Part shown: positions 1 through 64,000 of the stretch, piece by piece | Numbering within the stretch: position 1 is the first letter of the stretch | Layout of the letters: the number at the start of each line of letters is the position of its first letter | Origin: Hysterangium stoloniferum | Lineage: Eukaryota > Basidiomycota > Agaricomycetes > Hysterangiales > Hysterangiaceae | Length of the DNA stretch: 64,000 nt | NCBI GenBank assembly: GCA_015178975.1 | Contig: WHVD01000064.1 | Coordinates: forward strand, 62,001-126,000 | Reading direction: 5' to 3' | Position numbers and translations under genes: made by a program | The notes under the pieces: model-generated | What the model was told of the DNA's origin: nothing | Databases searched by the model: none | The model's input: the letters and a program-made list of their open reading frames with translations, nothing else

Positions 1-3000
1 GAGAGGAAAGGTGGCCCTTCCCATACTTGAGCCAGTCCCTCACACTTTAAGGTCTCTCCTGGAGAATAACACAGACAATGGAAGGGAATTCTCAAGAATA
101 TTCGTGCTTATAATAATGCATTTGCATTTACATCACTGGGTGTCAATTTGGGTGAGTCTGTCTTGCAAGGTGGTGGTGGCCCATATGTCTTCAAAATTCA
201 TGGTGAATTGTATCAGCATGGTGTGTTAGGATACACACACAGGGCGGGTTTCCGGAGAAACCCGCGGGATATCCGGTAGGACTTGGCTTCAGCTTATAGG
301 CTGCACCCTCACTAGATCGTGTTGTCCAATTTCGAACAGGTGGACGGGAATCCCGGGGAGTCCAGGCAGGGGTCATGGGTCGTAGGTCGTAGTTCAGAGG
401 TCGTGGGTCGTGAGTCGAGATGGTCGAGAGAGATAGATGTGCCGGAGCCCGTGGGCTCCGACTAGTGAAAGTGGTCTGATAAGAGTAGGGTTTTAGAGTG
501 GAAAATATATTAGATTACTGGGGGGAATCTAAGCTAATTTTCTGACTGGATTGTATGTACAACATCTGCCAGTTTATATAGACCGTGGAGTGCATGACAT
601 ACCAAATCCAGTAATGATGAAACGAAAATGAACAAAACATAAAATGGGAATAGTAAACACCAAGTTTGGTGTTAGGAATGGAACGCAATGGAGCGGAGTC
701 CAAATCATGACAAAGCATAACCCATAATGGGAAATGGAGCGGGAGCGGAGTCCTAAATCGTGACAGGTCATTTGACTAAAATGGGAATGGGGCTTGATTA
801 GAGCGGTGACGGGATTCTGAGTGGGATCCGGTGACTGATGCGTGGGATGAAGACGGACATAGACAGAAACGGAGTCCAGGGGAGATCCGGTGACTGACAT
901 GTGTCGTAATGAGGTCGAATGTAACAAGTCTTGACATAATGGAGTCCAGGCGGGAAATCCTATAAACAGACAATTGGTGCTTGTAGCGCATGGGGGCGTA
1001 CGGGTTAGTACCCGGAGTCCGGTGGGATTTATCCAGTCGTAACATGGTGCCTTGATACCTTACACAGAAGGTGTATCATGTAGTTATGCTCAGCTTTACA
1101 TCCATGATCCTGCATTGGCACAGGAGGATGGACTGAGGCAGGCATTGCACCAGGGGCAGAATCACAGAGCAAATAAAAACCTAAATAACCAAACTTTTTC
1201 TGGCTTGCAGGATATGATTGAGCAATATAATCCCTTTATACAACTCTATCGCCAGGCACATGAGCGATTGAGGATACAGGCAGAGACTCCAAGGTTACAT
1301 GTCAGGCTGAGCTACAAAGCTTTTAATGATCCAAGATGGTACAACCTTCCAACCGGTGATGAACTTGCAGTCATTCTCCCTAGAGATGGTGATACAGGTC
1401 GTGGTGACCCAAGGGATATTATTGTTCAGAGGAGAGGGGGCCAGTTCCATCATGTGTATGATGCACAAGCCATTTATACACCCCTTCATTATGTCATGCT
1501 CTTTCCCAGGGGTGAGTGTGGTTGGTCATGGGACATTCCCTATGCCAATCAAAATTGGCAGCCCCAGCCTGGACAGCAGGATGAAGAAGGTGAAGATGAA
1601 GATAAAAGTCGGAAGGTGACCCAATGTGAATATTATGCCTATCGCCTATTTCCCAGAGAATATGAAGCCATGACCCTTTTTTATGCACAAAAGCTATTCC
1701 AACAGTATATTGTCAATGCCTGGGCAGTAACAGAGCAGTGCAGATTGAGATTTCTCAGGGATAATCAACCAAGGTTACATGCAGAACTCTACAACCAGGT
1801 GGTCGATGCCTTTACATGTGAGGATGTCAACACAGATGCCAATAGTATTGGTCAGAGGGTGATACTCCCTTCTACATTTACTGGCAGTTCAAGGGATATG
1901 AGACAAATTTTGCAAAATTCATTTGCAATTGCACGAACATATGGCAATGCCAGCTGCTTCATCACCATGACAGCCAATCCCAAGTGGAAGGAGGTTACTG
2001 ATGGATTACTTCCTGGCCAGACTCCAGCTGATCATCCTGATTTAGTCTCCAGGGTCTTTGCTGCCAAGAAGGCTAAGTTGCTCAAGATGATCACAGAGGA
2101 CCACATCTTTGGTAGAATGGTAGCCCACATCCATGTCATTGAATTCCAAAAGCGTAATCTTCCACACATGCACTGCCTCATATGGTTTGATGACCAGAAT
2201 AAGCCAAGGACACCAGAAGATGTTGACTCCATGGTTTCTGCCTGTTTTCCAGATCCTGAAACACATCCCAGACTGTTTAATTTAGTAGGTCAACTCATGA
2301 CCCATGGTCCCTGTGGAACTGATCATCCAAATGCTGCCTGTATGGTAGATAAGCAATGCAGTAAACACTATCCAAAGGATTGGTGTGAAGCTACCATTGT
2401 CAATGAGGAAGGCTATCCAACATGCCATCACCCCAACAATGGAAGGGTTTATGAAACTCCCAAGTTTACATACGACAACAGACATGTTGTCCCTTACTCC
2501 CCCATTTTGATTCTCACCTTTGAATGCCACATCAATGTTGAGTTGACCTTTACCAATAGGTCAATGAAGTACATGCATAAATACTGTTACAAGGGCCATG
2601 ATCATACAACTATGGAATTTGGAAAGACACCAGATGAGATTCAACAGTACCTCGATGCACATTATGTCAGTGCACATGAATCTGTCTGGCAATTAATGCA
2701 TAATGAACTCCACACCCAGGTTCCTGCAGTAATGGCACTTGGTGTCCATCTTCCTGGGGAAAACACTGTACTTTTTGATGGTGATCAAGGTCCTGCTGAG
2801 GCTTTACAAAGGGCAGAGCATTCAGGGACAACTCTCATGGCTTATTTTGAAGCTAATGCCAAGGGTCTCATTGGTTATAATGGACAGCATGCCTAGGACA
2901 CATTTTATATGGACTTTCCTGAGTATTTCACATATGTCCCCAAGAAGAAATCATGGAAGCCACATCAAAGTGGTTTTTCCATAGGGTGCATTCATTTTGT

Positions 3001-3430
3001 CAATATTGCCAGTGGGGAAAGATTCCACCTCTGTACTTTGCTCACTGTTGTCAAAGGTGCCACCTCATTTGAACAGCTCAGGACTTTTCAGGGTGAGACT
3101 TATCCCACATTTCAGCAAGCCTGTGTTGCATGTGGTTTGCTTGAAGATGACCGCCAGTGGCACATGTGCCTCACAGAAGCCAGTCACATAAAGTCTGGGT
3201 TTCAACTTCACAGATTGTTTGCCATCATTTTGACCATGTCCTCCCCTGCACAACCCCATGAACTCTGGAATGACTTTAAAGTATTTATTTGTGATGATTT
3301 GAAGTTCATACTTCAGCAACAACATGGGATTGTCAATCCATCACAAAACAGCATTTATGACTTTGGTTTCTATGAGATTGATAAGATTCTCTGCTATTCT
3401 GGAAAGTCCCTCTTACTATATTTACACTAG
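1..3430 (+). mobile_element. Helitron relic, Rep (HUH nuclease) part, truncated
   Basis: Remnant of a rolling-circle Helitron transposon, cut by the left window edge. The left part (about 100-223) carries the conserved Helitron segment around YNNAFAFTSLG and GGGGPYVFKIHGE. It is interrupted at 224-1044 by a solo LTR, and Rep coding continues at 1050. The main open frame (1052-2896) has the Rep landmarks ITMTANPKW (residues about 304-312), the metal-binding HUH-type LPHMHCLIWF (His 372 and 374) and the tyrosine motif YMHKYCYKGHD (Tyr 507, 511, 513). An in-frame TAG at 2894-2896 separates it from a continuation to 3430 (FPEYFTYVPKKK). A frame change is also needed near position 90. No PIF1 helicase domain follows, so the element is non-autonomous. 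Family assignment is secure; exact ends are unknown. Confidence 0.9.
224..1044 (-). mobile_element. Solo LTR (fossil) inserted in the Helitron
   Basis: A TGTTA...TAACA-bounded repeat of 821 bp with identical 5-bp flanks TGGTG (219-223 and 1045-1049). This is the signature of an LTR-retrotransposon insertion later reduced to a single LTR. It is homologous, in opposite orientation, to the solo LTRs at 50650-51488 and 62034-62828. No internal coding region is present. The insertion post-dates the Helitron. Confidence 0.9.
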
Positions 3431-5214
3431 AGGCATCCCAAGATTTTGGAGTTGGAAAACCTCAGAAAATCTTGCTATTTGGCCAAATTTTCTAAACATT
3501 TTTTGAACTGGAAAACTCTTTGAAAATTCTTTGTTTTAGTAGGTTTTTCTGAGGCCAAAAATTGTATCTGAAAACTCTAACAATTTGCATCAGGAAATTC
3601 TAAGGAAACATGGTTGGAAATAGTCTATTTTTTATGAATTTTCTGAATAAGAAAACACTTAAAAAACCCTGTATTTTGTTATGGTTTTTCCAACCAACAA
3701 AATCCTATGAAAACCATAATGATCATATCAGATATATGATCAAAGAAAGTAAAGTTGCTTTGTGGTGGTGGGCACAAATAGGCACTATAAGACACCCTGT
3801 TTTTTCCCCATACTGTAAGGCCCAGAATGTTGAAGTATAATAATCTTGCATTTGTCTTGTTAATAAAACTTGTACTTCAATAAGTAAATACTGTACAGTT
3901 GCTTACTAATACTAACATTTTTTGTTCATGTCCACGACGTACTGATGCATACCTGCACCTTAATTCTAACACAGAAATCCTGATGAGGGTGCATCAGCAC
4001 CTGAAGGCACTGTGTGGGAGTGTGTGACTAAGCTTTGAGATTAGTCAGTACAGAAGCAAATGCAGAAGTATTTTTGCACTTGTGGGAGCTTTATAATGCC
4101 ATGGAAGCATTCTGTGATATTTTGTGATGCACACAGGAGCTTTTTGACACTGCATTGAGCAGTCAGAACTTTTCTACAACTCTTCACAGTGGTGATCTAT
4201 TGGCCCATATATGTACATCAGTTCCCAATGAGCTTCTGGCAAGATATTTACCCTCGAAAATATCATAGTCAGCGTCCCAATGGGTCTGCGATAGTCCTAA
4301 TCTCTCTGGTATAGCTGGAAACTCACATAGGGGTCAGAACAAAGGCTCACAATAATTCCTTTTGTCTCACAGAATATTTCACTATGTTCTGTGATTCTTT
4401 TGTTATTTTCCTTTGATCCTGCATCTTTTTATTGCTCTTAAATGGCCTCTATAGCTAGCATAAATACAAGCTTAGTACATTGTACACTCAAATCATTTGG
4501 CATCCTTCATGCAAATACTGAGTGTTATTCTTGTATCTAGCATATATTTAATTCTTACATCTGTAATTGGTTTATCTGTTCTCTTGTATATCAGGAATGT
4601 CCATCCAATATTGAAGTCTATCCCCTTTTCTATCTCTTTTTTTCTGCAGGAGGCTACCTAACTTAACAAAAAGACTGTATGTAGACTATTTCCCTCCATC
4701 TGCCTTGTGGCTAATATTTTCCACACTTCGTAAGTATCCCATCTGGCCCCAAGACTTTCCCATACGGCAGACTGCCCATTGACCCACCATTTCTTCCTTA
4801 CCTGCATCATCACTCATTTTTGCTTTATTGGGTGCATGGTACCTACTTCCCATTTTTTTTTGAGCACTGCTGACCATTGTCTTCCTTGTTGCTGTTGCTA
4901 ACCCACTAATGAGTTGCTCCCTCATGGCCATCCCCACTACCAAGCCAACCCATAATCTTATTTTGCTCCTTATTGTCATCATCAAGACTAGCATTTTTTC
5001 TTTCTGTTGTTATTTGCCAATGTTTCTTTAAAAATCAACCCAATACCAATGTGACTGCTTTGGGACACAGAAGCTCTTTTGTTTTTTACCCATGATTTTT
5101 TCAAATCATATTCCACATCCTATGTGTGCCATTGTAAATCAAGATTCAGTGTTAAGGGTGAAGAACATAAAGTTAGTATTTATGGTGAATCACTGTCTTT
5201 GCATTGCACCCTCA
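3431..5214. other. AT-rich non-coding stretch, decayed repeats
   Basis: About 1.8 kb downstream of the Helitron Rep relic. Only short frames without recognisable domains occur. The AT-rich texture resembles decayed transposon sequence. I see no gene, no Helitron helicase domain and no clear inverted-repeat element here. Confidence 0.5.
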
Positions 5215-5640
5215 TGTTAAGTTCCAGATCTACCAGGAAATTATCCAGAAACCTTTTTGGAACTATCTAGGATAAAGGAAGGACTTGGCTTCAGCTTATG
5301 TGCTGTACCTTCACCCAAATGTTTGGGTGTCCTAATCTTTGAGATAGCAGGTGCTTGCAGGATAAAGATAACTAGAGTTCTGAAGAGTTCTGGATATCAA
5401 GTGTATAGAAAGAGATGAGGAAGAGTAAACTGGACAAAGTCAATATTCAAACTGGAGTGTAAGCACATCTCTGTTAGATTTAGTGACTTGACACATTGGA
5501 TACATGTAAAAAAGAATATCAGAGTGAAACACAATATGAGAGTAACACATGTGGTTATAAGATAGATCAGGTTGGTCAAAGGAGCATCTTTAGAGTGGAT
5601 TGAAACACTGAGTGTGTCATTATCTTGAGCATATGTGGGC
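5215..5640 (-). mobile_element. Partial LTR-like fossil
   Basis: Starts with TGTTAAGTTC, like the LTR at 48618, and contains at 5280-5314 the conserved LTR segment that begins GGACTTGGCTTCAGCTTAT. A matching right end and target duplication were not found, so the end coordinate is approximate and the copy is probably incomplete. Confidence 0.5.
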
Positions 5641-5689
5641 CATTATTTATAACACTATTTTCATTAGAAATTCTTGATACATTATTATG

Positions 5690-5820
5690 AACCACATAAA
5701 TTTACAATAGCAATATTGGATAACATAAGGGATATTTTGCATTCAGAAACCCTTTACAATCACAATATGGATACCTTCCAACCTGAGTGCTTCCTTCAAG
5801 TTGATGATCCTGTTGGAATA
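5690..5820 (+). pseudogene. Cytochrome P450 exon-intron fragment
   Basis: This stretch closely matches the P450 gene at about 25830-25960. It includes the end of an intron and the start of the next exon, encoding a segment like the P450 ILHSETLY...DTF.PE.F region ahead of the haem loop. Because intron sequence is included, the copy was made at DNA level and not through mRNA. No other P450 exons flank it, so it is a stranded gene fragment inside repeat-rich DNA, possibly captured by a transposon. Confidence 0.65.
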
Positions 5821-6353
5821 ACAAACACATCATAGTCCCACCCGAATGTTGAGAAACAGCACACATGGCATTGCCACGGATCGTTACCATATTTACGCTC
5901 GATTACAAATTATCTGGGGTTCATCAGGGATTTAGGTATGTAGACTCCCTAGATCTATAGTAAACTTTTATACCGACTAAATAGGGATCTCGCGAAAGTA
6001 GTGTGTCCAGCCGTGTCTAGCCGAGCTAGCTAGCTCTCCTAGATGGCTCTAGACAATATAGACGGTATACTTACTGATCTTCCCACTTTCCTGATGTTGG
6101 GATCATATACTAGAATTGTACACTCACAATTACAGGGATCTACTTATCGAGTTGTAAACTTGTACTAAGAAATCTTCAAACGGTAGCGAAATGTACTGCA
6201 TAGCACATAATTTAATTTTTTCTTTGGTATTTGCATGAAATTTATTCATGAAGTCTCGTATATATAAAGTCAAAATGTCTTCACCTTTCCGGCTACGTAA
6301 TTTGAACTCCGTCATTCGTCCAAAATTCCAGTGTCACACCACGTCACACTACA
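5821..6353. other. Non-coding stretch upstream of MED7
   Basis: No gene is recognised. The part next to 6354 should hold the MED7 promoter; no particular regulatory motif could be assigned. Confidence 0.4.
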
Positions 6354-7587
6354 ATGGAAGAAGACCAAGAGCTACAAAATCCCTTCCCATCGCCACCGTC
6401 TCACTACAACAATTACACCTCCCAAAACCTTGCTTTAATCTCCTTGCTCAAATCACGACTAGAAGAATCAGAACAAAAGCTTGAGGACTTTGACGATGCA
6501 GCGCTTGTGGCCAAGCAGCATGAATTACTTCCGAATGAGAATCTACCAGAATGGCCGCTGGCGCAATTGAACAAACCTCGAGTTGACTGGATATTGGAAG
6601 AAGGCGTTTACAATGCCTTTGGAGATACTTGGTTTGTAGGTGATCCGTCATTGATTTCCTGCTATATTCAATTAGTTCTTTTCTTTTCCAGACGAATGAA
6701 AGGATGCCCAGTCTAGAAGAACAAGGAGGAACGCAGTTATATCCATCTGACCCAACAGTTGGTATGTCACTATATTGTTTCGTGCCTCTTGTTATCCAAT
6801 ATTTTTCCAGATCGACGCCCAGCGTTAAAATCAGTATTATCAACGCTCCTATTCACATACTCATCATTTTTATCGTCCATTATCGCGCCGCCGCCGCCTC
6901 TTGGTTCTGATGTGCCACCAGATTGGCATCGTCTCCTCGAATGGATGCGGATAATGGGCCAAAATATCATGGGTGCAGCCAACGACTTACGACCAGTTCA
7001 AGTATGTATGATCAATATTAATCGCAAAACAATTTGCCTTATTTTACATAGGCTAGGGCCAATCTTGAAGCTATGATGACTCGTCAACTCGAACTACGGC
7101 GAGACGAAACAAAGTCGATACATGCGTCAGCGCTTACATTTTTGAAAATCATGTGTCCTGACATAGAACTCGTCTTAGAAAATGCGATGCTTTGGAGGCG
7201 AAGTTAGCTGAATTGCGTTTACATTCCATGAGTGCAGCAAATTCTGTAAGTCTGGTTTTATTGTAGAGCCCAACTTAATCTCCCGAGTATTTACAATTAC
7301 ACTAGGAAGAGGTGTTGACCAAGGTTTGTGATTTTACTTTATTAATGAACTTTATTTGTTTGCATAATACACAATTAGACATCAGCCTCTAAGATTACAG
7401 ACATTGATGCACTGTTTGAGGAACCCTCAGAGGTATATTCTTCATTGATATATTTATACAAGGACTGACACTCCTCCAGCAGCTTGAGATGTCTATATCC
7501 CCTTCAAACCACCCCGATCCTCCACTTTTCAGCAAAACACAGAGCGTGACTCAAGAAGAGGTATTTCGTTGGGCTGAAGAGGCCTAA
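6354..7587 (+). CDS. MED7: Mediator complex subunit 7 (MED7)
   Basis: Middle-module subunit of Mediator, the nuclear co-activator linking transcription factors to RNA polymerase II. Eight exons are supported by splice sites and family conservation: 6354-6635, 6692-6761, 6811-7001, 7052-7125, 7179-7245, 7306-7323, 7379-7432, 7480-7587, giving 287 codons. The N-terminus has the MED7 hallmark NPFPSPPSHYNNYTSQNLAL, then EWPLAQLNKPRVDWILEEG and FGDTWF. Later come DRRPALKSVLSTLL, WHRLLEWM, NIMGAANDLRPVQARANLEA and the helical KCDALEAKL segment. The start is the first ATG ahead of the conserved N-terminal motif. The C-terminal three exons are less conserved and their joints less certain. Nothing suggests inactivation. 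Confidence 0.92.
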
Positions 7588-7825
7588 GTATGTCGAGATG
7601 TTTTACAGCGCTGTAGTAATACATGTCTCTCTTACCCCGCTACTCATCTGTTTTCTACGCCCGGATGATATTGGCAATCAAGCATTGTATTTATCTTTTG
7701 AACAATCTGTATTTGCTCCTTGAGGTTGACTGAGTCGTCATCACGTGCATAGCAGATTATGTGCTTCACCTCTTCCAACTAGTATTATCACCCTCCGGAC
7801 CTCTGGTTTGTTATTGATACAAGCC

Positions 7826-10024
7826 ATGATGTCGAAAACGGTGCGCTATCGAACTAAGCGCAGGCTTTTCGAATCTCAAGATGAAATCATTCAACAAGCC
7901 TTACGGTCCAAACGTCCCCGAACGCCGTTCACCCATCTCCTTGTAAGGACTCCCTTGACCCGACAACGAGAGCAGGAAGTCGTAGCAAAACTTTTCACGA
8001 CCACACAGAGCGGCCAAAAGGAAGGTGAGGGTCACGATGGAATGGAAATGACTAGAAATTGACGCATATAAGTACTTAGCTGCTGTCGTCAGCATAGGGA
8101 AGCCGGTGATCATTGGTCGCAATTCTGTTCAGTGGTAATAATAGGTTTAACCAACAGTAGCAATCTCATTGACTATTTCTGCAGTACTTATGTTATACTT
8201 GACCCTGTGGTTTCAAATGTCCATTTTAAAGTCTATGCGTACGTTATATCCAGTGCTGGCCAGAACTCGTTAACGTGTTGACCCGCATCGCGTCCTTTTT
8301 TTCCCACCAGGATCAAAGCATCATCCGGAGCGGTCCTTCTTTCATGCCAGGTATATGAATTATGTGTGTATACTGATTTTATCTGATTACATTAATCAAG
8401 GATCTCTCTACGAATGGTGTCAAGTTGAACGACCATTTAATCAAGAAGAGTTCCTTCATACTTATGCATGGCGACATAATCAAGATACCTCGTTCACAAA
8501 GTATGAATACCCGTCGTTTGATATCCGGGGATTTCTCACTTTATTTTGAAAGGTTTCGAGTGTGTTTACTCTGCTTTGGCGATGGGAGCTCAAAAAAGGA
8601 CTCTGTTCGATCCCACTCCGCCTCTCCTACCAGTCGATAAAGTAAGTTGTGCGCTCACCGAGCGGTATAGGCAGTTGATCTCTTCCAAAAAGACATTAGG
8701 AAAATACAAAGTGACTTCTTGTACTCTGGGAAGGTGATTCTATCTGGACTAAGCATACCTCACTGTTGCTTACATGGCTGATATAGTGGGACTTACGCCA
8801 CCGTCAATCTCGCATACCTTCCTTCAGATTCGGCTAATGGTTCCGGGTACAAGCAGGTTGCCTGTAAGATGCTAAAATTAGACACCGAACCGGAACGAGC
8901 AAAATTGATGAGGGAAGTTGAGTTGTTGAAAGGCTTAAATCACGTGTGTACATTCTCATCTGTAGCAGAGATCCATTGATTTGGCTGTACAGCCGAACAT
9001 AAACCATATTTTAGATGTGATCGTAAAGGATAAATTCTTGTAGGTTTATAACTGCGTACGACATTTTTAATATTCATACACACTTTAGAAATATCATTCT
9101 CGACCTTTCAACTGGGGGCGATTTGTTCACCTACATATCCACTCGCGATTGTGGAAGAATGAAAGAGAGAGAAGCCAAATACTGCGGATTTCAGTTGATG
9201 CTGGGACTGCAGTATTTACATGCTAGAAATGTTTCACATCGTGGTCCGTATCTGTATTGCGAACTGATTGTCTTGTATCCTAATGCCTGACAGTAGACCT
9301 TAAACCTGAAAACATTTTATTACATGCGCCTGGACCATTCCCTCGTCTGGTCATTGCAGATTTTGGCCTTGCACGTCCTCGAGCCCACGAACAAACTTTC
9401 AATGCCGTTGGAACTATTTGTTACATGCCGCCAGAGGCGATTATGGCTCTCACTGTGAAGGGCATGGGCTACATCGGGATATATGCGGATGCGTGGAGTT
9501 TAGGATTGATACTCTATGCTATGCTTTGGTGCGTTTTCTACCCTGAAAGAAATTACTGACTCTCAATTTCTTGCTGATTAATGATACTTATACTCAACTA
9601 TAATTCTTCATTTTATTATTTGACAGCGGGTACAATCCATTCGATTGGGATTCTGATGACACGACAATTCGTCAATCAAGACTCCGCCCATCTCTTGATA
9701 CATCCAATGCATCCAATACCGACCGTGATGACGCATTGGTAATGTCACGAATCGTTAACTCTTTTGTCGATTTCCAAGATGATCTGTGGAATGGATATCC
9801 TGATGGTATGACTAGACTACAACGCATTCTATTGCCTTACACATACTATACTATTTTCAGCCCGAGATTTAATAGGGCAGTTAATGATACACAATCCAAA
9901 GCATCGGGCAACAGTCAAAGGGGCGTTATTAAGCCGATGGATTCTGTTAGACGTGCAGGATTTGAAGGAGGGATATCAAAACAAGATCGGATGCGACACT
10001 GAAAAGTTGGAACTGCTAGATTGA
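7826..10024 (+). CDS. FHA-domain serine/threonine kinase, Chk2/Cds1/Rad53-like
   Basis: Multi-exon gene combining an N-terminal FHA phosphothreonine-binding domain with a protein kinase, the architecture of Chk2/Cds1/Rad53 DNA-damage checkpoint kinases (also Dun1 and Mek1 in fungi). FHA landmarks: IGRNSVQ (about 8115-8140), DPVVSNVHFKVYA (about 8205-8230) and LSTNGVKLNDHL (about 8405-8440). Kinase landmarks: glycine loop near 8790, VACKML lysine near 8865, HRD split by an intron at 9240-9300 followed by LKPENIL, DFGLARP near 9360, and a PPE instead of the usual APE at about 9430. The frame ends at TGA 10022-10024 shortly after the kinase C-lobe. The first ATG is 7826; a second at 7829 is equally possible. 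I see one FHA, favouring Chk2/Cds1 over Rad53. All catalytic residues seen are intact. Confidence 0.87.
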
Positions 10025-10634
10025 CATGCCTGCCTCATTTAAGGAGGAAGTTTTCGTTATTGTTATATTGTCATAGTCACCTCAAGTTGCCTCGAATAAC
10101 CCTTGCCAACCTCTATTCTATGTACACTACAACCCCTTAAATCTGAAAAGTGGATGGAATTAAAGGCTTGTTTACGGCTTGCGCTGAGATAGACCTAGAC
10201 CCTCCGCCGTAAGCACCTTGCCGGTTTCTGGTCAAGTTGAGGAAAACAAAAACTTCGCTCTGTATTAAGCACACACCTGGAACCTCAGAAAATAAATGTC
10301 TAGTAAGCGGGTTTGCCCGACTTGGCTACACGCCCTTGAATGGTCTATATTCTCGAATATTTCTCTATCATCTTGTTCGGCAAATGTATTACAACCCAAG
10401 CATGATCGCCTCATACATGACAAATGCGTAAGTTGGTTCTCAGTGCAGTAACAATTTGTCACCATGCTATTAGAAGACTCGCAGTATAACGGAGACATAA
10501 GATTAGCGTAGGTCGCCTTCTCCATGTAATCATCTCCCAATTACTGGGGAAAAAAGGATTATTGGTATATGCACAATGTACAACTTATACAAATGAATAG
10601 CGAACATATGCACGATACTAGAGTCCATTTGCAA
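10025..10634. other. Intergenic region between convergent kinase genes
   Basis: Lies between the 3' ends of the plus-strand FHA kinase and the minus-strand truncated kinase. Nothing recognisable beyond short frames. Confidence 0.4.
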
Positions 10635-11216
10635 TCACAGATACGAGCTTGTAAGTCGCAGTCTGTCGGCGACCCGTTTCATTTTTGGTCGTTGAGATAC
10701 ATCAAATCGCCAGCAATTGCTGGCAATCGCCCAGAGAGAATCATCAAGACCTCTCTTTACCGCAGGTCCTGTGGGTCGCTTCGGCGTTCTCCCTTTAATA
10801 ATTTCAGTGATCAGATGCGCTTCAGCCTTGATTTCTGCAAAAGGTAATTCCTCGGTGTAGAGCTGCAAGAGAGAAAACTCAGCAAAAAAAAAAGGATAAT
10901 TCTGTTGTTGTACCTGAATAAGAAAACATCCGAACGCAAACACGTCACTCTCTGGGGTTGGCCGTGATTCTTCTCCTGGTTGTGGGTACAAGAGTTCCGG
11001 GGCAGAAAATCGGGTGTGTCCATGTGCGCTCAGCCCAGAGGGTGTACCAGACACCACTGCTAGCTTCTCAACATACCTCGTCAGACCGAAGTCAGCCAAG
11101 AGGGCATCGCCTGAAGCTGATACCAGTACATTATCAGCTTTGAGGTCCCCATGAACAATGGCAGGGCCATGTTCGCCAGAATGCAGGTATGCAAGTGCTT
11201 CTGCCGTTTGCTGCAA
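10635..11216 (-). pseudogene. Protein kinase C-lobe fragment
   Basis: Encodes a kinase catalytic half with IVHGDLKADNVLV (catalytic loop, HGD instead of HRD), DFGLTRY, SAPELL and a C-lobe ending CWRFDVSQRPKMKRVADRL. The features fit the TKL-like kinases expanded in agaricomycetes. A short in-frame intron of about 50 bp (about 10863-10915, between FLIQ and LYTEELPF) is probably spliced out. Upstream, a short match (DLANVADARRNL near 11260-11290) is followed by no N-lobe, so the glycine loop and ATP-anchoring lysine are absent. It is most likely a 5'-truncated gene. Confidence 0.7.
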
Positions 11217-11491
11217 CTTAGCTTGAACCCCTCACGGCTAAGTGGGACCTAAGTTACGTCTGGCGTCGGCAACATTCGCGAGATCTATCAACGTCGCATT
11301 CTAATTACATTATAGAACCATTGGGAGAGTCTTATATTAAGAAGAAATCAGTCGGAGTGAAGTGAGGATGGAATAATTTCAGCTGTTACATTTAACTGAT
11401 GAACACCATTATACATGATGCACAACGATATCCCATAAGTTAGGTTACATTCTACAAGTGGCTGGTATTTAATAGTATTCTACATTGCGTT

Positions 11492-12790
11492 CTACTTCGC
11501 TTTGTTCGCTTTGTGAATCCATTTCCCGTGTCGCTCCACTAGCTCTTCCACAATCTCTTGTTCTATTTCAGAATGCCCCTTATCCAAACGAATCCAAGTT
11601 TCGACAAAGTCTGAAGATTCTGTCGAGTTTTCGGTATCTCTACGTGAGACGAAAACCACCTCGAGCTTTCGACGGTGCAGCTCATTTCCGATAACTACCT
11701 GATGTCCATAGCGCTCAAGAGCAGCACGTGCTTTAGGAATCAACAAATTCTCGTCTGTTTCCAACTGTACGAGACTATAGTTAGTCATCAGACAAAGAAA
11801 GAGAAGACAGAGTGGTAGCAGTGAAATACCACATGCTTACCTTAAAGCTAACAACGAAGGCATCAGGTGTCCATTCACTAACCATTGGCTGCAGGATCTT
11901 GGGCACCTGGTCCATTTCTATCTGCAAGGAGCCTTTCGTAGATTGAATCTTGTGTTCAGACTGTCGTAGGACGCACGTGAGTACATGATGGGATATATGA
12001 TATACGTCTAAAAAAGCCTACCATTTTCTGAGTGGGCAGGAAAAAATCGCTGACAGCCGCTGCAAGATAGTACAACGCCAGTCTCTTTGCGCGATTTAAT
12101 TCTTTCGATATGGCACGCAGGAGATACAGGTACTCGTTAATTGTGACAAAATTCAAGGTGTGAAGGGTTCCCCGTGCGTGGACGTCTTTATAGGCTCTAA
12201 GAACTTCCGCAAGCCGTTCAGCTTCGGAGGGGGCAACAACAATCTTGGCAGTGCCTGCAGCTGTATTACTGCCGCCGTCGAACTCCAAAAAATCCAAGAA
12301 TGGGTTTGTGGAATGAGAATAATGCCTGCTGAAAGGCTGCAGACTGAATTGTCGATGCATGAAAATGACAGCATAATCATTTGCTAGAAAGTATTCGGCA
12401 GAAGTAGCACCTCTGGTCCCTGTTAAAAAACAACACTGTAATGTAAGACGACATCGCTTCGAACTTTCGATCGCATACCAGCGCTAAAATTATCCAGAAA
12501 CCGGACGCTACGTTGAAGTTTTTCGTCAGTTCACAAAGTAAAGTTGATAAGAAATCCACGTACACATTAAGTTCTAAGGGAACTGTAGTTCCACCACTCT
12601 ACATACTCGTACTGTAAGATAATATACTTCATATAAAAGCATGCGACTAGCGCCGCACCGTGACAAGCACGATTCTTCTTCCCTGGTCAATATGTTTGTC
12701 AATAAACTTGGATACTGCAGATACAAGCTCTTCGAGATCTGGAGGGGCAGACTGCGTTGCAAAGTACGACTCGGCGGAGAAGTTGGACAT
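11492..12790 (-). CDS. CAB2: Phosphopantothenate--cysteine ligase (PPCS)
   Basis: Second step of coenzyme A synthesis: joins 4'-phosphopantothenate to cysteine using a nucleoside triphosphate. Exons read on the minus strand give, in order, MSNFSAESYF, an RRIVLVT strand leading into SGGTTVPLELN, VRFLDNFSAG, TRGATSAEYFLANDYAVIF, LALYYLAAAVSDFFLP, then LETDENLLIPKARAALERYG and a C-terminus ELVERHGKWI. These match the eukaryotic PPCS fold: nucleotide-binding SGGT, NFSAG-TRG, and the AAAVSDF active-site strand. The ATG at 12790 was chosen because it directly precedes the conserved N-terminus; an in-frame ATG at 12865 is an alternative. The gene sits 192 bp downstream of RPN5 on the same strand. 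No defect seen. Confidence 0.9.
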
Positions 12791-12982
12791 ATTCTTTGCA
12801 ATGCTGATTCCGTCACACGTATATAAGCTTTTCAGACTCAGACTATTTGGCCATGTTTTGCTCAAAATTATTTTTCACTTTTTCCTTTTAGACCTCCAGT
12901 GTGAAGTAAGATAATTTAGGACAACCGTACTCATACGATGATAAGCCAATCAGGATTAAGTTTACGCCTACATATACAACAT

Positions 12983-14819
12983 TCAAACTTTGGTTTGCGC
13001 CGCCAATGCAGCGTTCATGCCCATCCAGCTCTTTTCAACCAGACTAAGCAACTTCGCCATATCCGAGCTCCAATCATTCAGGACGTCCTCGGCACTTCGC
13101 TTTTGTGTAAAGCTGATGATACCAGCAGGGCGGTCAATTCGAGCCCAGATACTTCCAGAGACGACAAGGCGAGACAGAGTCTCCTCCGTTTGTTGTGCGG
13201 AGAGATCCAGTAGACTTTGTAGCCGAGAAAGATGGATACGGGTATAATAATGTGAAATAACTCGGATATTCTGAAGAAAACGTCAAAAATTACGCTCGTA
13301 ATAATTCGAGGCACTGACATGTTCAATGACGCGAGTATGCAAGTCTTCCCATCTCTTATCACCCCCATCACCGAACACGGTTGTCGCTCGCAAAGTCGGG
13401 CCATAAATGCCCTCAATTCTAGGCCAACGCATCAACTCACGTGTGGTAAAACATTTAACAAGATTACTGTGTTAAAAGTCAGCATTTATAATCGTGAAAG
13501 TAATTAAACGATGTACTAGTGTAATTCCATCTTCAAGAGTGCAGGGTCAACGAACAAGTGATGTAGCATATCCGATTGCTCATTGTCATAAGGAGCAAGG
13601 ATAACGTAGTAAACAATATATTCGAGTGCCTTGGTAATGTAAGAAATTAGGCATGCGCATACGAAACATAGTTTATAACAGCACACCTGGCGACCTTTAC
13701 CTGCTTCGTCTTCTTTTATCGACGGCGTTTCCCAGATCTTGTAATAATGCTTAGCCACATCTAAATATGCTGCTTGATGGAGAGCGTATTGGATCATCAA
13801 TTCATAGTATTTCAACTTTAAATCCTGTAGGGGCTATATTAGCCAACTTCCCGGAAGTGTAAATGAAGATCCCAACAAACCTCGTTGTCCTTCTCCTTCA
13901 AGAAGCCTTCATTGACCTTTCTCCCGCCTACTCGTACCTTTACCCATTCTGCCTCACCATCAGCAAGACCGGCACCGGCACCATCATCAGCAATGGCTCG
14001 ACTCTCCTTCGCCTTCTTCGCTTCCGCATCTTTCATCTTAGCAACGTGCACCAGAAGCCGCATCTGCTCTAACAAAAATTCTGTCTTTTCTCGACGCTCC
14101 ATTGACGAGTATGTCTCTACTTGGAGCTCAGAAAGTAAATCTGATGCAGTCTGAAGGCATTCCTGGGGAGAAGGCGATGTTTGCGAAGGGGAATTGGAAA
14201 GTGCTTCGTTATAGTGAGCAAGGAAGAGTGTTACACGTGCTCTTGGAGTTTCAAGGAAAATCTTGGTTATGGGTGAGTCATCTACATATTTCCCAGAGCG
14301 TTCAACATACCTTCCCCTCTGTAACATCTCTAAGAGCGTTGATGATTGTGAGCCATGTTTCTGTGCCCTCTGTTTCACGGACGGCATTCAACCATGTCAT
14401 TGTTAATTCCACCATTGTCTGGACAACGCTTTTCAGCTGCCCATGCTTCTTAGACAAGAGAACCAAGTTTGTAGTTAACAGTTTGTAATTTCGTGCTTCA
14501 TTAGTGAGGGTGAGGAGCGTTTCGGCGAGTCGGGTCGTTGACTTCAAGTCCGAGGCCTGTGTACCAAGCGCATTGTATGAGTGGAAGAGTACAAAACATA
14601 TAAGATAAACTACATTTCGGGTTTGCTTCTCTAATGAAAGTATCTTTTCTATGGCGTCTTCGAGCTTTCCCCCCTGCAAGCCGGAAAGGATACAATTGTC
14701 AGTACTTAACATTATAAACGCGCTGCTCCACCAACCTTCGCAGATGCCGTGACTTCAGGTATTAATGCATCTACTTCAGGTGTGAAGTCTCGCTCTTGTT
14801 TCTTGGGTTCTGAAGACAT
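12983..14819 (-). CDS. RPN5: 26S proteasome regulatory subunit RPN5 (PSMD12)
   Basis: PCI-domain subunit of the proteasome lid, needed for lid assembly and Rpn11 docking. Minus-strand exons encode MSSEPKKQERDFTPEVDALI, GGKLEDAIEKILSLEKQTRN, helical repeats (NYKLLTTNLVLLSKKHGQLK), a middle segment KFYVERSG-like followed by RRE-KTEFLLEQMRL, then KYYELMIQYALHQAAYLDVA, VILAPYDNEQSDMLHHL, LMRWPRIE, and the PCI winged-helix region ending near AALAAQTKV at TGA 12983-12985. The order and motifs are characteristic of Rpn5. The start ATG at 14819 is the first in frame. A low-complexity insertion of Ala, Gly, Lys and Glu lies at about 13950-14030. No break noted; some exon joints are by eye. Confidence 0.9.
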
Positions 14820-15254
14820 CGTCAACTCGTGAAACCAAGGGTGACAAGGAAAGATTTAAGTGTGTAGTTCCACTGGGTGACGCGTCCAAGGTGTGTGACC
14901 GTCACAGTCCCGCGTCCTCGGGAAATACTTATGTAGGTACTCATATACTAATAGAAATTTTAGGAGTTATTTATGAGTCAAATAATCAGTACAGGGAGTG
15001 GGTTTCATAATATTTCCGGCCCTGTCTGACGGCGCCACCAAAGGTACTGTACTATTTCGATTACATGCTCAGCCGGTTCGGGGCGTGACAGGTGCACATG
15101 AAGTAGTTCACAAGTTCAGCAGGTTCGTAAGATCTGAACTGACAACACTTGAGAAACCATGAAACACAATACCACCCATGGTAAAGAGCATGCGCCGGCT
15201 TTCAGAGTAAGGTCCTAGCTTATAATTGTTGCTTATGTTCCAATAGTAATTGAC
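14820..15254. other. RPN5 promoter side and start of the terpene synthase repeat unit
   Basis: No gene recognised. The RPN5 promoter should lie next to 14820. From about 15255 the sequence is repeated near 19880, marking one edge of the duplicated unit that carries the terpene synthases. Confidence 0.45.
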
Positions 15255-18200
15255 GGTGGTAATGCACAACTGGAACTGTCGCAAAGCCCTGAAATCACGT
15301 TATTTGCACTACCATGCATATGTCAGGTAAATATACTCAAGTACAGCTTTTGTATATAAAACTAACACGAACAACGCTAATTGTAAAAGTATATGGTTAT
15401 AAGTACTCTCAATCCACAAATGGGTCATCCAATTGATTAAACCGCTGCTAAGAAGTCCCCTGCAATCAACCTGATCCATGCTTTGACAACCAAACTACTT
15501 CCTCGGGGGAAGTAGTGATACCGTGCCAGTCTGCTTCGCTTTGTCGCCGTCAGCGTCAAAGTACCGCATGCTACTGAAACTCCACTCGTAGCTCCCAGTG
15601 ACCCAGTTACCCAGACCAAATACATACTGCTTTAATTGGTCACGGACCTTGATATCGTGGCATTCAGGCAAATCCGTCATGGCGTTCAAGAAATCATTTG
15701 CACGCTTCTGGTACCATTCATTAATGTAGTCCATCGCCTCTTGGACACTGCATTTGTACTGGTTTTGAACAACGATGATCGCATTATGAATCTCTCCACG
15801 AGCTTGTTCGACATTGAATGATAAGACATCCTAGTATAGCGGTGTCAGCGAAGTAGGCATATGGGTAAAGGCGGAATTCACATTAGCAACAGCGACCATA
15901 TCGATCGACATGAACTCCAGGTCGACAATCCGCCGGTCGAGGAGAATTTCATCTGGAATCTCCAAGGGCAACAGAATCATGTCATATGCTGGTTTGATCC
16001 CTCCCGCGAGACGCCGCACGGACAAATAATCGTCGATGTTCTTGCGGATTGTAGTATGATTTCGGTCTTCGGCTTCCACGATGACACCCATCATATACTC
16101 CTCGTAGCTCTTGATCAATCTTCTAGCAGCGGTGTCACTGGATGCGCTCAAAGTCTTGCACCAGAATCTGGGAGGGACGATGAATATAACAGACATTCCT
16201 TGAATTTAAATAACTTACTCCCTGTGAAGTTCGCCAATGCAATGTTCCCCCTCTGGTCGTGGCTTATGAGGATTTCTACAATACAAATATGTTGACGAGC
16301 TAAAATTCAATCCAGTTGCAACGTACCTTAAAGCATCCAGAGCGATCTCGGCGATTCCGCGGACCTCCTCTGGACCGAGGACGTCAGTAATCTCGTCCAC
16401 AGCAAACAATATATTCGTGAAGTCGCAGGCCGCTCTGAAAAGCTCCTTTGTGTGGTGGGGAGATGTCAGTGAGGCAAGCAGTCCGACATTAATCTGACGG
16501 AATTTTTTCGTGTGGGAAGGGGAGAAGAGAGAGAATGAATCCACCCAATCTGCACTGGCAGAACTGACATCTTCGTACCAAGGGCTCATTATACGAGGAA
16601 GCGGCCAGCTTTTATGTAGGTCAGGAAGCTTGAATTCCATAGTGTCGAGAGAAAGTTGAAACTATGGATTAGAGGGGTAAATAGGTGGGGGAGTCGTGGA
16701 CTTAAACGAAATCACTTACCTTTGTATCCTTACTTACTTATGGGCATAGCTACTTGCGGGCATGCCCCGATCACCCACAAACCATATCTGTAACTAGGGC
16801 ACTAGGACCCTTGATGGGGTCGCCCGTGTCAAAATAAACAACATCTGGTTTATTTAGTTTCACATTCTAAAAGGTTGGATGTATAAATCAGGAGGGTAAA
16901 AAGGTATGAAGTTCAGCAGGAGAATTACTTACCTTTATACTCTGCTGTAATTCAAGTATATTCTCAATACTGCCATCCACTAGAAATGACTTCAAAACAA
17001 GATAGCGCTATGGTTGACAGTTCCCCGCGTCATTTAAAAACGTTCTGAAACAAGAGAGCTATGGTTAACAGTTCCCCGGAACAATTTTAACAATTGCCGA
17101 ATCGCAGCACGGCTCGGTACCTTCTCAAGACGTCATTTAAAAGCGTATAGAGAAGCTACAATTAGCCGAGCGTACGCATAAGCGCGCCTAACCCCTCAAA
17201 ACGCTCCATTTGTGTGCGCCATGAACCTGGAATGAAGACTTTCCAACCTCCCGACGAAACACTTCATGTCTGCAGATAGCCAAACGTACACCCAAATGTC
17301 GATAATTTACTTCGTTATTTCTCCATTTCTTCGTTACAGGATTTTTCGCTGTGCCTTATAGTGTTGACGCAAAGGGGGGGTATACGTCGGTACACTGTGG
17401 ACACAAACAAAAAGCGTTAATATTACTAAGCTACTATACAGGACTATGTAGTGTTATCGCGAAATATATTAGGACCCACAAGTGTCATAATGTTGAGATT
17501 ATTACCGAACGGCCAAAATTTCAACATATAGTCCTCGTATCCCTCGAGGACCTGTGATCCCCACACTTAGAAGTATACTTATCGTGAGAGTCCGAGCTTA
17601 TGAAAAAATCCATCATATTTCAGATAAAAAAAGTTAGTTTATTATATTCGGAAACCAAGTCATTTAATTGTCAGTATCTCCCTGTACCGAGCCCTCGTGC
17701 AAATCGGCTTCGGAAAGAGTGAGAGCAAACTACAAGCCTAAGGGGGTAAATCATCTTACCCTTTTTGACCACAATATGCTTAACCTTTGGCATTGATATT
17801 CGAGAGAGCAATACCACCCATTTATTCCATCAATTTTTACAATATGGAATAGATGACTATAGCCTCTATGCTATACAGTGCACAACCAAAGTGAGGGCTT
17901 GCAAGCGTCTCCAACCTCTGACAGCATGTATCAACCTATAATGTTCCGAAGATTATAGTACCAACTTGAAGGAACAAGCAATGCCCGATGATGGGATCCA
18001 GGCCGTATTATGGGGCGAGATTGAAACACAAACGATTCGTTATGCAACGTTAGGAGAAACCACTGCACCGTATGGAACTATCTATTGATAACCAAATTTC
18101 TACTAGCCACGTAATGGCTCAACCACTGGTGTAAAACTGGATCAAAAACCAATCAAGAACTGGTTTAATACTTGGCTCAAGAAACGCTCAAGAAACAGTC

Positions 18201-18330
18201 CAGAGTTTAACGGGTTCGGAACTGATCATAGCCGAACGGTCAAGAACCAACTCCTAAAGGTATTGAAATTCCACCGAGTCATCTGTTAATGACGTTTCAT
18301 TCTACCAACGCTGGCTACTGAAGTTCCCGA
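15255..18330. repeat. Segmental duplication, copy 1 (terpene synthase unit)
   Basis: Similar, interrupted sequence occurs at about 19880-22610. Matching blocks include the 3' flank (GTAATGCACAACTGGAACTG near 15260 and a variant near 19890), the whole synthase gene, an upstream block ending near 16870 and 21625, the block near 17215-17340 matching 21750-21880, and the block near 17740-18290 matching 22085-22500. Copy 1 has extra sequence at about 17345-17560. Edges are approximate. Confidence 0.75.
15495..16640 (-). CDS. Sesquiterpene synthase 1 (class I terpene cyclase)
   Basis: Predicted to ionise farnesyl diphosphate and cyclise it to a sesquiterpene hydrocarbon in the cytosol. Four exons (16640-16327, 16275-16219, 16167-15882, 15830-15495) sum to 993 nt, 330 residues, with GT-AG introns of about 51 nt. 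The metal-binding aspartate motif DEITD lies in FAVDEITDVLG near residue 83. The NSE motif N-D-V-L-S-F-N-V-E is assembled across intron 3. The C-terminal YVFGLGNWVTGSYEWSF and SMRYF fit basidiomycete synthases, loosely the protoilludene-synthase type. The product cannot be told from sequence. It has a near-identical paralogue at 20092-21252, and a P450 lies nearby. All catalytic motifs are intact, so it is probably functional. Confidence 0.92.
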
Positions 18331-20091
18331 GGATACGGTTAATATAACAGTCCTGGTTGTGAGCTTGCTACATAGGGCGAGTCTTATGAAAGCTTTGCGA
18401 AGTGGGAAGATGAGGCGTTATGAAGTAGTGGCTGCTGAGGAGGAGAAGGTGCAGGTGGCAGTTACAGGTTGCGGACTTGCCGGCGGTACGGGGTCCTGGA
18501 GTTCGACCTTCTGGGACACATAAACGGGGAGACCGTCAAAGGGTGAGGGGTTGGCCGTAGCTGCTGTATCTGGGAAGGAGGAGAATGTTTGAGTAGACAA
18601 AATGACTCTGTAGATGTATGACTTGGCATTGCACGTGGAGGGGATGTTTTCTCGATACAACTTAATTATCAGAGTTTGTCTCATCCATAAGTTATGTATG
18701 TATTACGGGGTGTATCTCTTGATCCTTTGTGTTATTACGTTTAGAGATCTTGACTTTAGATATTCACTACCGCGACAGTAGAAAGTGATTTGGGTCAAGG
18801 CAGCGCTTTCACGAAACTTGATGATTAGACTGCATGTATTAAAATATTCAACATCTGGTGGTTGAAATTGATTAAATATATAATATCGTACCTGGAATTC
18901 ACTCTCGCCAAATGATGAGAGTTGTTGAAGTTTACCTGCCTGGATATTTCAGAGACTCTTGACTTCTTTGCACTAATTGGGGGGAGGGGGGGGAGGGATA
19001 TATTCTCCTATTTAAATCTGCGGAATAATTAGTACCCACTGCACATTTGCGTATGGTTTGGGTGGTAGGGCTGAAAGCGAGATGACGGCCTCCGAGTCAA
19101 TTAGTAGACCAAGTCGTGCTAGGATGTTAGGATATATACCGGGAAAGTAGCGACAAAGAACCAAAAATAAATTTTTAGAAAACAGACATTGCAACAGGAA
19201 CGATGAGATCCACAGCAACAATGTAGTGAAATTGCATGTTATGTAGATCCGATGGAGTTGCTCATTAACCAAAATGCCACGAAGTGGCGGTACGATACAC
19301 GCCATTGCCAACGACTCACACGCTGCGCAAAGCAGCTAGAGCTAACATATATTCAAAAAAAAAAACACAGAGAACGATTTCACGAACTGATGAATGCCTT
19401 TGATATCAGGTCAGAAAGAGTGGAGAGTAAGGAGGCGGTAAAACAGAACCAGGATGGAAGAAAGGTTTCAAAACGAGAATTGTGGATTGAAGGAGCAAGT
19501 TATAATTTGACAAAAGCAATGGATCCAGGTGTATTCGGACTGGTCGGAAATTGATGGAGGGGGTAGGAACGGCACCAGTTCTGAACGTAGGGAGGATAAA
19601 AAAGAGGGAATCAAGACATTATGTAGGATGGAAAGAAGACCAAACAGTCTATGAAGTTGAGGTGGAGGGACGGAAATGACATATCGACGGACAATAAAAT
19701 CGTCACACAGGCACGAATAAAGCTGTTCACCATGCGGGTACCGAGCGAATCAGCCATTCAAAACAAACAAAATCGATGGAAGACAATAGACGTAAATGGG
19801 CGCAAAATATTATATTCTGATCAGTTTATGCTTCCAGAATAATTCTAATATATTCAAACTATAAATAACTACTCCCTAAACATTGTAGTAATGCACAACT
19901 AGAACTGTTAAAAAGTCCCGAAATCATGCTCTTTGCATTGCCGTGTCAAACTCAACTACAGCTTTTTTATATTAAACTAACACGAACAACTTTAATAGGC
20001 CATGTATTCAGTTATGAGTAAATATTCCCAATTTATATCTATGAGGGTCATCCAACCAATCAAATCGGCGCTAAGAATGTCTCTATGTAAT
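16641..20091. other. Intergenic DNA between the two terpene synthases
   Basis: Includes the upstream half of duplication copy 1 (to about 18330) and about 1.5 kb of unrelated sequence. A short imperfect tandem repeat, sharing GCTATGGTT and CAGTTCCCCG, lies at about 16993-17076. No convincing gene: frames at 17351-17557, 18418-18684 and 19252-19554 have no recognisable domains. A peptide-like block at about 16770-16870 (minus strand) is preserved in both duplicates. Confidence 0.45.
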
Positions 20092-22610
20092 CTATGCATT
20101 GACAATATACTTTCTTGGAGGAAGTAATGATACTATGCCAGTCTGCTTCACTTTGTCGACATCAGCGCCAAAAAATCGCATGCTACCGAAACTCCACTCG
20201 TAGTTCCCAGTGACCCAATTACCCAGACCAAATACATACTGCTTCAGTTGGTCACGGACCTTGATATCGTGGCATTCAGGCAAGTCGGTCATAGCATTCA
20301 AGAAATCATTTGCACGCTTCTGGTACCATTCATTAATATAGTCCATCGCCTCTTGGACACTGCATTTATACTGGTTTTGAACAACGATGATCGCATTATG
20401 AATGTCGCCACGAGCTTGTTCGACATTGAATGATACGACATCCTAGTATAGCGGTGTCAGCGAAGTAGGCATATGGGTAAGGCGGAATTCACATTAGCAA
20501 CAGCGACCATATCGATCGACATGAACTCCAGGTCGACAATCCGCCGGTCGAGGAGAATTTCATCTGGAATCTCCAAGGGCAACAGAATCATGTCATATGA
20601 TGGCTTGATCGCTCCCGTGAAACGCCGCAAGGACAAATAATCGTCGATGCTCTTGCGGATTGTAGTATTATTTCGGTCTTCGGCTTCCGCTATGACAGCC
20701 ACCATATACTCCTCGTAGCTCTTGATAAATCTTCTAGCAGCAGTGTCACTGGATATGCTCAAAGTCCTGCACCAGAATCTGAGAGGGACGATAAACATAG
20801 CAGACACTCCTTTAAATAAAATAGCTTACTCCCTGTGAAGTTCGCCAATGCAATGTTCCCCCTCTGGTCGTGGCTTATGAGGATTTCTACAATAAAAGAT
20901 ATGTTGATGAGCTAAAGTTTAATCTAGTTGTAACGTACCTTAAAGCATCCAGAGCGATCTCGGCGATTCCGCGGACCTCCTCTGGACCGAGGACGTCAGT
21001 GATCTCATCCACAGCAAACAATATATTCGTGAAGTCGCAGGCCGCTCTGAGGAGCTCCTTTGTGTGGTGGGGAGATGTCAGTGAGGCAAGCAGTCCGACG
21101 TTAATCTGACGGAATTTTTTCGTGTGGGAAGGGGAGAAGAGAGAGAAGGAATCCACCCAATCTGCACTGGCAGAGTTGACATCTTCGTACCAAGGGCTCA
21201 TTATACGAGGAAGCGGCCAGCTTTTATGTAGGTCAGGAAGCTTGAATTCCATAGTGTCGAGAGAAAGTTGAAACTATGGATTAGAGGGGTAAATAGGTGG
21301 GGGAGTTGTGGACTTAAACAAAATCACTTACCTTTTATTCTATAATAAATCGGATCCAATTTATTTCTGTCGCACCTGGAGCAGTTGCCTCAATCCTCGT
21401 AACTGGCTCCCCATAGGAAGAATTTCAACATCAGCACACAGCACGGCTTGCTATGTTCAAATCCATATTACGTGTAACCCATGATATCTCAATATACTTA
21501 CTTATGGACATTGCTACTTGCCGGCATGCCCCGAGCACCCACGAACCATACCTGTAACTAGGGCAGTAGGACCCTTGATGGGGTCGCCCGCGTCAAAATA
21601 GACAACATCTGATTTATTTAATTTCACGTTCTAAAATACTTACAATTTATTGCTTTTCAAATCACTCAGGGCACAGAAGCGCATTATACTTACGAGTATT
21701 TGCTTTCCTACTCTCTGTCGGAGTATCAGCTCGCAAACTGCTCCACTGTTCGATGTACGCCATGAACCCGGAATCAAGACTCTCCAATCCTACATCTAAT
21801 CACGATGTCTGCAGAACGCGACATCCGCCAAAATATCGACTCCAATTCCTGAGTTTGTCTCTTTTATTCGCTACAATATCTTCGTTCTGTCTCGTATCCC
21901 CCGAATGCCCTCATCCCTCAACCTGAGAAGTTAGTTATCATTGATCAAGAAAATCCGAATATAAGAAATGCCCAAGCTTTTAGATAGCACTGACTCTCTC
22001 TATTTATTTCCGAAATTTCAAGTCATCTGATTCACCTCATCTACTGCTCCGGAGGAGAGGATGAACAGACGGTAGCACTAAAGGGGTATGTCATCTTACC
22101 TTTTTCTGCCATAATCTGCTTAATTTTTAGTAGTATTCTTTGACATAGAATTACTACAAATATATTCCACCTATCTGTTCAATACGTAATAGATGGCCAT
22201 GGCTGCTACAAAATTATGCACATTACATAGCCTAAATGAGGGTTTCCAAGCATCCCCAAGTTTTGATCGCATACATCAATTTCTATCGATAATATTATGG
22301 GATCAGTTATAGATCTCTGACGAAGGGACCCGCATTGTATAAAGGGCCAATCTTGAAGTACATAAACGATTTGTTGTGCAATTTTAAAGGAGAAAGGGCA
22401 GCGTAGGTAATACCTATTGAGAACTAAGTTTCTACCAGATAAAAACTGGTCCAAGAACAGGCCAGTTAAGAACCAGCTCCAAAAAATAGTTGAAATGCCA
22501 CCAAAATCATACTTGGGAAATATATAAGTAGAATCACATATTATTTGCCGCACAAATTGTGGATGGTCCATAATGAAAGTTCATTCTACACTAGCTCCAT
22601 AATTATTATT
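19880..22610. repeat. Segmental duplication, copy 2 (terpene synthase unit)
   Basis: Counterpart of 15255-18330. Similarity is highest over the coding exons and falls in flanks. Copy 2 carries extra sequence between its synthase start and the upstream block (about 21335-21490). Boundaries are estimated from visible block matches. Confidence 0.75.
20092..21252 (-). CDS. Sesquiterpene synthase 2 (class I terpene cyclase)
   Basis: Tandem paralogue of the synthase at 15495-16640 and probably a recent duplicate. Exons 21252-20939, 20886-20830, 20778-20493 and 20442-20092 sum to 1008 nt, 335 residues; the first three exons have exactly the lengths of copy 1. The aspartate motif DEITD is unchanged, and the NSE motif reads N-D-V-V-S-F-N-V-E across intron 3. 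The C-terminus is extended by five residues (YIVNA) after LLPPRK. Substitutions relative to copy 1 are scattered, for example in the segments near ARRFIKSYEEYMV and RRFTGAIKPSYD, which could alter product profile. No break in the frame. Confidence 0.92.
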
Positions 22611-24138
22611 ATCTATCATGGCAGCAACAAACCCCCGACTTCCTTGCACCGTACAAACGCCCGGCGGATTCCTATCAGTTCGGGTCTCACAATGAATTAC
22701 GATAGGTATTAAAGCAACCCCTTATTATCAGTTTAGCGCGATATCGATAGGGTTCGTTAGGAGTTATACCTCTCTGACAGCAACGGTCATTTTTTTTCAG
22801 TGAAGTTGGTCGCGATCTTATCTCAAAACGGCACATTATGTTGAGGTTAGCGGCCGGGGATCCCGACAGGGCTTGGGCTTTCTTGATACCTTCATCAGGG
22901 TGTTTTCACTTAGGGCCTTTCGAAAATCCGGGAGTGTTCATTGAGAGATTTCTCGGACGTTTCCAACCAGACAACACTGCTGGAGGTGCCATACAGGGTC
23001 AAGGCGCCCATTGCAAGGCGCACCCATCTTAGCGGTGTGGTTCAGCGCTACCGTTCCATTGAGATCTGCAGTTCGAATCTAGAGTTTTAAGCCTGCATTA
23101 AACATACCACTAGGGAGCTTCAGTGGATATTTTGGCAAGTTTGGCCGGCGAGTCCCACTACCTACAGGCTATCTGTTAGTGTACATTGTATTTCTTCCTT
23201 GGTCTGTCTTGGAAAGGGACCCCGGACAGTCGATATACAACGGAGTCTTAGAAGCCGGGCGGCTATATCAAACATTCCACGAAAAACAAAAAAGGTTACC
23301 CGTTGAGTACTTTGAGTACTATAGACCACAAAATACTTTCAATATCAATGTATTTAGACTCCAGTGCTACACGGAGTTTTGAATTATTCTAATACCGTGC
23401 CAAATACTCCACGTCAATTATCTGTTTGAGGCACTTTGATGACCCAATTCAATATCTCGAACACCCAAAACTTTGACTATTCTTGTTAACATTTGTCTAA
23501 TGGTGGTGTGTAATATGTATTCTAAGTTCTCTTGGTGGTGGTACTACATTGACTTTCTCTATATACAGTCCGGGAACGGCGCGCCTATTCTGTGGACTCT
23601 GTCAAATAAATCCAATTGCAGTTGCTAATAAGAACAAGCATGATATATGTCTCTATCCTACCGCCCACCCCGAAGTGAGCCGGTGCGCGCGACGTTCCTA
23701 AACCCGGCGTATTTGACCTGATAACTCGAATCTGTCATCACAACCAGAAGAGCGAGCCCCAAGGAGATTACTGATGTATGCGGGATCTTGGTGTCAGATC
23801 AAGTGCCCCCATAATATACCCAAAGGTAAGGTTCCTTAAGCATTATGTTTTCGATGCGTCGTAAGCATCATCCTTCTGAGATTGGCGGTTCGATGCTAGG
23901 TAGTGTGCCACTAGCAGTTCATCAGTAAAATGGTATTTGTTCCAGACGGCTCCCGGAGGAGATCCCCCCATTCTAGGAAGCTCCTGGACGTTGTGGAGCG
24001 TGTGGAGCATCCCAGAATAGGGGTACCTCCTCCCAGCGTTTAATACCATTTTACTGATGTTGGCGGACTAACGGATATTCGTATATAAAGTGCGTCAGAA
24101 TATGACTCTCGATATCAACCCCACCCACTCCTTGACCC
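21253..24138. other. Intergenic DNA between terpene synthase 2 and the P450
   Basis: Contains the upstream half of duplication copy 2, then about 1.5 kb with no recognised gene, then the foldback repeat at 23920-24059 just before the P450 start. The open frames at 22838-23032 and 23179-23382 show no known domain. Confidence 0.45.
23920..24059. repeat. 140-bp foldback (hairpin) repeat
   Basis: The ends are a perfect 18-bp inverted repeat, CATCAGTAAAATGGTATT (23920-23937) against its complement at 24042-24059. The interior continues as an imperfect inverted repeat around GGAGGAG and the CCATTCT / AGAATAGG pairs. It could be a tiny miniature inverted-repeat element. It lies about 80 bp upstream of the P450 start codon. 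Confidence 0.7.
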
Positions 24139-26326
24139 ATGAAACCCCAGCAATACCTTTGCCTCGGTTTTTTAACCACCGCCATCTCACTTGTCATAGT
24201 AGTATTGGCGCATATTGTATCAAATCGAAGGCGGATCCCCAGGGGTAAGCTTACCATTCCTACAAAGCAAGACTACAATTCATCAGGTGATCCCCTGTTA
24301 TACATCAGGGCTAAAACTACCTCCTGGTCCGCCTGGAAATCTTTTAGTTGGTAATGTAGCTGATTTGCCCGCGTTTAACGAATGGAAGACCTATGGAAAA
24401 TGGGCAAAGGAATATGGCAAGAATTCTATGTTGCAATATGGCTGATTCCTGTAGTCACTTTGGCTGTTTCCAGGTGATCTTGTATATCTCCGTGTCCTCG
24501 GTACTTCAATCTTATTTGTCAATTCGAACAACATGGCACAAGAGCTATTCGAGAAGCGATCAAAAATCTACTCTGACCGCCCAGCCCTGACTATGCTTCA
24601 TGAACTGTAAGTGTGATTCTGATCTGCTTTGTTTCATGAAAAGTAAACAAATACGAATGCAATTCAAGGATGGGTTTTGACTGGGGCTTACCTGTCATGC
24701 CGTACGGAGAATCGTTCCGCCATCATCGTCGAGTGACTCAACGCAAACTCACCTCGGGTTCCCTGCTGGAGTATCGCCCTATCCAGTTGAAGAACGCACG
24801 GTTAGTGCGCTTCACTTTGTTAGTCATGGAAAAATGTGACGGGTATATCTTAGACATCTATTGCAGCGGCTAGAAGCGTCTCCGACGAAATTTCTGGAGC
24901 ATACTCGACACACTATTAGCGCAATTATTATGGAGGTTCGTTGGGATACATTCTGTCGTACTTCAGGTAGTCTGATTTTATAGATCACCTATGGTATTCA
25001 AATAAAACCACACAATGACCCGTATGTTGCCTTGGTCGAGGAGGCAATGGGTCCGGCAGCTCTGGCAGCTGCTCCTGGTGCATTCATGGTAGATATAATA
25101 CCAGCATGTGAGTCATGAAATATTTTCATAATTACAATGCGAAAGGCCCCTTACTATATTTTGGTTGTTTCACAGTGAAGTACATACCGGAGCAGTTTCC
25201 TGGTGCGAGTTTTCAGCGTAAAGCGCGAATTTGGAGCCAGCTTTTGAATGACATGGTTGAAGTGCCTTTTGAAGCTGTAAAAGCAATGATGGTATGGAAA
25301 TAAATGTGCATTCGAATTTACTCTCAATGGTCATATTTTATCTTCTACTCATAGAAAAGCGGAAAGGCGCAACCCTCCATGACATCCACTTTACTAGAAG
25401 AGCTTTCCTCAATGAATAATGTAGATGAAGAAAATGAAGAGAAGATAATTCGGAATGTCGTTGGTATGATACATGCGGGTGGCGCAGACACGGTAAGTTG
25501 GACATCACCCAAGAATCAAGATAAATTCAAATAATATTTTATAGACTATATGTGCCCTAGAAATCTTTTTCCTGGCAATGGTTCTTTACCCGGAAGCTCA
25601 AACGACTGCCCAAAGGGAGATCGACAAAGTGATAGGACCTCAAAATCTCCCTGAATTTGACGACCGCAAGCTATTGCCTTATACTAACTCCCTCTGCAAA
25701 GAAGTTCTTCGATGGCACTCCGTTTCTCCAGTCGGAATACCACATCGTTTGAACCAGGATGACATTGTTGGGGATTTTTTCATACCAGCAGGCACTATTG
25801 TCATTGGAAATTCTTGGTACGTCGTTATGAACCACATAAGTTATTGCAATAGGGACATTGAATGATATAAGGGAAATTTTGCATTCGGAAACCCTTTACG
25901 GTCGTGATACGGACACCTTCCTACCCGAACGCTTCCTTGAGGATCCCAATAGAGAACCTAACGCAGCATTTGGATTTGGAAGAAGGTATTGATTATCTTT
26001 GTCAATTTACATAAAAATTGTTTGACAGGTTCCAAACCACCAGAGTCTGTCCTGGTCGTCGTATGGCAGAAGATTCTCTCTTTATCGTGGTGGCATCTAT
26101 ATTACATATATTTTCCATCTCTCCGTCAGGGCCAAACATGCCCTCGTTGGATGCATTTACTCCAGGGCTTATTTCGTATGTACTATTCGATTTATTCTCT
26201 TGTTTATTGGTTGCGTCCTGATAAGATTGATCTGTTCGCTACAGGCATCCTCAGAACTTCGAATGCAACATTCGGGTTCGTTCAGCGGAAGCATTAGAAC
26301 TTCTCTCCAGTGTCGGTTCATTGTAA
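24139..26326 (+). CDS. Cytochrome P450 monooxygenase
   Basis: Membrane-anchored haem monooxygenase of the endoplasmic reticulum. Multi-exon gene with an N-terminal hydrophobic anchor (LGFLTTAISLVIVVLAHIV, about residues 8-27), a proline-rich hinge LPPGPPGNLLVGN, the I-helix AGGADTT-type motif (HAGGADTT near 25480-25545), the K-helix EVLR ExxR (near 25700-25720), the PERF motif, and the haem loop FGFGRR-VCPGRR split by an intron at about 25986-26051, with the cysteine ligand present. The stop TAA is at 26324-26326. All signature residues are present, so it appears functional. It lies about 2.9 kb from terpene synthase 2 in divergent orientation, which suggests oxidation of the terpene, though this is only inferred. 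A DNA-level fragment of the same family lies at 5690-5820. Confidence 0.9.
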
Positions 26327-27204
26327 TCTAAACGAATATCGTATCCCCATGAACAACGCCCTCATATCTCACTATCGGCCACTGAGTGAGAGAAAGGACT
26401 GTCAAGAAATCTCGAGAGTTTCTGGGTTTTCGACTGAAAACGGCAAACATCGTTACCTCAGCGAAGTAGTGAACTCATAACACCTATTATTTATGTAAGG
26501 AATGTGTGCCCCACTCGACGGAGTCATTATGTTCATGTATTTAGATTACTGTGATGCTACGATCCAACATTTGGTTTAATCCTATGGCCTATACGTGCCT
26601 TCCGAATGGTCAAACATAGTTACTCATTTAAGTAAGGGAGCCAAAACTGATGAGTTGACCTTCGCGAGATTAAAGTGATTCTTTGACACGAGTTGTGCAA
26701 AGGTTGTGTCTTTTTCAAGCACTTAGTGCGGTACCTCCCTATCATCTCCCCATTTTCCTAATCTCTTGAAAGTCCCTATTTTATGTAATCACTTGTAATT
26801 GGATCAGTGACGGTCATCAATTTCCCATTCTGAGAGTAAGCCACAGGTTCACGGATCTGTATTTGTCACGGACCTTAACTCACAATCAATCCACATTGAC
26901 AGGTCACGCTTAGCATCTCCATCAATGAGAAGATGAATAATTTGTTACAAAACACTTATCCACGCTCGCGTTAAATTTGGGAAGTAGTACAGAACGCTTG
27001 GATGCGAGTAACCGGGTCATCTTCTTTACTTGAGAGTAACGACGGTCCGAAACTTGAAGCTTAGAATGGCTTACGTAGAATACGGGTTTTTTATTTTATT
27101 TTATTAGGGGGAGCCTGATATGATATATAAGTCGTGGAAGCGAGTTACTCAACGTCAGGCGATGACAAATGACAACAAATTCTTGGGAAGCTTTAGTTCT
27201 AAAA
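26327..27204. other. Intergenic, nothing recognised
   Basis: About 880 bp following the P450. No domain, repeat or RNA signal could be assigned. Confidence 0.4.
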
Positions 27205-27565
27205 CTTCTGTAGCATAAAATACCCCTAAATGTCCCTCTTCAAACCTTTCTCTCTAGCAATATCCCACGGAGTTGTTTGCAAATCATATATCTTTCAAAG
27301 ATTTCATGGTTCCCCGACCTGTCTCTAATCTAAACTGACAGATCCTTCTATCTGCTATGGGGGATGAACCTCCTCATCCACTACAGTGGCTATAAGTGAA
27401 AATTGGTTTTTGTCCACAAATGGCAGCTGAATCTTATTTGAGGGGCCACGAGGCTCAAAAATCATAGTCACTTTCGACTCACCTCCGTTGACCTTGCGAT
27501 GTCTCCCCTTTGTGCACAAGGCGGATCTGTACTCTTCGACGGAGTGTCATAAACCTGGGAGTGGA
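27205..27565 (-). pseudogene. 3' remnant of the tandem unknown gene family (copy C)
   Basis: Sequence here matches the last-exon ends of the genes at 27758-29164 and 30876-32356: the same order of blocks (minus-strand equivalents of PGLRQ..ERYK, SKMTM.FE, PF.D.H.ALTATVSD, TPWGIV..K). It lacks a continuous reading frame and the first two exons. It is the third, decayed member of the tandem array. Confidence 0.75.
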
Positions 27566-27757
27566 GATTAATGAGAGAGTGATAGATGTGGCGGATCGTA
27601 TTTCAGTGATCATAAGGGCAGCACAGCGATATCGATATATATAATGCAGTGTTACATAACAGGAAAAATGGCTAAAGGGAACAGTTTTACTCAATATATA
27701 AAAAGTCTGCAATTTCTCTGCTAAAGAATCTGACCCGGCAGTCATACGTTTGGCCGG

Positions 27758-29164
27758 TTATGAAGTCCACTGTAGTACAAAATACCCCAAATGTTTCTCT
27801 CTCAATATTTTCTCTCCGACGATACCCCACGGGGTTGTCCGTAGATGATATACCATCCCCTTTGGCGACTTCATCGTACCTCGACCTGTCTCCAAGTTGA
27901 CGGAGCCTTCCATCTCCCAAGGGGGGTTACCCTTGTCATCACTTACAGTGGCTGTAAGTGCAAGGTGCTGGTCCGTGAATGGCAGAGACAATTTGTTTGC
28001 GAGTGCCTTAGTGTTGACTTTAGGCTCGAATTGCATAGTCATTTTCGACTCTTCTTCGTTGGCCTTGCGATATGTCCCTTTCACTGGCGTGGAATATTTG
28101 TATCGTTCAGCCGCCTGTCGCAAACCTGGGACTACTGACCACGAACGAAATGAAAGTGAGTGATATGGCGGATCATAATTGAGCGAGGGCAGGGGTAATG
28201 GCGGAACGTCGGTCCATGTCAAGCAGGCGAATGTGTATACAGAGTTGTCGCGAGCTGCCTGAAATGCTGGAGATGTGCTAACGTCTTTGAAGTTCATGCC
28301 TTCTAGGAGATCTGCCACGTCTTGTTCGATGTATGGATATAATGGCTGTGCTAAAAAAAACCAGTATATTTGTTAAACACATGTAACGAAATATAATGAC
28401 TTACTATTTACATAAGCAGCCATTAAAAATGTCTTCTGATAGCGAATTTTCCAGTTGTCTGCTGGGATAGTGGTAACAAATTGCAAAAAAGTCATATCCA
28501 TTTTTTTAGCGAGTGCAATGAGTGCTGGAAAGTTTTCGCTCTCTGAAAAAAGAAATTGAGTTCAAAAGCAAACAATATAAGGAAGTGACGCACCATGCTC
28601 TGTAACAATATCGACCAAAATCTGCATGAATACCGCGGTTGATTTCTTGAGTAGCTTGTTTCCGGAAGCTGCTTGTTCCTGCATGGCGCGGTATCGATCC
28701 AAAATCTCATCCTTACGAATGGCAGACCTTGCGAGGTACAACCAAGGCTTTCCTTTGAAGTTTTCTGCCTCCTCTATCCTCCGTATCAGCGCATCTATAT
28801 CCCAATCGTTCATTTTTATCCAGTTTCGAAATGTGAAGGCTGTGCGGAGACCATGACATTGTGGTGACGTAGAAGAGACTAGGATGATGTCACGGGGTGT
28901 TAAATATTCTGAGACGAAATGAAACGCCATTGCAAAGTGTGAGGGTGGGTTATGAGCATCTGTGAGTTCAGAAGGACTTGAAAACGGTGGAGAATGAACA
29001 CCATACGGTGTTGACAGTGCAGTGGACGGTGTGGGTGTCCCTGAGCGCGAATGCGAGTTTGCGGACGAGTTTGACAATGACCTACGGTGCTTAGATATCT
29101 GAGGAATCATCAATGTTAATCTGGACCTCAAAGAGGGCGAAGAATGTCCGTCTATCGAGGCCAT
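27758..29164 (-). CDS. Unrecognised protein, tandem family copy A
   Basis: Three exons, 29164-28594, 28542-28405 and 28350-27758, sum to 1302 nt, 433 residues, with GT-AG introns of about 50 nt. The N-terminus (residues 1-65) is Ser/Thr/Pro-rich and probably disordered. Next come a mixed helical region (FHFVSEYLTPRDIILVSS, ALIRRIEEAENFKGKPWLYL), the short exon 2 (ENFPALIALAKKMDMTFLQF, IRYQKTFLMAAYVN), and a C-terminal beta-rich-looking domain with the conserved PPLPLPSLNYDPPYHSLSFR and WEMEGSVNLETGRGTMKSPK. No signal peptide, transmembrane segment or catalytic motif was recognised. The same exon structure is shared by copy B at 30876-32356. I do not recognise the family. Confidence 0.8.
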
Positions 29165-30875
29165 ATTATCAGCTTGAAGTTAGTAGTGGTAGAAAGGAAA
29201 GCTCCATTAGTAAGGCTTTGATCGCTCCCAGTGGGATAAGTATATATTGAATACGTATTTATGGAGTATTTAGAGAAATAGTGTTGATTGTCCGCAAGCA
29301 TACAATGTTAGCTGTAGTTCCTACTGCAGTAATACAGCATGTATCTCCGCCATGAAATCAATGTCTTGACAATAATGCACAGATGAATTGCGTGTCTGGA
29401 GCGTGTGCGGGATTGAGTTTATACCTCTGCCAGTGACTCTATCATGATTCGCTAAATTAATTATCCGAGTCGAGGGAAAGTTCTCATCAGCTGGGCCACT
29501 CTGCCCAAGGAGGCCTTTCCTATCCAGAGGTATTGCCCATGAACTGTCTCATAGGATAACAGTACACAGAAATATAATTGCAAAGCGTACTAAGAGCAAG
29601 TCTAATATCAAATCCAACTCCTATCAATTGACGAGTGCCAACTGGTGCCTTTTTGTTATTTATTGATAGCCGATATGAGACTCGGACGCTATAGCTGTCA
29701 TTGCAAGCTTCTTATTAAATATTTGACTGGTTATTCTATATAAAAACATGAGCAGGATTCCTAGGACCTTCAAGGACGTTAAATAAGTGTGTCCTCGAGT
29801 ACCATAATCTAACGCTCACACTGGCATACGAAATGGCGCTCTAGTGGTCCCTAAATAATGAAGAGATTTTTTTTTTGTGAGACAAGTAAACAATAGTCTC
29901 TATTCCAGGTAAAAAAAAAACGTTGAAGGAAAAGAATTTCCCTAGTAAGCGGCTCGAGATGACTGACGGCGGGAGACTATTTAGGCGCGGTGTTCCGTTT
30001 TCCTGATGAAGTCTATCATTTCCAGCTACGAACACATTGAATTTAGGACAGATGATTACCTCACAGTAAGACTCACTACCCGCGGAAACTTCATTTTTCA
30101 AGTTTCAACATGACTGTAACCGGCCTCCAAATCATCTCGTTGAGCATTTCGACATTTCGAAAGCGGCATAACCACGTCGAGACTTGTCAAGTCCTAATTT
30201 TTTGAACTTCATCACGATGTATTAGATCGTTGCCTGCTGAGTGACTGAGTGTACAGTCTACTAAATGACTCGCTGGAAGGACTCGTTGGGACTTCCGTAT
30301 TTCATACAAGATTGATATACGGCATGCGGGGGGACGCAAACACATCACATCTCATTTGGAGTAGACGTTCGAATTATAGACTCGTCACCTCGCCACTCGA
30401 CCTAAACCGCATCACATGCAAGGCCAGTTGTCACGCAGTCCTGTTGCAGGGGGAGGTAAGCCCGAGAGATGATTTATTGGGTACATGGTACTTTGCTTTA
30501 CAACTGTACCTGGCCCAGGCACCCCCAGTTGCAGCATCCTGATATCGAAGGTTAACGCCTGCGGGGGCGATCTGACTGACTGCTAAAGTGCTGAGATCAG
30601 AAAGTTTAGATTTGTGTTTCAACACGCTACAGTAATATATAACTTTCTCTCTTCACTACCTTAGAAAACACGCGCTCGTAGAGACATCCGATTGGAGTGC
30701 CTGCGTATGACTTACAAAGTCGCTTGCCAACAGTGCTGCAATGTCCGAGTATATTATGGTATATGGCTACATCAGATAACAGGAAATATGACTAATGGAA
30801 ATAATTTGATCAACATTTTAAGGATACAAAAAATTCTGCGATTTCTCTACCAAGGATCATTCCTTTGGCTAGTTA
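29165..30875. other. Spacer between tandem copies A and B
   Basis: About 1.7 kb. The stretch near 30755-30875 resembles 27645-27757 (the 3' flank of copy A), so the tandem duplication includes 3' flanking DNA. No other gene is recognised. Confidence 0.5.
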
Positions 30876-32356
30876 TCAAGCCCACTGCAGTACAAAATAG
30901 CCCAAATGTTTTTCTCCCAATATTTTCTCTCCCACAATACCCCACGGGGTTGTCCGTAAATCATACACCATCCCCTTTTGCGACTTCATCGTACCTCGAC
31001 CTGTCTCCGAGTTGACGGAGCCTTCCATCTCCCAAGGGGGGTTACCCCCGTCATCACTTACGGTGGCTGTGAGCGCAATGTGCTTGTCCGTGAATGGCAG
31101 CGATAATTTATTTGCAAGTCCTTTAGTGTCCGCTTTAAGCTCGAATTTCATAGTCATTTTCGACTCATCTCCGTTGGTTTTGCGATATGTCCCCTTCATT
31201 GGCACAGACGATTTGTACCGTTCAGCCCCCTGTCGCAAACCTGGGACTGACCACAAACGGGATGAAAATGAGTAGCATGGTGGATCATAATTGAGCGAGG
31301 GCAGGGGCAGTGGCGGAACGTCAGTCCATGTGAAGCAGGCATATGTGTATAAAAAGTTGTCATGAGCTGAATGTAATGCTGGAGATGTACTGATTTCGTT
31401 GAAGTCGATGCTTTTTACGACATTTTCTACGTCTTGTTCAATATCTGGATATAATGGTTGTGCTAAAAAAAAAATCTAAACACATGATGCGAAATATGCC
31501 ATCGATGATGACTTACTATTCACATAAGAGGCCATTAAAAATGTCTTCTGATAGCGGATTTTCCAGTCGTCTGCTGGGATGGTGGCAACAAAGTGCAAAA
31601 AGGTCATATTTAATGTTCCAACGAGTGCATTAAGTGTTCGAAAATTTCGGGTCTCTGGAAAAAAAAATGAGCTCATGAGCGGACAATATAAGGAAGTGAC
31701 ACACCGTGCTCCGTAACAGCGTCTATTAAAATTTTCATAAACTTTTCGATTGATTTCTTATGGTGCTTGCCCTTGGAAGCTGATTTTTTATGGTCCAAAA
31801 GCGCATGGTATCTTTCCAAGAGGGTCGCCTTTTGTATAGCGGACTTCGCTAGGTGTTTCCACGCCGTTTTGCCTTTCGCCTCCCCCGCTCTGCGCAAAAG
31901 CGCGTCTGTATCCCAGCCGTTAAATCCCAACCAGTTCTCAAATATGTCAGATGTGCGGAGGTCGTGACGCAGCCGCCGCGTTGTCATGGAGGCAATAAGG
32001 ATATCGTGTGGTGCTATATACCTTGAGACTGTGGTCATCACATCGACAAAGGAAGCTCTTTTAACTTCGATAGAGGAACGGGGAGAAAGATTCTCAGGGT
32101 CATTCGGGGTTGAAGTTGGGCTCGTCGCAGGTGTCCCTGAAAGCGACCTTAAGGACACGTTGGACAGCGACCTTAAGGACGCGTTGGACAGCGACCTTCC
32201 ACGAGCTATTAAACCCTGTGCTGGAGGAACGAGCAACGCTGTTATGGTCACGATCTTCGTTCGAATGGGACCTTTCTCCTTCAACTCTGAGTCCATATGA
32301 TCGTTGTGGGGGTGGGAAGAAAATCGCAAGTGAGCGCCTGGTATAATTGTCTCCAT
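30876..32356 (-). CDS. Unrecognised protein, tandem family copy B
   Basis: Paralogue of copy A with identical intron positions: exons 32356-31705, 31654-31517 and 31462-30876 sum to 1377 nt, 458 residues. Exon 2 is exactly 138 nt in both copies. The N-terminus is longer than in A and contains a repeated serine-rich heptad-like motif (SLSNASLRSLSNVSLRSLSG, about residues 54-73), encoded by a short tandem DNA repeat at about 32138-32200. The C-terminal domain is strongly conserved with A (TEHG..., RTTPWGIVGEKIL), while the N-terminal half has diverged much more. An internal ATG at 32296 is an alternative start. No known family recognised. Confidence 0.8.
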
Positions 32357-35300
32357 TGCAAATCAAAGCGGTCTCTCTGGGAGTTGTTTCAAGCAATGAG
32401 GGTATGGGGTACTTCATTCCAGTTTTGACCCCTCGTGTTATATAGTGCAATGCGATGCTATACAATAGCCTAAGACGGCGCGAGCACTATCTGGATAAAA
32501 GTTACAAAGCAGTGCTTAGAATTGCTGCACAGTCACCAGATGTAGGTGGCTGTAGTAATAGTAATCCTCATTACAATAGATGAATTGTGTGGTAGCGATG
32601 CTTCATAACCCGGGGTAGAGCGTCTTCTGATCTTTCCACCGGAGATCCGATTGTGGTCCTGGATAGTACCGTCCTCTACGGTCTTTAGCAGTGCAACACT
32701 AACGCTATACCACACGTGCATGATCCAGAATGTTCACGTTCGTTTTCACAGCTTCCGATGACCCGGTAACAGTAGCCTGAGGCTATACTAATCTCACTGC
32801 GATATGCACATGCATAAAGTAACATTCAAACAATGTCCCAGTCAGACCACAAGGGGAAAAATAAGATATGGTTTCTTTCAGCATATGCCTACTGCGTCAT
32901 CTCCTTCCTTTGACCAACTACCAAGAGCCATAATTGCGTCCTGAGCTCTTTCTCCATGCTATCTCGACATTCGTATGAGCAGCCGCGCCATCTGTCGGAT
33001 TGCCGCGGGCCAACGCCACGAAAGAACTGTATCTCTTAACAGCTTGGCTCACAACCATGCCTGTGGCCAAACAACTCGACAGTCCACAATGCCTTCAGTT
33101 GGTCTACAACGTAATTGAGAGGCAGAAAAAGGAAAAACGTGATCGCGTCATAGCCTTGCCCCCCTATTCGGAGATGCTCCTGCATGGCCCCCAAAACTTA
33201 ACCATTCCCAATAGAGACGATCGATGATGTATAAACGTTATATATTTGAAACCTGGCAGATCTGGTAAATGATCTCGCACACAGGAATCATATCCTTACT
33301 TAGCAAACTTCAAGAGATGTTGCTAGAAGGTGGCAGACGTGGTTCAGGTAAAAATATTGAAAGTCAGCATGCACATCAATTACCGTTATAGAGTACTGTA
33401 CACATGATAGAGTATTTATTGTGCTTATTGTTCATTTTCTAGTCCTCCACAACGCGTTTACATCCTTTTGTTTAATTTTTGGTCCAGCATCCGTTCGTGT
33501 CTTGACCATTTGCGATACAAATACTTTATTTCACTTCAAGCGCAAATATTGATTCTCCGGGTGACGTACGGTTTACGTGAAGTAACGACCTATTCCGAAG
33601 GCAGTGCCGGATCGGTTCCTCGAATCGTCGAGGAATGCTCTCAAAGCATTATTTACCATCTCCGTGTGGTAATAGAATCATTTCATGCCGACATGTCCGG
33701 TCGCGCGGTAATGCTTGTGTCGGTAGTCCGTCTCGGCCACAGCATATTACTCATAAGTTTTGGCTCACCAAGGATGAATCCCAGCTGGCTTGAACTCACA
33801 CTTTCGGCACCAGTAGATTTGGTATAAGCGCAGCTTAGATTCAATCACAAACCATACGCGTTGCACCATGTCTAATTGCCGAGGCCGCCAGGAGTGATGA
33901 ACAATTCCCGCAATCAACTTTTCACAGCTACTATTCTTTGATTCGTAACTTCGTTCCTAGAATACACAGTGTGGACGTTGAGCATTCTTTCCATTATGGC
34001 TCTGGGAGGACCATTTCCTGTGATGTGAGAGTTTACATGAGTTTATTTGGACATATTGACACTCTCGTTTTCACCTCATATCGATCCACGAAAAGGCTTT
34101 TTTTATACTGATTTTATTTGACTGGCATAATCAAATTTCGCTTCAAATCAGGTACGACAAGAGCTGCGGCGAAGTTTGTATGTTAGGGGAATACTCTTTC
34201 CCCCTCCGCAGTCCTTAGCCTTGTCACTGAGAATTCATTGAGAATTTGCCTGCTTTTTTCCGACCATAATCCGAACAAATATTACTTGTTCCAAGACCAG
34301 TTTTATAATACCCTTTGCATCGCAATATTGAACATTCTCTTGTTGAAATTTTGGAGCGTCCATAGAACTCCTCCCCTCCCCGACGCTACAAGTGGGACGG
34401 TATTGGAGAAATTTCAATCACTCTTGTTTTCAGGGATTTAAGCATTCCTGGACTAAACGTACAATAACACTTGTGTGCGGTACTCTTATTATATACTATC
34501 GACTTGGTGAGGCTACATATATGTCTGATCCAGTGTTACGCAGCGCTTATAGGGCTAGCCCGGATTCCCAACATCGCTGAACGAACCTCAAAGCATCTAA
34601 TTTTCTGAGCACCAACAATAACAATTGTCTTAGCCCTAGCCCTTTTGAAATATTTACGTTTTTTTGATGTATTTTTCACAAGTATTTTCAAGTTCGGAAA
34701 TCCAATACCCGGTGCTGTATATGTTGCATTGAACGCCATTGCTCATTACTGGGTCTACCTCAGTCCGCCATCAATCTGATCTCCATGCTTGAACCAGACC
34801 ACAATCTCAGTCTGTCGCCGGTTGCCTGATACCGGAGACAATGACTTCGAAACGATTCCAGGATCTCCATTTGGCTGGGAAGCATTGTCTACCCCTCGCC
34901 AGAATTTACTATTGTTAGCGAATGAGATAGGTTGGTGCTATTCAACAGGGATAATATTATCCGAGACTCGGTTCTTATTGTCTCAGAAACCTTCGTTTTC
35001 ACCTCAAGTTCACCAGAATGGCAAATGGTACGTGCCCAAATGCTATTACTGCCCCTGCCTCCGGCTATTTATAAATTTCTTGCCCTTCAAGAGAAAGTTT
35101 CAACGTTCGTAACTATCCATGGGCCTCAAGCTGTGGAAGTGGATACTAACCCCGTTGCCGAAAAAATGCCCATTTGCCAAATTGTTCCCTTTCAATCATT
35201 GGCATCAATTAAAATGCAATAACACTGATTCCCCTTTTATTGAGAGCTGCTTGAGCGTCAAATATATATATAACTTGTGATACCCCACCAGCCATTTGAA

Positions 35301-35925
35301 CAAAAGAGGATGCCTTTGGACTAGACCTTGATCTATCGAGATACACTACGCATATCGATTTGCCCCTAAATTTGCTATGACAAAGACACACCAGCGATTT
35401 AGATTTGCTCAGATCTCTCGATGCACAGGGCCCATATCTAACGGTATCAACAACCTAGACTGCCTTTAGTGGTAGGGTAACAAGCTCATTCGACTCCCAA
35501 GGATGTGCACTGCAGATATCGATCAAATGTTAGGCTATCTTGGTCGTGGCGATGGTCTTTTTCATGGACTTCTTCCGATCATCGATCGATCGATCGTCTA
35601 TACCCTCTACTCTCGAGAAGGTTTTTTTGGCGTGTTCTTTGTCTACGACTTCAACTTAATTCAGTGGCATCGCACTAGGTGTCTCATGCATTGTGCTCCG
35701 AGCGTATATTTCGAAAAACACAATGGATAGAATTAGCATGGGTTTCTAAACAATTGGATATTGAACTCAGACACTCTTGTAGAATCAAGAAAGAAAGAAA
35801 AGGAGATCGCAGCGTCTCTCGCTCCTTTGTGCTCACCTTACAGTAATTATTATCCCCGAAACAGACTTATTATCAACCCAACCGCCAGTCACAATCCAGG
35901 AAACCTATGAATGGCCATTGTCCGT
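32357..35925. other. Long stretch without a supported gene
   Basis: About 3.6 kb. Several open frames (33468-33827, 34238-34441, 34932-35222) have hydrophobic stretches but no domain I can name. Some could be exons of decayed membrane-protein genes; the signal is too weak to call. A short GATC-rich palindromic tract lies near 35577-35597. Confidence 0.4.
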
Positions 35926-37563
35926 TCACAGGCCAAGTTTGGCAAGGAGCTCCCTTGCGGCGCTGCCCACATCACATGGGAGATCGAGTTCCGCCACTGC
36001 AGGGTGCTCCATAAGCCACCTGGCTTGGTCTCCGGCAGAAACACCTGTGAGTCCATAATTTAAGTACACAGATTGCTCGAAGACATACAACGGCTATTAC
36101 CGTCATATAACACCCCGTATACACCCATTGCGATAGGGGCCGTGATGCCTAATTTATCTATAATCGCTTTAGCCCCCTTTGCCGTGGCCACACCTTCGGC
36201 GACACTCCCCAAACTAGCCAATATTTCTGGAAGGCTTTCACCGCATCCTAGCCTATAGCCAACGGTGAAATTCCGGCTGTTTTTGGAGCTGCAGGTGAGA
36301 AATAGGTCGCCTACTCCTGCAAGTGTTAAGAAGGTCAGGGGAGCTGCACCGTATGCTGTGCCGATACGTGTCATTTCAGCTAGTGCACGAGTTATCAGCC
36401 CTTTATGGAATGGACGGGTTAGGGTTAGGGTATATCTATTCGTCGATATTAAATTTCCGACTTGCCTGCGCGGGTGTTGTTTTCATATCCCAGACCTTCG
36501 GCTATGCCAGCTGCAATGGCATATACGTTCTTCAAAGCACCAGCTAATTCCACACCGATAGGATCTGTTCCGGTGTAGCTGGGTGGCGTTAACTACGCCG
36601 TTTGAGCACTAATTTCAAGAATCTCACCATCTGAACCATGGCTGGTGGAGTAACTCTGATGTCCTCGTTGCGTGGGCCTTGGATAGGGAACTAACTGAAA
36701 CGGTTGTTGGCTGTCGCCGCACGACTGGCCTACGACTCAGTTCACCGTTAATTGATAGAGTTTGCGACATACTTTCAGAGGCAAAAGAAGGACCAGACTA
36801 ATGATGTCAAATTCAGGATTATGCACACCGAAGGGGCAAAATGCGCATACCACAAACGAAGCTACGCAAGCGATCTCTCTCCCCAATGTATCTGCGATTA
36901 TCTCAAGGGTTAGGGCGTTGGTCTTGGATTCAATACCCTTGTTGACAAAAATAAAAAGTGGATCTCTCAAATTTGCATTTGAAGACGATGGGACTGGTGC
37001 TGAATGTTCAAAAATATACTTCGGCAGGTGAGATTTCAAGTCTTGCAGAGTCTGTCTAAATATAAATTGCTTATAAGAACACGCGTGTGACAAAAATAGC
37101 CAACGAGGACGACGCACCTCAATCCCTCTGTTGGTACAGCAAAAACGAACACGTCCATATTCATTAGTGTGTCTCGCATGGGAAAATCGGGGCCCACAGC
37201 GCGGACAGAATCAGGAAACACATGGTCTTTGTGGCACTTGGGATGCGTATGTAAGGAGTTCATAGCTTTAACCACTGAAGCGGAACGTGACCACATCAAG
37301 ACTTGGTGTGAGGCATCTGCCAGATGGTCTGCAAGACACGACCCTACATAATGCACGTCGAACCAGTTAGTTACCGAAGGTCGCGTGCCATTCTCCTGCT
37401 CACCAAAATTACCACTTCCGAATATACACACATTGCGAGATGCTGTTTTAATATATGACATTCCTAAGGTCTTTCGAGTCGAATACCAACGATAATTTGG
37501 AGCATGAAAGCGAGACAAACGAATAGGGGCCGTGGGGGCAAGTTTCAGCAAGGGCACGATCAT
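35926..37563 (-). CDS. Glycerol-3-phosphate dehydrogenase, GpsA-like, mitochondrial-type leader
   Basis: NAD(P)-dependent enzyme converting dihydroxyacetone phosphate to glycerol 3-phosphate. The N-terminus ([20 protein letters not shown]) is Arg/Ser-rich like a mitochondrial leader. The Rossmann motif GSGNFG is split by an intron from SCLADHLAD. Further landmarks: [93 protein letters not shown] and a C-terminus ELLAKLGL ending at TGA 35926-35928. One intron (about 36416-36470) begins GC instead of GT and carries two telomere-like CCCTAA units. The usual SGPSFAxE segment between the intron near 36800 and QPTTVS is not recognisable, so the gene may be damaged or mis-spliced in my reading. It shares a 159-bp divergent promoter with SED5. 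Confidence 0.78.
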
Positions 37564-37722
37564 TACTCACGTGACGTCAGACGCTCGGCTTACATAGCAG
37601 TATGTGATTGTACACCCAACCAACCTTCAACTCACTTGACACATCCCTAATCAGCCTCTTTATTCACTCATTGACAAATTACACTTATTATTTTTGCATA
37701 CTATACATTATAAACCTATAGG
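37564..37722. promoter_or_regulatory. Divergent intergenic promoter, GpsA-like gene / SED5
   Basis: The 159 bp between two divergently oriented start codons must hold both core promoters. It is AT-rich near SED5 and contains CACGTGAC-type sequence (about 37570-37577) near the dehydrogenase start. No specific factor site can be proven. Confidence 0.5.
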
Positions 37723-39103
37723 ATGCCAATCCAAGATCGCACACACGAATTCCGGGCGTGTGTTGACTCTATCCGGAATCGCAGCGCAGTGCGCAACCCC
37801 GCGAAGCAGCAATTATTGCAGAATGGAAAAAATCCGGCGTCGGTGAAGAGTGAGTTTTCGAGGATGGCGGCGGGGATTGGGAAGGATATTGCGAAGACTA
37901 CGGGCAATTTGGGGAAGTTGGCACAACGTATGTGGTGGTGGTGTTGTTTTCTGCACGTGTAAGGCTGGCCTGATGTTCGCTGTCAGTGGCAAAGCGAAAA
38001 ACGCTGTTTGATGACCGGCCGATGGAGATCAGCGTGTGTATTTAGTTTATCAGAGTGTGTTTTCGAGACTGATGTTGCTCTAGGAGCTCACACATTGGAT
38101 CAAACAAGATATTGCTAAAATAAATAAGGATATTGCTTCATTGCAAGCGTATGTCCGTGCGCAACAGTCACAGTCTAAAGGGCGCACAAAACAGGTCGAA
38201 GAACATAATAACAACGTGGTCATGATGCTTCAGAGTAAACTCGCAACGACAAGTATGAGTTTCAAGGACGTTCTGGAGCTTCGGACACAGGTGCCGTTTC
38301 TTATATTTGGATCAAGAAAGCGGTCTAACGATGCTTCAGAACATGAAAGAGACCAAAGATCGCACGGAGCAATTCATGTATTCGACGGCGCAGGCGGCGA
38401 ATCAAGCACCCTCAAGTACGTATTTCCAGCTCACACCAAGAGTCGACTAATGACCGTATCCGTAGATTCATTGTTATTCGCGTCACAGCGGAGCGACCCG
38501 TCGCGGCCAGACTGGAAGGGAAAAGGCCGTGAAGCGCAAGACGGGGACCTGCTTGCATTAGATATCAACAGCGCCGAGGAGGGCGTACCGCGGAATGACG
38601 GAGGCTCGTTCATGCAGATGCAGATAACAGAACAACAAGTGCGTAGCCATCTCCCTCATGGCGTGCCCCGTACTGATTGCCACGTCACCACTCAGGATAC
38701 CTACATCCAATCCCGTTCCACCGCGATTGAGTCCATAGAGTCCACTATTGCAGAGCTCGGGCAGATATTTACCCAACTTGCAACAATGGTTGCTGAACAA
38801 AGGGAGACGGTTCAGCGGATTGATGCGGATACATTAGATATAGCCAGCAACGTCTCAGGCGCACAGCGGGAGTTGCTTAAGTATTATGCCAGTATATCGA
38901 GCAATCGGTGGCTCATGCTAAAGGTGTTTGGCGTTCTTATTGTGTTTGTGAGTGTAGTATTGTCCTGTGTGGGTATGGCCAGTGCTAAAATGATGTCTGA
39001 AACAGTTTTTAGTTTTTATTCTCGTTTCGTAATCTGCACTTTTCCTATAGAAGTCGCTGTCATCATTGTCCTTCCACCCTTTTCATTATTACCCGGACTA
39101 TGA
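37723..39103 (+). CDS. SED5: Syntaxin-5 orthologue, Golgi t-SNARE (SED5)
   Basis: Qa-SNARE for ER-to-Golgi and intra-Golgi fusion. The start MPIQDRTHEFRACVDSIRNR is the conserved Sly1-binding N-peptide (DRTxEF). Exons: 37723-37927, 37987-38033, 38084-38290, 38340-38415, 38466-38638, 38696 onward. Conserved parts: KSEFSRMAAGIGKDI, LFDDRPMEIS, HWIKQDIAKINKDIASLQAY, a linker of low complexity, and the SNARE helix with the zero-layer Gln in QRIDADTLDIASNV and the upstream AELGQIFTQLATMV. A tail anchor WLMLKVFGVLIVF follows. Open frame runs on to 39103, giving a tail much longer than usual after the membrane segment; a donor-like GTGAGT at about 38948 suggests another intron, so the true end is uncertain. 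Confidence 0.88.
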
Positions 39104-40074
39104 ATATGAAGATGTCTTATTTACTTAGTATGCCTACCCCACGTCTGATACTTCCTGCGGTATATCCTAGCGCTGAGGCTCAAATTCTCGGAATATCCTC
39201 TGTGAAATTCATGGAAAATATCACGTTTGCCCAGACAATGGTACGATTTTTGAACGCATCAGAAAATTCATATAGTTTATGAATTCTCTGGCCGCTTTGA
39301 ATCATACGAGTGTTTGGGGGTTCTCAATGCTGGATTAATATGAATGTATCCTATCTCGATGATTTAATTCGTAAGTACTGAACTTCTTAATTCATATACA
39401 CATTCTAGCCTTGAGAATCTTCCAGTATAACCGGCCCTTGTACCTTGTGCCTTGTGCAACTGTCGACCTGTTGCATGTTATGCTGTCAGATGGTCCAATG
39501 AATTCAGCAAAGTCAATACCTATAGCGATTGGAGTCCTCCATACTGTAGGTAATCATCATACCAATAATAGGCATAGATGCAACTGTAAACGAACACCAA
39601 GTTTTCTTCCAGAAGGAAAATTGTAACCACGGGCAATCTCTTGACAATCCACGCACCTGACATTTCCAGTAACCATCAAGAGTAGGGCACGGGCCTAGAG
39701 CCAGGGACGTGTATAATTTGGAAGGAGGAGCCAGTCAATCGTTGAATAGCACCAGAAGGCACCAATTCAGGCTTTGGCAAAGATTGGCACCCGCCAATGG
39801 AAATGCACAGAATATTTGGGTCTTGGTGTTGCTACTGTGATACCAGCTGTCATAAATAGTATATTTCAGCATCAAATTGAACGAGACAGCAGGAAAGCTA
39901 CAGAGCTTTCTACTCTCTTTTTCGGTTTGGCCTGTTCTCGGACTCTCGGCGCTTATTGCAGCCTATCTTACGTAATTAGATCATATCCCGCTAAAGTATA
40001 TTAGGTAGCACCTCAAAAAATAGAAACGTCAGGGGTTATCGTCGTTCAAGCCTGGTCAGTAGTAGCACCACAAG
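39104..40074. other. Intergenic region, nothing recognised
   Basis: About 970 bp. The frame at 39411-39626 and its antisense do not match any family I can name. Upstream of 40075 should lie the promoter of the GDP-fucose synthase gene. Confidence 0.4.
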
Positions 40075-41489
<1,415 letters not shown>

Positions 41490-42363
41490 GCTTCTGGGTG
41501 TCGGCTCCTTCGGTATGTGTGCCGTCGGGTTGAATCCGATTGGACTGTGGACGATTACTCTGTTACTGGCAAAGAGATATATTCTGCAGGAAAATACAAG
41601 ATTTGTTTTGCGTTTAATGGATTGTAGAAATGTCCGCAAATTGCGTTCATATTATTATATTAATATAACATATGATGTTCTATGAATATTACGCGCATGG
41701 CCGGTCGACTGGTCCCTCTTGAAAATTTCTTTCCCCCATTTCTTTTCCTCAGACACTAGCGACGAGTTCACTACTTGTCAGGCACGTGATGCAAATACGA
41801 ATTATTCAAGCAGCTCCTCCTCGAGCTCGATACCGAGCCACAAAGGCTCAGCCATCGATCCGATGCTATGAAATTATGGTTCGACTCACCTCGTCGACTA
41901 CACAGTACTTATAGCACGGCTAGGCTGTTCATCGATGTGTATCGTTGCTTCGCATCTATAGACGGCGCAGCATCGATTTCGCCCCCAAGACCATTTACCC
42001 CTTGGATTTGAATGCAGATCTGTCAGCGTGACGCGCGCGCGCATATTGAAGTTCCATCCACGAACTCGATCGGACCGCACTCAGCCTCAAGTCTCGATGG
42101 ATATCTATACATATATACATCTATACGTACAGCGAAGGATAAATAAAAATAAAAAAACATAATAATATCACCCGAGACTCGGTGAAATTGGGCGAGACCG
42201 TATTCGTAGTGTCCGACCACGTGTAATACGTTACTGTTACCCGAGCGTTACTGAGTGTGTACCTCTCTGTCTTTCAATCCCATCGTGACCGTGTCTTTTT
42301 TCTGCGCGTCTGAGTCTTCAGAGACAAGACGTCCTCATCACCAGTAACATCCTCGAACAACTT
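41490..42363. other. Intergenic, promoter side of the ankyrin-CCCH gene
   Basis: About 870 bp. No gene recognised. Contains AT-rich TATA-like tracts near 42100-42160; their role is not established. Confidence 0.4.
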
Positions 42364-44316
42364 ATGGTATCGCCACTCTGGAAAGCCTGCCAGGAGGGCG
42401 ATGCTACTCGTGTCGATGAGATCTTAGTGGAGGCTTCAGGTGTAGACATTGAGATTAAAGGTAACGTGTCATTTCTGTCCGTCCGTCAAACCCCATCTCC
42501 ATCTTTCTTGCGTAGACCATACTGGAGTTACCCCACTCATCCAGGCCATCAAAGGCGGTCACGTCGAGATCGTGAAAGCCCTCATCGGAAAGGGTGCAGA
42601 TCCGTCCAACGCTTCCGCCCAGGGAAGACCGGACACCTACACCACCGATCCCCTCATCCTCCACATCCTCGCCGATGCTCGTGGCGACCTCATGCCCTAT
42701 CCAGATCGGTTGGTAGAACAGCCGCAGTTGCAGCAGCATCCACAACCCCAGTTTTATCCGTATCCTCCCTATGGCTATCCTCCGTACCCACCCCAAGATG
42801 GATGGTACCCTCCCGCACCGCAACAGCAGGGCCAGCCATCTCCCCAGGACGGCGACCCCGTCGCGGCGAATCTGCCGCCCCCCGAAGTCTCGAGGAACAT
42901 CCCTTGCCGGTGCGCACAATTTTATCTCTAATGAACGTCTTCTAATTTACGTGGTGACATCTATCCAGGTACTTCCCTGCCTGCCGCTACGGCACATCCT
43001 GCGCATTCCTCCACCCCCAAACACCCTATTTCGCGGGCCCGCTCCCGCCCCCGGCCCAGTATCCGGCGTACTACCCCCACCCGCATCAGCACCCGCCCCT
43101 CCGCCACCCCCGCCCGTCCCGCCACACTTTTCCCCGACGGCGCAGGGCCACGGCCACATCCGCGCGCACTCGCACTCGGAGATCATGTCCATGTCCCCCC
43201 CGCCGCCGCCGCCGCCCCCTATGATGGGATACATGCCGATGTCGCCGACGGGGTACCAGGGATATCCCCCGCCGCCCCCGCCACCACCACCAGCGGGTGT
43301 GGATGAGAGCGGGACCCCGCTCTCGCCGTATGCGAATGGTGCGCCGGGTGCTGGGCCAGGTGGGTATCCCGCCCCGTATGGACCGAATGGGTATGCGAAT
43401 GGAGTGGGGCATCATGGACCTGGCGGGGGGAGGCCGAGGAGGGGGAGCGTTGCGTTCCGAGATAGGGAGGGGCGGATGCTCAATGGTAATGGCGGAGGAT
43501 TTGGGGGGAAAAAACCGGCGTGTTTGTTCTACCCTAGTGGGCGGTGTAGGAATGGGTGAGTGTGTTTTTGTTCTTGTTCTTGGTCCTGCATAGTTTGATG
43601 GCTGTTGCTCACATCATCTTATCGACAGTGATGAATGCCGATTCCCGCACGTCATGAGCGATCCTAACAATCCTCCTCCGCCACATGGTCATGGTGGCCG
43701 TCCACACTTCCCGTCCCGCCGTGGCGGATATAATGGTAACGGCGGGTCGACGGGCTTGGAAGACCGTATGGGAGGAATGAGAATCGGTGCACATGCGAGG
43801 AATAGGTCGCAGACTAACCCCGGACAGGGACAGGGACAGTCTCCCGCTCCCCAAGGGGCTCAGCAGCAGCAGCAGCAGCAACGCATCCCCAGCGCCGACG
43901 AGTTCCCCGTTTTGAACGGCCACCTGAGCACGAGCGGGAGTGAGAATGGCGTGAACAGCCACAGTGGTCATGCGCAGGAGCACGGGAGCGGGGCCGAAAG
44001 CGGACACACGAACGGCCATGCGACCCCGAACACGCCTGCAAATGGACACGCCAATGGCCACGCTCATTACCAAAACGGATGGGCTAACGCGATGAACGGC
44101 ACGGGTCCCACCGCCGCGCAGATTTTGCGCGAGGGAAGTAGAGGGACCTCCCCTGTTCCGAAGCCTGTTCCACCAAAAGCCCACGCGCACGGGCCGCCCT
44201 TGGAAAATAAGGCGGCGGCGGTGGCGAGCAAGGCCGGGGATGTCATTGCTGGCAAACCCGCGAGTCTTTCGGTGAAGGAAAATTTGAAGCCTGTGGAGGT
44301 TAAGATCGCTGCGTAG
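42364..44316 (+). CDS. Ankyrin-repeat and CCCH zinc-finger protein
   Basis: Likely RNA-binding regulator. Exon 1 encodes MVSPLWKACQEGDATRVDEI, the start of an ankyrin unit. Exon 2 continues with HTGVTPLIQAIKGGHVEIVK and ALIGKGADPS. A Pro/Gln/Tyr-rich linker leads to the first CCCH finger, C-x5-C-x5-C-x3-H in CRYFPACRYGTSCAFLH (exon starting at 42969). A second finger, C-x8-C-x5-C-x3-H (ACLFYPSGRCRNGDECRFPH), is split by an intron at about 43558-43628. The C-terminus is Gly/Asn/His-rich with a poly-Gln run (CAG repeats at about 43861-43880). Between the two fingers, in a proline-coding C-rich stretch (about 43080-43220), the reading frame changes, so there is an unseen small intron, a sequence error or a true frameshift. 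Confidence 0.8.
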
Positions 44317-45540
44317 GCTGGTAGCGGTCTTTTCTTCTTTTTTTTTTGTCATATGCGGGCTGGGCCGATATTAGAAGTAACATCATCCATCACTGCCTCT
44401 TTTTTTTTTGTCTTTTTTTTTTTTTGGTTGCGGATCTATTCATACGACATTCTCTTTTTCTCCGTATTGTCCCCCCTCCCCTCCCCCTCTTTTTTTTCTT
44501 TCCTTCTTGATTGAGTGATTGGTTTATCGCTGTTAATGCTAAATTTCCCATCGTTTTGCTTTATTCTGGTTCCCCCGCCTTGATCACATGCACCGCACCA
44601 TGCCCTCCCCCCCTTTCCCCTCGTCCTCATTACGCATTACGTGTCTACACACCAACAATCACGAACACACCAACCCTTACACGCATTTCTTCTTTCCGTT
44701 TCACTTGGACCTCCTCTCCTCTCCTCTCCTGTTCCCTTGCAAGTGATGGTTGCGGATCGGGTTCCGTGGCTCTTTCGTTTCTTTTTTTTCTTTTTTTCAA
44801 TTCATTTGTTGCGCTGTTTCTACATTGTTTACAGTTTGTCACATATTCACCTTCCACATTAACCTGCATTTATCTCTCTCTCGGGTCTTACCACCTTCCT
44901 CTTCTCCTCTCGTTTCTCCTCCCTCTTTTCCTCCTGTTCGTCCTCCCCCTTCTCTTCCCGCTCCTCCTCCCTCTTCCCCTCCCGTTCGTCCTCCCTCTTC
45001 CCCTCCCGTTCGTCCTCCCTCTTCCCCTCCCGTTCGTCCTCCCTCTTCCCCTCCCATTCGTCCTCCCTCTTCCCCTCCCATTCGTCCTCCCTCTTCCCCT
45101 CTCGTCCCTCCTCCTTTCCCATACCACCATCCCTTGTCTTCTCCCTTCTTGATTGGTTGGCGGTATACAATCCAAAAGCTTTCCCGCTCCCTTCCCTTGT
45201 CTCGTGTTGTTTGTTCAACGTTCAACTGTCACCATCATATATGTCGAGTCCTGTCCAAGCCGTCTACCCATCTTTCCTTTCCCCTTTTTCCATGTCCCCG
45301 GTCCGCCCTGTGCGTTCAGTATCCAGTATACACTACATAAAAAGGCTCATCATCTTTTCCCGTATACGTATCCTCTGTCCCTCGTACTCCATCATGTATG
45401 TATGTCGGTTGCTAGCTATTATTTGGTCTCTCTCATTATGCATCCTTTCCATTGTTGTTTTTTATTTTTTATTTTCTTCTTTTTTGTTAGGGTTTAATGT
45501 GAGGTGGCGGAAATGCGAATCATTGAGAGAGTAGATGTCG
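44317..45540. other. Pyrimidine-rich stretch downstream of the CCCH gene
   Basis: Strongly T- and C-rich on this strand, with several homopolymer T runs. Long open frames here (both strands) are compositional and repeat artefacts and not genes. It contains the 24-bp minisatellite listed separately. Confidence 0.55.
44936..45108. repeat. 24-bp minisatellite, about seven units
   Basis: Unit TTCGTCCTCCCTCTTCCCCT followed by CCCG, repeated with few substitutions; first and last units are degenerate. As 24 is a multiple of three, each strand shows long artefactual open frames (Leu-Pro-Phe-Val or Glu-Gly-Arg repeats). Confidence 0.85.
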
Positions 45541-46119
45541 GTAAAGGGTAATTACTCCCTGGTCCCTGGTCGTATATAGGAGCTCCAACATTCATTTTCT
45601 TACGACACGCTCCTTGCTAGGGAAGGGTTTGGAAACAAAAGAAAAGATGGCAAGCAACACGCGCCTGATGTGCTTGCAATACAGCGCTAAGATTCTGACT
45701 TCAGCCTTGTGTGCGCCAAAAATACAATTATATTTGATGATATTAGAGCATCAAAACATGATAAATACAATTCCCTGGTGAAATATATCTTGTGCACTAC
45801 TTAATTGGCACATCCTTAATTTTAGTCCTTCCTTGAGTAATATTGATTCTCAAATAGACCCATTAGAGTCCAAAATAACAAAATATAACTTTTAAATGAC
45901 GTGGGTTCTAGGTTTACGCGAAAAACTTGTATGTCGCGGCAGTTCCTTCCTAATTAGGAAGTGCCGCGACACTGAAAGAACTTTCCTTGTGGATCACAGA
46001 GGCTCTAAAAATTGTCAAATACTTTATGTCAAATGCTCTATATTGTGCTATATGCTCTTGAAATGAAAATTATGTACAGAAAACACATTAGGGGTCAGGT
46101 TTGGGTTTAGGGTTAGGTT
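45541..46119. other. Intergenic, boundary of the right-hand repeat region
   Basis: No gene. Includes an inverted repeat at 45932-45971 and short telomere-like GGGTTTAGGGTTAGG sequence at about 46102-46128. Confidence 0.45.
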
Positions 46120-46700
46120 TAGGGTTTCATTCCAAGAGCAAGGAACAAAAAAAATATTGACTCTATTTCTTCTGATGATTACCTATATACAATCTCCATT
46201 ATTGAAGGCCAGCAGACCCTGCTGCTTTTGAAGTTTCAAACATTTCATGTTCAAGTAATCCAATGGCTTCTTTGTCAACATCAGTACCTAGCTATACTGT
46301 ATATGCTACAAGTGCTTTAGTAGGTCTTGAAATAGTTGTGTGTGTTTAGGAAGATCCTCAAAAGGTAGACTATCAGGGGATACTTGTTAAATTTGATGAT
46401 GAAACACACCTTTTTATAGGGGGAGTCCACCAATTATTGCAACTTTTCATATGAAGATGCTAATTGTGGACCATGCTTTTGGAGGTTAATGTGTGTCAGA
46501 ACCACTATACACCTCCCAGAGCATCCAACCTATATTGTCAGGAGGTGCTACACTAACTGACACAAGATATTGAGAAACAAATACTTTTATTACAAGCTTA
46601 TTAAACCCTTGTATATTGTGTATTGCAATAGAGTCAACTCATACTATTTTTAATAATACTTGCATGTAGGACTGTTTCAGGATATTGTTAAGATCTAAGG
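46120..46700 (-). pseudogene. Unrecognised coding relic, copy 1 (partial)
   Basis: Two blocks (about 46125-46385 and 46665-46690) match the relic at 50020-52316, including the minus-strand peptide DKEAIGLLEHEMFETSK. The blocks are separated by about 275 bp of unrelated sequence, so this copy also carries an insertion. No complete frame. Function unknown. Confidence 0.55.
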
Positions 46701-46783
46701 AAAGGGGGCAAAGGAGGCTCTATGTATGTATGTCAGGGTGCCAAGGCTCAAAAAATGTCAAATATTATGTCTTAGAAGTTCTA

Positions 46784-48386
46784 CAGTGACTTACAAAACA
46801 TATCCAATGTTTTGTAGTTTCAGCTTATACATGCTATATCCCAGTAGATAAAATAGTAGAAATCACCAGAATATTTGTGAACATGACCTATCATGTATAT
46901 ATTTATATGGTAGAACTATATTATGTAATATCCATATATGGAAACACTATGAATATTTCAATGGAGAGCATTCATTGGATACATTTTGTAACTGACACAT
47001 TTAGGCAGGAAATTACTAGTATTTAGTACTTAGTGTAGCTACCCTTTGCCTTTAATACATCTGAAGCCCTCCTAGGCATACTTTAAATCAAATCCTGACA
47101 CACCTTTTCATCAATATTGTACCATTCATCCACCACCCTCTCCCACAACTCTTCCATCCCCTGGGGTGCATTCTCATACCCTGCCAACCTCCTCTTCAGG
47201 TGATTCCATAGGTGTTCAATGGGATTCAAGTCAGGAGACTGTGCTGGCCATGAGAGAACCCTGAAACCATTTTCTTGGAACCAATTCTGGGCCTTCTTGC
47301 AGGTATACTTGGGGTCATTGTCTTGCTGGAAGATGATACCATTGGCAGATTTACCATAGTCCTTAAGACTTGCTTGCAGGTCATCCTCCAGAACCAGGAT
47401 GTAGAGATCCCCATCAATCCTTCCATCAATCTTGCATGCATACCCAACCCCCTCCCACAGCATGCACCCCCAAACCATTAAAGATCCACCACCAAACTTC
47501 AGGGTTCCCTCAACCAGCCTGTCACTCAAGCCCTCCCCTGCCTTTTTCCACACCCACTTCCTGCCATCTGACCCCAGCCTATTAATTTTGGTCTCATCAG
47601 ACCACACCACCTTCTTCCAATCCTCCACAGTCCAATCCTGATGTGCCAAAGCAAAATCCATCCTCTCCTTCCTATGCCTCTTAGACAGAAGAGGCCTTTT
47701 CTTCTTTACCACAGGCTTCATCCCAGCTGCCTTGAGTCCACGACACACTGTTTGAGGATTGAGTGACTGGTTGGTGATAGTGCAAAGTGCCTTTGTTGCA
47801 TCTACAGCTGTATCAGCCTTTCCATAGCTGATAAGGTGTTGTGCAAAATGGATGTTGGCTGTGGAGAGTTTGGAAGGGTGACTACCAGAGGACTTAGAAA
47901 GGTGGGAACAGTGTTTAGAACAAAGTCTAGAGATAGTAGCATTGCTATAGCCAGTAGAAACTGAAATATGTCTGGCAGAATGGCCAGCATTAAGTAGAAA
48001 AAGGATCTCATACTGGGCAGCAGTGGAAAGGGATGCATAGTTAGAATTGAGGGAATCTTAGCTGAGAAAGCCCTTCTGCTTATACTGTAGTATAGAATGA
48101 TCACATGACATGTTGAAAAACATAAACAACTGCAAACAATCAACATAGGCACATGGTTTTCATGCTAGAACCTGTCAGTTACAAAACGTATCCAATGAGC
48201 GCTCTCTATTAAAATATTCATAGTGTTTCCATATATGGATATTACATAATATAGTTCTACCATATCCATATATACATGATAGGTCATGTTCACAAATATT
48301 TTGGTGATTTCTACTATTTTATCTACTGGGATATAGCATATATAAGCTGAAACTACAAAACATTGGATACATTTTGTAAGTCACTG
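46784..48386 (-). mobile_element. Tc1/mariner-type DNA transposon with TA duplication
   Basis: A 1603-bp element flanked by TA (46782-46783 and 48387-48388). Its ends begin CAGTGACTTACAAAA and form long terminal inverted repeats of about 210 bp (46784-46996 and 48173-48386). Each repeat also carries at its inner side a second, inverted copy of the tip sequence (CATTGGATACATTTTGTAAC). It encodes one Tc1-type transposase on the minus strand. The ends are well preserved, suggesting recent activity. Confidence 0.93.
47083..48111 (-). CDS. Tc1-type transposase (DD34E), one in-frame stop
   Basis: Cut-and-paste transposase. From ATG 48111 the frame is 343 codons including the stop at 47083. The N-terminal half has two helix-turn-helix-like regions (STAAQYEILFLLNAGHSARH and the NPQTVCRGLKAAG region). 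The catalytic triad is visible: VVWSDETKIN (first Asp), IIFQQDNDPKYT (second Asp), and DLNPIEHLWNHLKRRL (Glu), with 34 residues between the last two. A TAA at 48058-48060 (codon 18) interrupts the frame. The longest ATG-initiated uninterrupted part starts at 47748 and lacks the DNA-binding region. Either this is a near-intact inactive copy or a small 5' intron bypasses the stop. Nearby AG acceptors make that possible. Confidence 0.88.
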
Positions 48387-48617
48387 TATATTGTATTATA
48401 TGTATGTCTTAAAAATGAATATTATGTACAGAAAACTTTTTTATTTGCATTAAAACATTTTATATCCTATGTAAGTCTCTTTATAATTCAGCCTGTATTC
48501 TTTCAGACTGCTTCTCAAATAAAGCTTTCTAACACAGTCCCTCTCCTTTGTGCTTCTGAACTGGTTGAGGTTTTGGTCTATTTAGAGGGAAATGTGGGGC
48601 TCTTGAGTGTCTGGTTC

Positions 48618-49898
48618 TGTTAAGTTCTGAAACAAAGATCTGAAAGGCCCACAGATTTTCCGGTAATTATTCCGAACACCTCTTTTCTGGGAAATGTCCC
48701 ATGGAGTCCCCGGGTAATTAGTACAAGGGAGTGTGGTATCAGAATAATTACCAGAAGTAGGTATGGCTGAGATGGACTTGGCTTCAGCTTACGTGCTGTG
48801 CCCTCGTACACTCATTTGGGTGTCCATATTTCAAGCTGACAGAATGCATACAAGGAGATGTAGATTCCAGAGTTCCCATGGGAGTTCCAGGAATTGAACA
48901 TGCAGACAGATGAGAGGAGTAGAGACTGGATCAGGGGTGTAACTTGTTTGAGGGTGTATGTAACTTGTTTGAGGGTGTAACTTGTTTGAGGGTGTAACTT
49001 GTTTGAGGGTGTAACTTGTTTGAGGGTGTCACTTGTTTGAGGGTGTAACTTGTTTGAGATTCAAACTGGATTCTAAGTACATGAATATAGGAGACTTATA
49101 TAGACTGTGAAATGTAATAATACCAAATCTGGTATTAATGAGGGGCAGAAATATTAAACATAAAATGAAACAAGTAAATACCAAACTAGGTATTAGGGAT
49201 GGAATGGAACGGGAGCAGGGTCTGAAACATGACAGATCATTAGACCATAATGGGAACAGGGCTCTGTTAGAGGGGTTCCAGGGAGTCCAGTTGGAGTCCA
49301 GTGACTGGTCTGAGATATGGAGTGTCAGGTGTATATAGGGTGGAGTTCAGAGTCAGTGGAGTTCGATGACTGGTACATGAGACACATGACAGACTGTTTG
49401 ACCATAATGAGAACAGGGTTCTATGCTCTGTTAGAGGGGTTCTGGGAGTCCGGTTGGAGTCTGGTGATGGGGACATGAGACACAGAGAGTCAGGTATAAG
49501 CAGGTTGATGTCCGGGTCCAGCGGAGTCCGAGGACTGGTGTATATGACACAGTGTTGGATATAGACAGGTTGAGGTGCAAGTCCAGTGGAGTCTGACAAC
49601 TGGTGCATATAGGGTGACGTGCAGGTCCTGGGAGTCTGGTCAGAGTCCGGTTTGGGAGATGACCAAGAACATGTAATGAAGTTAAATGTCAAAGGGCAGA
49701 GTCTGATGGATTCCGGGTCATAACAGAAGGTGTCTATTTGGGGTCAGATAGGGTGGGGTGTATACAGAGTCAGGCATAAACAAGTTGATGTGCAGGCTCC
49801 AGTGGGAACTCCAGTTGTAACTATACAATATAGAGGGTCGCAACATGTAGGATGGGGTCTGGGAGCCCGGAGGCCAGCGGGTTTTCTGGTTCCTGACA
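48618..49898 (-). mobile_element. Solo LTR (fossil), long variant
   Basis: A 1281-bp TG...CA-bounded repeat flanked by GGTTC on both sides (48613-48617 and 49899-49903). It shares blocks with the other solo LTRs, including the conserved segment at 48774-48808. Its extra length comes from internal repetition: a GAGGGTGTAACTTGTTT array at 48945-49060 and repeated blocks to 49700. No internal coding region. Confidence 0.85.
48945..49060. repeat. 17-bp tandem repeat inside the solo LTR
   Basis: Unit GAGGGTGTAACTTGTTT, about six or seven copies with small variations, located within the LTR at 48618-49898. Confidence 0.85.
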
Positions 49899-50315
49899 GG
49901 TTCATTGCCTTGACTAAATTCTGGCCTATGCTACATGAAAGTATGAGCATTAATCTATATCATATTTTGAAATTGATAGTAAAATACCTGATATTCAGTC
50001 TCCTCAGGTTCAGGACTATCACATTCATTCTAAGAGTAGGGAATAAATGGATATGGACTCCATTTATTCTGATGATTACCTGCATCCAATCCCCATGGTT
50101 GAAAGCTGGCAGGCCCTGCTGTTTTTGAAGTCTCAAACATTTCATGTTCAAGTAATCCAATGGCTTCTTTGTCAACATCTGTGGCAGGGAATGGTGGTAT
50201 CTGGCTATATTATACATATGTATGTATATGCCACAAGTACTTCAATAGGTCTTGAAATAGTTGTGTATATTTGGGAAGATCCTCAAAAGGTGGGCCATAA
50301 GGGGATAATTGGGTG

Positions 50316-51919
50316 TGTTATGACTGTGTCACAACCCTGTCACAACCTGACAGTCCTCAATGATACTATTGTCTGCCTACATTTCAAGTTATTGGCCAAG
50401 TCATCATATCGGCAACCATCAGTACACTGACACTGACATATACCTTTACAGCGATCAAACCCCATTTACACCTCTGTCAAGTTATACTCATACCATCTGG
50501 TTATGCTTTAATACATCCCCTTTTTATTTATGATGATCTGTTCTACTCATGTTTCACATATGCCTGTATATACTTGTAGGTCTTAGACTATTCCTTTTTC
50601 TCATAATTCTGCTCTCAGTTAATCATGGCTTCTGATCTTACTGTAACCTTGTTATGACTGGAAATCCCACCGGACTCCGGGCACCAACTTATACGCACCT
50701 GCACCCTATATGCACCCATTATCAGTTTACTGGAATTCCCACTGGACTCTGTACGTCAGACTTGTCTACATTCGACTTCATTACATTGTGTTTCAGTCAC
50801 TGGAAAACCCACCGGACTCCATCCCTGTTTATGTCCGACCTTGTCCCATGCATCAGTCACCGGATCCCGCTCGTAAAACCCGTCATCCCTCTAACAGAGC
50901 CCCGTTCCCATTTTAGTCAAATGACCTGTCACAATTCAGACTCCACTCCCACTCCATTTCCCATTATGGTTTATGATGTGTCACTATTCGGACTCCACTC
51001 CATTCCATCCCATTCCTAACACCAAATTTGGTGTTTACTATTCCTGTTTTATGTTTTGCTCATTTTTGTTTCATCATTACTGGATTTGGTATGACATTCA
51101 CTCCACGGTCTATTTAAACTGGCAGATGTTGTACATACAATCCAGTCAGCTTAGATTCCCCCCAGTAATCTAATACATTTTCTGCTCTAAAACTCCTACT
51201 TGAATCACACTGCTCACACTAGTCGGAGCCCACGGGCTCCAGCACATCTATCTCTCTTACCTATCTCGACTCACGACCCACAACCTCTGACCTCCGACCC
51301 CTCGACCCATGACCTCCAACCTCCAACCCCTTGACCCACGACCCCTGCGTGGACTCCCCAAGATTCCTGTCTGCCTGTCTGAAATTGGACAACACGATCT
51401 AGTGAGGGCGCAGCCTATAAGCTGAAGCCAAGTCCTACCAGATATTCTGTGGGTTTCTCCAGAGACCCGCCATATACATACCCTAACAAACCTTCCAGTT
51501 CCTAGTCAAGTTTATCTGTCACTAATTGGACATTTCCGCTCTTACCTTAGTTAGTATTTTGAGATGCCGATAACTAGTATTTAAGTCCAACTGTAATGTA
51601 GCTACAAAGCAATCAGAATATCGACTCAGAACACTTCTAAACAGCTCTCATAGTCTCACTCTAAATATCCCACTCTCCACCTCTGCTTGCACTCATGCAC
51701 CCTCGGTTTCTGACCCTTTGATCCAACCCTCAACTTATCCTTCAGCTTCCGATCGGTGACTTACTGAGAGGATTATTTAACAGGACTAGTTTCCTGCCTG
51801 CCTGAAATTTAAGGACACCCAACAGTAACTTGTGAGGGTGCAGCATATAAGCTGAAGCCAAGTCCTTCTGTTCAGTCCCTGTCAGTCTACTGACTTCAGT
51901 CAGTTTTCTGTTCTTAACA
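50316..51919 (+). mobile_element. Outer solo LTR (fossil) hosting another solo LTR
   Basis: Starts TGTTATGACTG at 50316 and ends TTCTTAACA at 51919, flanked by identical GGGTG (50311-50315 and 51920-51924). The sequence 50650-51488 is a second LTR inserted within it. Without the insert the outer LTR is about 760 bp. It carries the conserved 35-bp segment at 51832-51866. Confidence 0.85.
50650..51488 (+). mobile_element. Inner solo LTR (fossil)
   Basis: An 839-bp TGTTATGACTGG...CCCTAACA repeat with perfect flanks AACCT (50645-50649 and 51489-51493). Homologous to 224-1044 and 62034-62828. Conserved segment at 51402-51436. It is nested in the LTR spanning 50316-51919 and is the younger of the two. 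Confidence 0.92.
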
Positions 51920-52465
51920 GGGTGTAGGACTGTTTCAGGATAAGAAGAGTCATCACATGGGCTACTTGTTGGATCCATTTATCCTTGTTCCTTGCACCAG
52001 AGTCTAGGTTCATATGCAGCCAATAATGTATCATGGCAATATGTTTTGAAGAGAGATTTCCAGAAAACAATATGATATGGTTTTTAAGGTAGGTGGATTC
52101 AGCCTTTAACTCTGACATAGCCTTCCCAGTGTACAGGTAATCCAAAGCAGGACATTCTTCTCTTCTAACTTGTTTTGGTATCTTCACCAGCTTGTTAAGC
52201 AATGGAAGGTGAGGTTTCAGAAGAGTATCAAAGATTGGAGATGATGGATAATGAAGGTAATTAAAGATCTTGTCATCTTCATGTGGAAATGAGCACACCA
52301 AATCCCATTTTCCCAACTATAAAAGTCAAACTTGAGTAATTTTAATAACTACAAATAACTTAAATTTTTTTTATGATATTCTAGTTTTGGAAAATGGTTC
52401 TGAGTATGTTTTATTGTGGTCTCAAATTGTACTGCAATTCTACTCTCCTTGTCTGTCATCCCCTG

Positions 52466-52930
52466 TGTCAGGGCTCATACATTTTATTTTATTTTATTTT
52501 ATTTTATTTTATTGGATTTTATTTTGTTTTATTTTGTTTTATTTTATTTTTTGTTTATTTGTCACGTGTCACATGTCCTGAAGTGTGCATGATGTCACGC
52601 AAACACGAAATGGCTTGAAACATTGTTTTGCAGCCACACAGTGTCAATCACGTGACATACACATATCAAATGTAAACTTTATTTTAATTTCCTTCAAGGT
52701 TTGAACCTTCAATAAAAACTTTATTTAGTTTTCCCTTTAGTATGTATAAATACCCTGAGATGTACATGGTTAAACCCCAGTTTCAATTTCTTAGGATTTC
52801 CACTAAATACTCAGTAGTACAAGTGTGATATTCTCAAGTCATTAGAACTTCCATTCTCCTACTCCTTATCTTGCCCTCTCTCTCTTGTCTCTTTTTGTGT
52901 TTTGGTAGCCTTGTTAGTGTTGCCCTAACA
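52466..52930. mobile_element. Short solo LTR (fossil) of another family
   Basis: 465-bp TGTCAGGG...CCCTAACA repeat, flanked by CCCTG on both sides (52461-52465 and 52931-52935). It contains a TTTTA-type tandem array at 52483-52552. A related end in inverse orientation begins TGTTAGGGCAAC at 53868. Confidence 0.85.
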
Positions 52931-53049
52931 CCCTGCTTGATATCCTTCCAGACATCCTTGACCTCTGCTTGTTCTTTCATCTCTCAGATTCACCCTCATA
53001 CTTGTTCTCAGCTCCAGAAATGTGCTAAGTATTTGTCAACTTGGGGTAA

Positions 53050-53600
53050 GGACATACAAACATTTGTGCAAGGGTGTAGCATATGGTAAAGCCAAGTCCT
53101 TCCTGTACCTGGCAATATTCTGAAAGCTTCCAGAGTATTTCCTGGAAAGTCCTCAGACTAGTACCTGGAAAGTTCCCAGTAAATCCTATACTTTATGGAG
53201 TTCAGAGTTAAGCCACCCACACTATGTATATATGTGAGAGAAGTACTGTAGGGGACTCTAAGTCAATATTCAAACTGAAGAGAAGTGATATACGGGATAA
53301 ATCTTTTGTACTAATAAACGGCAAGGTGAAATACTAAACTGGAGCAAAAAAGTCACAAGTGGAATAAAGAAAAAATCATAGATGGAGCAAAAGGAATCAT
53401 GAAAGTATTAAGCTTGGGGCTTATGGGTGGGTCTCTAAAGAAACCTGCAGATATTCCAGGGAAGGACATGGCTTCAGCTTATGTGCTGCACCCTTGCAAG
53501 ATTGTGTTGTCCAACTTCAGACAGGAGCAGACTGAGTTACAATCACTTGTAGGAGGTCTGAAAACAATATCTAGCAGGCACTAGGCTACAACAAACTAGG
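53050..53600. mobile_element. LTR-derived fragments (fossil)
   Basis: Two further copies of the conserved LTR segment occur here in opposite orientations, at 53067-53100 and 53463-53497. Surrounding sequence is too degraded to assign ends. Some similarity to 5380-5460 is visible (AGTCAATATTCAAACTG). Confidence 0.5.
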
Positions 53601-53726
53601 GCTATGGATGCACAGTTCTTACTTGATAGACTTGATCCACCCCCATCCCAACCTGTGATGTATTGCTTTTGTTGAGAATCCTTAAGTACTTAGCAGTGAC
53701 TTAAAAGACAACAACTATGATATATG

Positions 53727-53770
53727 TGTTGGAAACCACTAAGCCAACATTGGCTTAGTGGTTTCCAACA
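53727..53770. repeat. 44-bp near-perfect palindrome
   Basis: A 21-bp perfect stem (TGTTGGAAACCACTAAGCCA followed by A, 53727-53747) and its complement (53750-53770) separated by a 2-base loop. It is not part of a recognised terminator or element. Confidence 0.85.
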
Positions 53771-53867
53771 ATATGAAAGGGCTGAGTGTGTCAGTAGTCT
53801 ATTAATTTAGGATCCTTATATGTGAGTATTTAAAGGTAGAATAGGAATGAATAGCTTTCATTTTAAG

Positions 53868-54310
53868 TGTTAGGGCAACACTAACAAGGCTACCAAACAC
53901 AAGATAGAATATAGAAATATGAGTGAAGAGGGGACAGCTCAATGACAGGGGAGATCACACTTGTTTTAGTGGGATTCCTAAGAGAATAAAACTAAAGAAA
54001 ATGAGTATGTACAGGTCTACTATTTATACTATTTATTTAATATTTAATATTTATTAGAAATCTGAGAAAAATGCTAAAAATGGCATGTATGCACCCTACA
54101 GTGCATAGCCACACTTCGGCACTTATATAAGCCTGCCTGGCACTGTGTAGGTCTGTGTGGTGTGCTGGCACTTGCATAGGTGCTGACTGCCTTTGCAGTG
54201 CTGGCACACAAGGAGGCCCCATGAGCACACAGTGAAAAGCACTGTGTGTCCATTGGGGTGTTGTGAGAGGTACTGCGAAATATACTCCAAAATATAGTCG
54301 GGATGAGCCC
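53868..54310. mobile_element. Partial LTR-like fossil related to 52466-52930
   Basis: Begins TGTTAGGGCAACACTAACAA, inverted relative to the end of the LTR at 52466-52930, with further matches such as ATCACACTTG and TCCTAAGA. The far end and target duplication were not found, so the end is approximate. Confidence 0.5.
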
Positions 54311-54312
54311 AT

Positions 54313-55620
54313 ACTATATTTCCATTTTTATTTCTATTTTCTCTCTATTTTATTATACGCATATATTTAGTTCGATGATCTATGCATTTGGTACATTGAC
54401 TCTTGTGGGCACTTCCACGCCAGACCTATGTATTCTAGCACCGGTAGTTAGAATTCAGACACTTTTTACTCCATAACCACAACTTACCCAGACACCCACT
54501 TAGTGTCCTGTAAGTTGTGATTGGGGTATCATCTCGACCATCACAGATGGGCTTTAACTACCAGTGCAATCAGAGTTTTGTACTATACTAGTCAAAACTT
54601 GAACCGTTATCTCAATCTGCACAGACTATATCCATGCTACTCTGTTTATTTGACTCTCTCGTTATTTCCTCAAACACTCGAGCAGTCACTTAGAATTGTA
54701 CTTCATAGTCAATTCTCTTTTATTCATCTTAGCTTTCTATTCTACTTAAGATAGCTAATTTTCTCAACCATATTGAACTAGATAGTCAATACATTGTTGT
54801 GTTGTACCTAAACGGTCGATATTCTTCATATATAGAACAGTTAGAACTTTCACCACTCTTTCCCTACAAAGAAAAACATTTTATTTAACTATCAAATTCT
54901 AACTACACAGCTGCAAGAGTGTCAACATTTGTGACTTCGCAAAACACTGTCTTGAACTTCTCACATGCTGAGTGTCACAAATCTGGTTAAATGAAAGGTA
55001 ACTCAAACTTCGAGCAGTTGAGTCCCTTGGAAAGGCAAAATGCTCGCTCCTTCACAAAGGATACCCTGGTCTTCCCACCAAGACAGGTTATCCTCAGACA
55101 TCATGGCCAACCACTTTATTCGGAACCAGTCAACATGAACTGGGACTCTTACTATGCTTCTCGAGTTTCAAGGGACAAGGTTATTACTGCCACGAAGGAC
55201 TATAGGATGAGGTACCCATCCATGCCTGCAATGGTAGCAACTTGGCTAGGTCGGTATCATGGCATCATATCAACACATGACTTATTCACCTGGCCTGGAA
55301 CTGTTCATTCTGCTCACTGATTTGCTTTGTGTGCACAACGATCTGCTACAGATTCTGCATGTATTGCTTGGAGGGGACCGCATCTTGCTAAGGGTCAACT
55401 CGAACTTCATGTACATTCGAATGTTGGAGGAATCCATATACCGTAAATCCCCAAATGTGTCTTTCACCTACCTTACTCTCAGGGAAAAACTGATACGCAA
55501 CCTGGAGAGACATAATGAGATGATGGCAGAATTTCTCAGTAGGTTTGATGAGCCAGCACAAACACCCTCATCCTCCAGGCCTGGTCCTTTTCACGGAGAA
55601 TGTGAGAAGACACATTGAAT
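54313..55620 (+). other. Unrecognised repeat unit with open frame, copy 1
   Basis: A leader-like AT-rich block (54313-54990) precedes an open frame at 54991-55320 (starts MKGNSNFEQLSPLERQNARS), with further coding-like sequence to about 55618. The leader resembles 56750-57300. The proteins have no domain I can name. A position among LTR fossils suggests part of a retroelement or a non-autonomous element. This is unproven. Confidence 0.45.
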
Positions 55621-56749
55621 CGTCACATACAGCTAAAGCCCCCTGTTTGGAAGGTCCTGGGACCCATACCAGATTGACTGCCAAAAAAGGACAGTCATCT
55701 TTTTTGAATGTGTCTACAGAAAAGATCACAGTCAAAGTCATCTCCAGTTCCCCATCATCCTCAGGTTGAGATTTGCAGTGTCACGATAAATCTCGCCATC
55801 AATCACCTATCCATCCTATCCCATTTACTCCCCCGAGTGGACCCTCCAACAAGTGGTCCAATAGCTCGAACAATTGGGACTGCAATAAAGGCTTGGTAAC
55901 TGGGGAGCAGAAATCAGATGATGGTTTTGATGATAGAAAAGGCCTGGGACAGGACTCACCAACAGTAAAGCCATCCCATCTCACAGAGCCCAATAAAAGC
56001 CTTCCCATGGAGATGCCACTGGGAATATGTCAACATAAACCCCTAATCCCAGAATGAAAGGCACTGACGAAGTTTCTGCAAATGGAAGGCAATCATGGAC
56101 ACACCATGCTGGACACCTCTCAATGGACCAAGCCAAGGACAGATACATTCCCATTTGACCCGGGATGCTCCCTTGAAAATTATGTCACATGGGGGACAAT
56201 CATTATGTTGCTAGGGGGTATAACCAGTCTCACCGATGGAACAGTTGAGAGCTGGGTGCAGTGTGTGAGTGTGTATGTGCGAGTGTGTGAGTGTGTGAGT
56301 GCATATGTGCGAGTGTGTGAGAGCATGGGTGCGGTGTGTGGATGTGGGCAGATTGACATGAGGCGAACAAGTTCCATCTTGATATCGGAAGGGGTAACAA
56401 TAGAGTCTTGGGTGGGTTGCATCATGCTAGAAGTGGTGATGGTGGAAGATGAGCTGGACAGGTTTTTGAAGGGATCAGGTGTGCAAGTGCACAAGTGCAC
56501 TGCGTGGGCGTGCAAATGCGCTGTGCGGTGGTTCGAGGGCACACTGTGTGGTGGTTTGAGGGTGTGCTGTGCAGGTGTACATGTCAGTGCTAAGATACCT
56601 TACCCAGTCCTTCCAACGACAAGGAGATGGTATGAGGTCAACAGTTGAGTACGAAACAGAGTAAGAGACTGACCTCCAAAACTTGTGGACACATGTGGAT
56701 GCAGGGCCATGTCACCTCATGTGAGGAGTATGCTTTTACCACAGTTTCA
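55621..56749. other. Low-information spacer with GTGTGAG array
   Basis: Contains a GTGTGAGT/GTATGTGCGA type microsatellite at about 56260-56330 that produces an artefactual open frame. Proline- and serine-rich frames at 55773-56057 may belong to the neighbouring unknown unit. Confidence 0.4.
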
Positions 56750-57572
56750 TTGTGGTAAAACACTCCTTTTATTTCATTTATATTTTACATATTCTATTCA
56801 TATTTTTCTATCTTTCATATTCTTTGAATATTGCATATTTCATTAGTTCGAAGCATTGTGTATACTTGTGGGTGCACTCAGCACCAATTAGAACTCAGAC
56901 ACACCTTAACCCAAGAACCACCACTCGTAAGACACAAACTAGGTCTACTACGAGCGGTGATCAGGGTAACGTGTCAGCTACTACATAAGTAGCAGTATCT
57001 GAACTACTGAGCACTTCTGGCCTCGAACTGTAATAGTCGAGGCCTCCACTCGAACCATCGCACTCGTTGACTCCTTCGTCATCTCGTGCTCTTTCTCTCA
57101 CTTTCTCTTATATTGCACCGAATAGGTCAATATCCTCCTCTTCTACTCATTTCTTCGTATATAGAACGGTCTGAACTTCTGCCACTCTTCACACCTCATA
57201 ATGAAGCTTTCACACCGTCTCAACTTTCAACATCACCTACTCTTAGCCTCCCCATGGTTAAAGCTTTGCACTGAAATAGTCAAAGCTTTACCTTTCTGAC
57301 CTTCACAACTTATGGATTCAGTGTACACTGTTCAACAAGGTGTGGCTAATGGTTCGGTTCAGCTTGGGCTCAGCCTGCGACATTTTTCAATAAGGCATCC
57401 ACAGGTTCAGGTTTGGAAATTCAGCAGATCTTTGATTTCACCTCCTCCTGGTGCTCTTAGCATCTTCGATGCCTACAAAATGTGCTCGTTGCTTGTGGTC
57501 AAATTCATGAGTCACGTCAATGCACTCATCACTCATGGTCGAATCCACAAGCATCCTTCCCACACATGTTGA
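56750..57572 (+). other. Unrecognised repeat unit with open frame, copy 2
   Basis: Leader-like block 56750-57300 shares with 54313-54990 a sequence of small matches in order: TTAGTTCGA, ACTTGTGGG, TTAGAA.TCAGACAC, and TATATAGAAC.GT..GAACTT. It precedes an open frame at 57312-57572 (starts MDSVYTVQQGVANGSVQLGL). Frame content differs from that of copy 1. Function unknown. Confidence 0.4.
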
Positions 57573-58130
57573 CATGCTTGTAGCCCTCTGGTTGGACAAC
57601 ACCATGCCCTGACAACATTTCACCAACACATGGACCCTTCCCCCCCCCCCCCCCCTCCACTTTACTTTTGTTGGTGGTCAACTAACCACAAAAAGTCTGA
57701 TAACTCACAGGGCAACACCTAGACTAGATACATCTGGAAGGAACTGAGGAAAGTCTACACACCCAACCCCAGTGCCATATTTGGGTTCACTATCACAATC
57801 ACACTGAATTCAGTCGATTTTGTGATTTTTTCTTTTCCTCTGGACCCACCCACCTACTCATAGCATTTCTGGACACATTCTAGACCCACCATGGGCTAGA
57901 CCTTTCGGGAACACAGACTACAACCTAACTGCACACAACAATGGTTAATTTGCGAGATTGCTGTGGAACAACATTATCGCAAATGGGGGGCAGTATAGGG
58001 GGTGTAGGGTATACATCCTGGCCAGGAAGGCTCACAGCATCATGTACATATAGATATTTGAAATTTTGATATAATTGATGTTTTTTGCATTTTGACAATT
58101 TTTTTTCAATTTTGTCAAATAAGTGTTGAA
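57573..58130. other. Spacer, includes a C homopolymer
   Basis: A run of about 14 C at 57641-57654 lies here. No gene recognised. The part next to 58130 may contain the 3' end of the Ty3/gypsy fossil, but I could not find its LTR. Confidence 0.4.
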
Positions 58131-61100
58131 ATAAGTGTTGAAAGATAAGTGAAATTTTCAATGTCGTGGAAGATTTGGATATTTTTGATGAAATTCTTCG
58201 ATAAGGTTGAAAGCATATTCGAGATCTTGAGATCCTAACCACGAAGTTTCTTCATCTGTTCCTTCATAATGTAATTAAGCAACTAAATATTGTAATGAAT
58301 CTTTATATCTTTTATTGAATTTTGAATCCAAAATTTCTCAAATTTCATATTTGGGTTCTTCTTCAACATAAATTAGTGGAGGAGGAGGAGGTTTTCAATT
58401 TGGGAAAGTATTGGGACAAAAGGGTTCTAACATTGAAATGTGAAAGACAGGGTGAATTGCTTTGAGATGATTGGGAAGTTTTAATGTATATGAATGAGAT
58501 CCTGGTCAAGCAATGATTTCGAATGGGCCTAATAATTTTCCGATAATTTTTTCGATGGTCGAGTCATTCGAATGAAGTCAGATTGTACAAAGACTTGAGA
58601 ATGGATCGGGAAGTTGAATGACTCTTTTTGATGTATGTTGGAATATTTTTGATAACGTATTTGTGCTTTCTGGATATTTGATTTGAGATGTTTATGTAGA
58701 GCTTCAAGATCTGTCATATAATCACGAGCTAGAGCTGAAGCTAGATCTTTTTCAGGGTGAATTTCTAACAATGGATGATAACCTTTATTAGCAAAAAATG
58801 GCATTTCACCAGTTGTTTCGGAAGGTGCATTGTTGTAAGCGAATTCGGCTAAAGGGAGTAATTCAGCCCAATTGTCTTGTTGATAATTGGAATATATTTG
58901 TAAATATTGTTTGAGAGTTTGATTGACTTGTTCGGTTTGTCCATTGCCTTCAGGATGGTATCCTGAAGTAAAATGTAGTTTCATGTCGAGTGCTGTTCTG
59001 AGAGATCGAAAGAAATGCAATACACATTTGGACCCTCAATCAGAAGTTACATGACTTGAGACTCCATGTTTTGAAAAGACATGTAATATGAAAAGTTGAG
59101 TGAGTTCAGGAGCATTGATCGTAGTATGAGTTGGAATAAATATTGCTTGTTTCAAAAGTCAATTGACGATTACGAGTATTGAGTTGTAACCATTCAAGGT
59201 TGGTAATTGTTCAATAAAATCCATCCAGATTGAATGCCATGGTTGAAGAGGGATCGGAAGTTGCTTAAGTAATCCAATGGGTTGATGTCATGGAGTTTTT
59301 GATTTTGTACATGTTATGCATGATCAAATAAAATCTTGAATATCTTGTTGGAGTCGTGGCCAAAAGAAATCTCAATATATTGTTCAATACATTTTCATTT
59401 GACCGAAATGACCTGCGGTAATATGATCATGTCTTGATTGAAGAATTCAAAGTCAAAGATTTTGATAATCAGGAATGTAAATTCTGTTTCAAAAACATAA
59501 AAAGTCTTGTTCGTTCTTTTGCCAATCTTCTTCGGTACTGTCGGAAATCTGTCGAATTTTGTCAAGAGTAAATTGATCTTCTTTTTGAGCTTTGAATATA
59601 TCTTTCAATAGTTGATCCGTATCCATAATAAGAGTAGCTTTTCTGGCTATTGGAAGATAATATGTTGCATGTTAGGAAGCTTGGATTTGTTCATTTGTAA
59701 ATACCAGTTGAAGATTAGTTGGATTCTTTTTTGAGTAGTCAGGTTCATTCAGATAAACATCATTTCTTCTTGAAAGAACATCTGTTTTCAAATTTAGTTT
59801 TCCCAGTCAAAATCGAATAATTAAATTGAAAGCCAATAAATATTCTGCCCATTGAGCTTGTCATCGAGACAAAATTCGAGTTGTCACAAAATATTTGAGA
59901 TTCTTGTGATCCATTAAAACTTCAATTGGTTCTTTTGTTCCTTTGAAATAATGTCACCAAATTTTAAAAGATTCAAATATTGCCAATAATTCTTTGTCGT
60001 AAGTGTTGTAATTAATTTCAGAAGTCGAAAGGGTTCTTGAATAATAAGTGACTGGATGAATCTCATTATCGGGGATCTGCATAGAAAATATTGAAGCTAT
60101 AGCATGATCAGAAGCATCAGTTTCGAGTATAGGTTTATAATCTGGATTCCAATGAATTAAAATCGGAGCTATGTATAGTAAATTCTTTTTTTAAATAGTT
60201 AAATGCATGTTGACATTCTTCATCAAAATGCCATTGAACCTTTTTTCGAGTAAGTCGAGTCAACGGTAAAACGGTTTCAGAATAACTTGGAATAAATCTT
60301 TGATAGAAATTCACAAATCCTAAAAATGATTGAATGTCGTGGACTTTTTGTGGTTCAGGCCAATCTTGAATAACTTTGATTTTTTCTTCGTCCATATACA
60401 CACCTTGAGGAGAAATACAGTAACATATCCTAGAAATTCGACACTAGTTTTGTGAAATTCTTTTTCGGGTTTTGCAAATAATCAATTTTGTCAAAGCCAT
60501 TGAAGAACTTCTCAAACATGTCGTAAATGTTCTTCAAGATTGTCGGAAAATATTAGTATGTCATTGAGATAGATAATTACCCAAATATCAAGTAAATTTG
60601 AAAATATTTCATTCATTAATTGTTGAAAAGTTGCCAGAGCATTGCATAGTCCAAAAGGCATAACTAAATATTCAAAAGATCCATATCAAGTCTGAAAGGG
60701 TGTTTTCCATTCATCACCTGGAGCAATCCTAACTAGATTATAGGTGCCTTGGAGATCGATTTTCGTAAAATATTTTGCTGTTCGAAGTCAATCCAAAAGA
60801 TCAGGAATTAAAGGAAGTGGATATCAATTTTTTCGAGTAATTTTATTAAGTCCTCGATAGTCGACACAAAGTTGTAGGCTTCTGTCTTTTTTCTTAACAA
60901 ATAAAATTGGTGTGTCGGCGGGAGATTGCAACAATTGAATAAACTTCTTTGAAAGGTTTTCTTGAAGATATTCTTGTAGCACTTGAAGTTCTGTCTCGGA
61001 TAACGAATAGATCAGACCCATAGGTGGAGTAGTTCCTTCTTCTAATGGGATAGCGTGATCATAACTTCGATGTTGAGGTAAAGCTTGCTTCTTTTTTGTT

Positions 61101-64000
61101 GAAGACATTCAAGAAATCGGAATATTCAGTTGGAATGTTCAGTATGTCAAATGAAGTCGAAGTTGTAGTTTTTGCACCAGAGGCCTTACAAGTCTTGAAA
61201 GATTTGTTGCGAATAAAGACTACAAAGGTTTGAGAATCTTTTGCTTTTGCAGCTCGTAAGAATGTCTTTTGATTGACTATATTGATATTTGGATTAATAG
61301 TCTCAATTTCGCCAAGGAACTATTATCTAATATGAACCGGGTTTCGATTCTTCATGGATTTTCTCAGATGTAGATGAATGACTCATCAAGGTCGAAGCAT
61401 GCTTCTCTTCCAATAATGTTTCGATTGATGGTTGAATCAGATTTGGATTTGTCGAAGGTGTCAAAGTAGGTTTGAACGATATACAGCCAGATCACCAGTC
61501 AATTGCAGGATTGTATTGCTTCAGCCAGTTGAGTCCTAATACCACTTGACAAGACAAGTTGAGATTGGTTAAGAAGAATTGTAATTCTTGAGTTTGTTTG
61601 GATAGAAAGTAAACTTGTAACGTAGTCGTATATGTAATTTGTCCTGATGTCGGAGTTGATCTGTCAATTAATTTCAATGATAATGAATTTTTCAATTGGT
61701 TGAAAGGTAGATTATTTTGTCATACAAATGTTTTGTCCATAAAAATGTGACTAGATCCTGAATCAATTAATGCTTTTATTTTCGGAATTTTCTTTGATTT
61801 AAGTTCGATAATTAAAGAATCAGAAATTGTTACCACTCGTAATATTACACAGGAATCTTTTTCAGCATGATCGAGTTTTCTTTGATACTCTTCCCACACC
61901 TGAAGAGTATCCCTTTTCAATTTTCCGATTTAACATTTGATGTTTGATTTGACTGATCAGATTGAGCTGTCGAATCTTGAACTTCAACGATTCGTCCTTT
62001 TGCAATTTGATGAGTTTTTCTTTTCAGGCAATCTGTTACGACTGGAATTCCTGCCAGACTCTGGGCACTAACTTACCCACACCCTATATGCACCAATTGT
62101 CAGTTTACCAGAATTCCTGCTGGACTCTGTATGTCAGACTTGTCCACATTTGACTTCGTTATGTCATGTATCAGTCACCGGAATACCTGCCAGACTCCAT
62201 CCCTGTCTATGTCTGACCTCATCCCACACATCAGTCACCAGACTCTGCTCGGAAAACCCATCATCCCTCTAACTGAGCCCCATTCCTGTTATAGTCAATG
62301 ACCTGTCACAATTCGGACTCCGCTCCCGCTCCATTTCCCATTATGGTTTATGACCTGTCACAATTTGGACTCCACTCCATTCCATTCCATTCCTAACACC
62401 AAATTTGGTGTTTACTTATCTCGTTTTATGTTTGCTACTTTCATTTTCATTATTACTGGATTTGGTATGTTATTCATTCCACAGTCTGGCAGATGTTGTA
62501 CATACAATCCAGTCAGAAAATCAGCTTAGATTCTCCCCAGTAATCTAGTACATTTTCCACTCTAAACTCCTCTTTGAATTACACCACTCTCGCTAGTGGC
62601 TCCGACGCATCTACCACTCAATCTCCAACTTATTTATCTCGACTCCCTGACCTCTTGACCCATGACCTCTTGACCCACAAACTCCGCCCAGACTCCCCGG
62701 GATTCCCGTCTGCCCATTTGAAATTGGATAACATGATCTCGCAAGGGTGCAGCCTATAAGCTGAAGCCAAGTCCTATTGGATTTCCCATGGGTTTCTCCA
62801 GAAACCCTCCATGTATGCACCCTTAACACAATCCCTCGCTGAATGGCCTTTTTCTCCACATAATATACATAATCCTTCTTTAAATCTTCTGTCTCATTCA
62901 GCAGGAAGTACATAATCATCCATCAGGTCCTAAAATTGACAAAGACAGTTTCACTTGAGTCAAAGGCCTAAATGTTCTTGAAGTCAAAGTTGTCAGTTTT
63001 GAAGTCGAAGGTGTTTGTGATGTCAAAGGATAAGTCAAAGGAGTCGTCAATTGTCTTCTTTCAAATCTTTGCGGAGTCGAACTTGATTCTGTTTCATGTT
63101 GTCATTCATTTTCTTGCATCCAATAATAAGAATCGAGTTGAAGGGCTGCCATTTGCAATTCAGCAAAACTTTCAGGCTGAACTTGAAGCTTTACTATTTC
63201 ATCCTTAATTTGATTTGGAAGTCCCTCATAAAATCATCATCATAAAGTGAATTCATCATATTGAGTTTGAGCAGTGAGACTTGTAAATTTAATTGAATAC
63301 TTCGCAACATGATGATGAGCTTTCATTCAAAGATTGCCGAGTTTTTCTTTGGCTTCTCCTTCTGCATCAATTTCTCCAAATTGAGCATATAATTCATCTA
63401 GAAAATCGAGATAATCCACAAGAAAAGATAGAGGTGGAATTGGAGGATTTAATAGAAAAGGTTGTCACCACTCTTGAGCTGTTTTCCAGAAATACAAAGT
63501 TACCATCATAATTTTTGAATGATCAGATTTGAATGATTTTGGTCGAGATCAAAAAACCATTTCGCAATGAGCGATAAAATTCTTTAACATTGAAGGTTCT
63601 TCTCCAGTAAACTCTTCAGGCTTATTCACTGTGATTTCAGGCTTATTCACTGTGATTTCAGGCTCCTTCAAAGACATTTGGTCCTTCAATACTTTTCTGA
63701 GCACATCTCTTGAAATGTCATAACATTGTTTCATCATCAGATGTAACAGGTTCGGGAGGTGGAGACTTGGGCAAAGGTGTTAAAGGAGATTTAGATTCTT
63801 CTTGAATTGGCAAGATCGGCTCTTCTTGAATTTCTTCGGATTCTCAAATTGAAGACATCACAGCTCTTTGAGTTTTGGTTAATGGAGAAACTGGAATTTG
63901 TGATGGCCAAATAACTCTCAGTGAAGGAATGGGGGCTACGGATTGAAGTGCTGTAGTACTTGATGCTTTGGTAGTCTCAGATCGCGTCCTGGGCTTCATC
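58130..64000 (-). mobile_element. Ty3/gypsy chromovirus fossil, runs off the right edge
   Basis: Minus-strand parts in Ty3/gypsy order: gag with a CCHC zinc knuckle (about 62830-63900), aspartic protease around ALIDSGSSHIF (61720-61920), reverse transcriptase with [19 protein letters not shown] (about 60400-61110), RNase H region (about 59700-60400), integrase with GYHPEGNGQTEQVNQTLKQY (about 58530-59500), and a chromodomain-like C-terminus (about 58150-58260). The order and chromodomain indicate a chromovirus (Tf1/sushi-like). It is clearly broken, with more than ten interruptions, hence old. A solo LTR is inserted at 62034-62828. The LTRs were not found; the 5' end is outside the window. 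Confidence 0.9.
62034..62828 (+). mobile_element. Solo LTR (fossil) inserted in the Ty3/gypsy fossil
   Basis: 795-bp TGTTACGACTGG...CTTAACA repeat with identical flanks CAATC (62029-62033 and 62829-62833). Homologous to 50650-51488 and, inverted, to 224-1044. Conserved segment at 62741-62775. It lies within the gag region, in opposite orientation to the host element. Confidence 0.92.

Follow-up and report, generated by a model that had tools for sequence, protein, structure and literature searches.

In the 64,000 nucleotides of Hysterangium stoloniferum DNA analysed here (the window), two closely similar class I sesquiterpene synthase genes, TPS1 and TPS2, lie beside a P450 gene, and we read the three as a compact sesquiterpenoid locus in which duplicated, partly converted synthases would supply what are likely two related products and the P450 would hydroxylate one of them. 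We put the probability of this reading at about one half. In the mechanism that we propose, each synthase would bind farnesyl diphosphate through Mg2+ held by the DEITD motif and the NSE triad, ionise it and close it to a sesquiterpene; the class and the metal-binding motifs are read from the sequence, and the substrate, a 1,11 ring closure and the product are predicted from it. Tandem duplication of a unit of about 2 kb, some upstream sequence included, would have given rise to TPS1 and TPS2, and later gene conversion would have homogenised patches, one covering exon 1 and the 5' flank next to it, another the exon 3/intron 3/exon 4 junction; between the copies, residues 128-184 and the C terminus would have stayed different. 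The likely outcome would be two products that are related yet distinct, and TPS1 would be the copy that has changed more. Provided that its GC-AG intron is spliced out, the P450 would, judging only by its position, act on one of these products.

Spliced gene models were built from the window sequence. TPS1 (15495..16640, minus strand; 330 aa; exons 16640-16327, 16275-16219, 16167-15882, and 15830-15495) and TPS2 (20092..21252, minus strand; 335 aa; exons 21252-20939, 20886-20830, 20778-20493, and 20442-20092) encode proteins that are 93% identical. Both match PF19086 in Pfam far above the cut-off (6.8e-41 and 3.1e-43, respectively), their six introns, of 50-52 nt, all have GT-AG borders, and both proteins carry DEITD at residues 82-86 and NDV(L/V)SFNVE at residues 219-227, that is, the class I (PF19086) motifs D(D/E/N)xx(D/E) and NDxxSxxxE, correctly placed. 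A sequence-only reading of this DNA had described twin intact class I terpene synthases with conserved DEITD and NSE motifs and matching exon lengths. Family, motifs, full frames, intron borders and stop codons all agree with that description; the exon lengths are equal in the first three exons (314/57/286 nt) and differ in the last (336 versus 351 nt). For TPS2, NCBIfam gave matches to bacterial cyclase models only, all below their cut-offs. Judged by E values of 1e-70 for TPS1 and 9e-45 for the P450, the resemblance of these proteins to solved ones is not chance.

The spacing proposed earlier, about 3.5 kb between the synthases and 2.9 kb from there to the P450, holds: 3.45 kb separates the two coding regions, and the ATG codons of TPS2 and the P450 gene are 2.89 kb apart. 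The proposed left end at 15255 needs qualification, in that the TPS1 coding region (minus strand) ends at 15495, and what follows, as far as 15256, is 3' flanking sequence, still alignable with that of TPS2. On the left, the locus is bounded by a PSMD12/RPN5-like (PF22241) gene for a proteasome or signalosome subunit, seen as two open frames (13842..14754, minus strand), and on the right lie two unknown genes repeated in tandem, their copies 77% and 45% identical. No further tailoring gene was recognised between the three genes, in agreement with the earlier reading, among the 10 ORFs scanned of the 24 in the gaps that are at least 60 aa long and wholly intergenic; these 10 gave no Pfam match at the cut-off and two matches below it (DUF6914, E 0.039; COX7a, E 0.13). 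A larger cluster is not supported. The ORFs scanned outside the locus gave other domains (proteasome/signalosome, kinase, glycerol-3-phosphate dehydrogenase, epimerase, SNARE, MED7, Helitron, transposase and, weakly, integrase) or none, and of the ORFs in the window the 30 scanned contained no domain of a PKS, a halogenase, a second P450 or a GMC oxidoreductase.

Repeat comparison places the duplicated unit at 15256..17246 (copy 1, whose outermost upstream-side match stops at 17246) and 19885..21787 (copy 2). A stretch of about 150 bp upstream of TPS2 (21345..21496, with edges from one alignment) is missing upstream of TPS1; when this stretch was tested as a repeat, 21310-21510 matched only itself in the genome. 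Divergence between the copies is 8.7% far upstream and 2.6% in the 78 bases preceding the ATG, 2.5% in exon 1, 5.9% in exon 3 and 8.1% in exon 4, 11.8% in intron 1 and 17.6% in intron 2, and 26% in the 3' flank. Intron 3 differs at 0/50 sites versus 15/102 for introns 1 and 2 taken together (Fisher p 0.0027), and silent divergence across chosen blocks ranges from 0 to 0.55. Because divergence is so patchy, the identity of intron 3 included, these sequences most simply suggest an old duplication that was partly homogenised by gene conversion. A narrow literature search by title found no paper on gene conversion in fungal sesquiterpene synthases, which is no proof of absence.

With dN at 0.033 and dS at 0.137, the synthase pair, as judged by substitution rates, is under purifying selection overall. 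The two proteins differ at 24 residues in 330, and 20 of these 24 fall within segments 128-184 and 299-322. Replacement codons outnumber silent ones at residues 125-191 (13:3, versus 11:20 elsewhere; Fisher p 0.005); since a scan-corrected permutation gives p 0.057, we take the density of replacements there as a hint. A majority vote among seven outgroup rows polarised 18 of the 24 differences, 14 as derived in TPS1 and 4 as derived in TPS2 (binomial p 0.03); none of the single-outgroup rate tests reached significance (chi-square 0 to 3.0), with 8h72, a solved Delta6-protoilludene synthase, and C146:315k, another row of the tree described below, giving no asymmetry. There are some hints of two copies drifting towards different products, and if the products do differ, the pair would amount to a small natural experiment in how few changes are needed to redirect a fungal sesquiterpene synthase.

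The catalytic positions were read with anchor rules for class I synthases taken from PMC8450962. Pro61, the sensor Arg175, Gly179 at the effector place, Asn235, Trp302 and Arg308 are present in TPS1 and TPS2. Both synthases depart from the rules in the same three ways: Leu stands where Glu is expected, 14 residues after the sensor Arg; the Arg that should precede the sensor by 34 residues is shifted by one place; and the distance from sensor to NSE Asn is 44, not 46. At the linker place, which we take to be three residues after the sensor Arg (position 178), TPS1 has Ala and TPS2 has Thr, and the residue is T, N, S or C in each of the 21 other rows that have a letter there. TPS1 retains the RY pair and has Phe68 at the helix-D anchor, in departure from the Leu/Val/Ile rule, as does AcCop4. 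Read from the alignment, TPS2 has lost the RY-pair tyrosine, which is replaced by Phe309 and is present in 19 of the 21 other rows with a letter.

The P450 gene (24139..26326, plus strand) has 12 exons and encodes 509 aa, with a PF00067 match in Pfam (2.2e-65 over residues 40-489) and, in the spliced model, the heme motif FGFGRRVCPG, which follows FxxGxRxCxG. Ten of its 11 introns are GT-AG; intron 2 (24417-24473) is GC-AG, and its retention brings a stop within about ten codons. The closest paralogue among three loci fetched, on contig C19, is 75% identical and has the same 12-exon layout with GT-AG introns throughout, and dN/dS between the two is 0.35. This shared layout, identity and rate ratio argue that the gene model is sound, its odd exon 4-5 junction included. 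By the same sequence measures the P450 is under constraint, and we call it divergent. The earlier description of it as intact stands as far as complete frame, family match and heme motif go, and it requires the GC-AG intron to be spliced; the gene is likely, not assuredly, intact. GC-AG introns occur naturally. Upstream, 79 bp before the ATG, lies a MITE-like element of 140 bp (23920..24059) with 18-bp perfect terminal inverted repeats, and no such element was found in the 120 bases upstream of the C19 gene. At least 39 further copies are 93-99% identical (40 scored of 197 candidates), which suggests that the family was active recently, a statement about the family and not about the age of the copy at 23920..24059. 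The P450 could have been disabled by its GC donor and by the element that precedes the promoter.

The nearest relatives of the synthases were sought in a fungal comparison set made up of the organism's own genome (G000, 111 Mb) and PDB sequences. In that genome PF19086 gave 47 exon-level matches, merged into 29 gene places that include TPS1 and TPS2. The best matches among PDB sequences were 8h72 and 8gy0, and of the solved proteins both synthases match the Delta6-protoilludene synthase 8h72 best (1.1e-70 and 6.1e-70; 38% identity). We built a tree of 18 rows, with rows of fewer than 280 filled positions dropped and paralogue rows pieced together on TPS2 positions. In this tree TPS1 and TPS2 group with C537:58k (89/89, not starred), and the paralogue C549:308k, which is 54% identical to 8h72, groups with 8h72 at 100/98. 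A fork at 92/90, marked open and not starred, with few references, joins the pair with 8h72, 8gy0, C549, C537:58k and C146:315k. PMC10608071 places Denbi1_659367 (8h72) in clade III, with motifs DEHSD and NDLCSYNVE, and gives 23 of 50 clade III members as yielding tricyclic products from the trans-humulyl cation; the string DEITD is absent from the main text of that source. We tentatively assign TPS1 and TPS2 to clade III and 1,11-type cyclisation, and because C549 is 54% identical to 8h72, their product is not predictable beyond that. Orthology of the pair to protoilludene synthase was considered and rejected, since it is C549:308k, and not the pair, that groups with 8h72; going by these groupings, TPS1 and TPS2 are unlikely to be, by descent, the protoilludene synthase of this genome.

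Four other readings bear on our proposal. That TPS1 and TPS2 are protoilludene synthases supplying a melleolide-like pathway would fit their best solved match, but it is C549:308k that has much the higher identity to 8h72 and shares its tree group, the pair falls with C537:58k, and the PKS, halogenase, second P450 and GMC oxidoreductase are absent among the window ORFs scanned; we regard this as very improbable. A reading that we doubt, while granting it a real chance, is that the synthases are a functional tandem duplicate and the P450 is an unrelated neighbour, brought there by chance or by expansion of its family. Many P450 paralogues sit on other contigs, no synthase match was found in the 10-kb stretch around the C19 paralogue, and since the genome has 29 synthase places, the odds that one of them has a P450 beside it by accident are not very small. 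Three Postia P450s that act on protoilludene lie at loci apart from the synthases, according to PMC6116744. Against this, by our own arithmetic, which places 90-300 P450s uniformly in 111 Mb, a P450 is expected within 5 kb of one given synthase with a chance of 0.8-2.7%; the total is an assumption, as 92 of 298 candidates were scored in the PF00067 genome search. We also looked for P450s near 12 of the 27 other synthase places, in seven stretches totalling 185 kb. A profile built from three P450s, which a distant P450 could escape, found none there at E 1, and tblastn gave two CYP2R1 matches (E about 0.01), both at one place inside the C174 synthase itself, which we took as chance. Three genes alone between non-metabolic neighbours also fit a small cluster. 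The upstream regions of the P450 and the synthases share two 9-mers versus 0.53 expected, which is not significant (32 of 300 shuffles reach 2). As linked and unlinked P450s are both known, position alone gives a joint pathway moderate support, and we consider such a pathway plausible.

A declining locus, with TPS1 relaxing into a non-functional copy, the P450 mis-spliced or silenced and TPS2 alone at work, would accord with the excess of derived residues in TPS1, its Ala linker and Phe68, the GC donor where the paralogue has GT, and the element upstream of the P450. We think it unlikely: TPS1 has no stop, frameshift or broken GT-AG site and keeps its metal motifs and RY pair, AcCop4 shares its Phe at position 68, the single-outgroup tests are not significant, natural GC-AG introns exist, and it is TPS2 that is without the RY tyrosine. 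More speculative still, and quite improbable in our view, is a two-product cassette in which conversion would keep the metal-binding front and the NSE junction alike while a segment of about 60 residues reaching into the effector triad is kept different, each copy would rely on an unusual feature (the Ala178 linker in TPS1, the RF pair in TPS2), and the MITE-like insertion would shift the timing of product oxidation. Our preferred reading remains the compact locus of two partly converted synthases and a P450.

Basidiomycetes are already known to have synthases in tandem and synthases with a lone P450 as neighbour; the locus is real and ordinary, adding one uncharacterised synthase pair to a well-populated field and opening no new class. 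According to PMC10210940, 25.4% of the STC genes in basidiomycetes occur in tandem, and 85% of those share a clade. Compared with the Delta6-protoilludene synthase Denbi1_659367 of Dendrothele bispora (8h72), TPS1 and TPS2 are alike in class I family, near full-length alignment, DExxD, NDxxSxxxE, the RR sensor region and the WSFxSxR(Y/F)F end. Apart from their 38% identity, they differ in having DEITD instead of DEHSD, a part after the NSE motif that is shorter by one residue, RRLAGG/RRFTGA instead of RRDTIG and, in TPS2, RF instead of RY, and in lying outside its tree group. GME3634 and GME3638 of Lignosus rhinocerotis, as described in PMC5468996, are likewise a pair of related synthases from one cluster whose major products in yeast differ, but they belong to clade I, make torreyol and alpha-cadinol, and have an aldo/keto reductase named beside them instead of a P450. 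The omp1 locus of Omphalotus, as told in the same source, resembles ours in its lone P450 adjoining a synthase and differs in having a single synthase, of clade I. Like the Pro1 cluster of Armillaria gallica, the locus pairs a clade III synthase, tentatively so here, with an adjoining P450, whereas according to PMC7778616 the Armillaria cluster has a single-copy synthase, four P450s beside Pro1, a GMC oxidoreductase and a methyltransferase.

In the genome to which the window belongs (G000), class I terpene synthase genes appear as two pairs in inverted order on a single contig, C146, at 252-256 kb on the forward strand and at 311-315 kb on the reverse strand, and their scores among the genome matches to PF19086 are equal or near-equal. 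This arrangement perhaps reflects a large palindrome or an effect of the assembly.

The cytochrome P450 gene in the window is closely preceded by one copy (23920-24059) of a MITE-like family that has at least 40 copies in the genome, at 93-100% identity. To the right of the P450, two adjoining unknown genes are tandemly repeated (27761-29179 and 30879-32362), with copy-to-copy identities of 77% and 45%; a Pfam search at an E value of 0.01 gave no match for them. The segment 42001-44000 has 58% G+C, versus 47% in both flanks, and contains a proline-rich frame that likewise had no match in a Pfam search. The window also carries a 617-amino-acid open frame with a Helitron-type helicase N-terminal domain (1043-2893; PF14214, 1.8e-54) and a 324-amino-acid open frame for a Tc1/mariner-like transposase (47086-48057; PF13358 and PF01498).
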